DNA of 64,000 bases, from the NCBI GenBank assembly GCA_946622415.1, contig CAMOPX010000007.1, forward strand, positions 1 through 64,000, written 5' to 3'. The notes beneath the pieces were generated by a model. That model was not told the origin of the DNA. It saw only the letters and a list, made by a program, of their open reading frames with translations, and ran no database searches. The number at the start of each line of letters is the position of its first letter. Position 1 is the stretch's first letter. The translations under genes and the position numbers were made by a program. Shown here piece after piece: positions 1-64,000 of this stretch. This DNA comes from an uncultured bacterium (GTDB lineage: Bacteria; Cyanobacteriota; Vampirovibrionia; Gastranaerophilales; Gastranaerophilaceae).

Positions 1-110
1 TTCAAACCTGAAGACATACGTTGCATTGATTGTGACAATTTGTCTGTTGAAGACGTCAAAATGTTTTGGATTCTCGTAGAATCCACGTTTGTGTTAATTA
101 CTACACTCAT
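1..110 (-). CDS. flagellin, N-terminal fragment (runs off the window start)
   Basis: The reverse strand reads from an ATG at 108-110. The product starts MSVVINTNVDSTRIQN and continues to an RMSSGL stretch. This is the conserved D0 helix of flagellins (a VINTN start, then a [RS]LSSGL-like motif about 30 residues later), which packs in the filament core after export by the flagellar type III apparatus. Only 36 complete codons lie in the window. A GGAG ribosome site (117-120 on the complement) sits 7 nt before the ATG. I see no convincing sigma-28 promoter upstream. With the PilZ protein at 20436 it suggests a flagellated cell. The family assignment is strong although the fragment is short. Confidence 0.85.
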   Translation of the reverse strand, partial: MSVVINTNVDSTRIQNILTSSTDKLSQSMQRMSSGL

Positions 111-200
111 AATATACTCCTTTATTTTACTTTTGATTGCATTAACTAAAATGGGGAAATTTTAGTGTTTCCGTTGCAATCATTCATCCTTAACACTTAC

Positions 201-248
201 ACTTTATACTTTTTTTGGGGGATAGGGAATTAAATTAAAGTATAAAGT
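201..248. promoter_or_regulatory. 12-bp perfect inverted repeat upstream of flagellin
   Basis: ACTTTATACTTT at 201-212 is matched perfectly by AAAGTATAAAGT at 237-248, with 24 nt between them. A further AAAGTATAG follows at about 260. The arms lie between the flagellin start and the gyrA terminator, so they could be an operator pair or a leader hairpin for flagellin. There is no T-run, so it is not a terminator. The role is inference. Confidence 0.4.
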
Positions 249-274
249 TTCTCATACTAAAGTATAGATAAAAT

Positions 275-306
275 AAAAGCACCCTCTTAATAAAAAGGGT
301 GCTTTT
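275..306 (-). terminator. intrinsic terminator of gyrA
   Basis: AAAAGCACCCT (275-285) pairs with AGGGTGCTTTT (296-306) around a short AT loop. On the minus strand the stem is followed by a T-rich tract. It lies 34 nt beyond the gyrA stop codon. Confidence 0.85.
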
Positions 307-339
307 ATACAATATATAAGGCATAAGGCTTTTTAGTAA

Positions 340-2907
340 TTATTCTTCATTATTTGATTCTGTATTATCAAAAATATTTCCTTGTGATGTTGCATCAACA
401 AGTTCTTGTTTTGCTTCTTGTACCAATTCTTCTTTATCTTTTTCGTCTTCATCGGTATCTATTACTTTATTAACCGAAACAACAGAATCATCACCATCGA
501 GCGTTTGAACTCTAACACCTGTTGCAGGTCTGCCTTGACGTGAAATATCGGAAGCACTGACTCTTGTTACAACACCGTTTGCGGTTACAACCATAATCTC
601 ATCAGTTTCTTTTACTATTGATAAATCAACCAATCTGGAAGCAGAGGTTTTGAATTTAGTAGCAATTAATCCCAAACCGCCTCTGTTTTGTGTTCTGAAT
701 TCCGATATTTTTGAACGTTTACCAAAACCGTCAGACGTAATAACAAGCAAATCAGCGTCATAATCTTTTGGTACAACGTCACAACCTATAATTTCATCGG
801 ATGCACGAAGTTTCATAGAATTAACACCACGAGCCGAACGACCCAGCGGTCTCAAATCTTCAATCGGGAATCTTATTGCCATACCGCAAGATGTGCCAAT
901 TATTATTTCGTCATTTCCTTTTGCCAGTTTTACCCAATTCAAGGTATCATTTTCTTCAAGTCCGATTGCAATTAAACCGTTTTTTCTGATATTTGTAAAA
1001 TTATCAAGAGAAATTCTCTTAATGTAGCCTTTTTTAGTAAGCATAATCAGGAACATATCATGTTTAAATTCGGACACAGGGACAATCGCCGTGATTTTTT
1101 CATCCTGTTCAAGCGGAAGTACGTTAATAATAGGTAATCCTTTGGATTGTCTTGAACCTTCGGGAAAATCATAAACAGATAAACTGTATACAAGACCTTT
1201 GGATGAGAAGAATAAGACTTTATCATGCATCATTGCAGTAAAGAAATGTGCAACATCATCATCTTCCTTGGTCTTCATTCCGCCTTTTCCTCTTGTGGCC
1301 CTATTTTGGCGAACAAAGGTATCCAATGAAATTCTTTTAATATAGCCTTGGCGAGTAATAAAGACTGCCATTTGAGTATTTGGTGTTAAATCTTCAACCG
1401 TCACTTCACCTTCTTCGGGAATAATTTGAGTCTTTCTATCATCACCATATTTTACTTTATCTTCATTTAATTCAACTTTAATCAATGCAAGAATTTTTTC
1501 TCTTGAAGATAAAAGTTCTTCGTATTCTTGAATTTTCTTTAATAATTCCGCATGTTCTGCTCTGATTTTATCTTGTTCCAAACCTGTCAAACGTCTTAAT
1601 TGCATTTCAAGAATTGCATTAGCTTGTTCGGTATCCAAACCGAATCTATTTATTAAGCCGTTTCTTGCGCTTTCTGTATTAGGAGACTTTTTGATTAATT
1701 CAATAACTTCATCAAGAGAATCCAAAGCAATCATCAAGCCTTCTAATATGTGTGCTCTTGCTTTTGCTTTTTTCAGGAAGAACATTGTCCTTCTTGTAAT
1801 AACATCAACCCTGTGTTCAACAAATTCCGAGAGAACTTCGTATAAATTAAGAAGTCTTGGTTGTTGACCGACAAGTGCTACCATATTAAAGCCAAAACTT
1901 GTCAACATAGCAGTCTGCTTATATAAGTTGTTTCTTACAACATCAGGTTTAGCGTCACGTTTTAATTCAATAACAATTCTCATACCTTCACGGTCAGATT
2001 CATCTCTTAAATCAGAAATACCTTGAATTTTTCCGTCTTTAACGAGTTCTGCAATTTTTCTGATTAATTCCGCTTTATTAACTTGGTATGGAATTTCTGT
2101 CACCACAATAGCGCTTCTGCCTTGACGGCCTGCACCACCTGATAATTCTTCAATTGATGAAACAGCTTTCATTTTGATTGAGCCTCTGCCGGTTTCATAA
2201 GCTTTTTTAATTTCCGATGTACCGACAATCATGGCGCCCGTCGGAAAATCAGGACCTTTAATATACTGCATCAAGCCTTCTGTTGTAATATTAGGATTAT
2301 CAATTAGAGCAATCGTACCATCTACAACTTCGTTCAGATTATGAGGAGGAATATTAGTTGCCATTCCGACAGCAATACCTGATGTTCCGTTTAATAACAA
2401 CATTGGTAATCTCGTAGGCAATACGGAAGGCTCTTCCAAGGAACCATCGAAATTAGGCACAAAATTAACCGTTTCGCAATCTATGTCAGCAAGCATTGCC
2501 GTTGTGATTTTGTGCATACGCGCTTCCGTATAACGCATTGCAGCTGCACCGTCTCCATCAACAGAACCAAAGTTTCCGTGTCCATCTACTGTTAAATATC
2601 TGGTAGAAAAATCCTGAGCCATACGAACAAGAGCTTCGTATACCGAACTATCACCGTGGGGGTGATATTTACCTAAAACTTCTCCCACAATACGTGCGCA
2701 CTTTTTAAAAGGTTTATCCGGTGCCATACCCAATTCATTCATAGCAAACAAAATACGTCTGTGAACAGGTTTTAAACCATCTCTTACATCAGGCAACGCA
2801 CGACCAACAATTACGCTCATCGCATAATCTATATAACAACGCTTCATTTCGTCACGAATATTAACGGGAACAACCTTTCCGTCTTCAAATAAATTTGTTT
2901 GAGCCAA
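340..2907 (-). CDS. gyrA: DNA gyrase subunit A
   Basis: This is the breakage-reunion subunit of the ATP-dependent type II topoisomerase that introduces negative supercoils. From the chosen TTG start the protein has 855 residues. The [20 protein letters not shown] block opens the winged-helix domain. The catalytic tyrosine is in AMRYTEARM, near residue 126. The quinolone-determining segment reads [17 protein letters not shown], with Ser and Glu at the positions of E. coli S83 and D87, so no resistance substitution is evident. The C-terminal beta-pinwheel follows. Its GyrA box region is [10 protein letters not shown] rather than the usual QRRGGKG. TTG at 2905-2907 is preferred because AAAGGAG lies 8 nt upstream, whereas an upstream in-frame ATG at 2947-2949 overlaps the promoter. 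Confidence 0.97.
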
Positions 2908-2940
2908 TATCCTCACTCCTTTAAATAGTCTATAACATAG

Positions 2941-2969
2941 ATTATACAATAAAAGAAAACATGGTGCAA
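2941..2969 (-). promoter_or_regulatory. sigma-70-type promoter of gyrA
   Basis: On the minus strand TTGCAC (2964-2969) is followed by a 17-nt spacer and a perfect TATAAT (2941-2946). Transcription would start near 2934, giving a leader of about 27 nt that holds the AAAGGAG site. Confidence 0.75.
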
Positions 2970-2992
2970 AAGAATAATTTAAAAAATTACTC

Positions 2993-3021
2993 TTAACAGA
3001 TTTTCATGTTTATTATATAAT
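2993..3021 (+). promoter_or_regulatory. sigma-70-type promoter of aspS
   Basis: TTAACA (2993-2998), a 17-nt spacer and a perfect TATAAT (3016-3021) lie about 35 nt before the aspS ATG. The promoter is back to back with that of gyrA. No T-box or other leader structure is visible. Confidence 0.75.
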
Positions 3022-3056
3022 TCATGCAAATAAAAGATATAGCGAGGAACTAAACA

Positions 3057-4832
3057 ATGGAATTAGCTTACAAAAAACAAAGCTGTACCGAATTAAAGGA
3101 AGAAAATATCGGACAAGAAGCAACTTTGGCAGGTTGGGCTTCTACAATTAGAGATTTGGGCGGAATAATTTTTGTTGAATTAAGAGATAAAACAGGATTA
3201 TTTCAACTTGTTGCAGACCCGCAAATTAACCCCGAAGTTCACAAAGTTTTATCAAAAATCAAACCCGAATATGTTATAAAAGCACACGGAAAAATATCAA
3301 AAAGACCGGACGATACAATAAATGACAAATTAAAAACAGGCAGAATAGAAATGTATCCCGATGATGTTGAAATATTATCAACAGCGCAAACTCTGCCGTT
3401 TGTTTTAGATGATGATAACGTATCCGAGGATGTACGTTTAAAATATCGTTATCTTGATTTGAGACGTGAAAAAATGATTAACAATTTCAAACTCCGTCAC
3501 AAAATCGTAACGGCAATAAGAGAATATTTAAACAGCTTAGATTTTATGGAAGTAGAAACTCCCATATTAATTAAAGCAACACCTGAAGGCGCAAGAGATT
3601 ATATGGTTCCCTCCAGACTCCATGACGGAAAATTCTATGCACTTCCGCAATCACCTCAAATATTCAAACAATTATTAATGGTTTCAGGTTTTGAAAAATA
3701 TTATCAAATTGCTAAATGCTTCAGAGATGAAGATTTAAGAGCAGACAGACAACCTGAATTTACACAAGTTGATATGGAAATGTCATTCGTAAATCAAGAT
3801 GACGTAATTAAAATGACAGAAGGTCTTGTTGAAAGTGCATTTAAAGCAGCAGGAGTAGAGGTTAAAGGACCATTTAGAAGAATAACATATAAGGAAGCAA
3901 TGGACAGATTCGGTTCCGATAAACCGGACACAAGATTCGGTTTAGAACTGTTTGATGTAACAGATATTATGAATGCATCAACATTTGAAGCTTTCAAAAA
4001 TGTAATCAATCAAGGCGGAACAGTAAGAGCAATCAAAATCCCAGGAATTGCCGGATATTCAAGAAAAGAAATGGATGATGTAAGAAATCTTGCTATTTCA
4101 TTCGGCGCAAAAGGTCTTGCATGGATTACATATATGGAAGACGGCTCCGTTAAATCACCTGTTTTAAAATTCTTAAATGAAGATCAAATTAAAGAAATAC
4201 AATCAAGAGCACAAGCACAAAACGGCGATATAGTATTCTTTGTTGCAGATTATCCTGCAATCGTATTTGATGTATTAGGCAGATTCAGACTCTATTTTGG
4301 TAAAAAATTAAATATGATTGATGAATCAAAACATGATTTGTTGTGGGTAGTTGATTTTCCGCTATTTGAATACAGTTTTGAAGACCAAAAATATAAATCA
4401 ATGCACCACCCGTTCACAATGCCCGCTAAAGAAGATATCGACAAATTAGAAACGGATAAAGGCAATGTTAAATCTGTTGCATACGATATCGTATATAACG
4501 GAAACGAATTGGGTGGCGGTTCTATAAGAATCCACGATGCGGAAATTCAAAGAAAAGTATTCCAAGCTCTCGGCTTAACGGAAGAAGATATTCATAATAA
4601 ATTTGAATTTTTGGTAAATGCCTTCAAATACGGAACTCCTCCACATGGCGGTCTTGCAATCGGATTAGACAGATTGGTAGCCTTATTATTAAGAGCACAA
4701 TCAATCAGAGAGGTAATAGCATTCCCGAAAAATTCAGCTGCAAAAGACTTAATGACCGATGCACCTTCTTTGGCATCAGAAGAACAATTAAGAGAATTGC
4801 ATTTAAAATTAAGAAATGTGCCGAAGGTATAA
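3057..4832 (+). CDS. aspS: aspartyl-tRNA synthetase
   Basis: Class II synthetase that charges tRNA-Asp in the cytosol. At 591 residues it has the normal bacterial length. An N-terminal OB-fold anticodon-binding domain (WASTIRDLGGIIF) is followed by the catalytic core with motif 2 FRDEDLRADRQPEFTQVD, the bacterial GAD insertion and motif 3 GLAIGLDRLVALL. The anticodon-domain position that is Leu in E. coli AspRS and His in some non-discriminating enzymes is Leu here (RDLGG), which hints at a tRNA-Asp-specific enzyme; that reading is inference. The ATG is preceded by GAGGAA. A glycosyltransferase gene begins 2 nt after the stop, so the two are probably cotranscribed. Confidence 0.97.
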   Translation: MELAYKKQSCTELKEENIGQEATLAGWASTIRDLGGIIFVELRDKTGLFQLVADPQINPEVHKVLSKIKPEYVIKAHGKISKRPDDTINDKLKTGRIEMYPDDVEILSTAQTLPFVLDDDNVSEDVRLKYRYLDLRREKMINNFKLRHKIVTAIREYLNSLDFMEVETPILIKATPEGARDYMVPSRLHDGKFYALPQSPQIFKQLLMVSGFEKYYQIAKCFRDEDLRADRQPEFTQVDMEMSFVNQDDVIKMTEGLVESAFKAAGVEVKGPFRRITYKEAMDRFGSDKPDTRFGLELFDVTDIMNASTFEAFKNVINQGGTVRAIKIPGIAGYSRKEMDDVRNLAISFGAKGLAWITYMEDGSVKSPVLKFLNEDQIKEIQSRAQAQNGDIVFFVADYPAIVFDVLGRFRLYFGKKLNMIDESKHDLLWVVDFPLFEYSFEDQKYKSMHHPFTMPAKEDIDKLETDKGNVKSVAYDIVYNGNELGGGSIRIHDAEIQRKVFQALGLTEEDIHNKFEFLVNAFKYGTPPHGGLAIGLDRLVALLLRAQSIREVIAFPKNSAAKDLMTDAPSLASEEQLRELHLKLRNVPKV

Positions 4833-4834
4833 AA

Positions 4835-5569
4835 TTGATAAACAATAAAAAAATTACAGTAGTTATGCCTGCATATAATGCAGGCATAACCTTAGAAGAA
4901 ACATATAATACAATACCAAAAGAATTTGTTGATGAAATAATTCTGGTTGACGATTGTTCAAAAGATAACACTATTGAAATTGCAAAAAATTTAAACATAA
5001 AAACAATAGTTCACAGTAAAAATTCAGGCTACGGCGCAAACCAAAAAACCTGTTACAAAGAAGCTCTTAAATCAAATTCGGATATCGTCATCATGCTTCA
5101 TCCCGATAATCAATATGATCCGAAACTAATTCCAACCCTCGCAACAATGCTCGCATACGGAGAATACGATTGTGTTATTGCAAGCAGATTTTTAAATAAC
5201 GGCGCTAAAAATTCCAAAATGCCAAGATATAAATACTTTGCAAACAGAATCCTGACCAAAATCGAAAACCTTGTAACCTCATCAGGATTAAGCGAATATC
5301 ATACCGGATATAGAGCTTTCAAAAAAGAAGTGCTTGAAAAAATGCCATTTGACAAGATGAGCAACGACTTTGTTTTTGATAACGAAATGTTATCATTAAT
5401 CATTAATAACAAATTCAAAATAGGAGAAATTTCAGTACCGACAAGATACTTTAAAGAAGCAAGCTCAATAAGCTTTAAAAATTCATGCAAATACGGTTTT
5501 GGGGTTTTGAGAGTGTGCTTTTTTCATTTGTTAAGCAGATTAAATATAAAAACAAAGCTCTACAAGTAA
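4835..5569 (+). CDS. family 2 glycosyltransferase
   Basis: A 244-residue GT2 enzyme that should move a sugar from a nucleotide or lipid-linked donor at the inner face of the membrane. It starts with the GT-A signature VVMPAYNAGITLEETYN. The acidic pairs are VDDCSKDNT and the DxD-like HPDNQYD, followed by an ASRF motif and a TGYRAF acceptor-loop motif like those of polyprenyl-phosphate hexose synthases. There is no C-terminal transmembrane domain. Initiation is at TTG (4835), 2 nt after the aspS stop, with AAGG upstream. A perfect 13-bp hairpin covers codons 10-19. The 3' end overlaps convergent rsmD by 10 bp. The substrate is unknown. Confidence 0.85.
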   Translation: MINNKKITVVMPAYNAGITLEETYNTIPKEFVDEIILVDDCSKDNTIEIAKNLNIKTIVHSKNSGYGANQKTCYKEALKSNSDIVIMLHPDNQYDPKLIPTLATMLAYGEYDCVIASRFLNNGAKNSKMPRYKYFANRILTKIENLVTSSGLSEYHTGYRAFKKEVLEKMPFDKMSNDFVFDNEMLSLIINNKFKIGEISVPTRYFKEASSISFKNSCKYGFGVLRVCFFHLLSRLNIKTKLYK

Positions 5570-6099
5570 CTTTTTTGAAGAACATCTATTAAACATCTTC
5601 CGTATTTTTTTGATTTTATCATTTTTAAAGGAATATTTGATTTATTCAAAATCTCAGAAATATCCAATTGTCTTATTTTATCGTATTCTACAAAAATAAC
5701 ACCTTTATCATTCAACAGTTCTGAGGCTTTTTTTAATATATTTGAATAATCATTTGCCCAAGGCGGATCAATATATATTATTGAGTATTTATCGGTGGAT
5801 TTAAATTTGAGAGCATCGGTTTTAATAATATTTATAGATAAAGAAATTTTTGAACAGTTTTTTTTAATAGTATCAAAGTTTTTTTTATTTATTTCTAATA
5901 ATAAAGGCCGGTATCCTCTGGAATACGCTTCCAGCCCCATAATGCCCGAGCCTGAAAACATATCTAAAAATGTATTATCCGGAACTTCATACTGCATAAG
6001 CATATTAAATATGCTTTCCCTGACTTTTGATAATGTAGGTTTGACATCGGATGGAACTTCAATTTTAGTCCCTTTAAATTGTCCTGCTGTAAGATACAT
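5560..6099 (-). CDS. rsmD: 16S rRNA (guanine-966-N2)-methyltransferase RsmD
   Basis: SAM-dependent methyltransferase of 179 residues, the usual RsmD size. It starts MYLTAGQFKGTKIEVP, and the PTLSKVRESIFNML segment is characteristic of the RsmD/YhhF family. The SAM-binding motif I is LDMFSGSGIMGLEAYSRG, and the catalytic amino-methyltransferase motif is YIDPPW (the NPPY equivalent). It would methylate G966 of 16S rRNA during 30S assembly. It is divergent from the flavoprotein gene at 6132, and its tail overlaps the glycosyltransferase gene. The few bases upstream hold a weak AAAGGG. Confidence 0.93.
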   Translation of the reverse strand: MYLTAGQFKGTKIEVPSDVKPTLSKVRESIFNMLMQYEVPDNTFLDMFSGSGIMGLEAYSRGYRPLLLEINKKNFDTIKKNCSKISLSINIIKTDALKFKSTDKYSIIYIDPPWANDYSNILKKASELLNDKGVIFVEYDKIRQLDISEILNKSNIPLKMIKSKKYGRCLIDVLQKSYL

Positions 6100-6131
6100 T
6101 TTTTTATAGAACCCTTTAAAATAAATTTACC

Positions 6132-7499
6132 ATGAAAAAAATTATTATTATAGGCGGCGGCGCAGCAGGTGCAAAAGCTGCATCAAAAGCAAAAAGATTA
6201 AATTCAAAAAATTATATTGAACTATACACAAACGAAAAACATATAGCAACATCCCTTTGTGGCTTACCATACTATATTGAAGGTTCGGTTAGCGATATTA
6301 ATAAATTAATTATTAAAACACCTGAAGATTTTATTAATATGGGGATAGAGGTCTTTTTAGAACATACTTTAGAAGAAATCTATCCCGAAAAAAATTGTGT
6401 TTTAATAAACGGCAACCATATTTTTTATGATGAATTAATACTTGCCTTAGGTGCAAGAAGTAATTTGCCAAATATAGAAAATATTGATGCAAATAATATT
6501 TTTACCCTAAGGACGCTGGATGACGGAATAAAAATAAAGGATGCCGTATCAAAATTCAAAAAAGCAATAATTATAGGTGGCGGCTATATCGGAATAGAAT
6601 TATCAGAAGCATTAACCAAAAATTCTGTTCATGTGTCATTGGTTGAAGAACATTCAAGACTTCTTCCGAACGGCTTTGATGAAGATTTTTCTAAAATTTT
6701 ACAAAAAATTGTTTATGAAAAATGTCCTGATACAATGGAATTATTTTTAAATGAAAGAGTAGAAAAAATATATAAAAATGAAAATAACGATTTTACGGGC
6801 ATAAAAACTTTATCAGGAAAAGAAATTTACGCTGATTTTTGCGTTTTTTGTACAGGAACAAAACCTAATGTCGAAATTGCAAAAAACGCAGGAATCATGC
6901 TCGGCATAACGGGAGGAATACACGTTGATACAAAAATGAGAACAAATTATTCTAATATCTATGCCGCAGGAGATTGCTCCGAAGAATATTGTATTGTAAC
7001 AAGACAGCCGATTTATTTGGGTTTGGGAACATTTGCAAATAAAGAAGGCAGGGTTGCAGCAATTAATGCCGTATCAGAGGGTGATAAAGAAACATATTCA
7101 GGGGTATTAAGGTCAGCCATAACAAGATTCTATGACTATTCGATTTCAAAAACCGGTTTAACATTTGATGAAGCGAAAGAATGTATGGAAAAAATTAATA
7201 TTGAACCTGTCGAAGCAATTATCACAAAAAAAGATAAAGCAAGTTATATGCCAAATGCCAGCGATTTAACAATCAAAATTGTAGCGGATAAAAGAAGCGG
7301 AGAAATATTGGGGGCGCAAGGCATAGGAAAATTAGGCTATGTTGCGCAAAGGATAAATACAATTGCTACAGTTCTTAAAACAAGAGCAACGGTAGAAGAT
7401 GTCTTGCATCTTGATTTGCCATATTCACCGCCATTTTCATCATCAATTGATCCTATATTAACAGCTTGCTATAAATTAAAAGAATTGATGAAAAAATAA
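6132..7499 (+). CDS. CoA-disulfide reductase / NADH oxidase-like flavoprotein
   Basis: A 455-residue FAD/NAD(P)H pyridine nucleotide-disulfide oxidoreductase. The FAD-binding GGGAAG lies at residues 8-13. The single redox cysteine is Cys43 in SLCGLPYYIEG, the context and numbering of the CoA-disulfide reductase/Nox group. NAD-binding GGGYIG comes near residue 150, a second FAD motif (AAGDC) near 280, and a C-terminal dimerisation domain completes it. Such enzymes keep CoA or other thiols reduced, or reduce O2 with NADH; the sequence does not settle which. In an anaerobe it may serve oxygen or thiol stress. The P-loop kinase gene follows after 20 nt. Confidence 0.85.
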   Translation: MKKIIIIGGGAAGAKAASKAKRLNSKNYIELYTNEKHIATSLCGLPYYIEGSVSDINKLIIKTPEDFINMGIEVFLEHTLEEIYPEKNCVLINGNHIFYDELILALGARSNLPNIENIDANNIFTLRTLDDGIKIKDAVSKFKKAIIIGGGYIGIELSEALTKNSVHVSLVEEHSRLLPNGFDEDFSKILQKIVYEKCPDTMELFLNERVEKIYKNENNDFTGIKTLSGKEIYADFCVFCTGTKPNVEIAKNAGIMLGITGGIHVDTKMRTNYSNIYAAGDCSEEYCIVTRQPIYLGLGTFANKEGRVAAINAVSEGDKETYSGVLRSAITRFYDYSISKTGLTFDEAKECMEKINIEPVEAIITKKDKASYMPNASDLTIKIVADKRSGEILGAQGIGKLGYVAQRINTIATVLKTRATVEDVLHLDLPYSPPFSSSIDPILTACYKLKELMKK

Positions 7500-7519
7500 T
7501 TTTGTTTATAATAACTAAT

Positions 7520-8047
7520 ATGAATAAAATTATAGTTATATCAGGAAAACAGTATTCTGGAAAAGATACGTTAGCTAAAATTCTATTGGAAGAATTGTCT
7601 GATTTTAAAAGAATCGGGATAGGCGACGCTATTAAAATCGAATACGGAAAAATGAAAAATTTAACTTTTGAAGAAATAGAAAAAAATAAGTATCTATATA
7701 GAAATGATTTAATTAATTTAGGCAATTGGGGCAGAGAACAGAACCCCGATTATTGGCTAAACAAATTATCTGATATGGATAAAATTATTGTGCCTGATGT
7801 TAGAGTACTGCATGAATTAATTTATTTTAAAAATAAAGGCGCATATACAATAAGAGTAAATTCAACCTACGAAAACCGCTCAAAAAGGGGTGTTATCGTA
7901 AATGAAAACGACAATACCGAAACTGCGCTCGATAACTATGAAAATTGGGATTATATAATAGAAAATAATTCAGATTATGAAACATTTAAAAACGAAGCTA
8001 AAAAACTTCTTGATAAAATAAATTTATACATAAAATTACAGAGCTAA
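7520..8047 (+). CDS. P-loop nucleotide/metabolite kinase-like protein
   Basis: A 175-residue P-loop NTPase beginning MNKIIVISGKQYSGKD. It has Walker A GKQYSGKD (residues 9-16), with Asp where Ser/Thr is usual, as in some dNMP and phosphomevalonate kinase-like proteins. Downstream come IIVPDVRVLHEL (a Walker-B-like beta strand) and an arginine-rich lid (ENRSKRG). The phosphate acceptor cannot be read from sequence. An in-frame TTG at 7502 would add six residues, but the ATG at 7520 puts the first beta strand at the usual place. Neither start has a clear ribosome site. The stop codon lies inside the terminator stem. Confidence 0.6.
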   Translation: MNKIIVISGKQYSGKDTLAKILLEELSDFKRIGIGDAIKIEYGKMKNLTFEEIEKNKYLYRNDLINLGNWGREQNPDYWLNKLSDMDKIIVPDVRVLHELIYFKNKGAYTIRVNSTYENRSKRGVIVNENDNTETALDNYENWDYIIENNSDYETFKNEAKKLLDKINLYIKLQS

Positions 8048-8076
8048 ATATACTAATCTTAGCTCTGCAATTTTTA
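8039..8076 (+). terminator. intrinsic terminator after the P-loop kinase gene
   Basis: CAGAGCTAA (8039-8047) pairs with TTAGCTCTG (8059-8067), and CAATTTTTAG follows. The left arm includes the stop codon of the kinase gene. Confidence 0.75.
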
Positions 8077-8108
8077 GCATGAAAGAATATTAAACTTTAT
8101 TTAATTAA

Positions 8109-8744
8109 CTATTGAAATTTAATTGCGCTTGTTTGAATATCAGCGTTGATTTGTTCGCTTACTGCGGATAGTTCTTGATTTATATCTTGCAACTGAGTTT
8201 CAACAATCGTTCTTTCTTCTTGTATTTGTGATTGTTTTTCTGTTGCTTCTTGTTCGATATCTTCTTTGTCATCATCTGCCATATCTTTTATATAGGTAGA
8301 TTGTTCTTGATAGGTTTCTTTAGCTGATTCATACACATTGTTTTTCCAGTTATCGTATGCTTCTTGGTATTTTGTTTCAGCTGAATTTTTTTCTTTTCCG
8401 TCATCATCAATTTTTTTACTACCGTAAACATAAGAGTTTTCTTTGTCGCTTAGCTTAGATTTTTTCTTATCAGAACAATAGCTTTCGTATTTTTCTTGAG
8501 ATTTAAAATAATAAATCTTATTGCCAACTGTTGCTTTCGTGGGTCTTTGGCTTTTTACTTTTTTGTAGTCCTCTTTGATTTTTTGTAAATCAGCTGCTTC
8601 TTGCGCCTCAATAACGGCTTTTTGATAAGCCATATTTCTTTGAATGGTTCTTTCTTCCCTACCTAAAGAAATGTCTTGAAGTTCATAGTCATTCGCTTGT
8701 AACTTTAGATCCTGCTTCCTTAGTGATAATGTAATCCATGACAT
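8109..8744 (-). CDS. coiled-coil protein of unknown function
   Basis: A 211-residue, highly charged protein with no signal peptide or membrane segment. The N-terminus MSWITLSLRKQDLKLQAND leads into a Q/E/K-rich helix. A central YYF/YESYC patch follows, and then a long Gln/Glu-rich C-terminal coiled coil from about residue 120 to 205. GAGGT precedes the ATG. Its start is divergent from the leader region of the 9083 gene. I do not recognise the family. The length, the coiled coil and the lack of a signal peptide would suit a cytoplasmic or exported structural protein; that is speculation. Confidence 0.6.
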   Translation of the reverse strand: MSWITLSLRKQDLKLQANDYELQDISLGREERTIQRNMAYQKAVIEAQEAADLQKIKEDYKKVKSQRPTKATVGNKIYYFKSQEKYESYCSDKKKSKLSDKENSYVYGSKKIDDDGKEKNSAETKYQEAYDNWKNNVYESAKETYQEQSTYIKDMADDDKEDIEQEATEKQSQIQEERTIVETQLQDINQELSAVSEQINADIQTSAIKFQ

Positions 8745-8881
8745 AATCGTACCTCATCTTTCATGCAAAAATATATTCCTTCTGTACTTTTTTAATTCCA
8801 CAACAGAAAAGAGTTCTAACACGTTTGTTACAATTTGTTACATAGTATATAAGGTGTGTTTAACGGTGAACATTAAAGGTA
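8745..8881. other. upstream part of the 338-bp divergent intergenic region
   Basis: This stretch between the coiled-coil gene and the leader promoter is AT-rich. The only structure I see is a tandem direct repeat, TTTGTTACA at 8824-8832 and again at 8834-8842. The period is 10 bp, about one helical turn, which would suit a pair of regulator half-sites. No gene is evident here. Confidence 0.4.
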
Positions 8882-8909
8882 TTGCAAAGAAAATATTTAA
8901 TGATAGAAT
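8882..8909 (+). promoter_or_regulatory. promoter of the leader peptide / 9083 gene
   Basis: TTGCAA (8882-8887), a 16-nt spacer and TAGAAT (8904-8909). The leader-peptide ATG is at 8916, exactly 6 nt after the -10 box, so transcription should start at or next to that A and give a leaderless peptide ORF. Confidence 0.6.
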
Positions 8910-8915
8910 AATCTT

Positions 8916-8978
8916 ATGAATAGATTTGTTAAATTATTTAATAAGCATCATCATTTTCATATTGTCCTGAAAGGGTAG
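8916..8978 (+). CDS. putative His-rich leader peptide (20 aa)
   Basis: A 20-codon ORF beginning MNRFVKLFNK, with HHHFH at codons 11-15 and then IVLKG before TAG. Runs of histidine codons followed closely by a stop and alternative hairpins are typical of his-operon leader peptides such as HisL of enterics. The ATG lies 6 nt downstream of a -10 box, so translation would be leaderless. The final codons (8966-8977) form the left arm of the antiterminator described next. No histidine gene follows; the next gene is an unknown membrane protein. Identification as a regulatory peptide is inference from architecture. Confidence 0.5.
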   Translation: MNRFVKLFNKHHHFHIVLKG

Positions 8979-9066
8979 TATGAATTTTGAAACGCAGATA
9001 AATAATTTTTCATAATTCTTCATTAATACCCTTTCAGGTTCTGCGAAAGAGTATTTTTTATTTTTG
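8966..9066 (+). promoter_or_regulatory. putative transcription attenuator (antiterminator/terminator switch)
   Basis: Three segments can pair in two exclusive ways. Segment 1, CCTGAAAGGGTA (8966-8977), pairs perfectly over 12 bp with segment 2, TACCCTTTCAGG (9027-9038). Segment 2 (9027-9035) also pairs with segment 3, GAAAGAGTA (9045-9053), with one mismatch and a 9-nt loop. TTTTTTATTTTT follows at once, forming an intrinsic terminator. Segment 1 carries GAAAGGGTA, a mimic of segment 3. A ribosome reaching the TAG at 8976 would cover segment 1 and favour termination; one stalled early in the His codons would leave it free and allow read-through. Only the sequence relations are seen; function is inferred. 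Confidence 0.55.
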
Positions 9067-9082
9067 AAGGATTAAAGGAAAA

Positions 9083-10333
9083 ATGACAATCACAAACATA
9101 CTATCGGCCCTCGGTAATAACAACAGCATATATCCACTGCTTGTCAGGGATTGCGGAATAGAAAACGTTGCAAAAGTTGCAATGACGTATAAGCAAAACG
9201 CTAAAGATTCAAAATTTGTTGCAAGACAGGCAACAAGAGAAAGAATCATAGACGAATACGGAACATCTGCCGTATGGCTGGGCGGAATTCCTTTGATTGA
9301 AACTTTAGCGGATAAATTTATTGCAAAAAAAGGATTTCAACCTGTCATAAGCACAAAATTGTTTAACGAAACAAGTGCACAAGGTTTAAATACAAATATA
9401 AAAAATTTCGCATCAAAAGCACCAAAAGAAGTTAAAGAACTACAGTTTGTTAAAAACAATCTCGACTCATATAAATCGCTTCAAGTAGGAAAATTTGTAG
9501 CATCAACCGCTATTCCGATAATGGTTATGGGTATGATATTACCAAAACTGAATTTTAAATTAACAAGAAAAAAAATCAAAGAAGAAAAGCAAAAAAGAAT
9601 GCGAACTCTTAATTTTGTCGGAATGGATAAGTTTATAAAAAGTACAAAAAAAGACAATCAGCCGACATTTACAGGTAAAATTGATGTATTGAACATTTCT
9701 CAATTACAAAAAATGTTTTTACTTGACGGGGGTTTAAGTGTAGGCAGAGTAAGCACAGCAAGAAACAAAGAAGAAAAATGCGAAATGGCATTCAAAATGG
9801 CAGGCATGTGCTTTTTAAATTACATAGCACCAAAAAAAATCGAAAAGGGTCTAAACGGTTTAACCAAAAAGATATTTAAAATAAATACCGCGCTAGACCC
9901 TAAAATATTGAATAACAAAGAATTTATAAAAACAATAAAAGAAAACAAAATCGAATTTCCAAAAGATAACTCAGAAGCTGAGATAATAAGATTTCTTGAT
10001 TCAAAACCCCAAGCACTTTTATCACAAATCACAAAAGAACAAGGTCTTGTTTCGTACTTAAAAGATGATGTTCGTGATCCGAGAAAATTCGTTGATACAA
10101 AAAAAGTAGGCGAATTATTTGATTCAATCAAAGAATTTATTAAAGATTCAAATGTAAGTGGAAATGTAGAAGAATTTGCAAAGAAAGCATATAAAGCAAA
10201 AGCTTTTAATATTTTAACAAATGTTGCTCTAAGCAGCTTCTTGCTTGCAATAGTACTTCCAAAGCTTCAATTCTTATTCAGAAAAATTACTACAGGTTCA
10301 AATCTTGACCCCGGAATAAAAAATCAAAGATAA
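9083..10333 (+). CDS. unknown membrane-associated protein, downstream of the attenuator
   Basis: A 416-residue protein with no recognised family and no signal peptide. A conserved-looking N-terminal region (LLVRDCGIENVAKVAMTY, then VWLGGIPLIETLADKFI) is followed by a hydrophobic segment at about 135-150 (STAIPIMVMGMILPKLNF). A basic linker (about 150-175), PTFTGKIDVLNI near 190 and a long charged region come next, with a second hydrophobic helix near 385-400 (NVALSSFLLAIVLPKLQFLF). Both hydrophobic segments end in LPKLxF, suggesting an internal duplication of a membrane hairpin unit. AAAGGA precedes the ATG. Its style resembles the 17177 protein. The His-type attenuator upstream is the only hint of regulation. 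Confidence 0.65.
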   Translation: MTITNILSALGNNNSIYPLLVRDCGIENVAKVAMTYKQNAKDSKFVARQATRERIIDEYGTSAVWLGGIPLIETLADKFIAKKGFQPVISTKLFNETSAQGLNTNIKNFASKAPKEVKELQFVKNNLDSYKSLQVGKFVASTAIPIMVMGMILPKLNFKLTRKKIKEEKQKRMRTLNFVGMDKFIKSTKKDNQPTFTGKIDVLNISQLQKMFLLDGGLSVGRVSTARNKEEKCEMAFKMAGMCFLNYIAPKKIEKGLNGLTKKIFKINTALDPKILNNKEFIKTIKENKIEFPKDNSEAEIIRFLDSKPQALLSQITKEQGLVSYLKDDVRDPRKFVDTKKVGELFDSIKEFIKDSNVSGNVEEFAKKAYKAKAFNILTNVALSSFLLAIVLPKLQFLFRKITTGSNLDPGIKNQR

Positions 10334-10353
10334 TTTTATAAATTATTAAAAAT

Positions 10354-10382
10354 TTAACATTAAAAGCATTAAATGTTATTAT
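10354..10382 (+). promoter_or_regulatory. promoter of the GT-C-like gene, leaderless geometry
   Basis: TTAACA (10354-10359), a 17-nt spacer and TATTAT (10377-10382), then exactly 6 nt to the ATG at 10389. There is no ribosome site between the -10 box and the start codon. Confidence 0.6.
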
Positions 10383-10388
10383 AAAAAA

Positions 10389-11987
10389 ATGAATCAGAAA
10401 TATAACTATGAAAAAATCAAATCAATTCTGTTATTTATTTTAATGGCAGTATTTATTTACGGTTTATCAATTAATTTTAACGGTGTTGATTATGATTTTT
10501 GGGCAAGACTCATACAGGGAAAACACGTTGTACAAACCGGAAGCGTTATGTATAGAGATATATTGTCGTATGTGCCAACTCATACATGGTACGATCCGGA
10601 GTGGTTATCAAGTGCAATAATATATTTAATTGTAAATAAATTCGGCCTAATTTCAGTCACAATAACAAAGTTTATATTTATACTTTTAATCTTCTTTATA
10701 ACTTTATTTACGACATCATATACAAATAAAAAACCTATAGAAAAAATCAATTCGGAATATTTTTTTATAACAATGTTTGTATTGTTTTTTTCGGGTTCAA
10801 TGGGTCTATTGTTAAGATGTCAACATTTTACATATCTAATTTTACCCGTTTGGCTGTACATTCTTGAAAAAATAAGTGATAATTATGATAATAAAAAATC
10901 AACGATATATTTGTATTTATTACCTATTTTAATGCTCTTATGGTTAAATCTCCACGGAGCATGTATTGCAGGGGTTGGTATAGCAGTACTTTATGTTATC
11001 GGAAGAATAATAAATCGAAAACCAATAAAAAAATATATTTATGCACTATTCGGAACATCCTTAATGTTTTTTATAAACCCTTGGGGTTCTCAATATATAA
11101 AATTCTTATTTGACAGCTGCTTTCTTGACAGACACTGGATTATAGAATGGCAACCGACTATAGTAGGTGAATTTTTGTATATAAAATTAGCAATTTGTTA
11201 TCTTATCATAACAATGATTTTATATATATTAAAATTAATAATCACAAGATTTAAAAACATAAATTATTCAAAATTGTTTATTATAATTGTCACATATTAT
11301 TTATCTTGGGCGCATTTTAAGCACATGCCTTTATATGTTATTTGTGCAAGTATATATATGTATAGCGACTTTGAATTTTTGGTATTAAAATTAAACGAAA
11401 AAATAACAAAAAAAATAAATATAAATAAAATTTATCAAAGATATATAACTATATTAAAAGACATAACCGTTTTTCTTTTGGTATTTTCTTTAGCATTATA
11501 CTATATTATATTATCACCCATAAAAACATCTATACTTGATCCAAGAAAGCTGGTATACCCGATAAATACTGCAGAATTTATCAAAGTGAACAATATCAAA
11601 GGTGATATGTTTCTTCCTTATTTCTACGGCTCATATATGGCATACAAAACTTATCCGAATATAAAAATATTTATGGATGGCAGACAAGAACAAGTTTATG
11701 ACTATGATATTTTCGATAGAGAAATGTACTTTATGTACGGAATGGATGATAACAAGGGTTATATTATTGATGAATATGTACCTGATTTATATTTAACTGA
11801 GGACGAATGGGATTATTCATATTACTTAAAAAATAATCCCGATTACAAATTAATATTTAAAGATGCCAGATATTCGCTTTATATAAAAAAAGAACTGGCA
11901 AAGGATGAATATAAAGATATAACATATACAAATACTTTTGATAAAGATACGATATTTGAAACCAATCTGGACTTTAGAAAAAAATGA
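10389..11987 (+). CDS. multi-spanning GT-C-like membrane protein
   Basis: A 532-residue protein with about ten hydrophobic helices between residues 10 and 385 and a soluble C-terminal domain. After the first helix comes DYDFWARLIQGKHVVQTG, then a YVPTHTWYDPEWLS segment. The C-terminal domain has YFYGSYMAYKTYP, then FMDGRQE. These match a widespread bacterial family of GT-C-like membrane proteins (DPDLWW...H.GRWI..., HEWLS, and a C-terminal W/Y-GGY...DGR). Members are thought to use polyprenyl-phosphate sugars, but the reaction is unknown. The stop overlaps the next gene by ATGA. That partner makes polyprenyl-phosphate sugars, which supports a shared lipid-linked glycosylation role at the inner membrane. 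Confidence 0.65.
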   Translation: MNQKYNYEKIKSILLFILMAVFIYGLSINFNGVDYDFWARLIQGKHVVQTGSVMYRDILSYVPTHTWYDPEWLSSAIIYLIVNKFGLISVTITKFIFILLIFFITLFTTSYTNKKPIEKINSEYFFITMFVLFFSGSMGLLLRCQHFTYLILPVWLYILEKISDNYDNKKSTIYLYLLPILMLLWLNLHGACIAGVGIAVLYVIGRIINRKPIKKYIYALFGTSLMFFINPWGSQYIKFLFDSCFLDRHWIIEWQPTIVGEFLYIKLAICYLIITMILYILKLIITRFKNINYSKLFIIIVTYYLSWAHFKHMPLYVICASIYMYSDFEFLVLKLNEKITKKININKIYQRYITILKDITVFLLVFSLALYYIILSPIKTSILDPRKLVYPINTAEFIKVNNIKGDMFLPYFYGSYMAYKTYPNIKIFMDGRQEQVYDYDIFDREMYFMYGMDDNKGYIIDEYVPDLYLTEDEWDYSYYLKNNPDYKLIFKDARYSLYIKKELAKDEYKDITYTNTFDKDTIFETNLDFRKK

Positions 11988-12688
11988 AAACACTGATAAT
12001 TATTCCCACATACAATGAAAAAGAAAATATTTCAAATATCATTGATGCAATAGAAAAAGAAATAATAAATACCGATACATCAATATTAATCGTTGATGAC
12101 TCTTCTAAAGACGGGACCATTGATATCGTTGAAGAAAAAATTAAACAATACAACAATATCAGAATCAAAAAAAGACCATCAAAATTAGGACTCGCAAGCG
12201 CATATATCGATGGAATTAAGCAGGGAATAAATGAAGGGTTTGAATGCTTTATTGAAATGGACGCCGATTTTTCCCATAATCCAAAATATTTAAACACAAT
12301 GCTTAAAAATCTCGAAACCTATGATGTTGTTATAGGTTCAAGAAACATTAAAGGCGGAAAAGTAAAAGGGTGGGGAATTTTAAGAAATATAATATCAAAA
12401 GGCGGTTCATTGTATTCAAAAATTATTTTAAATTGTCCGATTAATGATTTAACGGGCGGTTTTAACGGCTGGAGAAAAGAAATAATTGAAAAAATAAATC
12501 TCGATTCAATAATTTCCAAAGGTTACAGCTTCCAAATCGAAATGAAATATAAAGCGTACAAAAATAAAGCAAAAATCATAGAATTTCCGATTGTGTTTGA
12601 AGATAGAAAGTATGGAAAATCAAAAATGAGCAAAACTATATTTTTTGAGGCTTTGATGAATATTATAAAAATAAGATTTACAAAATAA
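11984..12688 (+). CDS. polyprenol-phosphate sugar synthase-like GT2 (DPM1 type)
   Basis: A 234-residue GT2 enzyme close to dolichol-/polyprenol-phosphate mannose synthases. It has IIPTYNEKENI at the start, VDDSSKDGT, the metal-binding EMDADFSHNP, then SRNIKGG, LTGGFNGWR and a C-terminal VFEDRKYGKSKMS. In DPM1 this last segment (F.R..G.SKL) lines the active site. It lacks membrane helices, like bacterial Ppm1-D2-type enzymes. The expected reaction moves mannose or another hexose from a nucleotide sugar to undecaprenyl phosphate at the cytosolic face. It overlaps the GT-C-like gene by 4 nt, so donor synthesis and use are probably coupled. Confidence 0.85.
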   Translation: MKTLIIIPTYNEKENISNIIDAIEKEIINTDTSILIVDDSSKDGTIDIVEEKIKQYNNIRIKKRPSKLGLASAYIDGIKQGINEGFECFIEMDADFSHNPKYLNTMLKNLETYDVVIGSRNIKGGKVKGWGILRNIISKGGSLYSKIILNCPINDLTGGFNGWRKEIIEKINLDSIISKGYSFQIEMKYKAYKNKAKIIEFPIVFEDRKYGKSKMSKTIFFEALMNIIKIRFTK

Positions 12689-12717
12689 AAACAGCCTCTA
12701 TATCTGAGGCTGTTTTT
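12687..12717. terminator. bidirectional terminator
   Basis: AAAAACAGCCTC (12687-12698) pairs with GAGGCTGTTTTT (12706-12717). T-runs exist on both strands. It serves the glycosyltransferase operon and convergent valS. Confidence 0.9.
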
Positions 12718-12733
12718 AATATTTAAAATAAAA

Positions 12734-15334
12734 CTACGATAATTTCTTTATTGTTTCATTAATTAAATTAATTTCGGAATTTAATTCATTTTTTCTTTCA
12801 ATCGCTTTATCTACAACATCTTTTGGTGCGTTTGATACAAATTTTTCATTTTTCAAACGAGCCTCAATTGAATTAAGCTCTTGATTTAATTTATCAATTT
12901 TTTTCTTTTGACGGGCGATTTCTTGATTCAAATCGATTAAATCCGCAAGAGGAACAGTAATTCTTGTATCGCCAACTACGCAGTATGCGCTTTTTTCAAT
13001 GTTTTTATTTTTATCAAAAGAAACACTTTCAACTTTTGCAAGACGATTTAAATAAGGAATTATTTGACTGTACAGTTCTTCATTATTGTCTATTAAAATA
13101 TTGATTTTTGATGCAAGCGGGATATTAAATTCGGCTCTCAAATTTCTTAATGCTTTTATAGTTTCAAAAACGGTTTCCATTTTTTTAGCATCCGATGAAA
13201 ATTCAAATGCAGAATTGTATTCGGGATATTTTGAATTTAAAATACCGATAACATCTTTTTTGAGAGGCATTTTTTGCCAAATAGCCTCTGTTATGTGAGG
13301 CATAATCGGGTGAAGTAATTTAAGGTATGAATCCAAAACATAAACCAAAACTTGCTCATTTTTATTGATTTTTGATAATTCAATATACCAATCGCAATAT
13401 TTATTCCAGAAAAATTCATATAAAATATTAGCTACTTCACCTATTCTATAGGTTTTTAAATTTTCATTTACTATTTTAGATACATTATTTAATTCATTTA
13501 AAATCCATTTATCAGCGATAGATAATTTATCTTGTTCGATTTTTAAATCGTATTCTTGAGCAGACAAATTCATTAAAACAAAACGTGAAGCATTCCAAAT
13601 TTTGTTTGCAAAATTTCTTCCGAACTCAAATTTTTCGTCACTGATTTTTATATCTTGACCACCATAAGTACATAAATATGTAAGTGTAAATCTAAGCGCA
13701 TCGCATCCGTACTTTTCAATTAAATCAACAGGGTCAATAGTATTTCCTTTTGATTTTGACATTTTTTGTCCATGTTCGTCACGAATAAGCCCATGGATAT
13801 AAACAGTAGAAAAAGGTGGTTTTTTGGTAAATTCCAAACCCATAGTAATCATTCTTGCAACCCAGAAGAATATAATATCAAACCCTGTAACAAGAGTAGT
13901 CGTCGGATAGAATTTTTTATAGTCAGGATGATTTGTATCAGGCCAACCCATTGTTTCAAAAGGCCACAAACCTGATGAAAACCAAGTATCCAGAACGTCT
14001 TTATCTTGAGTATAGTTATCAGGGTCAGGATTTTTAAGAGCAACTACCATTTCACCTGTTTTATTGTGATAATATGCAGGAATTTGATGCCCCCACCACA
14101 ATTGACGGGAAATACACCAATCACGAATGTTTTCCATCCACATCAAATAGTTCTTTTCCCAACGCTCCGGAATAAATTTAATAGCACCGGATTTAACTGC
14201 ATCTATTGCCGGTTTTGCAAGAGGTTCCATTTTAACAAACCACTGAGTGGATAATAAAGGTTCAATTGTTGTATTACATCTTTGACATTTTCCGACATTA
14301 TGAACATGCGGAGTTATTCGAACAAGCACCTGATGTTCTTCAAGCATTTGAACAGTCTTTTTTCTTGCTTCTTCTCTGGTTAAACCTTGTATTTGAGGCG
14401 GTACGTATTCGTTTGATAACATACAGCCTTTTTCATCGATAACTTTGATTTGAGGAAGATTGTGCCTTTTACCTACTTCAAAATCATTCGGGTCATGTGC
14501 GGGAGTAATTTTAACAGCACCGGTACCGAATGTTTTATCAACATATTCATCTGCAATAATCGGAATTTTTCTTCCCGTTAAAGGCAATACACAATCAGAA
14601 CCGATTAAATCCTTGTATTTGTAATCATCAGGATGAACTGCAATCGCAACATCACCAAACATAGTTTCAGGTCTTGTTGTTGCAACAACAATAGCGCCCA
14701 TCTTATCACTCAAGGGATAAGAAATTTCCCAAAGATGACCATCTTCGGTTTCATAATTTGTCTCAATATCGGATATTGCGCTTTGGCATCTCGGGCACCA
14801 ATTTACAATATAAGTTCCTTTATATATAAGACCTTTATTGTATAAATCAACAAATACTTTTTTAACCGCATTAGAACATCCTTCATCAAGAGTGAATCTT
14901 TTTCTTGATAAATCAAAAGAAGCACCTAATAATTTGAATTGTTCGAGGATTCTGTTTTTGTGTTCATTTGCCCAATCCCAAGTAGTTGCAAGAAATTTTT
15001 CTCTTCCTAAATCGTGTCTTGTTTTGCCTTCTTTTGCCAGCTGTTTTTCAACAACGTTTTGTGTTGCAATGCCTGCATGGTCACATCCCGGCATCCAGAG
15101 CACTTCTTTTCCGAGCATTCTGTTGTATCTGATTAAAATATCCTGCAAAGTTCCATCCAATGCGTGTCCCATATGAAGAACACCCGTAACATTCGGCGGA
15201 GGAATAACAATTGAATAGGGTTCTTTTTTTGAATTACTGTCAGCTTCAAAGCAATTATTATCTTCCCAAAATTTATATATTTCTTTTTCAATATTTCTTG
15301 CGTTATAGGTTGTTTCCAATTCTGTGTTCGACAT
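12734..15334 (-). CDS. valS: valyl-tRNA synthetase
   Basis: Class Ia synthetase of 866 residues. The HIGH signature is HMGH in PPPNVTGVLHMGHALDG, and the KMSKS signature is GQKMSKSKGNTIDP. Between them lie the CP1 editing domain (TTRPETMFGDVAIAVHPDD) and two zinc-knuckle-like CxxC pairs (WCPRCQ and KCQRCN). The C-terminus is the tRNA-binding coiled coil typical of ValRS. The start is set at ATG 15332-15334 (MSNTELETTYNAR), which has GAGG upstream; an in-frame ATG nine codons earlier has no ribosome site. It is convergent with the glycosyltransferase pair and divergent from the tolC-like gene. Confidence 0.97.
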   Translation of the reverse strand: MSNTELETTYNARNIEKEIYKFWEDNNCFEADSNSKKEPYSIVIPPPNVTGVLHMGHALDGTLQDILIRYNRMLGKEVLWMPGCDHAGIATQNVVEKQLAKEGKTRHDLGREKFLATTWDWANEHKNRILEQFKLLGASFDLSRKRFTLDEGCSNAVKKVFVDLYNKGLIYKGTYIVNWCPRCQSAISDIETNYETEDGHLWEISYPLSDKMGAIVVATTRPETMFGDVAIAVHPDDYKYKDLIGSDCVLPLTGRKIPIIADEYVDKTFGTGAVKITPAHDPNDFEVGKRHNLPQIKVIDEKGCMLSNEYVPPQIQGLTREEARKKTVQMLEEHQVLVRITPHVHNVGKCQRCNTTIEPLLSTQWFVKMEPLAKPAIDAVKSGAIKFIPERWEKNYLMWMENIRDWCISRQLWWGHQIPAYYHNKTGEMVVALKNPDPDNYTQDKDVLDTWFSSGLWPFETMGWPDTNHPDYKKFYPTTTLVTGFDIIFFWVARMITMGLEFTKKPPFSTVYIHGLIRDEHGQKMSKSKGNTIDPVDLIEKYGCDALRFTLTYLCTYGGQDIKISDEKFEFGRNFANKIWNASRFVLMNLSAQEYDLKIEQDKLSIADKWILNELNNVSKIVNENLKTYRIGEVANILYEFFWNKYCDWYIELSKINKNEQVLVYVLDSYLKLLHPIMPHITEAIWQKMPLKKDVIGILNSKYPEYNSAFEFSSDAKKMETVFETIKALRNLRAEFNIPLASKINILIDNNEELYSQIIPYLNRLAKVESVSFDKNKNIEKSAYCVVGDTRITVPLADLIDLNQEIARQKKKIDKLNQELNSIEARLKNEKFVSNAPKDVVDKAIERKNELNSEINLINETIKKLS

Positions 15335-15433
15335 TAAAATATCCTCATTTTTTCTTAACAAAAATAATTTATCATAAAAGTATTAGCCGATAAAGATATT
15401 ATTATCAATATTTAAGTTATATAAAATAATTTA

Positions 15434-16882
15434 ATGAAGCGTTTATTGATAATACTTTTGATAACTATACTTTTTGTTTCAAATACAAAAGCAAACGATA
15501 TTTTGCTTGAAAAACCTATTGATTTAAATACAAAAGAAAATAGTACACTTGGTGATTTTTTTCAAAAGTATATCGGCAATGTTGATATTGAAAATTTTAT
15601 TAAAGAACAGATAAAAGGGAATTACGTACCGGTTAGTTTGGATGAATGTATCAATGTTGCATTAATGAACAACTTTGATATCAAAATAAAAGACCATGAA
15701 TACAAAAGTTCAAAATATAATGCACAATATCATTTAGCAAAATTTCTGCCGAATTTTGAAACATACAGCTATATTTCACACTACGCAGGACAAATTTTGG
15801 TCGGCGGGGTATTAAGCGACGGTTTTGATGAAACGGCAATATCAATTAGTCTTGGTATTACGCACAATTTGACAAGAGGAGGGCAGGAAATATTTGAAGC
15901 AAAAGCTGCAAAATACTTTCAAAAATCAAAAAACCACGCTAAAAACTTTACAAAAACTCAAACAATATATTTGACATCAAAATATTATTATGAAACGCTA
16001 CTTGCAAAAATTAATATTGAAATTTATTTAAAAAATTTGACAGAAAGAAACGCCCAGTTAGAACTTGCAAAGAGTCAGGAAAAATCCGGGTTTGGAACAC
16101 ATTTTGACGTAATAAGAGCACAAAGCGAAGCGCTTGATGCAAAAAGTACGGTCATAAGCGCGCTAAACGATTTCAGAAGTGCTCAATTGAATCTTTCAAA
16201 CACAATGGGTATAGAAATAAATACAATGTTAATGCCTTTTGAAAACAATATAACCGAATTAAATTTAACGGATTTAGAAAAAAATGTGGAAGAATTTTAT
16301 AACCTGGCAATGAAAAACAGGGAAGATTTAAAGAGCAATAAAGAATTGATAAAATACGAAAGGGCGATTAAAAATGTATATGTAACGGATTTTTTACCTA
16401 AACCTTATGCAACTTTTCATCAACAATTTCAAGGAACTGTTGCAACTTCTATATATCCTAACTACTACTTGGCGGGATATTTGGATTGGAAACCCGGAGA
16501 ATATTTATCAATCGGAACAATTAAAAAAATTCAGGAGCAAAAAGAAAAAATAAAAGTAAAAAAATTAGAATACGAAAACAAGCTGAGAAACATAGAAAAA
16601 ACAATAACTGATTCATACACAACATCAAAATTTATTCAAAAACAAATAAAAATAAATAAACAAAGGGTAGATTTTGCAAACGAGAGTATCAAACTTGCAA
16701 TGTTAAGATTTAAATACGGAAAAGGAATACTGCTTGACATCATTCAGGCTCAAGGAGAAGCTACATCCGCAAGAGTCCAATATGCAGCATCAATTATAAA
16801 TTACAATCTTTCGCAATTGGAATTGATTTACAATTGCGGAACGATAAACAAAAATTTAATTATCCAAAATTATAAACCATGA
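15434..16882 (+). CDS. TolC-family outer membrane efflux protein
   Basis: A 482-residue protein with a signal peptide (MKRLLIILLITILFVSNTKA, cleavage after about residue 20). It has two OEP repeats of long alpha-hairpins, with helix starts near 65 (LDECINVALMNNFDIKI) and near 300. TolC-type proteins trimerise into a channel-tunnel across the outer membrane and periplasm and work with RND, ABC or MFS pumps. No pump partner is adjacent. TAAAAT (15422-15427) ends 6 nt before the ATG and no ribosome site is present, so the mRNA may be leaderless, although the -35 is poor. The stop is TGA. Confidence 0.9.
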   Translation: MKRLLIILLITILFVSNTKANDILLEKPIDLNTKENSTLGDFFQKYIGNVDIENFIKEQIKGNYVPVSLDECINVALMNNFDIKIKDHEYKSSKYNAQYHLAKFLPNFETYSYISHYAGQILVGGVLSDGFDETAISISLGITHNLTRGGQEIFEAKAAKYFQKSKNHAKNFTKTQTIYLTSKYYYETLLAKINIEIYLKNLTERNAQLELAKSQEKSGFGTHFDVIRAQSEALDAKSTVISALNDFRSAQLNLSNTMGIEINTMLMPFENNITELNLTDLEKNVEEFYNLAMKNREDLKSNKELIKYERAIKNVYVTDFLPKPYATFHQQFQGTVATSIYPNYYLAGYLDWKPGEYLSIGTIKKIQEQKEKIKVKKLEYENKLRNIEKTITDSYTTSKFIQKQIKINKQRVDFANESIKLAMLRFKYGKGILLDIIQAQGEATSARVQYAASIINYNLSQLELIYNCGTINKNLIIQNYKP

Positions 16883-16946
16883 TAAATATTGCAAAATATT
16901 TTTTATTTTATATACTTTTAAGTGATAAATTATTAAGGAGAAAAAA

Positions 16947-17126
16947 ATGAAAGTTACTATTGAAGACGGATGCATTGGATGCGGAGCTTGCGAATCATTT
17001 TGTTCAGACGTATTTAAAGTTGAAGACGTTTGTGTGGTTGATGATTCTAAAGTTACAGGAAACGAAGACAGCATTAAAGAAGCTGCTGATGCATGCCCTG
17101 TTAGCGTAATCAGTGTAGCAGAATAA
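16947..17126 (+). CDS. single-cluster [4Fe-4S] ferredoxin (59 aa)
   Basis: A 59-residue acidic protein. Cluster ligands are in GCIGCGACESFC (Cys9, Cys12, Cys15, with an extra Cys19), and the distal cysteine is in DACPVSVISV (Cys50). This is the layout of Thermotoga-type small ferredoxins with one [4Fe-4S] cluster. It carries electrons at low potential in the cytosol and is a plausible partner for the 2-oxoacid:ferredoxin oxidoreductase encoded at 60-62.5 kb. A strong AAGGAG precedes the ATG. It is monocistronic between tolC and a terminator. Confidence 0.93.
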   Translation: MKVTIEDGCIGCGACESFCSDVFKVEDVCVVDDSKVTGNEDSIKEAADACPVSVISVAE

Positions 17127-17135
17127 TTTTATTAT

Positions 17136-17176
17136 TTTTAAAAAAACACCTCTTTTATTTTAAAGGGGTGTTTTTT
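17136..17176. terminator. bidirectional terminator after ferredoxin
   Basis: AAAAAACACCTC pairs with GGGGTGTTTTTT (one G-U) around an AT-rich loop, with a T-run on the plus strand and an A-run that gives Ts on the minus strand. It separates the ferredoxin gene from the convergent 17177 gene. Confidence 0.85.
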
Positions 17177-18286
17177 TTATACATTTGAATCAGTTTTATT
17201 TTTGTTTATTATTGAATCTGCAAATTTAACACTCTGCTTAGCTATTTGACCTGTTGCAAAGCCCGCCAATAAACCTCTAAAACCGTTTAAAATCGGAAAT
17301 TTTAAACCGACAAAAGGCATTAAACAAGTAGGAATAAGAGGTAGCCCGATATTTAACATTATTGAATCATTTTTTTTCTTATCTTTTGAAATACCTAAAG
17401 CTGCAGCAAAACCAACAAGAGGAATACCCGCCGTAATAACATCCGTAGGTGCAGAACCGCAATTTATATCCCTTAATTTAGGGAACAGTTCTTTTAATTG
17501 TATTGAATTATATTTTTCAACTTCCTTTAAAAGTGCTTGCGTAGCACCTTTTTCTTTTAATTGTTCAACAGGCAGGATATTAACATTCTCATGAACAACA
17601 GATGCAATAGTATTATTTCCTAAAGGAGATGTGATACTTTTTAGTGCGCCTTTTATGCCCTTTTCATTAGAAAATATAGCCGATGAAATTCTTTTACTTT
17701 TAAATGCACTCGACATATCCGAATTTATTTTTTTAAAATTAAATTCCTTGAATTGAATCAAGTCGGATAGTTCTTTATTGTCGCCGACTAATTTTTCGAT
17801 ATTTGATTGAGCTGATGAAAGTCTTTTTGTAATACCTTTTTCAAAAATACCTCTATAAACATCTGTTAATTTAGTACTTGCGGATTTTAAAATTCCGACA
17901 TTAAATTTATCCGATAATAAACACACAAATCTGTCCCAAAGGTCATCCTTTACATTGGTAAAATTCATGGCAATATTTTGGACAGATTCCGTAATTGTAC
18001 TCTTTTGCACTGCTTCTTCAGCTTTACGGAGTTTATCAAGAGATATTTTTCCGGACCTCATAGCGCCGATAAATGCACCAATTACAACAATAGCAGTAGA
18101 TGCAGCAACTAATAAATATCGTAATTTTTTATTCTTCTCATCCTTCGGGTCATTATAATATTCAAAATTATGACCGTAGGCATTTGTTAAATAAGATTTA
18201 TTTGACGAAAAATCAACTTTAGGATTAAATTTGCTAAAGTTATTTAAAGAAACCACACTATCATTATTATTTAATTGTGACAACAT
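17177..18286 (-). CDS. unknown membrane protein, lineage-type
   Basis: A 369-residue protein of no recognised family. A polar N-terminal 50 residues (with VDFSSNKSY) is followed by a transmembrane helix at about 57-77 (LRYLLVAASTAIVVIGAFIGA). A long soluble middle then leads to a hydrophobic C-terminal third with ITAGIPLVGFAAALGIS, then LPLIPTCLMPFVGL, then RGLLAGFATGQIAKQ. The layout (polar N-terminus, membrane pieces rich in Gly/Pro, no signal peptide) recalls the 9083 product, and the two may be distant relatives. No strong ribosome site is seen. Function unknown. Confidence 0.6.
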   Translation of the reverse strand: MLSQLNNNDSVVSLNNFSKFNPKVDFSSNKSYLTNAYGHNFEYYNDPKDEKNKKLRYLLVAASTAIVVIGAFIGAMRSGKISLDKLRKAEEAVQKSTITESVQNIAMNFTNVKDDLWDRFVCLLSDKFNVGILKSASTKLTDVYRGIFEKGITKRLSSAQSNIEKLVGDNKELSDLIQFKEFNFKKINSDMSSAFKSKRISSAIFSNEKGIKGALKSITSPLGNNTIASVVHENVNILPVEQLKEKGATQALLKEVEKYNSIQLKELFPKLRDINCGSAPTDVITAGIPLVGFAAALGISKDKKKNDSIMLNIGLPLIPTCLMPFVGLKFPILNGFRGLLAGFATGQIAKQSVKFADSIINKNKTDSNV

Positions 18287-18320
18287 ACATATAATAAAAC
18301 TTAAAAAACTAAATTATTGC

Positions 18321-19433
18321 TTATTTTTTCTTCTTCTTTTTAGATTTGTTAAGTTCTTTTAAATCACTTTGTGCGTTATCAACCGAATATTTTGCAAGAG
18401 GTTTTTTTGTTTTTCTGTCATAAAAAACAAGCCAGTGTTTTGCTTTTCTATCCGTGACAGAAAAGGAAAGCTTTCCAACTACCCTATCCCCGGGGGCAAT
18501 TGTCTTAAACCACAAAGAAGTGTCTCCAAAGGGACTCGGGAAAAAAACCTGATTTGTGTTTGAAATTAATGCAATATCAAATGTGGAAAAAGAATAGTCA
18601 GTGTAATTATCTATACCCAAAGATAATGTTATTGTGTTATCGTTTCCGAACGGATCTTTTTCAAATTTAACGGCATTAATTCTTAATTTTAAACCCTCAA
18701 GAAACAATTCCTCCTGACGAAAAGCATCTTTTGAAAACACAGGCATATCAATTGCGCCTTGTATTTTTATTTTCATTTCATCGCCGGGTTTAATAGTAAA
18801 ACCTGAGCCTTTCCTTATAATTGCACAGGTAAGACCCACTAAACCACCAATTGCAGCACCGCCCGCAACAGTATAACCGTTAGATGCAACAGCAGCACCC
18901 AAGCCTAAAGTATTTAAAGCAATCAATCCGCCTGCAACACCGCCCAGTAATGTATAACCCGCGTGAGTTGCAACGGTTTTTGCAACACCTTTTGCAAGGT
19001 GGTCTTTTGTTGAAAAACTGGCTTGAATAGGAATTTGACGTCCGTCAGGTGTCACCATATAATCAAAATCTACATTAACATAGCCGTCACGCCCCATGTT
19101 TTTCGGAGCTTCAATTAAAGTTATTGCGCCATGGACAATTGTTCCCGTCGGAATAAGCACACCTTTATCCGATTCAACGTCGGATGAAACTTCGGCAAAA
19201 AATTCATCTCCTTCCAGATTGTACCCTGAAGATAAAACCTGTGACACTGTAAGATTAATTGTATCTTTAGAATCAAGCGTTTCAGTTTCACCTGTAAATA
19301 ACTGCTTTTCCTGCATTTTATTTGTTTCATCAATTTGGATATGTCCTGACATGGTATCCGCAAGACACAAATTCGATGCCAAAAAGCAATTTATTATAAA
19401 TAAAGATAAAAACTTTTGAATTTTTCTCCCCAT
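18321..19433 (-). CDS. secreted protein with glycine-zipper segment, unknown function
   Basis: A 370-residue protein with a signal peptide (KFLSLFIINCFLASNLCLA). A beta-rich domain follows with IPTGTIVHGAITLIE and VDFDYMVTPDGRQIP, somewhat like the VirB10/TrbI-type GT-V-x-G barrel element. A glycine-zipper region (about 165-210) and a C-terminal Ig-like domain come next, and the tail is a Lys-rich run. It probably resides in the periplasm or outer membrane. The start at 19431-19433 is chosen because the only promoter-like sequence ends 7 nt before it; an ATG seven codons upstream would overlap that promoter. No ribosome site is present. Confidence 0.6.
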   Translation of the reverse strand: MGRKIQKFLSLFIINCFLASNLCLADTMSGHIQIDETNKMQEKQLFTGETETLDSKDTINLTVSQVLSSGYNLEGDEFFAEVSSDVESDKGVLIPTGTIVHGAITLIEAPKNMGRDGYVNVDFDYMVTPDGRQIPIQASFSTKDHLAKGVAKTVATHAGYTLLGGVAGGLIALNTLGLGAAVASNGYTVAGGAAIGGLVGLTCAIIRKGSGFTIKPGDEMKIKIQGAIDMPVFSKDAFRQEELFLEGLKLRINAVKFEKDPFGNDNTITLSLGIDNYTDYSFSTFDIALISNTNQVFFPSPFGDTSLWFKTIAPGDRVVGKLSFSVTDRKAKHWLVFYDRKTKKPLAKYSVDNAQSDLKELNKSKKKKKK

Positions 19434-19440
19434 AACAAAC

Positions 19441-19469
19441 ATTATAATATGCAATTAAAAAAATGCGAA
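19441..19469 (-). promoter_or_regulatory. promoter of the secreted protein, leaderless geometry
   Basis: On the minus strand TTCGCA (19464-19469) is followed by 17 nt and a perfect TATAAT (19441-19446), then 7 nt to the ATG at 19433. Confidence 0.5.
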
Positions 19470-19531
19470 AAAAATATAATTTTTCATATTTTTAAATTAT
19501 AATATCTTTATAAAATAGAACGGAGAAGAAT

Positions 19532-19840
19532 ATGACAGATTGTATTTTTTGTAAAATTTTAAACAAAGAAATTCCATCAAAATTTGTATATGAAGATGAC
19601 TGCTGTTTTGCAATCAATGATATTAACCCGAAAGCAAAAAAGCACATACTTGTTATTCCAAAAGAACACATTGAATCACTGAATCAGATAACAGATTTTG
19701 AACTTGTTAAAAATCTTTTTATTGCAATAAGAAACATAACAAAACAAGAAAATATTACGGATTTTAAAACACAAATCAATACGGGTAAAAACGCAGGACA
19801 AGAAGTTATGCACCTTCATATTCACATTTTAGCAAATTAA
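19532..19840 (+). CDS. HIT-family hydrolase (HinT-like)
   Basis: A 102-residue histidine-triad protein. It has Cys4 and Cys7 in DCIFCKIL, a HILVIPKEHIESL stretch and the C-terminal triad HLHIH (His94, His96, His98). HinT proteins hydrolyse adenosine phosphoramidates and related AMP conjugates. The length is slightly short but complete. GGAG precedes the ATG. The 5-formyl-THF cyclo-ligase gene starts 4 nt after its stop. Confidence 0.9.
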   Translation: MTDCIFCKILNKEIPSKFVYEDDCCFAINDINPKAKKHILVIPKEHIESLNQITDFELVKNLFIAIRNITKQENITDFKTQINTGKNAGQEVMHLHIHILAN

Positions 19841-19844
19841 CCTT

Positions 19845-20396
19845 ATGCAAATTTCAAAAGAAGAAAATTTAAAAGCATTTTTAAGAAAAGAAGCCTTGAA
19901 TAAAAGAGGCGCCATGGCAAAAACGGGATTAATTAAAAAAATCTCAAAAACCATAACAGAAAATATTCTCAAATCAAATGGCTATAAAAATGCAAAAAAT
20001 ATAGCACTTTATTATCCTGTTAAAAATGAAATTGATATTACGGGCATTTTATGCAGTGAAAAAAATTTCTTTTTTCCGAAATGCATTGATTGCGATATGG
20101 TTTTTTGTAAAGCAAATTCTATAGATTTATTTGAAAAAGGATGTTTTAATATTCCCGAACCAAAAGGAAATCCAATTGACCCTGAAATATTAGATATAAT
20201 ATATATTCCGGCATTAATGGCAAACGGCAAAAAATACAGATTAGGTTACGGAAAAGGATTTTATGATAAATTTTTCAAAAAGAACAAAATAAAAGCAAAG
20301 AAAGTAATCGTTATAGCATCCGAATTTATTAATAATAAATTTATTGAAGATGAATTTGATTACAGATGCGACGAAATCATGACCGAAATATGTTAA
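19845..20396 (+). CDS. 5-formyltetrahydrofolate cyclo-ligase
   Basis: A 183-residue enzyme that converts 5-formyl-THF to 5,10-methenyl-THF with ATP in the cytosolic folate pool. The family shows an N-terminal LRKEALNKRG helix, YYPVKNEID, the substrate loop FNIPEPKGNP and the C-terminal LGYGKGFYDKF nucleotide-binding motif; all are present. It probably shares an mRNA with the HIT gene 4 nt upstream. A new promoter for the PilZ gene lies just after its stop. Confidence 0.92.
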   Translation: MQISKEENLKAFLRKEALNKRGAMAKTGLIKKISKTITENILKSNGYKNAKNIALYYPVKNEIDITGILCSEKNFFFPKCIDCDMVFCKANSIDLFEKGCFNIPEPKGNPIDPEILDIIYIPALMANGKKYRLGYGKGFYDKFFKKNKIKAKKVIVIASEFINNKFIEDEFDYRCDEIMTEIC

Positions 20397-20400
20397 ATAT

Positions 20401-20429
20401 TTGCTAAAAAATAAAAAATAATTTAGAAT
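20401..20429 (+). promoter_or_regulatory. promoter of the PilZ operon, leaderless geometry
   Basis: TTGCTA (20401-20406), a 17-nt spacer and TAGAAT (20424-20429), then exactly 6 nt to the ATG at 20436. No ribosome site is present. Confidence 0.6.
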
Positions 20430-20435
20430 CAACTT

Positions 20436-21041
20436 ATGGACGAATTGCGTAAAAATCAGAATGTAATCATTGAAACGAGTAATAAAACTCAAATAGAAGC
20501 AACTGTTTTTGATTTTACATTTGACAGAGTCCTTGTACTTGTAAAAGAAGAGTTTGTTCCAAAAGCAAAAGAACTGCACGAATTAGAGGAATTAACAATC
20601 ACTGTTGATACACACCTCGGTATTAAAAAAATGACGGCAAACGTAATCTCAAGAATTAATCGGGAAAACTTGTTGTTAGTTGAAAACAATCCCGCATATA
20701 TTGTTATTACAAAGCGTGAATTCAGCAGAGTAAAAGCTTCTCTTGAATTTGAATTAACAAAAAACAAACAAACATACAAAGCAACATCAATAAATATTTC
20801 CGGAAACGGAATAGGTTTTAGTTGCAGTGATTGTGAATTTACACAAGGTGAAGAAATCTTTATTAAGATTGAATTACCAACAGAAAACGATTCCGCAGAA
20901 ACAATCGAAACCCAAGCAAAAATAATAAGCGTAAACAAAGACTATATTGCGGCAAAATATACAGACATAAATCCGAAATATCAAGACAAACTGGTAAAAT
21001 ATGTGTTTAAAACGAGCACAAAAGACAACAAATGGAGTTAA
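20436..21041 (+). CDS. PilZ-domain c-di-GMP receptor (YcgR-like layout)
   Basis: A 201-residue protein. The N-terminal half is a beta-rich YcgR-N/PilZN-like domain, and the C-terminal half is a PilZ domain. Both c-di-GMP motifs are intact: RxxxR (R94-R98, REFSR) and [DN]xSxxG (N120-G125, NISGNG). YcgR proteins bind the flagellar motor and slow it when c-di-GMP is high; a flagellin gene is in this window, so a similar role is plausible but not shown. It is the first gene of a compact run with TPR, OppB/OppC, MgtC and TPR genes, overlapping the next by 10 bp. Confidence 0.85.
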   Translation: MDELRKNQNVIIETSNKTQIEATVFDFTFDRVLVLVKEEFVPKAKELHELEELTITVDTHLGIKKMTANVISRINRENLLLVENNPAYIVITKREFSRVKASLEFELTKNKQTYKATSINISGNGIGFSCSDCEFTQGEEIFIKIELPTENDSAETIETQAKIISVNKDYIAAKYTDINPKYQDKLVKYVFKTSTKDNKWS

Positions 21042-22633
21042 AATTGGAAAATATCAAGAAAGTAGATAAAGAATTAAACAAAATGACAAAAAACGGCCAA
21101 ATTCAGCAGGCAATAGACTACTGTAAAAAACTGCTTGATGATGAGCCCGCAAATACAAATCTGCATGTCAGATTGGGCGATTTATATTTGGATAGACACC
21201 TTGATATATATCAATCTAAACAATATATTGATGAAGCAATTACGGAATACCAAAAGGCAGCCGAAGTTTTAATTGATAACAGCGAAATATATTATAAAAT
21301 AGCAACAGCCTTATTTTATAAGGGCGAATACGATAAAGCAATTAACTATTTTAATATATCAATTGAAAAAAACGGTAATAAATCAGAATGTTATTATATG
21401 ATTTCCGTTTGTCTTCAAAAGAAAGACCGTTTCCAAGACGCTCTTGAATATTTGGAATTGGCGCTCAAAAATACCGTATTTAAATCTTCTAAAATGCATT
21501 ATTCAAAATTCAGACTTTTAAATTCTCTTTATTTTTCAAACAAAAGCAAAAAATTCATTGCATTAATAGAATTGATTTTATCTTGGATAACGTTACCTTT
21601 TGATGATTTTTCAATCAAAAAAATCAAAAGAAAATTTAAAATTATAGAAATTTTTCCGAAAATTGCAAAAGCAGATGCCTTAATCAGCATAGGCGATATA
21701 GAAGAAGGTTTAAAAATATATTCCGAATTAACGGAAAAAATGCCCGGTTATTCAACATTATATGTTTCTTTGGGTGATGTTTACAGAAAAATCGGAAAAC
21801 TTGACGAAGCAATAGTTGAATATAAAATGGCACTTTGGATTGACCAATTTAATAATAGCGCCTACACAGGTATCACATACGCTTATGAAGAAATGGGCGA
21901 CTACGATAACGCAATAGCATATTACAAAAAATACATCAAACTCCACCCCTATAGAGCAGGCGCTCATTCAAACATAGCAAATTTATACTTTATGAAGGGG
22001 GATACGGATGAGGCTATAATGCACTATCAGGCAGCATTAACCATTAATCCGAAACAAGATTGGACAAGTTTAGCCGCGCAAACTTTAGGCTTTATATATC
22101 AGAATACAAAAAATACCGATTCCGCCATAGCATGCTATCAAATGGCAAACGTATTAACCCCAAAAGAAATTGATATTTATATCTCTTTAGGCAGTGCTTT
22201 CTACGATAATCAAGACTACAAAAATGCCTTGATTGTATACAGAAGAGCTTTGGAATTAGATCCTAAAAACTCAAAAATTCACTGTAATTTAGGATATTTA
22301 TACTGGGGAATGGGTGAATTAAATGAAGCAATAAAAGAGTATGAGCTTTCTATTAAATACGACCCTGATTACGATATTGCACATAACAATTTGGGTGTAA
22401 TTTATCTCGATGATTTAGTTAAAATACAAGATGCAATAACATACTTTAAAAAAGCAATCGGCTGTAATCCTAATTACGCTCTTGCATATTACAATTTAGG
22501 ACGTTGTTATGCTCTGAAAAATGAAAATATAGAAGCTGCAAAATACTTCCAACAAGCAATGGATGTCAACAATATCACAAACGAAATCGACCCCGCTGAT
22601 ATTCAAGACAGATTGAATAATCTTTTCAGCTAA
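21032..22633 (+). CDS. tetratricopeptide-repeat protein
   Basis: A 533-residue protein made largely of TPR units (for example YKIATALFYKGEYDKAINYF, then several LGDVYRKIGKLDEAIVEY-type repeats) from about residue 10 to 515, without a signal peptide. The array is interrupted near 165-205 by a basic, hydrophobic insertion (FIALIELILSWITLPFDDF) that could touch the membrane. TPR arrays scaffold protein complexes. An in-frame TTG at 21044 with GGAG ahead is an alternative start; the ATG at 21032 overlaps the PilZ gene. Its partner is unknown, although the flanking PilZ and permease genes are candidates. Confidence 0.85.
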   Translation: MELKLENIKKVDKELNKMTKNGQIQQAIDYCKKLLDDEPANTNLHVRLGDLYLDRHLDIYQSKQYIDEAITEYQKAAEVLIDNSEIYYKIATALFYKGEYDKAINYFNISIEKNGNKSECYYMISVCLQKKDRFQDALEYLELALKNTVFKSSKMHYSKFRLLNSLYFSNKSKKFIALIELILSWITLPFDDFSIKKIKRKFKIIEIFPKIAKADALISIGDIEEGLKIYSELTEKMPGYSTLYVSLGDVYRKIGKLDEAIVEYKMALWIDQFNNSAYTGITYAYEEMGDYDNAIAYYKKYIKLHPYRAGAHSNIANLYFMKGDTDEAIMHYQAALTINPKQDWTSLAAQTLGFIYQNTKNTDSAIACYQMANVLTPKEIDIYISLGSAFYDNQDYKNALIVYRRALELDPKNSKIHCNLGYLYWGMGELNEAIKEYELSIKYDPDYDIAHNNLGVIYLDDLVKIQDAITYFKKAIGCNPNYALAYYNLGRCYALKNENIEAAKYFQQAMDVNNITNEIDPADIQDRLNNLFS

Positions 22634-22668
22634 TTTACTTTTTTATTATTTAACATAGGATTAAATGT

Positions 22669-23634
22669 ATGAATATATGGGTTTATATCTTTAAAAGATT
22701 CTTAAATACAATACCTGTCATTATTGTTGTATCATTATTCAGCTTCTTTTTAATCAGATTATCACCCATAGACCCACTTGCACAGTTAAAATTAAATCCC
22801 GCAATTTCACAAAGTACAATTGAAAAAGAAACAAAAAGGTTGGGACTGGATAAACCGATTATCGTACAGTACGGTTTATGGCTGAAAAATTTCATAAAGG
22901 GCGATATGGGTTATTGCACCGATAATACAAAAGTATCCGTCAAAATCAAATCAAGAATTTTAAATACCCTTCTTTTATCTTTTGCCGTTATATTTACAAG
23001 CTGGATAATTGCAATCCCTTTGGGGATTTTAGGTGCAGTATATTACAATTCAACATTTGACAAAATCCTGACAATTCTATCGAGCGTCGGAATGGCAATA
23101 CCTTCATTTTTCTTTGCAATTTTAATGCTGCTTTTTGCTCAAAAAACAGGCTGGTTTCCTTTGGGCGGATTGACAGGTATAGGTTTTAGCGAATATACTC
23201 TGCCGCATAAAATCTTGGATATTTTATGGCATTTATTTTTGCCGACAGTCGTATTGACAACAATATCATTATCATCTTTAACAAGACAAATGAGAGCAAA
23301 TCTTCTTGATATATTAAATTCCGAGTACGTTAAATTTGCGATAGCAAAAGGTTTATCTAAAAGAAAAGTTATTTTAAAACATGCTTTAAGAAACGCAATA
23401 AATCCCATTATTACACTGTTGGGTTTTGAATTTGCAGGATTATTATCGGGTGCTGCAATAACGGAATATGTTTTTCAATACCCCGGACTCGGAAAATTAG
23501 TTTTAGAAGCCGTTATGCAATCAGATATAAATCTCGTTATGGCAAGTTTAATGATTAGTGCATTTATGCTGATTGTAGGTAATCTTATTGCGGATATATT
23601 ACTAAAACTCACAGACCCGAGAGTGAGGGTATAA
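22669..23634 (+). CDS. OppB/DppB-type ABC transporter permease
   Basis: A 321-residue integral membrane protein with six predicted helices. It has the N-terminal FKRFLNTIPVIIVVSLFSFFLIRLSP signature of DppB/OppB proteins, and the C-terminal EAA loop (EYVKFAIAKGLSKRKVILKHALRNAINPII) that docks with the ATPase. This half of a peptide/nickel-type importer pairs with the gene at 23634, sharing one nucleotide. No ATPase or solute-binding protein gene is in the window, so those must be encoded elsewhere. AGGA precedes the ATG. Confidence 0.93.
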   Translation: MNIWVYIFKRFLNTIPVIIVVSLFSFFLIRLSPIDPLAQLKLNPAISQSTIEKETKRLGLDKPIIVQYGLWLKNFIKGDMGYCTDNTKVSVKIKSRILNTLLLSFAVIFTSWIIAIPLGILGAVYYNSTFDKILTILSSVGMAIPSFFFAILMLLFAQKTGWFPLGGLTGIGFSEYTLPHKILDILWHLFLPTVVLTTISLSSLTRQMRANLLDILNSEYVKFAIAKGLSKRKVILKHALRNAINPIITLLGFEFAGLLSGAAITEYVFQYPGLGKLVLEAVMQSDINLVMASLMISAFMLIVGNLIADILLKLTDPRVRV

Positions 23635-24716
23635 TGAGTTTTAATTTTAAACATTTGATTGATTTTTTTATAAAAATTAAAAAGGATAAAATACCTTTTG
23701 TGGCTTTTATTGTATTAATTTTAATGTATCTTATGATACTTTTTGCCGATTTTTTCGCAATATATCCGTCAGATTATTCAAACAGAAAACTTGCTTATCA
23801 ACCGCCAAGTAATATTTATTTAATCAATAAAGATAATAAAATTGTTAAACCCTACACATACAACTACACAAAAGAATTTAATAAAGAAACGTTTTCAATA
23901 GAATATAAGCAAAATAGAACCCAAAAATATAAAATTAAATTTTTGTCATCAGGCTACGAATATAAGCTTTTTGGGTTTATTAAATGCAATCTGCATCTAA
24001 TTTCAAAACCTGATGAGTGCAATTTATTTTTATTAGGGACTGATGTAAACGGACACGACGTTTATTCAAGGTTATTTTTCGGCGGACAAATATCACTTAC
24101 CATCGGTTTTTTGGCTTTATTGATTTCGTTTCCGATTGGCGCGTTATATGGCGGAATTTCAGGGTATTTGGGCGGAAAAACAGATAAAATATTAATGCGT
24201 ATATCAGAAGCAATAATGACTATTCCGAGTTTTTATTTGTTAATTATATTAGCATCGATTCTGCCCTCCAATATGACATCTAAACAGAGATTTATGTTAA
24301 TAACAATAATTCTTGCCTTTATTGGATGGGCAGGCTTTTCAAGAGTAATCAGAGGAATGGTTTTATCGATTAAAAACCAAGAATACATAAAAGCAATTGA
24401 AACAATAGGAGCAAGCAAAAGAAGAGTAATAATAAAGCATATTCTCCCTCAAACCTCGAGCTATATTATTATTGCAATAACATTATCGGTTCCGTCATAC
24501 ATTCTTGCAGAATCAGGTTTGAGTTTTTTGGGATTAGGGATACAGTTGCCCGATGCGAGCTGGGGTAATATGCTTAGAGAAGCACAGGAATTTGCAAATA
24601 TAATATATAGACCGTGGCTTTTGACTCCGGGTATTTTAATTTTTGTTGCAGTTTTGTCATTTAACGTCTTAGGGGATAAAATAAGAGATATACTTGACCC
24701 GAAAATGATAAAATAA
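23634..24716 (+). CDS. OppC/DppC-type ABC transporter permease
   Basis: A 360-residue partner of the preceding permease. After TM1 (about 20-45) there is a periplasmic insertion of about 90 residues that leads into FLLGTDVNGHDVYSRLFFGG. This is the OppC signature with an extended loop, seen in one subfamily of OppC proteins (FGLF/LFGF then HLF.. before FLLGTD). The EAA loop is QEYIKAIETIGASKRRVIIKHILP. The core transports peptides or similar small solutes. MgtC follows after 12 nt. Confidence 0.93.
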   Translation: MSFNFKHLIDFFIKIKKDKIPFVAFIVLILMYLMILFADFFAIYPSDYSNRKLAYQPPSNIYLINKDNKIVKPYTYNYTKEFNKETFSIEYKQNRTQKYKIKFLSSGYEYKLFGFIKCNLHLISKPDECNLFLLGTDVNGHDVYSRLFFGGQISLTIGFLALLISFPIGALYGGISGYLGGKTDKILMRISEAIMTIPSFYLLIILASILPSNMTSKQRFMLITIILAFIGWAGFSRVIRGMVLSIKNQEYIKAIETIGASKRRVIIKHILPQTSSYIIIAITLSVPSYILAESGLSFLGLGIQLPDASWGNMLREAQEFANIIYRPWLLTPGILIFVAVLSFNVLGDKIRDILDPKMIK

Positions 24717-24728
24717 AGGTTTTAAAAT

Positions 24729-25445
24729 ATGCTGGAAAACTATTCAAACATTCAAAATAATGTTAATTTAATTATTCTTTTTAAAATAATACTCGCAGCC
24801 TTATTGGCGTTTATTCCCGGTATGGAAAGAGAATTAACGGGAAAATTTGCAGGCTTAAGAACTCATATCCTCGTTTGTACAGGAGCTTGCGTCTACACGA
24901 TTCTTTCTTTATACGGCTTTGATGTCAATAGCGGAGTAACAGGACATGTTATCGTACAAAATGACCCCGCGAGAATAGCGGCACAAGTTATTACAGGTAT
25001 AGGTTTCATAGGCGCCGGAACTGTAATGCGTCATGGAAGTAATGTTTCAGGAATCACAACGGCCGCAACATTATGGATGTGCGCTGCAATAGGAATGTCG
25101 TGCGGATGCGGCGAATATTTTACCGCAATTGTAGCATCAATCGTAACATTGATTGTTCTTATCCTAATCAGAAGACTCGAAAAAAATTTTATTTCAAAAA
25201 GAAAAGTATCTTACGGAATTTATGATGTCACAATATCAGCACCGATTGAAAGCTGTGATTCAATACAGGAAAACATAACATCAAATTTTCATAAGGTATA
25301 TAAAATCAATAAAAAATTAACAAACCATGAACAACTAAAGTACAGTGCAACAATTTCAACAAAGAAAAACTTAAAAGAAATTAATGATATATTTAAAAAA
25401 ATTGATAATATAGAATCAATTGAAATAAAAGAATCGTATGAATAA
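24729..25445 (+). CDS. MgtC/SapB-family membrane protein
   Basis: A 238-residue protein. The conserved MgtC block comes first: IPGMERELTGKFAGLRTHI, then GIGFIGAGTVMRHG, then GITTAATLWMCAAIGM, over about four helices. A small cytoplasmic ACT-like domain (about 160-238) follows. MgtC proteins in pathogens modulate F-ATPase or aid survival at low Mg2+; in commensals the role is unknown. It lies in the PilZ-TPR-permease run and overlaps the following TPR gene by 8 bp. Confidence 0.9.
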   Translation: MLENYSNIQNNVNLIILFKIILAALLAFIPGMERELTGKFAGLRTHILVCTGACVYTILSLYGFDVNSGVTGHVIVQNDPARIAAQVITGIGFIGAGTVMRHGSNVSGITTAATLWMCAAIGMSCGCGEYFTAIVASIVTLIVLILIRRLEKNFISKRKVSYGIYDVTISAPIESCDSIQENITSNFHKVYKINKKLTNHEQLKYSATISTKKNLKEINDIFKKIDNIESIEIKESYE

Positions 25446-26697
25446 AAAAATATCTGTCATAAAACCGTATTTTATAACAATGATTACCACAATGATAATC
25501 TTATTTTCAACTGCCTTAATCGGAGAAGTAAGTCTGTTGTGGAGAAGTGAAAAAAAAGTTGCGGAAATTGAGCTATCTAATAAAATTTTTGACAAATTTC
25601 ATACGATAGAAGAACTCGAAAGACAGATAGCACAAGATAATGATAATTACATAGCATACATAAAGCTCGCTCAAAAATACAATGAAATAAAAGAATACGA
25701 CACTGCAAACATATATTTTCAAACAGCATTAAAAATATCAGAAAGAAGCAACTACTCTCTTTATTCGTATTCAATGTTTTGTATTGAGCGGAAATTATAT
25801 AATTTAGCTTTAAATTTAGCGGAAGAAATTACACTTGATAACAAAAAAAGAATAAACTATAAAGCAGTTATTTATGAAGCTTTGGGGGATGCACTTGATA
25901 AAAACGGAGAAATAGAAGCAAGCATCAGAGCCTATCAAGTATCAATGAAATACGCCAAAGGAGTATACAATAAAAGCAGACTTGAAAATTTAAAAACAAA
26001 ATATGCAAAAGAATATATAAAAATCGCAGATTTAAAAATAGAAAGAAAAGAAGCAAAATCGGCAATACTCGATTTGGAAAATTCCGTTAAAATCAAAAGT
26101 CTTCCGCAGGCAAAGTACAAACTTGCGCTTATATATAAGGATATAAACAAACAAAAAGCAGAAAAAATGATTAAAGCAGTGCTTGATGAAAGCCCGTATG
26201 TAGTTAATCCATATATTTACAATAACCTATTAAATGAACTTTTAGAAGAATCAAGGTTAATGGGTAACACCGGTAAAATTAATTACTATACAAGCAGAAT
26301 AAAGAGTTTTCATAAGTTACTTTCAAGCATATATGTATTTAAAGACGATTTAGCTATTTCTAATATAGATATAAAACCCAAAAAATCAAAATTGTTCGGA
26401 AAGGAAAGCGTCTTTTTAGTATTTAAAATAGAAAACGATACAGATACAGATATTGAAGATTTATATTTATTGGCTGAATTGTACTACGGAAATAATAGAA
26501 TTGAAGTTGAAAAAATAGTAGCTACGAAAACAAATATTTTAAAAGCGGATAGCAATGGGATGAATATGGAAATTAAATTTCCGTCAATTATAACAAAAGA
26601 CAGTATTGTACTTGCGCACGATTTAATTGTAAAATTCTACGCAAAAAAACAAAAGAAAGCTCCGTGGACATTAATCAGAATTCAACAACTTAAATAA
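25438..26697 (+). CDS. membrane-anchored TPR protein
   Basis: A 419-residue protein with an N-terminal signal anchor (about 9-30, FITMITTMIILFSTALIGEV) and TPR-like repeats from about 60 to 270. A C-terminal beta domain (about 300-415) reads like FxxD (ISNIDIKPKKSKLFGKES, IENDTDTDIEDLYLLAELYY). The bulk should face the periplasm. It ends the PilZ-to-TPR run, 70 bp before infB, and overlaps mgtC by 8 bp. Function unknown; it may assemble a complex with the permeases. Confidence 0.75.
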   Translation: MNKKISVIKPYFITMITTMIILFSTALIGEVSLLWRSEKKVAEIELSNKIFDKFHTIEELERQIAQDNDNYIAYIKLAQKYNEIKEYDTANIYFQTALKISERSNYSLYSYSMFCIERKLYNLALNLAEEITLDNKKRINYKAVIYEALGDALDKNGEIEASIRAYQVSMKYAKGVYNKSRLENLKTKYAKEYIKIADLKIERKEAKSAILDLENSVKIKSLPQAKYKLALIYKDINKQKAEKMIKAVLDESPYVVNPYIYNNLLNELLEESRLMGNTGKINYYTSRIKSFHKLLSSIYVFKDDLAISNIDIKPKKSKLFGKESVFLVFKIENDTDTDIEDLYLLAELYYGNNRIEVEKIVATKTNILKADSNGMNMEIKFPSIITKDSIVLAHDLIVKFYAKKQKKAPWTLIRIQQLK

Positions 26698-26767
26698 ATA
26701 TTGTATTTTTGGGTATGGTTGTGTTATTTTAAAGATAAGCATATATGTAAATTAAAATTGGAGAAAA

Positions 26768-29296
26768 ATGAGAGTACACGAACTTGCAAAAGAACTGAAT
26801 AAGACATCAAAAGAAATTTTGGAAGCGGCAAACGAGAAATTAGGTTTGGCGTTAAAATCACACAGTTCTACAATATCCGAAGCACAAATCCAAAAAATCA
26901 AAGCTCTATATACTAAAAAAACAACTTCTTCGACAAAACCTAAAGCCTTTGTTGTAAAAAAACAAAAACCGCAACAAACAGAAGAAGCGCCGCAAGCAAA
27001 AGAGCAAATCAAAGAGGATGTTGTTAGAAAATCAGTTTCCAAATTGGAAGTTGTAAGAAGTGCAAAAACTCAAGAAAAACCAAAAGTAAAACATACCGCA
27101 AGTAAAGTTGAAAAGAAAGAAACAGAAACAGTTTCCGCGCCAAAAACAAAACCTGAAGTTAAGGTTCAAAAACCCGAAAATTCAACTGATAAACTTTCTT
27201 CACTTCCTTCTATGACAAGAAGAAATTTTGCAAAACAAACTACGGATTCAAAAGATTCAAAAGAATCGAAAGAAACAAAAGATAAAAAAGAAGCAAAAAA
27301 ACCAATTAAACAAAATCAGCAACCTCAAACTCCGATTAAAAGACATATAATTTCACAAGATATATATCAAAATCAAAACAGAAACAACAAGAAAAAGAAA
27401 AAAGAACACGGCTACAATAACAAACAAGAAGAACAAGAAAGAATCAGTCTTGAAAAAGCCGTACAAAATAAACACAAAAAACACACACAAGAAACGGCGG
27501 CAGTTGAAGAAGTAACATCCGTTGTTATAGATAGACCTATGACAGTCGGCGAATTATCGGATAAAATCAAAAAAACTCCGGCAGAAATTATTAAATTCTT
27601 AATGCTTGAAGGAGTAATGGTAACGGTAAACACGCCTATTGATACAGAAACATCAAAAAAAGTTGCCAAAAATTTCAATCTTGAAGTTTTAGAAGAGGAT
27701 ATTGACGCATTTATAGCAGCTGAAGAAGAAAAAGAAGATATTAACAAATATCTTAAAAATGCAAAAGAAGAAGATATCATTAAACGTGCACCTGTTGTAA
27801 CGGTAATGGGTCACGTAGACCATGGTAAAACAACTCTATTGGATTCAATCAGAGCATCAAAACATAAAATTGTTCACACTGAAGTAGGCGGCATTACACA
27901 AAGCATCGGTGCTTATACCGTATGGTTGAACAAACGAAAAATTGTATTTATAGATACTCCAGGTCACGAAGCGTTTACACAAATGAGATTACGCGGTGCA
28001 CAATCAACAGATATTGCAGTTTTGGTTGTTGCAGCAGATGACGGCGTTATGCCTCAAACAATAGAAAGTATTTCTCATGCAAAATCTGCAGGAGTACCGA
28101 TAATTGTTGCGATAAATAAAATTGATAAACCTGATGCTAATCCCGATAAGGTTTTACAGGAATTAACAGAACACAATCTTGTTCCTGAAAAATGGGGAGG
28201 GGATACAATTTGTTGTCCCGTATCAGCACTACAAAAAACAGGTATAGATGAATTATTGGAATACATTTTACTTGTTGCCGATATGCAAGAATTAAAAGCT
28301 GTTGAAAAATGCCCTGCAACAGGTGTCATAATAGAAGCAAATCTCGATAAAGGTAAAGGTCCTGTTGCAACAATGTTAGTCCAAAACGGAACTCTAAAGG
28401 TAGGCGATTCCATTGTCGCAGGCAATGTCGGCGGAAAAGTAAGAGCATTGTTGGATGATTCAGGCAAACGTGTAAGAACAGCAGGTCCATCTACACCCGT
28501 TGAAATACTTGGTTTAAACGAAGTTCCTCAAGCGGGAGATTTGTTTGAAGTTGTTAAAAACGAAAAAGAAATGAAATCAATCGTAGCAGAAAGAAAACAA
28601 CAAGAACGCTCTACAAGATTGGAAGCAATGACTGCTGCACACGTTCAAAAAGAAGCTATGAGCAACGTGGATGAAATTACAAACTTAAATCTTATCATAA
28701 AAGCAAACACAAACGGCTCTGCTGAAGCTGTTTCGCAAGCTATTCAAAACGTAAAATCACAAAAAGTTATTATTAAAATTATTCACGTTGGTGTCGGCGA
28801 CATTTCAGAAGCGGATGTTATGCTTGCTTCAGCTTCTAATGCAATAATACTCGGCTTCACGGTTAAAGAAGATCCGAACGCATTAATTTCAGCACAAAGA
28901 GAAGGTGTTAAAATTAAAAAGTACGATATAATTTATCAGGTGCTTGAAGATATTGAAAAAACAATGTTATCACTACTTTCACCTGAAATTGAAGATGTTG
29001 ATTTGGGTAAAGCTGAAGTTAGGGCAGTATTTACAATAGGAAAAACCAATAAAATTGCGGGCTGCTATGTAACAGAAGGTAAAATTGTTCGTTCAAAAAC
29101 TGCCCGCTTATTAAGAAACGGCGAAGAAATCTTCAAAGGCGAAATCGACCAGTTGAAACGTTTCAAAGATGACGTTAAAGAAGTAAGAGAAGGCTATGAA
29201 TGCGGTATATCATTCTCTAAATTTAACGATATACAAGTAGGCGACATAATCGAAGTTACAACAACAAAAGAAATAGAACCTCAAACGTTAATATAG
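26768..29296 (+). CDS. infB: translation initiation factor IF-2
   Basis: GTPase that places initiator fMet-tRNA on the 30S subunit and promotes subunit joining. The protein has 842 residues: an IF2N domain (about 1-50), a Lys/Gln/Glu-rich low-complexity linker, a second IF2N (PMTVGELSDKIKKTPAEII), then the G domain. G1 is GHVDHGKTT near residue 350, G3 is DTPGHEAF and G4 is NKID. Domains II-IV include the fMet-tRNA-binding C-terminus. GGAG precedes the ATG. The order infB-rbfA-truB is the classical one, but nusA is not upstream. Confidence 0.97.
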   Translation: MRVHELAKELNKTSKEILEAANEKLGLALKSHSSTISEAQIQKIKALYTKKTTSSTKPKAFVVKKQKPQQTEEAPQAKEQIKEDVVRKSVSKLEVVRSAKTQEKPKVKHTASKVEKKETETVSAPKTKPEVKVQKPENSTDKLSSLPSMTRRNFAKQTTDSKDSKESKETKDKKEAKKPIKQNQQPQTPIKRHIISQDIYQNQNRNNKKKKKEHGYNNKQEEQERISLEKAVQNKHKKHTQETAAVEEVTSVVIDRPMTVGELSDKIKKTPAEIIKFLMLEGVMVTVNTPIDTETSKKVAKNFNLEVLEEDIDAFIAAEEEKEDINKYLKNAKEEDIIKRAPVVTVMGHVDHGKTTLLDSIRASKHKIVHTEVGGITQSIGAYTVWLNKRKIVFIDTPGHEAFTQMRLRGAQSTDIAVLVVAADDGVMPQTIESISHAKSAGVPIIVAINKIDKPDANPDKVLQELTEHNLVPEKWGGDTICCPVSALQKTGIDELLEYILLVADMQELKAVEKCPATGVIIEANLDKGKGPVATMLVQNGTLKVGDSIVAGNVGGKVRALLDDSGKRVRTAGPSTPVEILGLNEVPQAGDLFEVVKNEKEMKSIVAERKQQERSTRLEAMTAAHVQKEAMSNVDEITNLNLIIKANTNGSAEAVSQAIQNVKSQKVIIKIIHVGVGDISEADVMLASASNAIILGFTVKEDPNALISAQREGVKIKKYDIIYQVLEDIEKTMLSLLSPEIEDVDLGKAEVRAVFTIGKTNKIAGCYVTEGKIVRSKTARLLRNGEEIFKGEIDQLKRFKDDVKEVREGYECGISFSKFNDIQVGDIIEVTTTKEIEPQTLI

Positions 29297-29303
29297 GTAA
29301 AAA

Positions 29304-29657
29304 ATGACAACATTAAGAAACGAACGTGTTAGAAAAGCATTAATGAGAGAAATCTCGGATGTAATATTCAGAGAAATCAAGGACCCTGCAATATGCGGTA
29401 TGGTTTCAATAACCGATGTTGATGTTTCATCCGATAATACAGCAGCAAGGGTATTTTACAGCGTATACGGAACAGATGAAGTTAAAGCCAAAACATCACG
29501 TGCGCTCGAAAGACACGTCGGTCAAATCAGACATGAAATAGGAAAAAGAATCAGATTAAGAAAAACTCCTACGTTGCTTTTTATATTGGATGATTCTCTC
29601 GAACATGGCGCAAAAATGCTAAACTTAATTAACAAAATAGAAAAAGGCGAATTGTAG
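29304..29657 (+). CDS. rbfA: ribosome-binding factor A
   Basis: A 117-residue KH-like protein that assists late 30S maturation and cold adaptation. Family motifs seen are RNERVRKALMREISDVIFREIKDPAI at the start, VSITDVDVSSD and the C-terminal LRKTPTLLFILDDSLEHGAKM. It lies 7 nt after infB and 6 nt before truB, within one transcript. Confidence 0.95.
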   Translation: MTTLRNERVRKALMREISDVIFREIKDPAICGMVSITDVDVSSDNTAARVFYSVYGTDEVKAKTSRALERHVGQIRHEIGKRIRLRKTPTLLFILDDSLEHGAKMLNLINKIEKGEL

Positions 29658-29663
29658 GTTTTA

Positions 29664-30509
29664 ATGTATTTTTTAAACATCAATAAACCAAAAGGTATAA
29701 GTTCGTTTGATGTAATCAGATTTTTAAGAAAAAAATTAAAAATAAAACAAATAGGCCATTCGGGAACTCTTGACCCATTAGCAACAGGCGTTATGCAGAT
29801 TGCAGTCGGAAAAGCAACAAAGTTGCTTGATTATCTTGATTCCGATAAATGTTATTCGGCTGAAATTAAATTCGGTTACAATACCGAAACTTATGATTCC
29901 GAAGGAGAAGAAATTTTCATAAAACAACCCGATTTTAATGAATCAGAGTTAAAAGAATGTTTAAATAGTTTTTTAGGAAAAACAAAACAAATTCCGCCAA
30001 TGTATTCCGCAATAAAAATCAATGGTAAAAAGCTCTGTGATATAGCAAGAAAAAATCCGCAAGAAACAATCGCTATAAGCGAAAGAGAAATTGAAATATA
30101 TTCAATAGAGCTTGTTGAATTTAATAAAAAAGAATATAAAGCAAAAATAAATGTCGCTTGTAAAAAAGGTACTTATATAAGGTCACTTGCATTTGACATA
30201 GGGAAAAAACTCGGTTGCGGCGCATATTTGACAGAATTAAAAAGAACAAAAGCAGGAAATTTCTTAATAGAAAATTCTAACAATTTAGACGATGAAAAAT
30301 ATAACGAAATAAACCCCATAAACGCTTTAAATAACGATAAATATGAACTAAATAATGAAGAATTTAATAAAATAAGAAACGGAAATTTTATAAAAAATTT
30401 AAACAATTTTAATAATAAATTGCTTTTACTCACAAAAGATAATAAACTGATAGCTATAGCAACAGTAGAAAATAATTTAATTAAACCAAAAAAATATTTC
30501 GGAGAATAA
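29664..30509 (+). CDS. truB: tRNA pseudouridine-55 synthase TruB
   Basis: A 281-residue enzyme that makes pseudouridine 55 in the T-loop of tRNAs. It has NKPKGISSFDVI near the start, and the catalytic aspartate Asp37 is in GHSGTLDPLATGVM. Later come PPMYSAIKINGK and the CKKGTYIRSLAFDIG motif. The C-terminal PUA-like part is short and Asn-rich. Initiation at ATG 29664 lies 6 nt after rbfA, with AGG upstream. Confidence 0.96.
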   Translation: MYFLNINKPKGISSFDVIRFLRKKLKIKQIGHSGTLDPLATGVMQIAVGKATKLLDYLDSDKCYSAEIKFGYNTETYDSEGEEIFIKQPDFNESELKECLNSFLGKTKQIPPMYSAIKINGKKLCDIARKNPQETIAISEREIEIYSIELVEFNKKEYKAKINVACKKGTYIRSLAFDIGKKLGCGAYLTELKRTKAGNFLIENSNNLDDEKYNEINPINALNNDKYELNNEEFNKIRNGNFIKNLNNFNNKLLLLTKDNKLIAIATVENNLIKPKKYFGE

Positions 30510-30512
30510 TAA

Positions 30513-31118
30513 ATGAACGTATTTGTAAAAACATTTATAATATGCCTTATAGTAACATTAAGTTTTTTATTTTATAAATTTTTCGGAACAGAAAGTCATT
30601 CATCCGAAATTGATACAATAAATAACAATATGTATACATTCCAAAAAGACAAACAAGAAATCAATAATAAAGAGCAAATTGAAGAAAATACAGACAATAA
30701 TTCGGAAAATACGGTAAAAGAAGTCGCAAAGAATCTACACACCTGCTATTTTTATAATACACAAGGAAAATTAATTCCCATAACAAGAGAAGTCAAAGGA
30801 AGTAATGCTGTAGACAGTGCAATTTTATTATTACTTAAAGGACCTTTAATATCCGAAAGTCAAAAAGGAATTTATTCAGAAATTCCATCAAATGTTGATT
30901 TAATCAACACAACAATAGACGATAAAAAAGTAATAGTTAATTTAACCTCAAACTTCGGTAATGGCGGTGGTTTTGACAGTATTGAGCACAGGATTAATCA
31001 ATTATCTTCAACGGTTAAAACAGCAGCACCAAATAAAGCAGTGTATTTATATATCGACGGAAAAGAAGTTGAATACTTGGGCGGTGACGGCGTTTATGTT
31101 AAACAACCTCTTGAATAA
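30513..31118 (+). CDS. GerMN-domain secreted/anchored protein
   Basis: A 201-residue protein with an N-terminal membrane anchor (KTFIICLIVTLSFLFYKFFG) and a polar linker. The GerMN domain spans about 75-195: HTCYFYNTQGKLIPITREV, then LLKGPLISESQKGIYSEIP and a KVIVNLTSNFGNGGG stretch. GerMN domains occur in spore-germination protein GermM and in envelope lipoproteins such as LpqB; in non-spore-formers they are linked to the cell wall. The gene is 3 nt after truB. Function here unknown. Confidence 0.8.
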   Translation: MNVFVKTFIICLIVTLSFLFYKFFGTESHSSEIDTINNNMYTFQKDKQEINNKEQIEENTDNNSENTVKEVAKNLHTCYFYNTQGKLIPITREVKGSNAVDSAILLLLKGPLISESQKGIYSEIPSNVDLINTTIDDKKVIVNLTSNFGNGGGFDSIEHRINQLSSTVKTAAPNKAVYLYIDGKEVEYLGGDGVYVKQPLE

Positions 31119-31241
31119 TCGGTCCGAATATTTTTTCTTAATCCGCTAAATTGCAAACCATCAAAAATTAACCATTTGATTGATTTACATATAATTATAT
31201 CGCAAATATGCTTATATATATAATTAATTAAGAGGATTATT

Positions 31242-31808
31242 GTGAGAAAGTTAATATTATTTTGTTTATTGTTATTCATCGGAGTATTTTGCAGTGCATG
31301 TGTAAATTCTTTTGCAATATATGAATTGAATGAAAAAGCCATGGAAATGATGGAAGCAGGCGATAAAGAAGGCGCAATCGCAAGATGGGAATCAATAATT
31401 GATCTGGATCCGGATGTATATGAAGCAAGATACAATCTTGCAAATGCATATATAACAGCAAACAAATGTGAAAAGGCACTTGAACATGCGCTTGTTGCAG
31501 AAAAAGTTTCCAAAAAAGAACCCCTCGCAAATTATATTCTTGCGGTAGCTTATGACTGTTCAGCTAACCAATTATTAGAAACAAAAGACGAAGAAGGGCA
31601 AACAGTAAAAATTGAATTTAGTACAAAAGAAAACGAAGTTAATGCCGTTAAAAAATACATAGATTATCTTGAAAATGCGCTAAAAAACTACGATATATAT
31701 GTAACAGAAATGAAAAATACAGAAGATAGCGACACGATAATGAGAAAAATTAATGAAATAAAAAATACAATCTCGACAAAAAAAGAAGAATATAAAGCAT
31801 ACCTGTAG
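31242..31808 (+). CDS. secreted TPR protein
   Basis: A 188-residue protein with a signal peptide (ILFCLLLFIGVFCSACVNSFA). A CSAC sequence near residue 20 is a poor lipobox, so lipidation is uncertain. Two to three TPR units follow (AMEMMEAGDKEGAIARWESI, then YEARYNLANAYITANKCEKA). It starts at GTG with AGAGG upstream. The lgt gene begins immediately after its TAG stop, so the two are translationally coupled. A lipoprotein would suit that neighbourhood, but the sequence does not prove it. Confidence 0.75.
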   Translation: MRKLILFCLLLFIGVFCSACVNSFAIYELNEKAMEMMEAGDKEGAIARWESIIDLDPDVYEARYNLANAYITANKCEKALEHALVAEKVSKKEPLANYILAVAYDCSANQLLETKDEEGQTVKIEFSTKENEVNAVKKYIDYLENALKNYDIYVTEMKNTEDSDTIMRKINEIKNTISTKKEEYKAYL

Positions 31809-32615
31809 ATGAATTTGATAATACATCCGCCAAAATCGAATATAGCTTTTGATTTATTTAACCATCCCGTATATTGGTATGGGATTATATTAACAACGGC
31901 AATTGCTATCGGTATATTATTGAGTTTTATATTAATCAAAATTGAGTATGATGCAAAAAAAGCTGATGAATTTGTAGATTTTTCACCCGTTTTGATTGTA
32001 TCATCACTTATAGGTGCAAGGTTGTTCTATGTATTGGGTTCATTTGAATATTATAAAAACAATCTGAAAGAAATTTTATTCATAAATCATGGCGGAATAT
32101 CCATATATGGTGCCATAATTTTTGGCATTATTACATTATACATTCATTTAAAAAAATACAAATACAATATTTTGAGATATTTTGATTTGGTTTCAATTAC
32201 GCTTCCTTTGTGCCAAGCCATTGGCAGATGGGGAAATTATTTTAATCAGGAAGCCTACGGAAAACCTATAAATTCATTTTTACAATTATATGTGGATTAT
32301 AAATTCAGATATCCGGAATATAAAGATGTATCATTCTATGCTCCCGCATTTTTATACGAATCGATTTTAAATCTTATTTTATTTATATTATTAATTACGA
32401 TTCACATTAAATTTAAAAACATAAAAGCAGGAACAATTTTTTTCTTATATTTGTTTTCATATGGAATAATAAGAATATTTATAGAACAATTCAGAATGGA
32501 TAGTATTGCATTTCTGAATCAAATTCCTATTGCACAAGTAATAAGTCTAGTTGTAATAATACTATCAATTTTAGGATTTATTTATATTTATAAAATTAAA
32601 AAATTTGAGCCTTAA
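31809..32615 (+). CDS. lgt: prolipoprotein diacylglyceryl transferase
   Basis: A 268-residue inner-membrane enzyme with about seven helices. It transfers diacylglycerol from phosphatidylglycerol to the lipobox cysteine. It has NHGGISIYGAIIFG, with the essential H/G region, and the Lgt signature GRWGNYFNQEAYGKP; a C-terminal FRMDS segment precedes the last helix. The ATG abuts the preceding TAG. A terminator overlaps the stop codon. Confidence 0.96.
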   Translation: MNLIIHPPKSNIAFDLFNHPVYWYGIILTTAIAIGILLSFILIKIEYDAKKADEFVDFSPVLIVSSLIGARLFYVLGSFEYYKNNLKEILFINHGGISIYGAIIFGIITLYIHLKKYKYNILRYFDLVSITLPLCQAIGRWGNYFNQEAYGKPINSFLQLYVDYKFRYPEYKDVSFYAPAFLYESILNLILFILLITIHIKFKNIKAGTIFFLYLFSYGIIRIFIEQFRMDSIAFLNQIPIAQVISLVVIILSILGFIYIYKIKKFEP

Positions 32616-32636
32616 TAAAAGGCTCAAATAATTATT
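32604..32636 (+). terminator. terminator after lgt
   Basis: TTTGAGCC (32604-32611) pairs with GGCTCAAA (32621-32628). A loose AT tract follows instead of a clean T-run. The left arm includes the end of lgt. Confidence 0.6.
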
Positions 32637-32650
32637 TGTTATTAAAGTTC

Positions 32651-34189
32651 TTATCTTCTTGCCATAACTTTTATCATGGATTTTCCCGTCATTTCTTTTG
32701 GCTTTTCTAATCCCAAAATATCAAGGATTGATGGAGCTATATCACACAATGCCCCCTTTGGTTCGATTTCATATTTATCGTTTGATACCACAATAAAGGG
32801 AACAACGTTTGTTGTATGGGCAGTTTGCGGAGAAGATGTTTCTTCGTTGAACATCCATTCGGCATTACCGTGGTCTGCTGTAATTATCATTGTAATATCA
32901 TTTTCAAGTGCTTTTACGGCAATTTTACCGATACATTCATCAACAGCTTCACATGCTTTAATTGCAGCATCCATAACGCCCGTATGACCAACCATATCTG
33001 GATTTGCAAAATTAACAAGAATAAAGCCATAGTCTTTATCATCAATAGCATTTAGTACATTATCGCAAACTTGATAAGCACTCATTTCAGGCTGCATATC
33101 ATAAGTTGCAACTTTAGGCGAATTAACTAAAGCTCTTGTTTCAAGTTTACCTTCTTTTTCTACACCGCCATTAAAGAAAAATGTAATATGAGCGTACTTT
33201 TCTGTTTCTGCTGTTCTAAATTGTTTAATATCGTTGTTATCCAGAACATCGCCCAAAATATTAACCAAAACTTGCGGTCTAAAAGCAACCGGAACATCCA
33301 TTGATTCATCATATTGAGTCATACAGACATAATAAAGGTTGTTTATTACTTTTTTTCTTTTGAAACCGTCAAAGTTTTTATCAGTAAAGGCACGGGTGAT
33401 TTCTCTTGCTCTGTCGGGTCTGTAGTTAAAGAATATAACAGAATCATTATCTTGGATTCTTCTTTCTGATATCACTGTCGGTTCGACAAATTCATCGGTA
33501 ATATTATTTTTGTAAGAATTTCTGATAGCAGAATCGGAATCGGATTCTTTAATACCTTCACCCAATGTTAAACAGTTATAAGCTCTTTGTACTCTTTCCC
33601 ATCTCTTATCTCTATCCATTGCCCAGTATCTTCCGATAATAGAGGCGATTTTAGGAAGATTGTATTTTGCAAGCTCTTCTTCAATTTCTGATAAATAATC
33701 AACTGCAGAAGAGGGGGGAGTGTCACGTCCGTCTAAAAAAGAATGAACATAAACATCTTTTAACCCTTTCATAGAAGCCAATTTAATTAAAGCTTTTAAG
33801 TGTTTCATGGAGCTGTGAACACCACCGGGTGATGTTAAACCATAGATATGCAGGGCAGAATTGTTTTTCTTGCAATGTTCGATTGCATTTAAAAATTCTT
33901 TGTTTTCAAAAAAATCACCTTCATCGATTGATTTATTGATTCTTGTTAATTCTTGATAAACGATTCTTCCTGCGCCGATATTAAGGTGTCCGACTTCGCT
34001 GTTACCCATTTGACCTTCAGGCAAGCCAACATTTAAACCGTCAGCATGAATGGTTGTTGAAGGCATAGAAGAAAAATATTTATCAAAATTTGGAGTATTT
34101 GCTTTATATACTGCATTATATTTCTTATCCTCAGATATACCCCATCCATCTAATATACACAAAAGTGCTCTTTTTTTAGTATTTGTCAT
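32651..34189 (-). CDS. gpmI: 2,3-bisphosphoglycerate-independent phosphoglycerate mutase
   Basis: A 512-residue, Mn-dependent alkaline-phosphatase-fold enzyme that interconverts 3- and 2-phosphoglycerate in glycolysis. It has LCILDGWG (metal ligand Asp14) and the phosphorylated Ser64 in GNSEVGHLNIGAGR; DGRDTPP and the C-terminal TADHGNAE metal site complete it. Length is standard. GAGAGG precedes the ATG. It is monocistronic, divergent from nadB. Confidence 0.97.
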   Translation of the reverse strand: MTNTKKRALLCILDGWGISEDKKYNAVYKANTPNFDKYFSSMPSTTIHADGLNVGLPEGQMGNSEVGHLNIGAGRIVYQELTRINKSIDEGDFFENKEFLNAIEHCKKNNSALHIYGLTSPGGVHSSMKHLKALIKLASMKGLKDVYVHSFLDGRDTPPSSAVDYLSEIEEELAKYNLPKIASIIGRYWAMDRDKRWERVQRAYNCLTLGEGIKESDSDSAIRNSYKNNITDEFVEPTVISERRIQDNDSVIFFNYRPDRAREITRAFTDKNFDGFKRKKVINNLYYVCMTQYDESMDVPVAFRPQVLVNILGDVLDNNDIKQFRTAETEKYAHITFFFNGGVEKEGKLETRALVNSPKVATYDMQPEMSAYQVCDNVLNAIDDKDYGFILVNFANPDMVGHTGVMDAAIKACEAVDECIGKIAVKALENDITMIITADHGNAEWMFNEETSSPQTAHTTNVVPFIVVSNDKYEIEPKGALCDIAPSILDILGLEKPKEMTGKSMIKVMARR

Positions 34190-34276
34190 ATTAACCTCTC
34201 AATTAAGCGTACAAAACAATTTTATCATAGAAAAAAATAATTTTTATATTATCATTAAATAAGCAAGGGATTAAAA

Positions 34277-35890
34277 ATGAAATATTCAAAATACAGTATA
34301 GTAATAATAGGAAGCGGGATAAGCGGTTTATATCTGGCTAATTCCGTATCAAAGTCCGCCGATTTAAAAGACGGAATTCTTATTGTCACAAAAAACAACC
34401 TGTTTTCAGGTTCCAGCGCATTAGCACAAGGCGGAATGGTTAGTGTTATCCCGGAATTAAATCCTATTGATTCAATAGAATCTCATATTAAAGATACAAT
34501 GCAAGCAGGATGCGGTATTAATAATTTAAATACCGTGAAATTTGTTTCCGAAAATTCTGCAGAAGTAGCGCAAGAATTGATTACTTGCGGGGTGGAATTT
34601 GACAGAAATGAAAAAAATATGTTGAATTTTACGCTTGAAGCTGCACACTCCTGTCCGAGAATCCTTCATTCCAAGGGAGATTCTACGGGAAGAGTTATAG
34701 AAGAAGTTTTATGTCAAAATGTAAAATCAAAATCAAATATAGATATTCTTGAAAATACAACCGCAATAGAAATATTAACGGATAAAAATAACACGGCAAA
34801 AGGAATTATTATATTCAATAATATTAACAAAACCTATGAAGTAATATATACAAATGCGGTTGTTGTTGCAACCGGCGGAATCGGTCAACTTTACAAAACA
34901 ACAACAAACCCCTCGGAATCAACAGGTGACGGAATCGCTATAGCGGCTCTTGCAGGAGCTGAGGTTGAGAATATGGAATTTGTACAATTTCATCCGACAG
35001 CCTTATATTGCAAAAACAAATCACAGCTTCCTCTGGTATCGGAAGCAGTAAGAGGAGAGGGTGCAAAACTCCGTGATATAAACGGATATTATTTTGCAAA
35101 AAATTATCACTATAACGCAGAACTCGCCCCAAGAGACGTTGTTGCAAGAGCAATCAACAGTCAAATCAAAGAAACAAATTCTGAATATGTTAATCTGGAC
35201 ATTTCAACAATCGGAGAAGCTAAATTCAAAAAACGTTTTCCGACGATTACCGAATTATGTGCAAAAAATAATGTTGATTTAAGTACAAATTTAATACCCG
35301 TTGTACCCGCAGAGCATTATTTCATGGGCGGAATAAAGGTTAATCTAAACAGTGAAACATCAATAAAAAATCTTTATGCAATAGGAGAATGTTCATCAAC
35401 CGGACTCCATGGTGCAAACAGACTCGCATCAAATTCTCTTTTGGAATGCGGTGTTTTTGCAATGAATTTATCGGAATTTTTAATCAAAAATATCGAAGAA
35501 GCGCCTAACCAATTTGACAAAAAAATCATAAACACTGTTGAAAAATATCAAAATATTTGTTTTGAAAATGATGAACAAATTGATAAAATAAAAGAACTAT
35601 TTGCTCAACTAAAAAATACAATGACGGAAAACGTCGGAATAATCAGAAATAAAAAATCACTCGACAGAGCAATAAATGATATTTTTGAAATTAAAATGCA
35701 GTTAGATGAAGCAAATCCCGCACCGTCTAAAGAAAAGTATGAGCTAAATAACGCACTGTATGTAGCTTCTTTAATTATAAAAGCCGCAAACAAAAGACAA
35801 GAATCAATCGGCGCACACTATAGAACCGATTCAATAATACCAAAAGAAAAAGAAGGCATAAATAATAATGACAAAATACCTGTTAAATAA
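34277..35890 (+). CDS. nadB: L-aspartate oxidase
   Basis: A 537-residue flavoenzyme, the first step of de novo NAD synthesis (aspartate to iminoaspartate, with fumarate as likely acceptor in an anaerobe). The FAD-binding IIGSGISGLYLAN lies at the start. SSALAQGGMVSV, HSCPRILHSKGDSTGR, AEHYFMGGIKVN and GLHGANRLASNSLLE are NadB/succinate-dehydrogenase flavoprotein signatures. AAGGGAT precedes the ATG. It overlaps nadC by 23 bp. nadA is not in the window. Confidence 0.95.
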   Translation: MKYSKYSIVIIGSGISGLYLANSVSKSADLKDGILIVTKNNLFSGSSALAQGGMVSVIPELNPIDSIESHIKDTMQAGCGINNLNTVKFVSENSAEVAQELITCGVEFDRNEKNMLNFTLEAAHSCPRILHSKGDSTGRVIEEVLCQNVKSKSNIDILENTTAIEILTDKNNTAKGIIIFNNINKTYEVIYTNAVVVATGGIGQLYKTTTNPSESTGDGIAIAALAGAEVENMEFVQFHPTALYCKNKSQLPLVSEAVRGEGAKLRDINGYYFAKNYHYNAELAPRDVVARAINSQIKETNSEYVNLDISTIGEAKFKKRFPTITELCAKNNVDLSTNLIPVVPAEHYFMGGIKVNLNSETSIKNLYAIGECSSTGLHGANRLASNSLLECGVFAMNLSEFLIKNIEEAPNQFDKKIINTVEKYQNICFENDEQIDKIKELFAQLKNTMTENVGIIRNKKSLDRAINDIFEIKMQLDEANPAPSKEKYELNNALYVASLIIKAANKRQESIGAHYRTDSIIPKEKEGINNNDKIPVK

Positions 35891-36725
35891 TTTTGCAATA
35901 GATGATTTTATAATATCCGCCCTAAAAGAAGATATGTATTATGGCGATATTACGACGGATGCAATCTGTGCAAACCTTGAAAATCCTGAATTTAAAGTTG
36001 ATTTAAAAACAAGAGCAGATGGAATATTGTGTGGAAAAAATGTTTTTTTAAGGGTATTTGAATTATTGGCAGGAGACAAAGTTGAAATAAAATTCTATTT
36101 TAATGACGGAGATAAAATAAAATCAGGTGATAAAATAGCACAAATCAAAGGAGATGCAAGATTTATTCTTGAAGGAGAAAGATTGGCGCTAAATTTTATA
36201 CAAAAGATGTCAGGTATTGCAACCTATACAAGAAAATTTCAGGAAAAAGTCGATAAGTATGGTGTCAAAGTTGTTGACACAAGAAAAAACACGCCTAATT
36301 TCAGACTGTTTGAAAAATATTCCGTAATGGTAGGCGGAAAATGTGTCCACAGATTCAATTTATCAGATTGTGTGATGTTAAAGGACAATCATATAGCACT
36401 CTACAAAGGCTCCATAAAAAAAGCCACCGAAGAACTGAGGAAAACTCTTTCTCATTCTCATAAAATCGAAGTAGAATGCGATACAAAAGAACAGGTGCAA
36501 GAAGCATTGGATTCTAAAGTTGATATAATTATGCTTGACAATATGTCGGTTGATTTAATGAAAGAATGCTGCAATTTAATAAATAAAAAAGCAATAGTTG
36601 AAGCTTCAGGCTGTGTTACATTGGATAACATCGAAAGTATTGCTCAAACCGGTGTAGATATTATTTCAACAAGCGCCATTGTAATGAAGGCACCGACTCT
36701 TGATTTAGCATTTGATTATAATTAA
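35868..36725 (+). CDS. nadC: quinolinate phosphoribosyltransferase (decarboxylating)
   Basis: A 285-residue type II PRTase that converts quinolinate and PRPP to nicotinate mononucleotide. It has ERLALNFIQKMSGIAT, DTRKNTPNFRLFEKYSVMVGG, LKDNHI and MLDNMS, all NadC signatures. The segment usually GGxxNHR reads GGKCVHR, with Val for Asn. It starts inside nadB, and its last codons overlap convergent nnrD by 4 bp. Confidence 0.95.
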   Translation: MTKYLLNNFAIDDFIISALKEDMYYGDITTDAICANLENPEFKVDLKTRADGILCGKNVFLRVFELLAGDKVEIKFYFNDGDKIKSGDKIAQIKGDARFILEGERLALNFIQKMSGIATYTRKFQEKVDKYGVKVVDTRKNTPNFRLFEKYSVMVGGKCVHRFNLSDCVMLKDNHIALYKGSIKKATEELRKTLSHSHKIEVECDTKEQVQEALDSKVDIIMLDNMSVDLMKECCNLINKKAIVEASGCVTLDNIESIAQTGVDIISTSAIVMKAPTLDLAFDYN

Positions 36726-37618
36726 TTTGATAAAATTGCTTTAAAAGCAAGCGGAATATATTTAATAAGGTCAGATGCCAATACACAATATTCGCTCATC
36801 GATTTAGAAGCAATTTCACCTGCAAGCCCATGAATGTAAACAGCAAGGCATGCAGCATGCTCCAGTTTTGCACCTTGAGCCGCAAATCCTGCAATCATGC
36901 CTGTTAATACGTCACCGCTTCCTGCTTTTGATAGAGCAGAATTGCCTGTATGATTAATAAATATTTTTCCGTCGGGAACGGAAATCACTGTATCATGTCC
37001 TTTTAATAACACTATACAATCAAATTCTCTGCTTGCTTCCCAAGCCCACTTTGCTCTGTTTTTTTGAATTTCTTCCACTTCAACGCCAAACAATCTCGAT
37101 AACTCCATAGGATGAGGAGTAATAATAGAATTAAGCGGGAAATCAAAACTTTTTGTAGTACTTATTGCATTTAATGCGTCCGCATCGATGATGATTGGAG
37201 AATAAGAATTTTTATTCTTCTTTAAAAAGCTGATAACTAAGTCACTCACACCGCCAATTTGATTCAAACCACAGCCGATTGATATGACATCATAATTTGC
37301 TATTGCATTTAAAAATTTAAAAGCGTCTTTTGGAATGGTTCCGTATTGGCTTTGCCCCAAATCCAAAAAAGTCACATCCGGCGTCAGAGAAGAAACCGTA
37401 TTAATAACATCCGAACAGCTTGCAAGCATACAGTATCCGGCACCGACTTTTAAAGATGAAATTGAACTTAAATATGCAGCACCCGTATATTGAGTTGAGC
37501 CTGCAATATTCAATATATGACCGTACGAACCTTTGTGAGAATTTTGTATTCTTTTCGGTAATAAATTTAATATAATATCTTTTGTTAATACTTGTATATC
37601 AGCCATTTGTTGTGCCAT
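36722..37618 (-). CDS. nnrD: ADP-dependent (S)-NAD(P)H-hydrate dehydratase
   Basis: A 298-residue YjeF C-terminal (ribokinase-like) protein that repairs hydrated NAD(P)H. Motifs are KGSYGHILNIAGSTQYTGAA, DADALN, TPHPMELSRLFG, and KAGSGDVLTGMIAGFAAQG, the anion hole with the catalytic Asp. The N-terminal epimerase domain (NnrE) found in E. coli-type fusions is absent. AAGGCGG precedes the ATG. It is the last gene of the lptC-nnrD run and meets nadC, another NAD gene, tail to tail. Confidence 0.92.
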   Translation of the reverse strand: MAQQMADIQVLTKDIILNLLPKRIQNSHKGSYGHILNIAGSTQYTGAAYLSSISSLKVGAGYCMLASCSDVINTVSSLTPDVTFLDLGQSQYGTIPKDAFKFLNAIANYDVISIGCGLNQIGGVSDLVISFLKKNKNSYSPIIIDADALNAISTTKSFDFPLNSIITPHPMELSRLFGVEVEEIQKNRAKWAWEASREFDCIVLLKGHDTVISVPDGKIFINHTGNSALSKAGSGDVLTGMIAGFAAQGAKLEHAACLAVYIHGLAGEIASKSMSEYCVLASDLIKYIPLAFKAILSN

Positions 37619-37632
37619 ATAATCCGCCTTAT

Positions 37633-38103
37633 CTAGTTTAATTCAATATTAAATTGCCTTAATGCCTCGTATGCAACTATTGCAACCGAGTTTGATAAAT
37701 TCAAACTTCTTGTTGTACTTTTCATTGGTATTGTTAAACAAGAAGTTTTATTTTTATTTAAAATATCTTCAGGGATTCCTCTTGTTTCCGGCCCGAAGAC
37801 CAGAAAATCACCTTGTTTAAACTTGTTGTCAGTATATTTATTTTTAGTTTTGGTCGTTAAATAATAAAAATTTGAATCAGAATATTCTTTTAATAAATAA
37901 TCTAAATTTTCCACCTGTTCGATTTCTAATTTATCCCAATAATCAAGTCCTGCACGTTTAAGATGTTTTTCCGTTAAATTAAACCCCAGTCTGCCTGCAA
38001 GATACAATTTTGCACCCAAACAGGCGCAAAGCCTAGCTATATTACCCGTATTTTGAGGTATTTCAGGTTCATATAAAACAATATTTAAAAAATCAGATTT
38101 CAA
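37633..38103 (-). CDS. trmL: tRNA (cytidine/uridine-34-2'-O)-methyltransferase TrmL
   Basis: A 156-residue SPOUT-class methyltransferase that acts on the wobble base of tRNA-Leu isoacceptors. It has NIVLYEPEIPQNTGNIARLC at the N-terminus, VFGPETRGIP and the trefoil-knot ending MKSTTRSLNLSNSVAIVAYE. It starts at TTG, with AAGGAA about 13 nt upstream. It lies within the pgsA-to-nnrD stretch. Confidence 0.94.
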   Translation of the reverse strand: MKSDFLNIVLYEPEIPQNTGNIARLCACLGAKLYLAGRLGFNLTEKHLKRAGLDYWDKLEIEQVENLDYLLKEYSDSNFYYLTTKTKNKYTDNKFKQGDFLVFGPETRGIPEDILNKNKTSCLTIPMKSTTRSLNLSNSVAIVAYEALRQFNIELN

Positions 38104-38119
38104 TTTGTATTTTTATTCC

Positions 38120-38719
38120 TTATTCAAAAAATCTTTTTGATTCTACAACAACAGGCAGACCTCTTAATACACAAAATGCAACTGAAATAATTGCACAGAT
38201 TTCACCCACGGAAAGTATTATATCTTGGTTTGCATAGGTGCATGGCATGTGACCTGCTATTAAAAAGAAAAATGCTACAGCTTTGCATACAGCATAAGTA
38301 AATCTGCAAAAATTTGATGCGACAATGAATTTAGCAATTTTTCCTTGCATCATAGTAGTTTTTCCAAATGCAGTATATCCTTTTTCAAAAGCTAAAGTTC
38401 GTAAAGAATCAGTTATTATCCCGCGAGAAACAACAATAAGAGGTATTGCAACATTTACCCAACCGAGAGAACAAAACGTAATCCAAAATACATTTTCAAC
38501 AATTCTATCACCCATAATATCCAAAAGCGCACCCAATTTTGTTGAAATATTAAATTTTCTTGCAACATAGCCGTCGAGTCCGTCGAACCACATTAAAATA
38601 GCTGTTAAAACAAGTGCTGCAATATAAGAATAACAACAATCCGTACAACATATTAAAGCGGTAACTATAAACACAAAAAATATTCTTGTTAAAGTAATTA
38701 TGTTTGCAAGATTTTTCAT
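38120..38719 (-). CDS. CDP-alcohol phosphatidyltransferase (PgsA-like)
   Basis: A 199-residue membrane enzyme. The CDP-alcohol motif D-x2-D-G-x2-A-R-x8-G-x3-D-x3-D is complete, from DGLDGYVAR to GALLDIMGD (about residues 45-70). It most likely makes phosphatidylglycerolphosphate from CDP-diacylglycerol, the entry to PG, which Lgt also consumes. Other CDP-alcohol substrates cannot be excluded. It overlaps lpxB by 4 bp, linking phospholipid and lipid A synthesis. Confidence 0.85.
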   Translation of the reverse strand: MKNLANIITLTRIFFVFIVTALICCTDCCYSYIAALVLTAILMWFDGLDGYVARKFNISTKLGALLDIMGDRIVENVFWITFCSLGWVNVAIPLIVVSRGIITDSLRTLAFEKGYTAFGKTTMMQGKIAKFIVASNFCRFTYAVCKAVAFFFLIAGHMPCTYANQDIILSVGEICAIISVAFCVLRGLPVVVESKRFFE

Positions 38720-39840
38720 TTTTTCTCCTCATCTAAATCGTTTTTAATAATCAATGCAACATGATATGCGCATAAACCTTTATTTAAAAGTTCTTTTGTT
38801 TCTCTGCAGCCTTTTATAATATAATCTCTTTTATCTTTATTATCCAAGATATTGTTAACTGTGTTTGCAATTTTGTTCGGATTTGCGTCAAACATTAAAA
38901 ATTCATCGACGTAATCTTTCCCTGTGATTATATTAACAAGACACGCTTTTTTAATATTTCTTACCAATAAATAAACAAGATAGAAGAACAAAGGCCCCCT
39001 GTATGCAATTATCATTGGTGTTTCATATATTGAAGCTTCAAGCGCAACTGTACCCGAAGCTAATATCAAAAAATCACTGTATGCAAGAAGCTGATGATTT
39101 TCATTTTTAATGGTTTTATATGGTACTTTGAATGCGTTATCAGATAAGCTGTTTGCATGTGAAAAAACAAACTGCACATCGTTTCTTGTTTTTTCAATGA
39201 GTTTAACAGTCTTTAAAAATATATTTAACAAAAATTTTATTTCAAACATTCTTGAGCCCGGGAAAACACTGATTAATTTTTTATTTTTATCAAGATTATG
39301 TTTTTCAAAAAATTCATCTCTATTGTTACATTCCGGTAATTCGGATACTATCGGGTGACCGACATATTCAACATTAATACCTTCTTTTGAATAAAATTCT
39401 TTTTCAAAGGGAAATATAGTTAATACTTTATCAATATTTTTCTTAATGGTTTTGATTCTATATTTTCTTGAAGCCCAAATTTGAGGCGGAATAAAATAGT
39501 AGGTCTTTATTCCGGCTTTTTTAAGGTGTTTTGAAATTTGAAGATTAAATGCACCATAATCCACAAGCAAAACTAAATCGGGTTTAAATTCGTTTTTTAA
39601 ATAATTTATAATTTTTTTACCGATTGCAATATGTTCGATAACGGTTTTTGGAGTAAGACCCATTTTGCCCATTTTACTATGGTTAACAAGAAGTTTTACT
39701 CCTTCTCGTTCAAGATTTGATTCTCCGACACCCTCAATTATAATGTCGTTATTATATAGTTTTTTTAATTCTCTAACTACCTTAGAGGCGTGATTATCTC
39801 CCGAAAATTCCCCTGTTATGATAAATATTTTTTTAGTCAT
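38716..39840 (-). CDS. lpxB: lipid-A-disaccharide synthase
   Basis: A 374-residue GT19 enzyme that joins UDP-2,3-diacylglucosamine and lipid X into the lipid A disaccharide at the inner membrane. It has the N-terminal IITGEFSGDNHAS, MGLTPKTVIEHI, PPQIWASR, SVFPGSRMFEIK and LASGTVALEASIYETPMII, all LpxB hallmarks. It follows lpxI by 1 nt and overlaps pgsA by 4 nt. It is direct evidence for a lipid A outer membrane. Confidence 0.96.
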   Translation of the reverse strand: MTKKIFIITGEFSGDNHASKVVRELKKLYNNDIIIEGVGESNLEREGVKLLVNHSKMGKMGLTPKTVIEHIAIGKKIINYLKNEFKPDLVLLVDYGAFNLQISKHLKKAGIKTYYFIPPQIWASRKYRIKTIKKNIDKVLTIFPFEKEFYSKEGINVEYVGHPIVSELPECNNRDEFFEKHNLDKNKKLISVFPGSRMFEIKFLLNIFLKTVKLIEKTRNDVQFVFSHANSLSDNAFKVPYKTIKNENHQLLAYSDFLILASGTVALEASIYETPMIIAYRGPLFFYLVYLLVRNIKKACLVNIITGKDYVDEFLMFDANPNKIANTVNNILDNKDKRDYIIKGCRETKELLNKGLCAYHVALIIKNDLDEEKK

Positions 39841-39841
39841 T

Positions 39842-40666
39842 TTAAAGTGCCACTATAATCATTTTGTGTTTATTTGCATACTTAATCATTTTTTCTCTGT
39901 CGGCAATAATTGTTTCTCCGCTTTCAAGAGCTAATACATTAGCTCCATATTTTTTCATGGTTTTAATTGTTCTTAAACCGACTGCAGGAATATCAAATCT
40001 TTTATCTTGTGCAGGTTTTGAAACTTTAACTACTGTAGCATTTTTTCTTCTTGCCAGCTTGCAGCCTCGTTTAATACATTTATCAGTGCCTTCAATTGCT
40101 TCTATTGCCATTATCATTCTGTCTTTCATTACAACAGATTGACCGATATCAAGCCCGCCCATTTGCTTTGCAATTTTAAAGCCGTATTCTATATTGGCAT
40201 TTTGAGCCTCATTAGGAGCAAGTTTTGTCAGAACTCCTTTTTGTATCATTAAATTTTTGATAAAAATAGTCTGATCTAAAATTGTTATTCCTATGCTTTC
40301 CATTTCTTCTATTATTCTGAGCATTATTGCATCATCATTTAATTTTTTCATGGTTTTTAAAACTTGAATTGCCGTTTTTTCAAGCCTTGGGCGTTTAACA
40401 AGCATAGTTTTTGAAACCTTGCCCAAAAATGTCAGTTGTTTGATTTTTTCATCAATTAAAAATTTCTTAATTGAATCAACTTGCCCCGGGCCAAAAGAAA
40501 CAACTTTATCGGCATATTTTTTTAATTCCTTTACGTTATCTGATGATAAAGAAATACATACAACTTCAAATCCGTTTGATTTTGCGCTTTTAACCATTTC
40601 TACGGGCAAATGACCATCGCCCGCAACAAGACACTGTTTATGTTCTAATACAATATTCTCGTCCAT
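39842..40666 (-). CDS. lpxI: UDP-2,3-diacylglucosamine pyrophosphatase LpxI
   Basis: A 274-residue protein of the DUF1009/LpxI family, which hydrolyses UDP-2,3-diacylglucosamine to lipid X in place of LpxH. It has the N-terminal AGDGHLPVEMVKSAKSNG and FLGKVSKTMLVKR; GLDIGQSVVMKD, IEAIEGTD and the C-terminal FDIPAVGLRTI and ALESGETII complete the set. It sits between lptA and lpxB, so the pathway step is confirmed by context. Confidence 0.94.
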   Translation of the reverse strand: MDENIVLEHKQCLVAGDGHLPVEMVKSAKSNGFEVVCISLSSDNVKELKKYADKVVSFGPGQVDSIKKFLIDEKIKQLTFLGKVSKTMLVKRPRLEKTAIQVLKTMKKLNDDAIMLRIIEEMESIGITILDQTIFIKNLMIQKGVLTKLAPNEAQNANIEYGFKIAKQMGGLDIGQSVVMKDRMIMAIEAIEGTDKCIKRGCKLARRKNATVVKVSKPAQDKRFDIPAVGLRTIKTMKKYGANVLALESGETIIADREKMIKYANKHKMIIVAL

Positions 40667-41650
40667 TTACAGTTTGAACTCCATTTCATCATTGAATTTA
40701 TTTTTTGAACCTTGTTCTATATTTGATTTAACTTTTCCTTCGGCTTGGAATGTTTTTGGTTCCATAGTCATTGTTATTCTATCGGCTTCGACAGAATTAA
40801 CACCTTTTTCAACAATTTTTGATCTGCCCATAAATATTATTTTCTGGGGTTTGTTATTTTTTGGATTTATATGCATAACAGCCTTAGGACCGTCCGCAAT
40901 ATAATCAGCATAGCTTATATGAACCGCGCCTGCTGCCATCATGGTATTATCGCCTTGGTTGTATTGTTGAGTTCTTGCATTAATTATTACTCTGTCGCCA
41001 TTTTCAAAAGTAACGTCCGAAATCGTGTTGCCCGAAACAATAATATCTCGCCTTAATTTTGAATATTGAATATTATCACCTTTAATTATGCTTTTATTTT
41101 GTTTGATTGTAGCATGAGAAGATAATTTTAAATTCTTAACATCACCGTTTTTATCCAAAAGCGCATATGCTTTATCAGAGGTTGCAGTCATATCTTCATA
41201 ATTAATAACAACATTTCCTGTAGCTGTCATTAAATTTGTATTTGTATCGTATTCCTGTTCATCAGCCGTTATAATAATAAGCGGTTTTTTATCCTGAAGA
41301 ACATTTGTTTGTGCATTTCCTTGTGCCGTTATAACTTTATTTATTAAAGAAACTTTAATAATATCCGCTTTTACTTCATGCTTTTTATTATTTTTAATTT
41401 GGTGTGCATAAGGTTTATCCAGAAAAGTTGCTAAAGAAGGTTTTTTTGTTTTAGGTTCAAGCTCCAAATCAGCTTTTGGCGATTCTACAACAACATCACC
41501 GACTTGCACCTTGACGTCACCCGTAAAGTAACCTTTATTTTTATCCATTTGGATTTCTTGCTTTTGAGATTCTATTTGTATGGCAAAAACACTGCCAAAC
41601 AACATCATAACTCCCAATACAAAATATTTTTTCAAATTTCTCTTCATCAT
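40667..41650 (-). CDS. LptA/OstA-type LPS transport protein
   Basis: A 327-residue periplasmic protein with a signal peptide (KYFVLGVMMLFGSVFA). Repeated beta-jellyroll OstA units follow (QMDKNKGYFTGDVKVQ, VITAQGNAQTNV, NLMTATGNVVINYED, RDIIVSGNTISDV, NTMMAAGAVHISY, FQAEGKVKSN). It is about twice the length of E. coli LptA, so it may hold more jellyroll repeats in the periplasmic LPS bridge. It lies 21 bp after lptC. The LptB/F/G/D genes are not in the window. Confidence 0.85.
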   Translation of the reverse strand: MMKRNLKKYFVLGVMMLFGSVFAIQIESQKQEIQMDKNKGYFTGDVKVQVGDVVVESPKADLELEPKTKKPSLATFLDKPYAHQIKNNKKHEVKADIIKVSLINKVITAQGNAQTNVLQDKKPLIIITADEQEYDTNTNLMTATGNVVINYEDMTATSDKAYALLDKNGDVKNLKLSSHATIKQNKSIIKGDNIQYSKLRRDIIVSGNTISDVTFENGDRVIINARTQQYNQGDNTMMAAGAVHISYADYIADGPKAVMHINPKNNKPQKIIFMGRSKIVEKGVNSVEADRITMTMEPKTFQAEGKVKSNIEQGSKNKFNDEMEFKL

Positions 41651-41671
41651 AATACCTAATCTAGCACAAAA

Positions 41672-42262
41672 TTATAAGGTTGTGTATTTTTTCTTTTGCT
41701 CATCATCTCCGAATATTTCGGTTTTTGTTTTGCCTATAACCTTAAAAACGGTCAAATCAGGGTTAAACACAGCCTTATTTGCTTTTGTAACAATTTTTCC
41801 TTCCTGAATAAATTGAATATTTCCATAAGCCAATATGTCTTTATCTTGACCTTGCCATACAACTTTATCCGCATACAATTGCGAACCGTCACGAGCAACG
41901 AAAAGGTTTTCTCCGTCTAAAATAACTTTCTTGGATTTTTCATCATAGTTGCCTTTTTGAGATTTAAAGCTTATAACAACTTCTTCGTTTTTATCATAAA
42001 AATTGCCTATGACATCATTTAGTTGTATCGCATTATGCTCCGAATTGTATTCGCCGGTTTTTGCGTAAAATTCCCAGTATTTAATCTCGTTTTGAGTTTC
42101 CGTAACAATTATATTTTTTACTATTGCATGCTGGTTTTTCATGCTGTTGTCGGAATTATTTTTTCTGACGGTTTTTGTGATAAACCAAGACCACAAAAGT
42201 CCCCATCCCAACACCAATATAAATACCGAAAAAACTATTTTTAAAGCTAATTTTTTATTCAT
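41672..42262 (-). CDS. lptC: LptC-family LPS export protein
   Basis: A 196-residue protein with one N-terminal membrane helix (LALKIVFSVFILVLGWGLLWSWF) and a periplasmic beta-jellyroll. It has a YWEFYAKTGEYNSEHNAIQLNDV stretch, the LptC xWxxxAxxaey signature, and a C-terminal FKVIGKTKTEIF. It is the first gene of lptC-lptA-lpxI-lpxB-pgsA-trmL-nnrD. The ATG lies 6 nt after a TATCAT box. Confidence 0.88.
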   Translation of the reverse strand: MNKKLALKIVFSVFILVLGWGLLWSWFITKTVRKNNSDNSMKNQHAIVKNIIVTETQNEIKYWEFYAKTGEYNSEHNAIQLNDVIGNFYDKNEEVVISFKSQKGNYDEKSKKVILDGENLFVARDGSQLYADKVVWQGQDKDILAYGNIQFIQEGKIVTKANKAVFNPDLTVFKVIGKTKTEIFGDDEQKKKYTTL

Positions 42263-42268
42263 AGACCT

Positions 42269-42292
42269 ATGATATCACAAATCAAGATTTGT
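42269..42292 (-). promoter_or_regulatory. lptC operon promoter region with palindrome
   Basis: On the minus strand TATCAT (42269-42274) ends 6 nt before the lptC ATG. Just upstream is the perfect inverted repeat ACAAATC-TT-GATTTGT (42277-42292), placed where a repressor would block polymerase. The -35 is poor. Regulation is inferred. Confidence 0.45.
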
Positions 42293-42320
42293 ATAATATT
42301 TAGATTAAATTTTATAAACT

Positions 42321-43454
42321 TTAATTTAAAATATGTTTTTTGATTACTTTTGACACATAAGTAAAATCATCTTTTATTCCGATATTTTTAGCGGTATTAT
42401 TTTTTGAATACATTAAATAAGGAACCATTTCTCTGGTGTGATCCGTGCCTTTATATGTGGGATCACAACCATGGTCAGCCGTAATTATTAATATATCATC
42501 ATCTGTCATACTATTAATAAATAAAGGAATATAAGAATCGATTTCCTCAATTGCTTTTTTATAGCCCAAGGCATCGCGTCTATGACCGTACAACATATCC
42601 GTATCAACCAAATTTGTAAATATAAAATCAGCATCACTTGTTTTTATGGAATCAAGTGTCTTTTTTAATCCATCGGTATTGCCTTTTGTTAATATTTTTT
42701 CTTTTACACCCGAGCCAACAAAAATATCGTAGATTTTGCCTATTCCAAGAACCTTTTTATTATTTTTATCCAAGATATTCAACAATGTATCTTCGGGGGG
42801 TTCAACAGAATAATCATGCCTTAACCCGCCTATACGGACGGGTTTGTTTTCTTCGATATGATAGGGTCGTGCAATAACTCTTGAAACACCGCAATTATAT
42901 TCATTTAAGATTTCTCTGGCTATTTTAGACCACTCGTATAATGTTTCAACGGGGATTATATCTATATCAAGCGCAATTTGAAATACGCTATCTGCAGATG
43001 TATATATAATTGGGAATTTTGTTTTTTGATGTTCTTCATTTAATTCTTCTATTATTTTTGTGCCCGATGCAGGATAATTGCCCAAGATTCCTTTACATCC
43101 TGTTCTTTTAATAAATTCATTAATTATTTTTTCATCGAATTTTTTATAGGTTCTAAAGGGGTTTTTTAACACCAAACCCATAAGCTCCCAATGGCCTGTT
43201 GTAGTATCTTTTCCTTTAGATTTCATTTTTAAGATTCCATAATCAGCCAAAGGGGAATCAACTCGTGTTACCCCTTTAATATCAACGATATTACCAAGTC
43301 CGAGTTTTTCTAAATTAGGAACACACAATCCTCCTGTTGCATTAGCAAGATTAACAATGGTATTACAGGATAAATCATCACCGTATTCTTCAGCATCTTC
43401 TATAGCGCCGCAACCCATAGAATCAATTACAATCATTATGGCCCTTTTTTTCAT
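42321..43454 (-). CDS. deoB: phosphopentomutase
   Basis: A 377-residue, Mn-dependent alkaline-phosphatase-superfamily enzyme that interconverts (deoxy)ribose 1- and 5-phosphates in nucleoside salvage. It has IDSMGCGAIEDAEEYGDD, TTGHWELMG and ITADHGCDPTYKGTDHTRE, the family metal-binding motifs. GGAG precedes the ATG. It lies 32 nt downstream of the decarboxylase gene and may share its mRNA. The MTA/purine nucleoside phosphorylase-like gene at 56584 would supply pentose 1-phosphates. Confidence 0.95.
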   Translation of the reverse strand: MKKRAIMIVIDSMGCGAIEDAEEYGDDLSCNTIVNLANATGGLCVPNLEKLGLGNIVDIKGVTRVDSPLADYGILKMKSKGKDTTTGHWELMGLVLKNPFRTYKKFDEKIINEFIKRTGCKGILGNYPASGTKIIEELNEEHQKTKFPIIYTSADSVFQIALDIDIIPVETLYEWSKIAREILNEYNCGVSRVIARPYHIEENKPVRIGGLRHDYSVEPPEDTLLNILDKNNKKVLGIGKIYDIFVGSGVKEKILTKGNTDGLKKTLDSIKTSDADFIFTNLVDTDMLYGHRRDALGYKKAIEEIDSYIPLFINSMTDDDILIITADHGCDPTYKGTDHTREMVPYLMYSKNNTAKNIGIKDDFTYVSKVIKKHILN

Positions 43455-43486
43455 TTTAAAATCTCCAATAAAAATATAAGATTATT

Positions 43487-44806
43487 TTAAATCACATTAA
43501 TCGTCTTGTCTAAATATTTTAAATGCCATTTTTGAATTGCTTCTCCGGGATATAAAATACCGATTCCGGGAGGGTAAGGAATAATCATATCTGCCGATAT
43601 ATCAAGCAGAGAATCTTCACTGTTTTTGATATGATGTTTCATACTGAATGCTTGCCATGGTTTTAATTTTGTATTCGGATGAGGTTGAAATTCAGCTTTT
43701 TCATATTCAAAATTATTTTCACAGGGCACTTCAATGAGTGCATTTTTTAGTTTATTTAATTTAGCATTTTGAGTACCTATCCCTGTCAAATAAAGACAAC
43801 AGATTGAATTATTCATTTCGTCTTCTATTTTATATTTATCAAACAAAATTTCAGATAATTTGTTCCCTGAAACTCCTTTTTTTCTTAACAATAATTTCAT
43901 AGAGTCGTGATTTTCTTCATAAAATTCAACACCTTTGTCTTTTAATGCGGATTTAAAATTATTTATATCGGATAAAAGTGAATCTATCTGTTTTTTGCCC
44001 TTTTTTGAATCCAAAAATCTGATACACTGTTCAATATTCTTTAATAAAGGGTATGAAGGCGACGTTGTATGAAAAAGATTAAGAGAAGATTGAAAATCTG
44101 AATTTTGGTATCTGAAAATATTTTTATTTATATGCAAGAGTGCCGTTTGATTTAGGGCACCTGCCGATTTATGAAGCGAATTAATAGAAATATCAGCACC
44201 TTGTTCTATTGCAGTCTTTGGAAGTTTATCCGAAAAATTGTACAAAGCGCCATGGGCTTCATCTACAACCAAAACCGTGTTATTTTGTCTGCAGATATTT
44301 GCTATTTCATTAATATCTGAATTAATACCTTCATATGTCGGGCTGGTCATAATAAATGCTTTATAATCGTTTAATTTTAAAGTTGAATCAAGTTTTTTTG
44401 TATCAATATGTGTATAAATTCCCCAATCTTCATCAACTTCAGGCATAAACCAATCAACATCCGCACAGGATAAAACCAATGCGCTAAATACGGATTTATG
44501 ACAGTTTCTTGCAACAAGAACTTTATTATCAGGATTAACTATGGTTTTTATTGCAGCAAGAATAGCAGTTGTTGCACCTTGCGTAACAAAAAAAGTTTGT
44601 CCTGTGCCAAAAACGCCTGATACATAGGCTTGCGCCTTTAAAATATAACTTTCAGGATGAGATAAATTATCATAACCCTCGAGTTCCGACACATCATCTC
44701 TATAAAAATTTTTATATTCTTTTGAATAAACAGGGTTCTGATTATGCGATGGTGTTGTAAATATAGTTCTTTTAGGTTTGTTATTTAAAAGTTTAATTAT
44801 ACTCAT
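43487..44806 (-). CDS. Orn/Lys/Arg decarboxylase-family PLP enzyme
   Basis: A 439-residue fold-type I PLP enzyme of the Gram-positive-type arginine/lysine decarboxylase group. It has TPSHNQNP near the start and FVTQGATTAILAA; VDEAHGALYN carries Asp182 and His185, and the Schiff-base lysine is Lys213 in SLHKSAGALNQ. The C-terminal domain has IIPYPPGIGILYPGE. It likely makes agmatine or cadaverine for polyamines; substrate choice cannot be read from sequence. The N-terminal wing domain of inducible enterobacterial enzymes is absent, which fits a biosynthetic form. GAGG precedes the ATG. Confidence 0.88.
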   Translation of the reverse strand: MSIIKLLNNKPKRTIFTTPSHNQNPVYSKEYKNFYRDDVSELEGYDNLSHPESYILKAQAYVSGVFGTGQTFFVTQGATTAILAAIKTIVNPDNKVLVARNCHKSVFSALVLSCADVDWFMPEVDEDWGIYTHIDTKKLDSTLKLNDYKAFIMTSPTYEGINSDINEIANICRQNNTVLVVDEAHGALYNFSDKLPKTAIEQGADISINSLHKSAGALNQTALLHINKNIFRYQNSDFQSSLNLFHTTSPSYPLLKNIEQCIRFLDSKKGKKQIDSLLSDINNFKSALKDKGVEFYEENHDSMKLLLRKKGVSGNKLSEILFDKYKIEDEMNNSICCLYLTGIGTQNAKLNKLKNALIEVPCENNFEYEKAEFQPHPNTKLKPWQAFSMKHHIKNSEDSLLDISADMIIPYPPGIGILYPGEAIQKWHLKYLDKTINVI

Positions 44807-44926
44807 TTGCTTATCCTCAACTTTGATTCTAAAATAAAAATATTTTAATAAATTAAATGTTTATATGATTTTTGTAATAAAAATACACAATAAATCCAAA
44901 CAAAATAGATTTAGACATGCTTTCGT

Positions 44927-44996
44927 TATAATATGTTAAATGTACCGGGTCGGAATTAAAAACCTTACCGGTAAAGATATAAATTAAGGAGAAAAA
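44927..44996 (+). promoter_or_regulatory. metK leader: -10 box, short uORF and palindrome
   Basis: A perfect TATAAT (44927-44932) lies 7 nt before an ATG at 44940 that opens a 15-codon ORF (MYRVGIKNLTGKDIN, stop 44985-44987). Inside it are TACCGG (44943-44948), matched by CCGGTA (44968-44973), and the palindrome TTACCGGTAA (44965-44974). The uORF stop abuts the metK AAGGAG. The leader could be a coupled peptide or a structured regulator. It does not match a SAM riboswitch class that I can recognise. Confidence 0.4.
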
Positions 44997-46262
44997 ATGG
45001 CACTAAAGAATTTTTTATTTACATCCGAATCAGTTACTGAAGGTCACCCTGATAAGGTATGTGATCAAATATCAGATGCAATTTTGGATGAATTTTTGAC
45101 AAAAGACCCTAAATCAAGAGTCGCTGCAGAAACAACAGTTACTACAGGTATGGCACTTGTTTGCGGGGAAATTACATCAAATTGCTATGTTGATATACCG
45201 TCTGTTGTCAGAAACACAATAAAATTAATCGGATATAACGGAGAAGAAGGCGGTGGCTTTGATTATAAAACTTGCGCAGTTTTAACTTCAATAGATGAAC
45301 AATCAACAGATATAGCATCAGGAGTTAATAAAGCGATTGAAGCAAGAAGTAATAACGCAGAAATTTCTACAGATGAAACACTTGATATTGGTGCGGGCGA
45401 CCAAGGTATTATGTTTGGTTATGCCTGCAACGAAACCAAAGAACTTATGCCTTTGCCTATTTCTTTAGCACACAAACTGGCATACAGGTTAGCTCAAGTA
45501 AGAAAAGAAAGACTTGTGGATTATTTAAGACCTGACGGCAAAAGCCAAGTAACAGTAGAATATGTTGACGGAAAACCCAAAAGAATAGATACAATAGTAA
45601 TTTCCACTCAACATGACCCCGTTATTAATGGAAATTCCGACAATACCAGAATTCAGGAAATCATAGAAAAAGATGTAATTAATCTTGTAATCAAGCCTGT
45701 TTTTGAAGAATTTGAAATCAAGCCTGATGAATCAACAAAATATTTAATCAATCCTTCGGGAAGATTTGTAATAGGCGGGCCGCAAGGTGATGCAGGTTTA
45801 ACGGGCAGAAAGATTATCGTTGATACCTATGGCGGATACGCTCGACATGGCGGCGGTGCATTTTCAGGCAAAGATCCGACAAAAGTAGACCGTTCAGCTG
45901 CTTATGCTGCAAGATGGGTTGCAAAAAACATAGTCAAGGCAGGATTAGCCGAAAAATGTGAAATCGAACTTGCATATGCAATCGGAAAATCTCAACCTGT
46001 ATCTATTTTGGTTGATACATTTGATACAGGTAAAATCTCTGATGAACAATTATCAAAAATTGTATCCGAAACATTCGATTTAAGACCTGCGGCGATTATA
46101 AAACAATTTGATTTGAGAAATCTTCCCTCAAAAAATGACGGAAAATTTTATCAAAAACTGGCAGCCTACGGACATGTCGGAAGAGAAGATTTTTATGTAC
46201 CTTGGGAAGATACATCATGTGCCAACGAATTAGCCAAAAAGGCTGAAAACTATATAGGATAA
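44997..46262 (+). CDS. metK: S-adenosylmethionine synthetase
   Basis: A 421-residue enzyme that makes SAM from methionine and ATP. It has [17 protein letters not shown], with metal and K+ ligands, then [12 protein letters not shown], with the ATP-binding hexapeptide, and [20 protein letters not shown] followed by the [10 protein letters not shown]-loop-like motif. AAGGAG precedes the ATG. It is monocistronic with a strong terminator. Confidence 0.98.
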
Positions 46263-46274
46263 AGAATTTAACTC

Positions 46275-46305
46275 GGGTGCAAAAAAATTTCTGCACCCGT
46301 TTTTA
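46275..46305 (+). terminator. terminator after metK
   Basis: CGGGTGCA (46275-46282) pairs with TGCACCCG (46293-46300), then TTTTT. Confidence 0.92.
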
Positions 46306-46332
46306 AATATTAGTGAGTTAATTTGAGGGAAA

Positions 46333-46875
46333 ATGAAAAGATTTAATAAAACCGCAACATTAAAAGACTTACTTGAAGAATCAGTATTTAACAGTTCAAT
46401 ATCAAAAAACAAAATGAATAACGTAATAAAACATTCTACGATTTTTTCATTTTGGAATAGTGTTGTCGGATTAAAATTTTCTAATCATACAAAACCATAC
46501 GCAATTAAAGCAAATAAATTATACGTTAGCACAAAAAGTCCCGTTGTTGCGCAAGAATTAAGTCTTTACAAATTAAAATTGTTAAATAAAATCAATTCTT
46601 ATTCAAAACCTTTAGGCATTGAAATAAATGACATAATTTTTAATTATAAAAATTATAATTCTTCTGTTCCTGAAACTCTGAATCAAAAAGAAGATATACC
46701 GGTCGAATTAAAAGAAAAAGAAATTGATAATGTCAATTTGGATGAAAAAGTAATAGAGCAATTTAAACAAAAGGTTGAAAAAATGCACTTTTTAAATGAA
46801 GCGCAAAAAGAAAATCTTTTATCGAAGATATTAAAAACAAAGAAAGCTCACACTATCCAAAAGAAAGAAGATTAA
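46333..46875 (+). CDS. DciA-like (DUF721) protein
   Basis: A 180-residue protein. The first 105 residues match the DUF721/DciA fold: FSFWNSVVGLKFSNHTKPYAIKANKLYVST, then PVVAQELSLYKLKLLNKIN. DciA is the helicase loader used by most bacteria that lack DnaC/DnaI; it acts with DnaB at the replication fork. The remaining 75 residues are a charged, probably disordered or helical tail. GAGGG precedes the ATG. It is convergent with glgC, 5 bp apart. Confidence 0.78.
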   Translation: MKRFNKTATLKDLLEESVFNSSISKNKMNNVIKHSTIFSFWNSVVGLKFSNHTKPYAIKANKLYVSTKSPVVAQELSLYKLKLLNKINSYSKPLGIEINDIIFNYKNYNSSVPETLNQKEDIPVELKEKEIDNVNLDEKVIEQFKQKVEKMHFLNEAQKENLLSKILKTKKAHTIQKKED

Positions 46876-46880
46876 TTTTT

Positions 46881-48119
46881 TTAATCTATAATAGCGCCTT
46901 TTGGAACAACCGTAATACCGCCTTGTGATACATAAAATCCTCGTCTTAAATCGTCTTCTTTATTAAAACCGATTTCCGTATACGGAGGGATTTCAACATT
47001 TTTATCGATTATTGCACGATTTATTTGACTGTGACGTCCTATTGTTACATTTTCCATTAAGATAGAATCTGCTACACTTGAATAGCTGTTTATTCTAACC
47101 TTAGGCGATAACACACAGCCGGATATAACACCGCCTGAAATTATACAGCCTTCAGATACAAGCGAATTTTTTGCAACACCGACTCTTTCATCTTCATCCC
47201 AAATAAATTTTGCCGGCGGAAAGTTATAATTATAGGTTCTTAAAGGCCAATCAGGAGAATACAGATTTAATTCGGGTTCATATGCTAATAAATCCATATT
47301 AGCTTGCCAGTAACTGTCTACATTACCGACATCCTTCCAATAACCACGTTCGGCCTCTGTTATTCCCGCAAATTCATTCGTTGAAAAATTATAAATATAA
47401 ACTCTCGAACCGTTATTCAGCATATTAGGAATTATATTCTTGCCAAAATCATGAGAAGAGTTTTCATCCTTTGCATCATAATTTAATTCAGCAACCAATT
47501 TATCCGGTTCAAAAATATAATTTCCCATAGAAGCAAGACACATATTGGGATTGCCCGGAATATGTTTTGGTTTATGTTGCGGTTTTTCAATAAATGCAGT
47601 TAATCTCCAATCGGAATCAACTTCGATTATTCCGTATTCTCCCGCCAATTCAATCGGAATCGCAATAGCAGAAATCGTTAAGTCTGCTTTTTTATTTATA
47701 TGATAATTTAGCATTTGGCGAACATCCATTTTATAAATATGATCGCCACCAAACACCGCAACATAAGAAAATTTTTCGTCTGTAATTAGATTAACATTTT
47801 GATAAATTGCATCAGCCGTGCCTTTGTACCAGTTTGCATCCGTTCTCATTTGTGCCGGAACCAAGTCTACATACTGATCAATCAAAGATGATAAATTCCA
47901 TCCTCTTGAAATATGTTTATTCAGAGAATCAGATTTGTATTGCGTCAAAACTTTAATTTGATGAAAACCCGAATTAACAAAATTATTCAAAACGAAATCT
48001 ATAATTCTGTATCTTCCGCCAAACGGAACTGCCGGTTTTGCCCTGTCTTTCGTTAAAGGATAGAGTCTTTTACCCTGTCCGCCTGCTAATATCATTGTTA
48101 AAACTTTATTATGAAACAT
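46881..48119 (-). CDS. glgC: glucose-1-phosphate adenylyltransferase
   Basis: A 412-residue ADP-glucose pyrophosphorylase, the committed step of glycogen synthesis. It has [26 protein letters not shown] (nucleotide-binding), [21 protein letters not shown] and a C-terminal left-handed beta-helix with hexapeptide repeats ([19 protein letters not shown]). The start is set at ATG 48117-48119, with GGAG upstream; a TTG six codons earlier would overlap that site. No glycogen synthase gene is nearby. Confidence 0.95.
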
Positions 48120-48212
48120 ATATAATCTATTCTCCAATTATTATTTTAAATAAACCAACAATTTAAAACAATAATTCAAATATATGTTTTAAGAATAATT
48201 TTTCGTCAAGTA

Positions 48213-48551
48213 TTACAAACTTTCATTTTTGGTCTTTTTCTTTCTTGTGTCGAACAGCCAATCGAAGCCTGCCTGTAATCCGACACCGGTTCTGCCGCCG
48301 TTGGTTACGTATGCTTGTAAGAAGCCTGAGAATTTATCTTTCCAAGTTTTTCTTGTACCTATGCCGTATTTGATGTATGGTTTTGCGGAAACATCAGGGA
48401 GTACAACGTCGTTTGCTTTTACTTTTCCGCCCATATCGATATTGCCTACAAAAGATACACCTATGTATGGCTGCCAGCCGTTATTGAGGTTTGTTATGAA
48501 TTTGAGTGAAGGTATTAATAAAACCCCTATGTAGTAATGCTTTAGTAATAG
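48213..48551 (-). pseudogene. autotransporter beta-domain C-terminal remnant
   Basis: The minus frame is open for 113 codons, but its only possible start is an internal ATG at 48434. Conserved sequence continues upstream of it: GVLLIPSLKFITNLNNGWQP, then YIGVSFVGNID. This joins DVSAKPYIKYGIGTRK and NGGRTGVGLQAGFDW downstream. The pattern is the last strands of an outer-membrane autotransporter barrel. The passenger and most of the barrel are missing, and an in-frame TAA (48552-48554) precedes it. It is best read as a 3' relic of a deleted autotransporter gene. Confidence 0.7.
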
Positions 48552-48560
48552 TTAAGTCAA

Positions 48561-48588
48561 GTTCGGAATGACATTTGTTCAGCATGAC
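48561..48588. repeat. two tandem copies of a 12-bp unit
   Basis: GTTCGGAATGAC (48561-48572) and GTTCAGCATGAC (48577-48588) differ at two positions and are 4 nt apart. They lie at the broken edge of the autotransporter relic. Units like this resemble dispersed intergenic repeats, but no other copy was noticed in the window. Confidence 0.5.
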
Positions 48589-48633
48589 AAAAAAATAAGA
48601 GAAAAAACATTTTAGATATGCTCTTTCTCTTAT
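48588..48633 (-). terminator. terminator of the ispH-rpsA transcript
   Basis: ATAAGAGAAA (48595-48604) pairs with TTTCTCTTAT (48624-48633) around a 19-nt loop. On the minus strand TTTTTTT follows the stem. Confidence 0.7.
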
Positions 48634-48662
48634 ATTTATTTTGTAACAATATTTAATATTTG

Positions 48663-49736
48663 TTATTCAGCTTTTTGAATATCTTTCATAGAAAGACCGA
48701 TTCTGTGTTCTTGAGGAGTGAATTTCTTGATTAATACTTCAACTTCATCACCCAAATTAAACATAGAATTTAAGTTCGGTTGTCCGTCAGCGATTTCTGA
48801 TGACGGAAGTAAAGCTTCAACCCCGGGGTAGATGTTGATAAATGCACCGAATGAAGTGATTTTATTGATTGTACCTTTAATCACATCGCCTTCTTTAAAT
48901 TTGTCGATAATTTCTTCCCAAGGATTTGCACCCATTCTCTTTAATGATAAAGAAATACGTTTTAAATCTTCGTCAATTTTAATAATTTTAACGTCAATTT
49001 TTTGTCCGAGTTGAATAACATCAGAAGGATGTTTAATTCTTTCCCAAGAAATTTCAGAAATAGGTAACAAACCGTCAATTCCTTCGATATCTACAAATGC
49101 ACCAAAATCAGCGATTCTAACAACTTCACCTGTAACAATTTGATCAACTGCAAGTCTTGAGATGATTTCATCGGCAACCATTTCTCTTTGTTGAGTATAA
49201 ACTTGTCTTTGAGAAAGAATAAGTTTATTTCTTTTCGGATCAGCCTCTAAAATCTTAACTTCGATATCTTGTCCAACTTGCATTTCGGAAGGTGCACCGG
49301 TTCTTAATTGGCTGGATGGGATAAATCCTCTTAAGCCTTCGATTTCAGCAATTAAGCCGCCTTTAACAGAAGATAGTACTTTTGCGATAGCTGTTTCGTT
49401 TGAATTTTTGATATCTGACAATTTTTGCCAAGCTTGAGCGCATGAAACTTTCTTTAATGAAAGAACGGCAACTTCGTCGTCTTCTTCATCTTTGATGATA
49501 TAAAATTCTTTTTCATCCCAAAGTTTAACGATATCATCAACGTTTTTGTCTTGGAAATTTGAAATTTCTCTGTTAGGTAAGAATGCTTCGGTTTTAGCAC
49601 CGATATCTACCAAAAAACCATCCTTTTCTTTTTTAACTACAACACCTTTAACAACATCTGCAACGTTGATTTTGTAGGTGTACGAATTTGATAATAATTC
49701 TTCAAATTCGGCATTTGACATTGTTTCTTTTGACAT
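48663..49736 (-). CDS. rpsA: 30S ribosomal protein S1
   Basis: A 357-residue protein with four S1 (OB-fold) RNA-binding repeats at about 22-90, 108-172, 193-262 and 279-352. The last two carry the classic signatures GEVVRIADFGAFVDIEGIDG and GTINKITSFGAFINIYPGVE. It tethers mRNA to the 30S subunit. Four repeats is shorter than the six of E. coli. AAAGGAT precedes the ATG, which directly abuts the ispH stop codon (TAA-ATG). Confidence 0.93.
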   Translation of the reverse strand: MSKETMSNAEFEELLSNSYTYKINVADVVKGVVVKKEKDGFLVDIGAKTEAFLPNREISNFQDKNVDDIVKLWDEKEFYIIKDEEDDEVAVLSLKKVSCAQAWQKLSDIKNSNETAIAKVLSSVKGGLIAEIEGLRGFIPSSQLRTGAPSEMQVGQDIEVKILEADPKRNKLILSQRQVYTQQREMVADEIISRLAVDQIVTGEVVRIADFGAFVDIEGIDGLLPISEISWERIKHPSDVIQLGQKIDVKIIKIDEDLKRISLSLKRMGANPWEEIIDKFKEGDVIKGTINKITSFGAFINIYPGVEALLPSSEIADGQPNLNSMFNLGDEVEVLIKKFTPQEHRIGLSMKDIQKAE

Positions 49737-50618
49737 TTATTTATCCTTTCTAATTATATTTTCTATTTTTTGAACAACTGATTTGATAATATCATCAGGA
49801 GTGGAAGCACCGGCCGTGATTCCTATTGATTTGATATTTATAAATTTATCCGAATAATTTTCAAGCTCGGATTCATTTTCTATATGAATTGTTGATGTTA
49901 TATCTCTTAATAATTCTGCTAAATGGGTAGTGTTTGCGCTTTTTTTGGAGCCGACAACAACCATTAGGTCGGATTCGGTTGCGAGTTTTTTAGCTTCATT
50001 TTGTCTTAATGTAGTAGAAGGACAGATTGTGTTTTGAACGGTTAAAATAGAACATCTGTCTGCAAGATAGTCAACAACTTCTTTTAAAAATTCTTTTGTT
50101 TGAGTGGTTTGTAAAACTACACCGACTTTTTTAGTGTTTTTAATTTTATCTTCCAATAAAATTAATGATTCCAAATTCTTGCAAACATAAATATTTTCAG
50201 GGTTAACAGCATATTTTTTGGCATTTGCGCATATTGCCATAACTTCGGGGTGTTCGGGTTTTCCCAAGATAATAACAAGATAATTGTTTTTGGCTAAATC
50301 TATCGCTTTTGATTGAACCTTTTTAACGTCAAAGCATGTCAAATCTACAATTTCAAAACCTGATTTTTGAACCTGATTAAATATATCTTCAGATTCCCCG
50401 TGCGAGCGAATAATACAGATACCGTCACCTTGATTCGGCAGTTCTTTTAGGGTATTTATGCCTAAATTTTCAAGCTCGCAAATAACGTGAGAATTATGAA
50501 TTAATTCTCCCAAGACAGAGATTTTTGTATCGGGGTTTTTTAATTTTAATTTCTTTGTTGTATCAACAGCACGCCTCACGCCGTAACAAAAACCGGCATG
50601 ACGAGCTACCTTTATAAT
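49737..50618 (-). CDS. ispH: 4-hydroxy-3-methylbut-2-enyl diphosphate reductase, non-canonical start
   Basis: Last enzyme of the MEP isoprenoid pathway, with a [4Fe-4S] cluster. The three ligand cysteines are in GFCYGVRRA, DLTCFDVKKVQ and NTICPSTTLRQ. Catalytic-site GELIHNSHV and ITAGASTPDDII are present. The family start should be like M-K-V-A-R-H-A-G-F-C, but the frame reads ATT ATA AAG GTA GCT here, and no ATG, GTG or TTG occurs between the upstream TGA (50685-50687) and the first cysteine. I set the start at ATT 50616-50618; ATA at 50613-50615 is as good. A GTG at 50577-50579 would remove the first ligand. rpsA follows without a gap. Confidence 0.85.
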   Translation of the reverse strand: MIKVARHAGFCYGVRRAVDTTKKLKLKNPDTKISVLGELIHNSHVICELENLGINTLKELPNQGDGICIIRSHGESEDIFNQVQKSGFEIVDLTCFDVKKVQSKAIDLAKNNYLVIILGKPEHPEVMAICANAKKYAVNPENIYVCKNLESLILLEDKIKNTKKVGVVLQTTQTKEFLKEVVDYLADRCSILTVQNTICPSTTLRQNEAKKLATESDLMVVVGSKKSANTTHLAELLRDITSTIHIENESELENYSDKFINIKSIGITAGASTPDDIIKSVVQKIENIIRKDK

Positions 50619-50660
50619 CGGGTTATTCTGTTCAGTAGAACTATCTGAAATATTAATGGT

Positions 50661-50688
50661 ATTAAACCAACTTTCTAAATAAAGTCAA
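50661..50688 (-). promoter_or_regulatory. promoter of ispH-rpsA
   Basis: On the minus strand TTGACT (50683-50688), a 16-nt spacer and TTTAAT (50661-50666). Transcription should start near 50654, about 36 nt before the likely ispH start. No ribosome site lies in that leader. Confidence 0.6.
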
Positions 50689-50766
50689 TATAAAAAATAT
50701 TGCTGATTATATTTAAACATAAAAATTTTTTTAGTACAATAAAAATATAATTTTTGAGGAATTTAA

Positions 50767-51402
50767 ATGGATAAGAATAAAAGCAAACTGAAACAGGAAA
50801 TTATTTATTGGTCCAAAAGGCTCTATGAAAAAGGAATGTCGCCTTCGACAAGCGGAAATATCTCTGTCAGATATAAAGATAATTTTTTAGTATCCGCATC
50901 AGGAACTTGTTTAAATGACTTATCTGAATCGGAAATTATATTGATAGATAAAGAAGGGCAGCCTCTTGATAAAAGCAAAAGCAAACCGACAAGCGAAAAA
51001 ATAATGCATATCGGAATATACAACCAAAGAAAAGATATCAATGCGATTATTCACTGCCATTGCCCGATTTTAACTTCATTTGCCGTTGCAGGTATAGAGA
51101 TGAATAAAGCAATTCTGCCTGATTTTGGCTTGTTGTTTAAAAAGGTACAATTGGTACCTTATTTTTGCCCATCTACGAAAAAACTTGCAACCGCTGTTAA
51201 AAGTGTATTTAAAACAGATAATGTCGCATTATTAAAAAATCATGGGGTTATTTTAGGTGCGGAAGATTTGAAAACAGCATACTACAGATTGGAATGTTTA
51301 AGGGCACATGCAGAAACATATATATATTCTAAAATATTAGGAACACCAAAAATAATCAGCAAGAAATCAATTGAAGAAATAGAAAAAATCTATAAAAAAT
51401 AA
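50767..51402 (+). CDS. class II aldolase/adducin-family protein
   Basis: A 211-residue Zn-dependent aldolase-like protein (fuculose-1-phosphate aldolase, ribulose-phosphate epimerase and MtnB fold). It has STSGNISVR (phosphate-binding) and SASGT; Glu77 is in PTSEK, and the zinc ligands are His96 and His98 in IIHCHCP, then His158 in KNHGVI. All catalytic positions are present, so it should be active on a sugar 1-phosphate or a deoxy or thio analogue; the substrate is open. GAGGA precedes the ATG and TATAAT lies at 50746-50751. The ThiC-like gene follows after 20 nt. Confidence 0.88.
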   Translation: MDKNKSKLKQEIIYWSKRLYEKGMSPSTSGNISVRYKDNFLVSASGTCLNDLSESEIILIDKEGQPLDKSKSKPTSEKIMHIGIYNQRKDINAIIHCHCPILTSFAVAGIEMNKAILPDFGLLFKKVQLVPYFCPSTKKLATAVKSVFKTDNVALLKNHGVILGAEDLKTAYYRLECLRAHAETYIYSKILGTPKIISKKSIEEIEKIYKK

Positions 51403-51422
51403 GAATTTAAAAGGGAGAATTT

Positions 51423-52691
51423 ATGGCAACACAATTACTCAATGCCAAAAGAGGAAATATTACGGATGAAATGGAATTTGTTGCAGATATAGAAGAAATC
51501 GATGTTAGAATTTTAAGAGAAAATATTGCACAAGGAACATCCGTTATTTTAAAAAACAATACAAGAACAATAACTAATCCGACAGGTATCGGAGAAGGAT
51601 TAAAAATTAAAATTGCAGCTTCTGTCGGCACAACAACAAAAAAAGCTACCCTTGATAAAGAGCTTGATAAAGTAAGAGTAATCGAACAAGCAGGAGCAGA
51701 TGTTTTGTTTGATTTTTCAACGGGAAATTTGATAGATGAAACAAGACAGGCAATTTTATCCTCAACAAAACTACCTTTGGGTGTTAACCCTTTATTACAG
51801 ATTGCAATAAATCAGAACAAAAACAAAAGAGGAATATTTGAACTGTCAAAAGATGAGGTGCTTTCCACAATAGAAAAAATATGCATGGATGGTGTTGATT
51901 TTCTGGCTTTAGATTGCGCTTCAACAAAAGCAATGTTTGAACAATTAAAAATGCAAAAGAGAAAATCAGGAATTGTAACCCAATCAGGGTTGATTCTTGC
52001 TGATTTTATTCACCATACCCAAAAAGAAAATCCGATTTATGAATATTTTGATGAAATTTTGGAAATAATAAAACCTTACGATATGACGCTTTTGATTTCC
52101 AACACCTTTAAAACCGGTTGTATGGCAGATTCAGGCGATAAAATCAGCGTCATAGAGGCTGTTATGCAAGGAGAAATGGCAGACAAGGCAAGAAAATATG
52201 GTATTCAAGTAATGATTGAAAACATTGGACACATAAAGCCAAACGAAATTGAAAACGAAATTAAACTTATAAAAAAACTGACAAAAAATGCACCTCTTTA
52301 TACAAAAACGATGACAGCCGAAAACACAATAGGCTTTGATAACATAAATTCCGCTATATCATCAGCAATTGCGGGAATGTATGGTGCTAATATGATTAAT
52401 TGTACACCGACTTACGAAAACGCTTCTTGTATGACATCAACTCAAGCAAAAGAAAGCATTGTTTGCGCCAAAATAAGTGCAAATTGTGCGGATTTGGCAA
52501 ATAATAATATTAAAGCAAAAAGATTAAATTCCGAATCCATAAAAGCAATGAACGAAAAGGATTGGCAAAAACAAATTAAAAACAGCGTCGACAATTCTTC
52601 ATCAGATACAATAAAAGAACAATATAAACTTCCTGATTATTTCTCAACAAAAGAAAATTCAGAAATTCTTAAAAATTTTATAGAAGAATAA
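51423..52691 (+). CDS. ThiC-like protein lacking the radical-SAM cluster motif
   Basis: A 422-residue homologue of phosphomethylpyrimidine synthase over its full barrel. It has RGNITDEMEFVADIE at the start, then GADVLFDFSTGNLIDETRQ, KSGIVTQSGLILADF, a KENPIYEYFDEI stretch and YGIQVMIENIGHI. Key elements are lost. The C-terminal CX2CX4C that binds the [4Fe-4S] cluster is absent (no Cys after about residue 360). GDGLRPG is replaced by SNTFKTG (226-232), and TPKEH by TPTYE (328-332). His270 (GPGH in ThiC, NIGH here) remains. It cannot do ThiC chemistry as known. GGGAG precedes the ATG. No TPP riboswitch or thi gene is near. A new function is likely. Confidence 0.75.
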   Translation: MATQLLNAKRGNITDEMEFVADIEEIDVRILRENIAQGTSVILKNNTRTITNPTGIGEGLKIKIAASVGTTTKKATLDKELDKVRVIEQAGADVLFDFSTGNLIDETRQAILSSTKLPLGVNPLLQIAINQNKNKRGIFELSKDEVLSTIEKICMDGVDFLALDCASTKAMFEQLKMQKRKSGIVTQSGLILADFIHHTQKENPIYEYFDEILEIIKPYDMTLLISNTFKTGCMADSGDKISVIEAVMQGEMADKARKYGIQVMIENIGHIKPNEIENEIKLIKKLTKNAPLYTKTMTAENTIGFDNINSAISSAIAGMYGANMINCTPTYENASCMTSTQAKESIVCAKISANCADLANNNIKAKRLNSESIKAMNEKDWQKQIKNSVDNSSSDTIKEQYKLPDYFSTKENSEILKNFIEE

Positions 52692-52693
52692 AT

Positions 52694-52722
52694 TTGACGA
52701 AGAAAAAATAATTGGATATAAT
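52694..52722 (+). promoter_or_regulatory. promoter of the 82-aa gene, leaderless geometry
   Basis: TTGACG (52694-52699), a 17-nt spacer and a perfect TATAAT (52717-52722), then exactly 6 nt to the ATG at 52729. No ribosome site is present. The -35 starts just after the ThiC-like stop. Confidence 0.65.
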
Positions 52723-52728
52723 CAAATT

Positions 52729-52977
52729 ATGCAAACGCTTATTTCTATTGAAAATGTTGAAAAAACCATCGGAGAAATACTTCCGAATATTGCGCAGTGG
52801 CGCAAAGATATGATTCATTATATCAAAGATGAAAACCCCGAAATCAACACCGCAATAATAGAAATAGCTCAAAAAACTAATCTTGACCCCAAGGCCGTTG
52901 CCACAGGTGCATATATGGTTTATAAATTGCTGGAAAACGAATCGGAAGAATTGCCGTTTGAAGAAGATGCGGAATAA
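52729..52977 (+). CDS. small protein of unknown function (82 aa)
   Basis: An 82-residue acidic, helical protein (MQTLISIENVEKTIGEILPN at the start, EELPFEEDAE at the end) with no signal peptide, membrane helix or cysteine. The promoter 6 nt upstream suggests a leaderless mRNA that continues into the kinase-like gene 16 nt downstream. I do not recognise a family. It may be a partner or regulator of that kinase, which is speculation. Confidence 0.6.
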   Translation: MQTLISIENVEKTIGEILPNIAQWRKDMIHYIKDENPEINTAIIEIAQKTNLDPKAVATGAYMVYKLLENESEELPFEEDAE

Positions 52978-52993
52978 TAAACGAGATTAATAT

Positions 52994-53845
52994 ATGACAG
53001 ACTTTAATAAGGATGAAATTCAAAAAGCAAAAAAACTTGTCGATATGTCCAGAATGTCTAAAATTTTGGAAAATATTCGAGAAGTTATTGCAAACGACCG
53101 CAAACAGAAGCAGCCTTTGATTTTAAGAATTAACGAAGCGTTCATTTTTAATATTGCAAGACGCGCAATCCAAGAAAAAAATTCAACTTTTTTAATGTCA
53201 ATAGCAGGAGAAAGCGCCTCAGGAAAAACTACTCTTGTTAAAAATTCCGCAAAAGCATGCTTAAAATCGGATAAGAACAATATTTATACGATAATTTGCT
53301 GTGATGACTATTATAAAGATGCGTCTCGTGAATTAAAAGCAGCAGGAAGTTATGAAAAACTGTTTGAATCGGGTTTCAGTTTTGATACACCCGATGCAAT
53401 TGATTTGGATTTAATGAAAAAACATCTTATTGCCCTAAAACAGGGAAAAGAAATCTATTCGCCCTCCTATAATTTTGTTACCTGTGAAAGCAAAAAAGAT
53501 GCGGTACTAAAAAAACCGGCAAAATTGATATTAAATGAAGGCTTATATGTTTTAAACGACAATATTCGTGATATTACAGATGTAAAAATATACGTTTATA
53601 CTCCATTCGAGGTTATTAAAGACCGATGGTTTGCAAGAGCAACAAGCAGAGGAAAAACCGGACTTGCGGCACAAATGCAATTCCATGACGTTAATCAAAC
53701 AGCCTTCAGGCACATAAGACCCTCTATGGATATAGCGGATGTTGTAATAAACGGTATGACAACACAAAAATATATTGAAGATTTTATTAATGAACTTATT
53801 AATGCAATCGTAAGTGTATTGAACGATAAACACTTATCACTATAA
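52994..53845 (+). CDS. uridine kinase/PRK-family P-loop kinase
   Basis: A 283-residue protein. A helical N-terminal extension of about 60 residues precedes the kinase domain. Walker A is GESASGKTT (72-80), followed by CCDDYYKD (the substrate-binding DDxY of uridine kinases) and FDTPDAIDLDLMKKHL. PAKLILNEGLYVL replaces the usual IVEGI, and an Arg-rich lid (DRWFARATSRG) follows. PRK-superfamily enzymes phosphorylate nucleosides, ribulose 5-phosphate or pantothenate; the substrate is not determined. GAG-rich sequence precedes the ATG. It ends before the tRNA-Gln promoter. Confidence 0.8.
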   Translation: MTDFNKDEIQKAKKLVDMSRMSKILENIREVIANDRKQKQPLILRINEAFIFNIARRAIQEKNSTFLMSIAGESASGKTTLVKNSAKACLKSDKNNIYTIICCDDYYKDASRELKAAGSYEKLFESGFSFDTPDAIDLDLMKKHLIALKQGKEIYSPSYNFVTCESKKDAVLKKPAKLILNEGLYVLNDNIRDITDVKIYVYTPFEVIKDRWFARATSRGKTGLAAQMQFHDVNQTAFRHIRPSMDIADVVINGMTTQKYIEDFINELINAIVSVLNDKHLSL

Positions 53846-53852
53846 CTTTAAC

Positions 53853-53880
53853 TTGACAAAAAGTATTTATGTATTATTAT
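53853..53880 (+). promoter_or_regulatory. promoter of tRNA-Gln
   Basis: A perfect TTGACA (53853-53858), a 16-nt spacer and TATTAT (53875-53880). The start point would be about 7 nt before the mature tRNA 5' end. Confidence 0.75.
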
Positions 53881-53893
53881 AGTACTTGCCTGA

Positions 53894-53966
53894 TGGGGCG
53901 TCGCCAAGTGGTAAGGCACCTGGTTTTGGTCCAGGCATTTCGGAGGTTCGAATCCTTCCGCCCCAG
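53894..53966 (+). tRNA. tRNA-Gln (anticodon TTG)
   Basis: The acceptor stem TGGGGCG pairs with CGCCCCA, followed by discriminator G (53966). The D arm is GCCAAGTGGTAAGGC. The anticodon stem CCTGG/CCAGG encloses loop TTTTGGT with anticodon TTG, and the T arm has GGTTCGAATCC. The weak U1-A72 pair is typical of tRNA-Gln. CCA is not encoded, so it must be added after transcription. Confidence 0.97.
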
Positions 53967-53974
53967 ATTAATTT

Positions 53975-53999
53975 AAAAACTCCCGAAAGGGAGTTTTTT
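53975..53999 (+). terminator. terminator after tRNA-Gln
   Basis: AAAAACTCCC (53975-53984), a GAAA tetraloop and GGGAGTTTTTT (53989-53999). The A-run also makes it usable from the minus strand for the 54027 gene. Confidence 0.93.
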
Positions 54000-54026
54000 G
54001 CTGCATAAATTTAATAAATAATTTTC

Positions 54027-54620
54027 TTATTTATTTTTTTGTTTTACAAATCTTGGAACCTGATTTTTTGCAATTCTCATTTTCAGATATTGGTCGCTTA
54101 ATTCTTTCTTTTCTTCCTGAGTTGAAGTTTTTGCTTTATCTGCTAATTGTTGATATATTTCTTTTTCTGCTTCATTGGATTTTACATAAACATCCATTTC
54201 CTTGGATTTTGTGTATGTGTTTATTTTGCTTTCGTATACAATTTTAGGTGCTTTATATGCAGTATAAAGCAAAGCGAATCCCGTAAGTGTTGCTGCCATT
54301 AATGGTGCAAAAGCACCGATTTTATATAAAATCTTTTTATTTTTGCTTGCTTCTTTTTTATTTTTTTCAACTAGCTCACTGGCTGTTTTTGCAACACTAT
54401 CAACGAAAAAATCCCCATCAGTAACCAATTCGTTAATACATTTTCCGCCAATAGCAATTTCGCCAATAAATGTTGCTTTAACAAGATTTGCCGTTTCACC
54501 TAATCTTAAAATCGGGTTCTCGTCAGCCTTTTTTTCTTGTGTTTTTTCGGAATTTTTTGATGTGAATGTTTTCGGGTTGTTTGGTTGATAATTAAAAGTA
54601 TTTATAGCGGAAATATCCAT
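54027..54620 (-). CDS. unknown protein with one membrane segment, paralog of the adjacent pseudogene
   Basis: A 197-residue protein. The polar N-terminus has KTFTSKNSE near residue 20. A hydrophobic segment lies at about 106-124 (APLMAATLTGFALLYTAY), and a charged helical tail follows. The tail segment KINTYTKSKEMDVYVKSNE resembles RIGAFAREKEMNVFTRQKE of the upstream pseudogene, so the two are tandem paralogs. The ATG abuts the pseudogene's TAG stop, with AAAGGTG upstream, indicating former translational coupling. Function unknown. Confidence 0.65.
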   Translation of the reverse strand: MDISAINTFNYQPNNPKTFTSKNSEKTQEKKADENPILRLGETANLVKATFIGEIAIGGKCINELVTDGDFFVDSVAKTASELVEKNKKEASKNKKILYKIGAFAPLMAATLTGFALLYTAYKAPKIVYESKINTYTKSKEMDVYVKSNEAEKEIYQQLADKAKTSTQEEKKELSDQYLKMRIAKNQVPRFVKQKNK

Positions 54621-55074
54621 CTATGCACCTTTTACCATTACTCCGCTGCCGTTATCCGCAATTTTTGTTATTGCGTAATGGCTAACTTTTTGATCTAAAG
54701 ATACATCTTCGTCTTTGATTTCCTTGTTGATGTCATTATATATATTTGTTTGTACTTCCTTTTGTCTTGTAAATACATTCATTTCTTTTTCTCTGGCAAA
54801 TGCGCCTATTCTTGTATTATAAAGTTTTGACGGTAAGGTTAAGCCTAATGCTGCTAATGCTGCAATAATACCCACTCCAAGCGGAAGCTTATATCCTTTT
54901 GTACAGCAAGTTGTTATGCCTCCTGCAACAAGACCTGCAAAAGTACTTACACCTGTTGTACTAAGAATCGCTAAATTTCTTTCTGTTTCTCAGTTGATAG
55001 GGTTTTCGTATTGTTGAGAATCACCCTTAAAATTTATTCTTGGATTGCGTGCCGTTATAGCATTAATTTGCATA
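54621..55074 (-). pseudogene. paralog of the 54027 gene with a frameshift and a nonsense codon
   Basis: A good AAGGGAG site precedes the ATG at 55072-55074, which starts MQINAITARNPRINFKGD. About 18 codons in, the frame must shift by one base (extra T in GATTTC, about 55021-55025) to recover the QQYENPIN segment. It then meets an in-frame TGA (54990-54992) before ETERNLAILSTTGVSTFAG. From there it stays open to the TAG at 54621-54623, through a hydrophobic segment and REKEMNVFTRQKE. TGA is a normal stop in this genome, so recoding is unlikely. A GTG at 54875 could give an 84-residue remnant, but it has no ribosome site. Confidence 0.65.
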
Positions 55075-55253
55075 GAAACTCCCTTATAATATCATCATCT
55101 GACTTTGTTATAAAACATGTAAAAATATTCTTTTTCGTTTTCTTTTACAATATTAATTAAATTTTAAATTTTAAAAATTCAAGAAAAAACTTTATTTACA
55201 TAACCCGATAATTGTAGTTTAATTAAATTGTAGAGAAATATTCAGAGTTAATC

Positions 55254-56204
55254 ATGATTGAAATTTTAAAGACAACCGATGAAAAACTTATTGAACTCGG
55301 AATCAACGAAGCACAGAGCGGTTCCTGGTTTAATTTAATAAATCCTACTTATGATGAAATACAAAAAGTTTCAATCATATTAAATCTGGATGAAAGCTTT
55401 TTAAGAAATTCTCTGGACGTCGATGAGCGTTCACGTATAGAAATCGAAGATGATAGCGTTTTAATAATCACAAACGTTCCTGTTATGGAAGACGAAGGTA
55501 CATACGACACTTTGCCTTTAGGTATAATTTTTACGGATAAGGGTTTTATTACCGTAACTTCCAAAAAAAATAAAGTAATTTCTTCATTCAACAAAGACAC
55601 GGCAGGTTCATTCGACACAAGAAATAAAACAAAATTTTTATTGGATATTCTTTTCCGTTCAACAAAATTTTACTTAAGATACCTGAATTATATCTACAAA
55701 CAATCGGAAGAAATAGAAGAAGAATTAAGAAAAACAATGAAAAATAAAGCATTATTCCAATTGTTTGAAATGCAAAAATCACTTGTTTATTTCACAACAG
55801 CATTGAAAGATAACTATATTGTGCTTCAGAAAATAATGCGTCTTTCGAATAGTGCAAAACAAAATCCGCTTTTAAAATTCACGGAAGACGATATTGATTT
55901 ATTGGAAGATGTAATCACAGAAAACAAGCAAGCACACGAAATGGTAGAAATGCACAGAAACATTTTGGAAAATATGATGGATACGTTTGCATCTATAATT
56001 TCTAATAATTTAAACATTGTCATGAAATTTTTAACATCAATTGCAATTATTTTTGCAATTCCTACTATGTTTTCAAGTTTTTGGGGAATGAATGTTGCAG
56101 TACCTTTTGCCAATAACCCATACGGATTTTTAATTGTCAGCATAATTTCTGTTACGGCTGCTGTTTTTGCCGCAATATTTTTTGCAAAAAAAGGTATGTT
56201 TTAA
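55254..56204 (+). CDS. corA: CorA-family divalent cation transporter
   Basis: A 316-residue protein. A long N-terminal cytosolic alpha/beta funnel domain is followed by the helix leading to the pore and by two C-terminal membrane helices. The selectivity motif GMN (residues 278-280, FWGMNVAVPF) and the Asn-Pro of the periplasmic loop are intact. It should form a pentameric Mg2+ (or Co2+/Ni2+) channel in the inner membrane. The ribosome site is weak (AGAG). No terminator is obvious after it. Confidence 0.93.
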   Translation: MIEILKTTDEKLIELGINEAQSGSWFNLINPTYDEIQKVSIILNLDESFLRNSLDVDERSRIEIEDDSVLIITNVPVMEDEGTYDTLPLGIIFTDKGFITVTSKKNKVISSFNKDTAGSFDTRNKTKFLLDILFRSTKFYLRYLNYIYKQSEEIEEELRKTMKNKALFQLFEMQKSLVYFTTALKDNYIVLQKIMRLSNSAKQNPLLKFTEDDIDLLEDVITENKQAHEMVEMHRNILENMMDTFASIISNNLNIVMKFLTSIAIIFAIPTMFSSFWGMNVAVPFANNPYGFLIVSIISVTAAVFAAIFFAKKGMF

Positions 56205-56303
56205 TTAGTTAACATTTTTTATCTGATATAGCCGACCAAAAAATCAGTCTACAGGACTATTCAAGAAATAGAACTTAAGATTAAAAATTAATAAAAAATA
56301 TTA

Positions 56304-56332
56304 TTGTCAACTTTAAATATATATGGTAATAT
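56304..56332 (+). promoter_or_regulatory. promoter of the 67-aa gene
   Basis: TTGTCA (56304-56309), a 17-nt spacer and TAATAT (56327-56332), giving a leader of about 26 nt with GGAG before the ATG. The likely transcript continues into the MTA-phosphorylase-like gene. Confidence 0.5.
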
Positions 56333-56364
56333 AAGTAAGTACGAAAAACACAAACGGAGTCAAA

Positions 56365-56568
56365 ATGCGTATATTACCTTTATTGAATTTAAATAAGCAT
56401 GTAAACAACAAACTAAACAAAACAAATACACAACTTAAAGGTATAAATACGATTTCTCCCAATGCGGCGCATACATACACGGGTAATGCCAGCGTAGATT
56501 TAGCTTATGCAAGCATGGTTGATGCGACAATTGCTAACGATTTAAAATCAATGAATTTAATTGTTTAA
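56365..56568 (+). CDS. small protein of unknown function (67 aa)
   Basis: A 67-residue protein, MRILPLLNLNKHVNNKLNK at the start and DLKSMNLIV at the end, without a membrane helix. It contains AAHTYTGNAS in the middle, reminiscent of the aromatic-T/K-G/S motif in other unknown proteins here. GGAG lies at a good distance from the ATG. It lies 15 nt before the phosphorylase gene and is probably cotranscribed. Family not recognised. Confidence 0.6.
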   Translation: MRILPLLNLNKHVNNKLNKTNTQLKGINTISPNAAHTYTGNASVDLAYASMVDATIANDLKSMNLIV

Positions 56569-56583
56569 GATTGAAAGTATAAA

Positions 56584-57372
56584 ATGACAGAAAAAAATTT
56601 AGCTCAAATAGGTATTTTTGGCGGATCAGGTTTTTATAAATTTTTAGACGATATTAGAGAAGTAAATATTGATACTCCCTATGGTAAGACATCAGATGCT
56701 TTGATGCTCGGCACAATTGCAGGGAAAAAAGTTGCTTTTATGCCAAGACACGGCAGAAATCACAGTATTGCCCCGCACAAAGTAAACTACAGAGCAAATG
56801 TTTGGGCAATGAAAGAAATAGGCTGTACAAGAGTAATTTCTCCCTGTGCTGCAGGCTCCCTGCAAAAACATGTTAAACCGGGCGATATTGTATTTTGCGA
56901 TCAATATGTAAATTGGACAAATGGCAGACTGGATACATATTTTGACGAACAAGATATTAAACATGTATCTGCCGCAAATCCGTATTGTCCGGAGTTAAGA
57001 AAAACAGCAATAGAGTGCGCCAAAAATCTTGGTTTTGAATACCATGACCACGGCACGGTTGTTGTAATACAGGGTCCAAGATTCAACACAAAATCAGAAA
57101 GTGCATTTTTTACAAGACAAGGCTGGGAAGTTATTAATATGACACAATACCCCGAGGTTCATCTGGTTAAAGAACTGAATATGTGTCCATTGAATATTTC
57201 ACTTATAACAGATTATGATGCAGGACTCGTAAATGATTGCGACCCTGTCTCTCATGAAGCTGTTATGGAAGTTTTTGCAAATAATATTAATAAATTACAA
57301 AAGCTCCTCTTTTCAATTGTTGAAAATATAAGTGATGACAGAAATTGTGATTGCAAAAACAGCGTAGGGTAG
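56584..57372 (+). CDS. MTA/purine nucleoside phosphorylase family protein
   Basis: A 262-residue PNP/MTAP-superfamily enzyme. It has IGIFGGSGFYKF near the start, PRHGRNHSIAPHKVNYRANV (phosphate and purine site), SPCAAGSLQ, IQGPRFNTKSE and the base-specificity region MTQYPEVHLVKELN, then TDYDAG. The Asp of TDYDAG marks 6-aminopurine users, so methylthioadenosine, adenosine or 5'-deoxyadenosine are plausible substrates; MTIP-like inosine use is less likely. It would release adenine from SAM by-products. yggT follows after 6 nt. Confidence 0.88.
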   Translation: MTEKNLAQIGIFGGSGFYKFLDDIREVNIDTPYGKTSDALMLGTIAGKKVAFMPRHGRNHSIAPHKVNYRANVWAMKEIGCTRVISPCAAGSLQKHVKPGDIVFCDQYVNWTNGRLDTYFDEQDIKHVSAANPYCPELRKTAIECAKNLGFEYHDHGTVVVIQGPRFNTKSESAFFTRQGWEVINMTQYPEVHLVKELNMCPLNISLITDYDAGLVNDCDPVSHEAVMEVFANNINKLQKLLFSIVENISDDRNCDCKNSVG

Positions 57373-57378
57373 GGAATT

Positions 57379-57645
57379 ATGGGAATTGCTTCAGCTGTCG
57401 CAAATATATTTGATTTAATTTTTGTACTTCTTATAATTTCAGTACTTTTGACTTGGTTCAGAAATATTGATTGGTACAAACAACCGTTTAGGTTTTTACG
57501 AACTTTCAGTGAATTAATTTTTGCACCGTTCAGAAAATTAATCCCGCCAATGGGAGGACTTGATTTTTCTCCTATTGTTGCATTTATTGTACTGGAAATA
57601 TTAAGAACCGTAACAGTGAGTTTTCTGGTTTCTATGGGACTTTAA
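57379..57645 (+). CDS. YggT-family membrane protein
   Basis: An 88-residue protein with two hydrophobic helices (about 8-28 and 65-86). The YggT signature between them is LLTWFRNIDWYKQPFRFL, then LIFAPFRKLIPPMGGLDFSP. Relatives act in cell division or osmotic adaptation and, in plastids and cyanobacteria, in nucleoid distribution and cytochrome b6 assembly. AGGG precedes the ATG. A terminator follows. Confidence 0.9.
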   Translation: MGIASAVANIFDLIFVLLIISVLLTWFRNIDWYKQPFRFLRTFSELIFAPFRKLIPPMGGLDFSPIVAFIVLEILRTVTVSFLVSMGL

Positions 57646-57662
57646 AAATACTTAAATATTAT

Positions 57663-57698
57663 AAAAATCACTTCCTTAAATAGAAGGAAGTGATTTTT
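57663..57698. terminator. bidirectional terminator between yggT and fabF
   Basis: AAAAATCACTTCCTT (57663-57677) pairs perfectly with AAGGAAGTGATTTTT (57684-57698) around a 6-nt loop, with T-runs on both strands. Confidence 0.95.
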
Positions 57699-57718
57699 AT
57701 ATATATTCATAATACTAA

Positions 57719-58957
57719 TTACTTTTTAAATACCAAAACGGCATTACATCCGCCAAAACCGAAGGAATTAGATAAAACGGCAGAAAGTTCTTTTTGTTTT
57801 GCTTTATGTGGTGTGTAATCCAGATTAGCAACTTCAGGGTCTTGTTCATCAAGATTAATCGTTGGCGGAATAATACCTTCTCTTAGGGCCTTGATACAGA
57901 TTATGGCTTCAACTGCACCTGCTCCGCCCAGCATATGGCCTGTCATTGATTTTGTAGATGATACTGACAAATTTTTGTTTTCCATAATATCACCAAATAC
58001 CTTTTTAATAGCATTAGATTCTGCAATATCTCCAACATGGGTTGATGTACCATGGGCATTAATATAACCTATGTCTGAGGTTTTCAAACCAGCATCTTTT
58101 AAGGCTAATTCCATAGCCAATGCTGCACCCGCACCTGTCGGATCAGGTGCAACCATATCATATGCATCAGAAGATTGACCGTATCCGGCTAATTCTGCGT
58201 AAATTTTTGCACCACGCTTGAGCGCTCTTTCTCTTTCTTCAAGTACTAAAATTCCCGCACCTTCCGACATAATAAAGCCATCTCTTTTGATGTCGTACGG
58301 GCGTGAAGCTTTTTCAGGAAATTCGTTTGCCCTTGAGAGTGTTTTAGCAGACGTAAAAGCACCTATTCCTAAATCACATATACCGGCTTCAGCGCCTCCT
58401 GCAAGCATAACATCGGCATCACCTATTTGAATTGAACGCATAGCGTCACCTATCGAATGAGCGCCGGTTGCGCAAGCCGTAACAACCGCCTTAGAAAGTC
58501 CGCGTAATCCGTACTTGATTGTAATTTTACCCGCAGGCATATTACATATCATCATAGGCACCATAAAAGGAGAACATTTATGATAACCTCTTGTTTGCAT
58601 AGTTATGTGATTATTTTGTATGGTTTCCAATCCGCCTGCAGCAGAACCTGCGATAACACCAATTCTTGTTAAATCTTCTTTTTCCAAATCCAATTTTGAA
58701 TCTTCCATTGCAAGCTGAGCCGCAACAACAGAACACAAAATAAATTTATCCATTCTTCTTGCATCTTTAGCATCTACATAGGGAGTAGTATCAAATTCAG
58801 GGACTTGTCCTCCGATATGAACGAGATGTTTTTCTTTATCGAGATTCAGATATCTGATACCGCTATTCCCTTGTATGATATTTTTCCATAAAATATCCAC
58901 ACCTATTCCAAATGGCGACACGCATCCCATACCCGTAACAACTATTCGTCGTTTCAT
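57719..58957 (-). CDS. fabF: 3-oxoacyl-ACP synthase II
   Basis: A 412-residue condensing enzyme that elongates acyl-ACP with malonyl-ACP. The Cys-His-His triad is Cys162 (VTACATGAHS), His302 (NAHGTSTHVGD) and His341 (SMTGHMLGGAG). Length is standard for KAS II. AAGGAG precedes the ATG. It is the last gene of the korDABC-fabH-fabF run; ACP, FabD and FabG genes are not in the window. Confidence 0.96.
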   Translation of the reverse strand: MKRRIVVTGMGCVSPFGIGVDILWKNIIQGNSGIRYLNLDKEKHLVHIGGQVPEFDTTPYVDAKDARRMDKFILCSVVAAQLAMEDSKLDLEKEDLTRIGVIAGSAAGGLETIQNNHITMQTRGYHKCSPFMVPMMICNMPAGKITIKYGLRGLSKAVVTACATGAHSIGDAMRSIQIGDADVMLAGGAEAGICDLGIGAFTSAKTLSRANEFPEKASRPYDIKRDGFIMSEGAGILVLEERERALKRGAKIYAELAGYGQSSDAYDMVAPDPTGAGAALAMELALKDAGLKTSDIGYINAHGTSTHVGDIAESNAIKKVFGDIMENKNLSVSSTKSMTGHMLGGAGAVEAIICIKALREGIIPPTINLDEQDPEVANLDYTPHKAKQKELSAVLSNSFGFGGCNAVLVFKK

Positions 58958-58989
58958 ACAGTTCTCCTTATTCTTAATTCCAATTATTT

Positions 58990-59976
58990 TTATTTTAAAG
59001 TAATTATTGCATTTGCAGCAGTCATTCCGGCACCAAATGCGCTTAGTAAAATTTTTGCAGGCAATTTTATTTTGCCTTCATCTATACCTTCTCTAATTGC
59101 AACAGGTATAGAGGCAGCAGACATGTTTCCGTAATGCTCAATATTAGATATAACTTTATCATCTGCTATTCCTAACCTTTGTGCCAAAGCATCAATCATC
59201 CTTTGATTTGATTGATGAGGTATGAAATAGTCTATATCCTCAATTTTGGTATTTGTTTTTTCCAACAGTTCTTCAATTTTTGGAGGTATTAAAGTCATAA
59301 CGTACTTATAGACATCTTTACCTTTCATATTAATAAACGATTTAATTTCTTGAGTTTCTGATTTTACCAAAGGACAGGATTTTCCTTTGTATTTTAAAGT
59401 GATAAAATCACCGCAAGATCCGTCTGCCAAGAGTTCAATACCTTTTATATCATCGCATCCGCTATTATCTGCAGTTAATATGGCAGCACCTGCACCATCA
59501 CCGAACAGAACACATACGCTTCTATCTTCCCAATCAGAAAATTTTGTTGTAGTATCAGTTGCAACAATAAGAATATTTTTATAAATACCCGATTTTATAA
59601 AGGCACTTGCCGTATTAAGAGAATATATAAATCCTGAACACGCGGCTTTAAGGTCAAAACAAGCTGCATTTGACGCACCGATTCCGTTTTGGATTAAACA
59701 TGCAACAGAAGGGTATATATCTTCCGGTGCAGAAGCTGCAGCTATAATTAAATCAATCTCCGAGGGATTAAAATTTGCTCTTTTTATAACTTTTTTTGCG
59801 GCATTAATACCTAAATCAACAGAAGTAACATCATCAGATACAACTCTGCGCTCTTTTATTCCTGTTCTTGTAGATATCCATTCATCAGATGTATCTAATA
59901 TTTTTGTTAAATCGTTATTTGTGATTATATTTTCCGCAACTTCGTAATCTATTGCTAATATATTAACTCCGGTCAT
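58990..59976 (-). CDS. fabH: 3-oxoacyl-ACP synthase III
   Basis: A 328-residue enzyme that starts fatty acid synthesis by condensing an acyl-CoA with malonyl-ACP. The triad is Cys113 (LKAACSGFIYSL), His254 (FIPHQSNQRMI) and Asn284 (HYGNMSAAS); DTSDEWISTRTGIKER is the CoA-binding region. The start at 59974-59976 has AAGGAT upstream; a longer frame from 60024 would overlap the oxidoreductase gamma gene. Adjacent Vor-type genes could supply branched acyl-CoA primers, which is inference. Confidence 0.95.
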   Translation of the reverse strand: MTGVNILAIDYEVAENIITNNDLTKILDTSDEWISTRTGIKERRVVSDDVTSVDLGINAAKKVIKRANFNPSEIDLIIAAASAPEDIYPSVACLIQNGIGASNAACFDLKAACSGFIYSLNTASAFIKSGIYKNILIVATDTTTKFSDWEDRSVCVLFGDGAGAAILTADNSGCDDIKGIELLADGSCGDFITLKYKGKSCPLVKSETQEIKSFINMKGKDVYKYVMTLIPPKIEELLEKTNTKIEDIDYFIPHQSNQRMIDALAQRLGIADDKVISNIEHYGNMSAASIPVAIREGIDEGKIKLPAKILLSAFGAGMTAANAIITLK

Positions 59977-59986
59977 TTTCTTATCC

Positions 59987-60520
59987 TTATATTGCATAAT
60001 TGTATCCGAACAAAAATGCATCAATGTTTTTTTGAATTAAATCTTTTTTATTTTTTAATAATTTTTCAAAAGCGCAGTTAACCATATCTATGGAAAGATT
60101 GCTGCACAGTTTCATCAGTATTCCTAATGCAATTGAATTTGCAAATTTAATGTTTCCGAGTTTCATTGCATCGGACGTAAGAGGGGCAAAAATATACTTT
60201 ATATCTTTTCTTGTTTTTTCAATTTTAGCCAAAGAAGAGTTTACAATAATAGTGCCGTTTTCTTTAACTTTGGATATAAATTTATCTAATGATTTCTGAT
60301 TAAAAGCTACGACATAATCAGCTTTATCATTTTGTATACAGAGAAGTTCTTCGTCAGATACATTAACTTCGCAACTAACAGCACCGCCGCGCATTTCTGC
60401 ACCGTACGAAGAACAATATGAAACAAATTTATCATCAAGCATATAAATATTCGCTAAAGCTATACCGACAGATAAAACTCCCTGTCCTCCCGAACCTGAA
60501 AAAATAAAATTTCTAATCAT
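59987..60520 (-). CDS. 2-oxoacid:ferredoxin oxidoreductase, gamma subunit
   Basis: A 177-residue subunit with GSGGQGVLSVGIALA at the start, then YGAEMRGGAVSCEV, the standard POR-gamma signatures. It forms part of the CoA-binding catalytic assembly. It overlaps the beta subunit gene by 8 bp and lies 10 bp before fabH. The order ferredoxin-alpha-beta-gamma matches VorDABC/KorDABC operons. Confidence 0.93.
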   Translation of the reverse strand: MIRNFIFSGSGGQGVLSVGIALANIYMLDDKFVSYCSSYGAEMRGGAVSCEVNVSDEELLCIQNDKADYVVAFNQKSLDKFISKVKENGTIIVNSSLAKIEKTRKDIKYIFAPLTSDAMKLGNIKFANSIALGILMKLCSNLSIDMVNCAFEKLLKNKKDLIQKNIDAFLFGYNYAI

Positions 60521-61268
60521 TTGTTATATCCTTAAAAACCTTTATGGGGTATATTTGAGTTAATTCTGTTTCAATTTTACGGTGTGAATCCGAAGGAGAT
60601 AACCTCCAATTTGTAGGACAACTTGAAAGCACTTCCACAAAACTGTATCCTAACCCCTTAATTTGGCATTCAAATGCCTTTTTGATTGCATTTTTTGCAT
60701 TTATTATATTTTTTATGTTATATACACCGACCCTCGCACTATACGCCGTTCCGTCACACAGCGCAATATGTTCTGCAGCTTTTATCGGGAAACCATGATA
60801 GGCTCTGTTTCTACCTGTTGGACTTGTTGTTGTAATTTGTCCCATTGCTGTCGTTGGACCCAATTGTCCGCCTGTCATCCCGTAATTTGTATTATTTATA
60901 CAAATTACAGTAATATTTTCACCTCTTAGAGCACTATGTAAAGATTCACCAAGACCGATTGAAGCAAAATCGCCATCACCTTGGTAAGTGAATACAAATT
61001 TTTCATTTTTATTTGCTTTTGTTGCTCTTTTTATACCTGTCGCAACTGCGCACGCTCTGCCATGCGGAGATTCAATACAATCCACATCTAAAAAATCATA
61101 AAGAAATACTGAACATCCGGATGACGCAACTGCAATCGTATTTTCTTGAAGATTTAATTCATCTATTACTTCCGCAACCAATTTTATAACTAACCCATGG
61201 TCACATCCCGAGCAGAATGTGAAAGATGAATTTTCTTTGATTGATTTAGGTTTAGTGTATACTTGCAT
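60513..61268 (-). CDS. 2-oxoacid:ferredoxin oxidoreductase, beta (TPP) subunit
   Basis: A 251-residue subunit. The TPP/Mg motif runs from GDGDFASIGLGE to INNTNYGMTGGQLGPTT. FCSGCDHGLVIKLVAEV at the N-terminus and SPHGRACAVATGIKRA are typical of the Kor/Vor beta chain. It decarboxylates the 2-oxoacid to the hydroxyalkyl-TPP intermediate. It overlaps the alpha gene by 17 bp and the gamma gene by 8 bp. Confidence 0.94.
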   Translation of the reverse strand: MQVYTKPKSIKENSSFTFCSGCDHGLVIKLVAEVIDELNLQENTIAVASSGCSVFLYDFLDVDCIESPHGRACAVATGIKRATKANKNEKFVFTYQGDGDFASIGLGESLHSALRGENITVICINNTNYGMTGGQLGPTTAMGQITTTSPTGRNRAYHGFPIKAAEHIALCDGTAYSARVGVYNIKNIINAKNAIKKAFECQIKGLGYSFVEVLSSCPTNWRLSPSDSHRKIETELTQIYPIKVFKDITND

Positions 61269-62325
61269 AATCTTCCTTAATAACGTTTTCTATAGCATAA
61301 ATTAATTCATCTCTTTTTAACCAATCGCCGACAGGTTTTCCGACAAAAGAAATTTTAGTATTTGATAAAACGGCAAGACGAATATCTTTTAACATTTGTC
61401 CGAGATTCATTTCGATATCTATAATACCTTTTAAGTTTTTAGATAGTTCGTTTAATCGTTTATACGGGAACGGATAGAGTGTTTTGGGTCTGAATAATCC
61501 GAATTTTAGCCCTTTTTCTCTGAAATATTTGCACACAGCTTTTCCGTGACGAGAAAGCGAACCAAATGCAGTAATAATATACTCTGCATCCTCACACATA
61601 TATTCTTCCCAATCCGTTACTTCTTCTTCGATTTTTTTATATTTGTTATTTAAATCTAATATATGACGGTTTAATTTATCCTGATTAGGTTCAAGCGAAT
61701 GAATTTCCCTTGAGGGTCTGTTATGAGCACCCGAAAGAACCCAAGAAGAATTATCGATTTCGGGATAAGTATTTTCAGCTAATTCAACACTCTCTGCCAT
61801 TTGACCCAACAAACCGTCAAGAAGCAATATAACGGGATTTCTGTATTTTTGCGACAAATAAAAGCATTTATAAGTCATTTCGATACATTCCTGAACATTT
61901 GAAGGTGCAAGCGAAATAATTTTATAATCACCATTTCCGCCGCCTACAGTTGTTTGATTATAATCACCCTGAGAAGGATATATATAACCTTGTCCCGGGC
62001 CCGCTCTCATAACATTAACAAGCACTATAGGTAATTCATCGGACGCGGCATAAGATAGCGCTTCCTGCATAAGAGAAATAGCACATGAAGAACTGGATAC
62101 AAGAACTTTAGCACCTGTTGAAGATGCACCAATAGCCATATTAATTGCACCGATTTCAGATTCGGCACAAACATAGCCAAGTTCTCTTTCTTGCATAGCA
62201 GCACTCAAATATTCCCCAATTTCGGATTGGGGAGTAATCGGATAACCGAAATAACAGCTGCAACCACATTTTACGGCAGCTTTTGCAATTGCAATATTAC
62301 CTTTTAATAATTCTTTTTGATTCAT
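61252..62325 (-). CDS. 2-oxoacid:ferredoxin oxidoreductase, alpha subunit (VorB-like)
   Basis: A 357-residue subunit starting LLKGNIAIAKAAVKCGCSCY, then FGYPITPQSEIGEYLS, the VorB/KorA N-terminal signature. ESEIGAINMAIGASSTGAKV and the MRAGPGQGYIYPSQGDYNQ stretch follow. The enzyme oxidises a 2-oxoacid plus CoA to acyl-CoA, CO2 and reduced ferredoxin. By similarity of style I favour branched-chain (2-oxoisovalerate) substrates, but 2-oxoglutarate is possible. It overlaps korD-type ferredoxin by 4 bp. Confidence 0.93.
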   Translation of the reverse strand: MNQKELLKGNIAIAKAAVKCGCSCYFGYPITPQSEIGEYLSAAMQERELGYVCAESEIGAINMAIGASSTGAKVLVSSSSCAISLMQEALSYAASDELPIVLVNVMRAGPGQGYIYPSQGDYNQTTVGGGNGDYKIISLAPSNVQECIEMTYKCFYLSQKYRNPVILLLDGLLGQMAESVELAENTYPEIDNSSWVLSGAHNRPSREIHSLEPNQDKLNRHILDLNNKYKKIEEEVTDWEEYMCEDAEYIITAFGSLSRHGKAVCKYFREKGLKFGLFRPKTLYPFPYKRLNELSKNLKGIIDIEMNLGQMLKDIRLAVLSNTKISFVGKPVGDWLKRDELIYAIENVIKEDYASIH

Positions 62326-62534
62326 TCTTTATATACATTCGTTATTGCTATATCAGGGCAAACCATGGCACACTGTTTGCAGGCAATACATTGGTTGTTT
62401 GAGTCGGAAAATTCAACGATACATTCACCGGTTTTCCCTGTATGAGTACTTTTTTTGATTAGATTTTTAGGGCAAACATCTATACACAAATAACATGATT
62501 TGCATTTTGAATCATCTATTGTTATATATGACAT
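62322..62534 (-). CDS. 2-oxoacid:ferredoxin oxidoreductase, delta (2x[4Fe-4S]) subunit
   Basis: A 70-residue ferredoxin-like subunit with two CxxCxxCxxxCP motifs: Cys11, 14, 17, 21 (KCKSCYLCIDVCPK) and Cys49, 52, 55, 59 (QCIACKQCAMVCPD). It carries electrons from the TPP site to soluble ferredoxin, perhaps the 16947 product. It is the first gene of the run, with a GGGGGG-containing ribosome site. A 487-bp gap lies upstream. Confidence 0.94.
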   Translation of the reverse strand: MSYITIDDSKCKSCYLCIDVCPKNLIKKSTHTGKTGECIVEFSDSNNQCIACKQCAMVCPDIAITNVYKE

Positions 62535-62644
62535 TTTCCCCCCAAAAAATTACTAAATATACTATTATTTTCTCACAAAAATAAAAAAAGTGAATTGTTA
62601 AACATAAGTATACAAAATGAGTTCGCAGAAAAATTTAGATTTTT

Positions 62645-62762
62645 TTTGAAACCTTTGGAACAGCTAAGAGCTTCTTTATGCTATCCCGCAAATAGACAAG
62701 CTCTCACACATCTTATAGTCGGGTTTGAAATTGTTTGAAAAATTATCATATTTCAAACAATT
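62645..62762 (+). ncRNA. candidate structured RNA in the 487-bp gap (62535-63021)
   Basis: No gene fits this stretch, yet it holds ordered pairing. TTTGAAACC (62645-62653) pairs with GGTTTGAAA (62722-62730) with one mismatch. Inside it AGAGCTT (62667-62673) pairs with AAGCTCT (62698-62704). Next, AATTGTTTGAAA (62729-62740) pairs perfectly with TTTCAAACAATT (62751-62762). Also CGGGTTTGAAATTG (62720-62733) can pair with CGATTTCAACCCG (62933-62945) at the downstream terminator, with one bulge and one G-U. This could be a small RNA or a long regulated leader of the 63022 gene. The rest of the gap is AT-rich with no signal. Confidence 0.35.
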
Positions 62763-62939
62763 CCTGCATTTTCAAATAGATTTAAGTAATGTTACGAAAT
62801 CTTTACAAAAAAATCCAAAAAAAGCAATTTTATAAAAGAAATATACTTTATATATATGTAAGACATAAATGATAAATTTTTAAAGCACAACTAACTACAC
62901 ACTAACCTTTTCTACACGAGAGTCAAGTAAAACGATTTC

Positions 62940-62969
62940 AACCCGCTTATTTTTTAAAGCGGGTTTTTT
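62940..62969 (+). terminator. orphan terminator upstream of the 65-aa gene
   Basis: ACCCGCTT (62941-62948) pairs with AAGCGGGT (62957-62964), followed by TTTTTATT. No gene on the plus strand precedes it, so it ends either an unannotated RNA or a regulated leader. Confidence 0.8.
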
Positions 62970-63021
62970 ATTGTTGTTTAGTTTTATTTTTGGAATAAAA
63001 TTAAGAAAAAAAGGAGGCAAA

Positions 63022-63219
63022 ATGTATAACGTATTTGTAAAAAAACAAGGCAAATATTCTCCTGATTTGATGGGAGAATTCGCTAATATAAACGATGCAA
63101 TTAAACTTGCAAACGAATTAAAAGAAAAGGATTCAACTATCTCATACACAATAGAAGAAACATCCGGACATTTTGACAGCTATGGCGAACCGCTTACAAC
63201 AGTAGTAAAAAGAGGTTAA
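63022..63219 (+). CDS. small protein of unknown function (65 aa)
   Basis: A 65-residue protein, MYNVFVKKQGKYSPDLMGEF at the start and EPLTTVVKRG at the end. It has a beta-alpha-beta look: VFVKK, an INDAIKLANELKEKDS helix, then SYTIEET. This resembles a minimal RNA-binding or DUF-type fold, but I do not recognise it. A near-perfect AAGGAGG lies 4 nt upstream of the ATG, pointing to strong expression. It has its own terminator on each side. Confidence 0.75.
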   Translation: MYNVFVKKQGKYSPDLMGEFANINDAIKLANELKEKDSTISYTIEETSGHFDSYGEPLTTVVKRG

Positions 63220-63235
63220 TATAAAATTTCGGAAT

Positions 63236-63269
63236 TAAAAAAGACTGCACAATTTGCAGTCTTTTTTTT
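63236..63269. terminator. bidirectional terminator
   Basis: GACTGCA (63243-63249) pairs with TGCAGTC (63255-63261), with an A-run before and TTTTTTTT after. It serves the 65-aa gene and the convergent GspF/PilC gene. Confidence 0.92.
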
Positions 63270-63284
63270 GTTTTATATTTTTCA

Positions 63285-64000
63285 TTAGATTTGGTAACTT
63301 TGGAACAACGGTAAATACAAAGCAAGACCCAATGTGCCAACCAAAACACCAATACCAATCATTAATGTAGGTTCAATCATTTTCATAAACGCATCAATAA
63401 CCGAATCCAGTTTTTTATCAATATAATTTACGCAGTGGAATAAAGAGTCACCTAAACGACCTGATTGCTCACCTGTTGCAATCATAAATGTCATCATTGT
63501 CGGAACTTCCTGTACGGATTTCAATGCAACAGAAAGGTGCGTACCTTGTTGAACTTTACTTGCAACACTGCGAATAGCGTTTTTCAAAGTAAAATTATCC
63601 ATAGTTAAATTTGCAAGCGACAAACAATCGACAATCGGAATACCTGCTTCGTATGAAACCTGCAAAACCGCAATAAAGTTTGAAAAGTTAGAGAACTTAA
63701 GCATTTCTGAAAGTATAGGAATTTTTAATACAAAATTATCAACTGCTTTTCTAACCTTAGGTTGTTTATATGCCCAAGCACCCGTTAAAATTGTTATCGC
63801 AACAGCACCAATCACAACAAACCAGTAGTTTTTCATAAACAAACCGGCATCCATACAGGCTTTAGTAATCGGAGGAAGTGGTTTTCCCATACCGTCAAAC
63901 ATTTCTTTAAACGCAGGGAATACAAATACAAGCATGACTATAACCGCAACAATCGCAAGCAAAATTACGACTGCAGGATAAATCAATGCACCAATAACTT
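63285..64000 (-). CDS. type II secretion/type IV pilus inner-membrane protein GspF/PilC (C-terminal part)
   Basis: The C-terminal part (about 238 residues) of a GspF/PilC platform protein; the frame runs on through the window end (ALIYPAVVILLA). Membrane segments are VVILLAIVAVIVMLVFVFPAF, NYWFVVIGAVAITILTGAW and the C-terminal TLMIGIGVLVGTLGLALYLP. The second T2SSF domain has FIAVLQVSYEAGIPIVDCLSLA and ATGEQSGRL. It sits in the inner membrane at the base of the pilus or pseudopilus assembly machine. The rest of the gene lies outside. Confidence 0.93.
   Translation of the reverse strand, partial: VIGALIYPAVVILLAIVAVIVMLVFVFPAFKEMFDGMGKPLPPITKACMDAGLFMKNYWFVVIGAVAITILTGAWAYKQPKVRKAVDNFVLKIPILSEMLKFSNFSNFIAVLQVSYEAGIPIVDCLSLANLTMDNFTLKNAIRSVASKVQQGTHLSVALKSVQEVPTMMTFMIATGEQSGRLGDSLFHCVNYIDKKLDSVIDAFMKMIEPTLMIGIGVLVGTLGLALYLPLFQSYQI

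Follow-up and report, generated by a model that had tools for sequence, protein, structure and literature searches.

The locus described here raises the question of why the gene for a membrane protein of no known family is preceded, in an uncultured bacterium, by a short reading frame rich in histidine codons. It lies in a stretch of 64,000 nucleotides, referred to here as the window, which belongs to a 1.88-Mb draft genome of the family Gastranaerophilaceae. Among the relatives of this genome, those with names are Candidatus Gastranaerophilales MAGs; the genomes compared are draft assemblies as well. The gene (9083..10333; like all elements of the switch, it is on the forward strand) encodes a lysine-rich, helical membrane protein of 416 amino acids without a single histidine. 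Upstream of it lies a 20-codon ORF, MNRFVKLFNKHHHFHIVLKG followed by a stop codon (8916..8978), whose putative regulatory stretch HHHFH (8946..8960) contains four histidine codons at 8946-8954 and 8958-8960. A reading of the window made from its sequence alone, hereafter the sequence-only reading, had placed the ORF and HHHFH there. It had also proposed a promoter at 8882..8909, and the candidate TTGCAA-16-TAGAAT is indeed present just 5' of the leader start; however, its 9/12 consensus match is not above chance on its own, as around three such matches are expected per 500 bases in this region. With this promoter, the transcript would begin nearly at the ATG of the leader ORF, which would thus be leaderless or close to it. 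Comparative evidence suggests that the leader is very probably a ribosome-mediated histidine attenuator.

Orthologs with 44-59% identity to the window's protein are encoded in 158 of 288 genomes sampled within the same family, and 90 of them, spanning more than 20 genera, have a readable start. A short leader ORF with three to seven histidine codons is found slightly 5' of the gene in all 90 (the leader of one ortholog, L013, was set by hand to the ORF seen on inspection), so the histidine codons, whose conservation in relatives had been proposed as a check, are never lost. Both codons are in use among these leaders (CAT 380, CAC 22), and the number and spacing of the histidines vary (HHHFH, HHIHHH, HHTHHLH, HHQQH); thus, it is the amino acid that is conserved rather than a single DNA string. 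A covariance model, R1, trained on 32 leaders from other genera with the window genus left out, recovers the window copy with 54.9 bits (E 5.7e-6). Of the 18 genomes with the gene, 16 yield exactly one match each; the 40 other genomes yield none, and every match lies 5' of an ortholog of the gene. A search of the window against Rfam at gathering score returned a tRNA alone and no His_leader or T-box match, which means that the element is not a recognised member of either class, and a literature search found no paper on leader peptides of Gastranaerophilales.

The RNA between the histidine codons and the gene can adopt two mutually exclusive folds, here called ON and OFF. The end of the leader ORF forms segment 1 (CCTGAAAGGGTA, 8966..8977), all 12 bases of which are complementary to segment 2 (TACCCTTTCAGG, 9027..9038), as had been claimed; in the window, this duplex has an energy of -25.4 kcal/mol compared to a shuffled mean of -11.4, and none of 200 shuffles was as good. 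The alternative pairing of 9027-9035 with segment 3 (GAAAGAGTA, 9045..9053) also exists, with eight pairs and one A.C mismatch, and is followed by TTTTTTATTTTT. The T-rich tract 3' of segment 3 (9054..9065) could serve as an intrinsic terminator, albeit with a weak hairpin. A second pair of elements was absent from the sequence-only reading: an anti-Shine-Dalgarno element, AATTCTTCA (9014..9022), is predicted to pair in the OFF fold with TGAAGGATT (9065-9073) and thereby to cover a Shine-Dalgarno-like AAGGA. The Shine-Dalgarno region of the gene, TGAAGGATTAAAGGA (9065..9079), contains two such motifs, the first of which is paired in the OFF fold while the second is largely free. According to the alignment, the region after the leader stop (8978..8989) carries in most relatives a Shine-Dalgarno mimic, GAATTGA, whose pairing with the anti-Shine-Dalgarno element is clear in these relatives and weak in the window itself.

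Given 32 leaders, RNAalifold arrived unaided at the ON fold, which consists of a helix between the leader tail and segment 2 and another between the post-stop GAATTGA and a CAATTC located 5' of segment 2. Double changes were found in 11 of its 20 pairs, and 97.6% of the cells of the alignment were paired, compared to 32-57% when the partner was slid. In the OFF fold, segment 2 pairs with segment 3, and CAATTC pairs with the GAATTG of the gene's ribosome-binding region GAATTGGAG; here, 91.9% of cells were paired versus 39-63% after sliding, and ten pairs showed double changes. Compensatory changes, the second check that had been proposed, are therefore present in both mutually exclusive folds. 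In the OFF fold, they fall mostly into the helix of segments 2 and 3, whereas the anti-Shine-Dalgarno helix is nearly invariant within the aligned set; across lineages its sequence does vary, with AATTCTTCA/TGAAGGATT in the window and CAATTTCACA/GTGAGATTG in the leader L086. Since the anti-Shine-Dalgarno element is the shared partner, the post-stop GAATTGA mimics the ribosome-binding region, which extends the likeness of segment 1 to segment 3 that the sequence-only reading had pointed out. A pairing of the histidine codons with the post-stop region, which could act as a protector, appeared in several MFE folds, but did not rise above covariation controls. Taken together, the locus combines an ORF with regulatory codons, two exclusive folds, one of which overlaps the end of the leader, and an OFF fold that would be able to block expression; the predicted switch and its conservation are evident from the aligned sequences. 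Relatives that keep the gene and lack one of the stems had been named as evidence against such a switch. The pairing of segments 1 and 2 is clear in around 80% of the leaders, but a few lineages lack it or pair in another way. The leaders of an L040-type group are longer and behaved divergently in the fold simulation, and in three leaders of genus g26 (L086-L088), the standard pairing of segments 1 and 2 is missing although the anti-Shine-Dalgarno helix persists, so that the switch there must have a different architecture. The leaders of this genus (L086-L089) carry six to seven histidine codons and end in HHHCH or HHCH before the stop.

The OFF fold could act on translation, on transcription or on both. 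In the fold simulation, a ribosome placed at the leader stop left a mean cost of 4.9 kcal/mol for opening the Shine-Dalgarno region compared to 3.0 with shuffled linkers, and moving the ribosome to the histidine codons lowered this cost by 1.86 compared to 0.51 when segment 1 was shuffled; the p-values of these comparisons are optimistic, as related sequences are not independent. The sequence-only reading had assumed a simple transcription terminator. Such a purely transcriptional his-type attenuation, in which segments 2 and 3 form an intrinsic terminator, with the pairing of the Shine-Dalgarno region as a by-product, would account for the hairpin followed by a T-run in 43 of 90 leaders (2% of shuffles), for the TTTTTTATTTTT in the window and for the strong terminators in 15 of 16 copies of the related arginine leader 1 described below. 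It is nevertheless improbable, since the remaining 47 leaders lack a terminator, yet the OFF helices, including that of the ribosome-binding region, are kept (the 91.9% of paired cells given above), and since the hairpin of the window is weak. Indeed, the latter reaches only -6.4 to -6.9 kcal/mol and is the weakest among the 43, and a consensus terminator scan of the window leader found no terminator. As around half of the leaders have no T-run while the OFF fold is maintained, blocked translation is probably the common output, to which termination would be added in about half of the leaders and weakly in the window. The output of the window copy is the least clear among the leaders: its terminator hairpin is weak, and its second Shine-Dalgarno-like AAGGA (9075-9079) is poorly trapped. 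Because this motif lies outside the main trapping helix, termination may matter more in the window than elsewhere. Of the original proposal, a his-type attenuator in front of an unknown membrane protein, the histidine leader, the alternative pairings and the lack of a known family thus stand, and the terminator as sole output does not.

By analogy with the established his and trp mechanisms, from which the stalling, the direction of regulation and the starvation response are inferred, the switch would work as follows. When charged tRNA-His is ample, the leading ribosome would pass the histidine codons, reach the leader stop and cover segment 1. Segments 2 and 3 would then form a helix, the element immediately 5' of segment 2 would pair with the Shine-Dalgarno region, and translation of the membrane protein would be blocked; wherever segment 3 is followed by a T-run, which is the case in the window, transcription could stop as well. 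When histidine is short, the ribosome would stall on the histidine codons and leave segment 1 free, which, together with the Shine-Dalgarno mimic in most relatives, would capture segment 2 and the anti-Shine-Dalgarno element and thereby allow expression of the gene. Lacking histidine itself, the protein can be synthesised even while the cell is starved of it.

The lack of histidine would be unremarkable in a single protein, since another ORF of the window also has none; its ORFs of at least 200 amino acids have a mean histidine content of 1.47%. This other ORF (8112-8747, elsewhere delimited as 8109-8744; reverse strand) encodes a glutamine- and lysine-rich protein of 211 amino acids, is divergent from the attenuator and matches no Pfam family at cut-off. 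What is remarkable is the figure for the whole family: the 90 proteins of this branch, the His branch, contain 16 histidines in 37,859 residues (0.042%), where around 541 would be expected. The same family has a second branch, the Arg branch, in which two short ORFs precede the gene. Arginine leader 1 usually contains CGACGT (Arg-Arg), continues with ..RGLV..P..KD and a stop codon and is followed by a terminator (15 of 16 tested). Its hairpin is conserved, and a putative pairing of the leader tail with the 5' arm of the hairpin, the counterpart of the pairing between segments 1 and 2, is visible by eye. Leader 2 adjoins the gene and ends in WGL, with one or two additional residues in a few cases, in all 33 genes read; its conserved ending, (K/R)LMNLIWGL, is possibly a nascent-chain arrest or tryptophan-sensing peptide. 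The window's own genome carries such a locus (L118, G000:C8:59300-62300, reverse strand), with the tandem leaders MIKFLIELIRRMRPFKEQGLVFIPIEKK, including CGACGT and a terminator, and MCSLIFSKNIKTKSQINRQVQKLMNLIWGL just 5' of the gene. In Arg-branch genes, 19 of 14,747 codons are CGN (1.29 per 1000), compared to 10.43 per 1000 in His-branch genes and 5.90 per 1000 in the window, whereas AGR codons are unchanged (20.5 per 1000 versus 21.2 in the His branch). Thus, histidine is avoided in the His branch and CGN in the Arg branch, in each case matching the codons to which the leader of the branch would respond. In a third paralogous branch (L119, L134, L137), no leader ORF with histidine or arginine codons was seen, and the gene is located directly 3' of an acyltransferase-like gene.

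Gut Melainabacteria without histidine and arginine synthesis have been described independently (PMC3787301), and the distributions of the His-branch and Arg-branch genes largely follow the absence of the respective pathway. Among the 288 genomes of the family, in which the His-branch gene was called at an E value of at most 1e-60, 158 have the gene and 80 have hisG, but only six have both, compared to 43.9 expected (Fisher's test, 1e-25). In a smaller set of 35 family genomes, 16 have the gene only, 15 hisG only, two both and two neither (p 5e-6). The distribution of hisD agrees with that of hisG, the control gene trpB shows no association with the gene (p 0.18), and every genome examined has a match to hisS. 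A tree built from 33 Arg-branch proteins implies at least 4-6 changes of state for the His-branch gene, too few for significance on their own; among independent pairs, a mean of 2.5 show loss of hisG together with presence of the gene, and none shows the opposite direction. The two close genomes G008 (L127) and G003 (L029) both lack hisG, and only the former has the His-branch gene. As for arginine, 39 of the 43 genomes that lack argH have the Arg-branch gene, compared to five of 15 with argH (p 4e-5), although this distribution closely follows family boundaries. The window's own genome is an exception to this link with auxotrophy, as it possesses hisG and hisD, and its contig C9 carries a his as well as an arg cluster. 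There, a compact his operon with hisG, hisI, hisD and further genes lies beside an arg cluster (L152, G000:C9:20001-38000), and in relatives hisG and hisD are on separate contigs; the operon and the arg cluster were perhaps acquired by transfer. Contamination was considered as the source of hisG and is unsupported, since the tetranucleotide correlation of C9 with the window is 0.76-0.79 compared to 0.80-0.85 among pieces of the window. The arginine paralogs, the codon avoidance and the link to the loss of his genes lie beyond what the sequence-only reading could see, and support the logic of amino acid sensing.

Histidine runs can bind metals, and the leader peptide might act as a nascent-chain sensor of Zn, Ni or Cu rather than as a sensor of tRNA-His charging. 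This is very unlikely, because the number and spacing of the histidines vary freely, as in HHHFH, HHTHHLH and HHQQH, the regulated protein avoids histidine and the gene tracks the loss of hisG and hisD. Moreover, metal binding would not explain the leaders of the same layout with arginine codons in the paralogs, nor why CGN but not AGR codons are avoided there.

Which function would a cell short of histidine switch on? The sequence-only reading had noted that the target is not a his gene, and indeed the protein matches no family in Pfam or NCBIfam and is neither a histidine biosynthesis nor a known histidine transport gene product, as would be typical of a classical his operon. When 292 genomes from across the phylum were searched with a profile built on the protein family in its wider sense, matches occurred only in Gastranaerophilaceae and one other family of the order. 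The protein has only two strong transmembrane segments (residues 135-153 and 374-392). Its AlphaFold model (pLDDT 73, pTM 0.65) gave no PDB match at E<0.5 and no viral match at E<0.37, and no likeness to transporters was found by sequence or fold searches. VIA-align matches of the model (Z at most 7.0) reflect generic long helices, and the names listed were not used as evidence. From its genomic distribution, the protein quite possibly aids histidine auxotrophs in acquiring or conserving histidine, and acquiring or sparing the sensed amino acid would be the simplest reading of regulation and distribution taken together. A role in starvation survival is nearly as likely: the switch would operate as described, the protein would be a survival factor, for example for membrane or ribosome shutdown or for action against neighbouring cells, and auxotrophs would merely starve more often. 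The missing likeness to transporters and the presence of only two strong transmembrane segments make this a plausible, if tentative, alternative; however, a separate paralog for each amino acid fits amino acid-specific handling better than a general response, and a general response would not need the loss of hisG.

The closest known system is the his operon attenuator of Escherichia coli and Salmonella (Rfam His_leader), which shares the leader peptide with histidine codons, the alternative folds and the starvation logic. The leader described here differs in that its target is not a his gene, its conserved output is the trapping of the Shine-Dalgarno region and it has no Rfam match at gathering score; furthermore, the counterpart of the protector hairpin did not exceed covariation controls. 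Attenuators with three to five histidine codons and alternative hairpins are also found in the Bacillus cereus group, Eubacteriales and Erysipelotrichales, and the OFF fold of some attenuators hides the ribosome binding site (PMC9413887). Those attenuators control his biosynthesis operons, whereas the present one occurs in another phylum, precedes a gene for a protein of no known family and is tied to the absence of the his pathway. The LEU element of actinobacterial leuA (PMC1262725) similarly combines a leader peptide containing a codon run with a pairing that involves the Shine-Dalgarno box of the gene, but it forms a pseudoknot, senses leucine and controls a biosynthetic gene. Cognate bias has been described for biosynthetic enzymes, and proteins made during starvation avoid the scarce amino acid (PMC4209129); regulatory codons and isoacceptors are chosen selectively, for sensitivity (PMC1183508). 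In the present family, by comparison, avoidance is nearly absolute, and in the case of arginine it extends only to the class of codons read by the leader.

These results provide strong comparative support for tRNA-charging attenuators in a non-photosynthetic cyanobacterial lineage, with a protein family unnamed in the libraries searched as their target. The near-absolute avoidance of specific codon classes, of histidine codons in one branch and of CGN but not AGR in the other, is a natural experiment of unusual clarity on the proposal that starvation genes do without the codon in short supply. It is tempting to speculate that this undescribed Gastranaerophilales family is an amino acid-specific scavenging or uptake system of auxotrophs, in which each paralog carries a swappable histidine or arginine sensor and has been purged of the sensed codons; this is possible, though tentative. 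The fact that the gene and the his pathway nearly exclude each other offers a concrete handle on how gut bacteria live without histidine or arginine synthesis.
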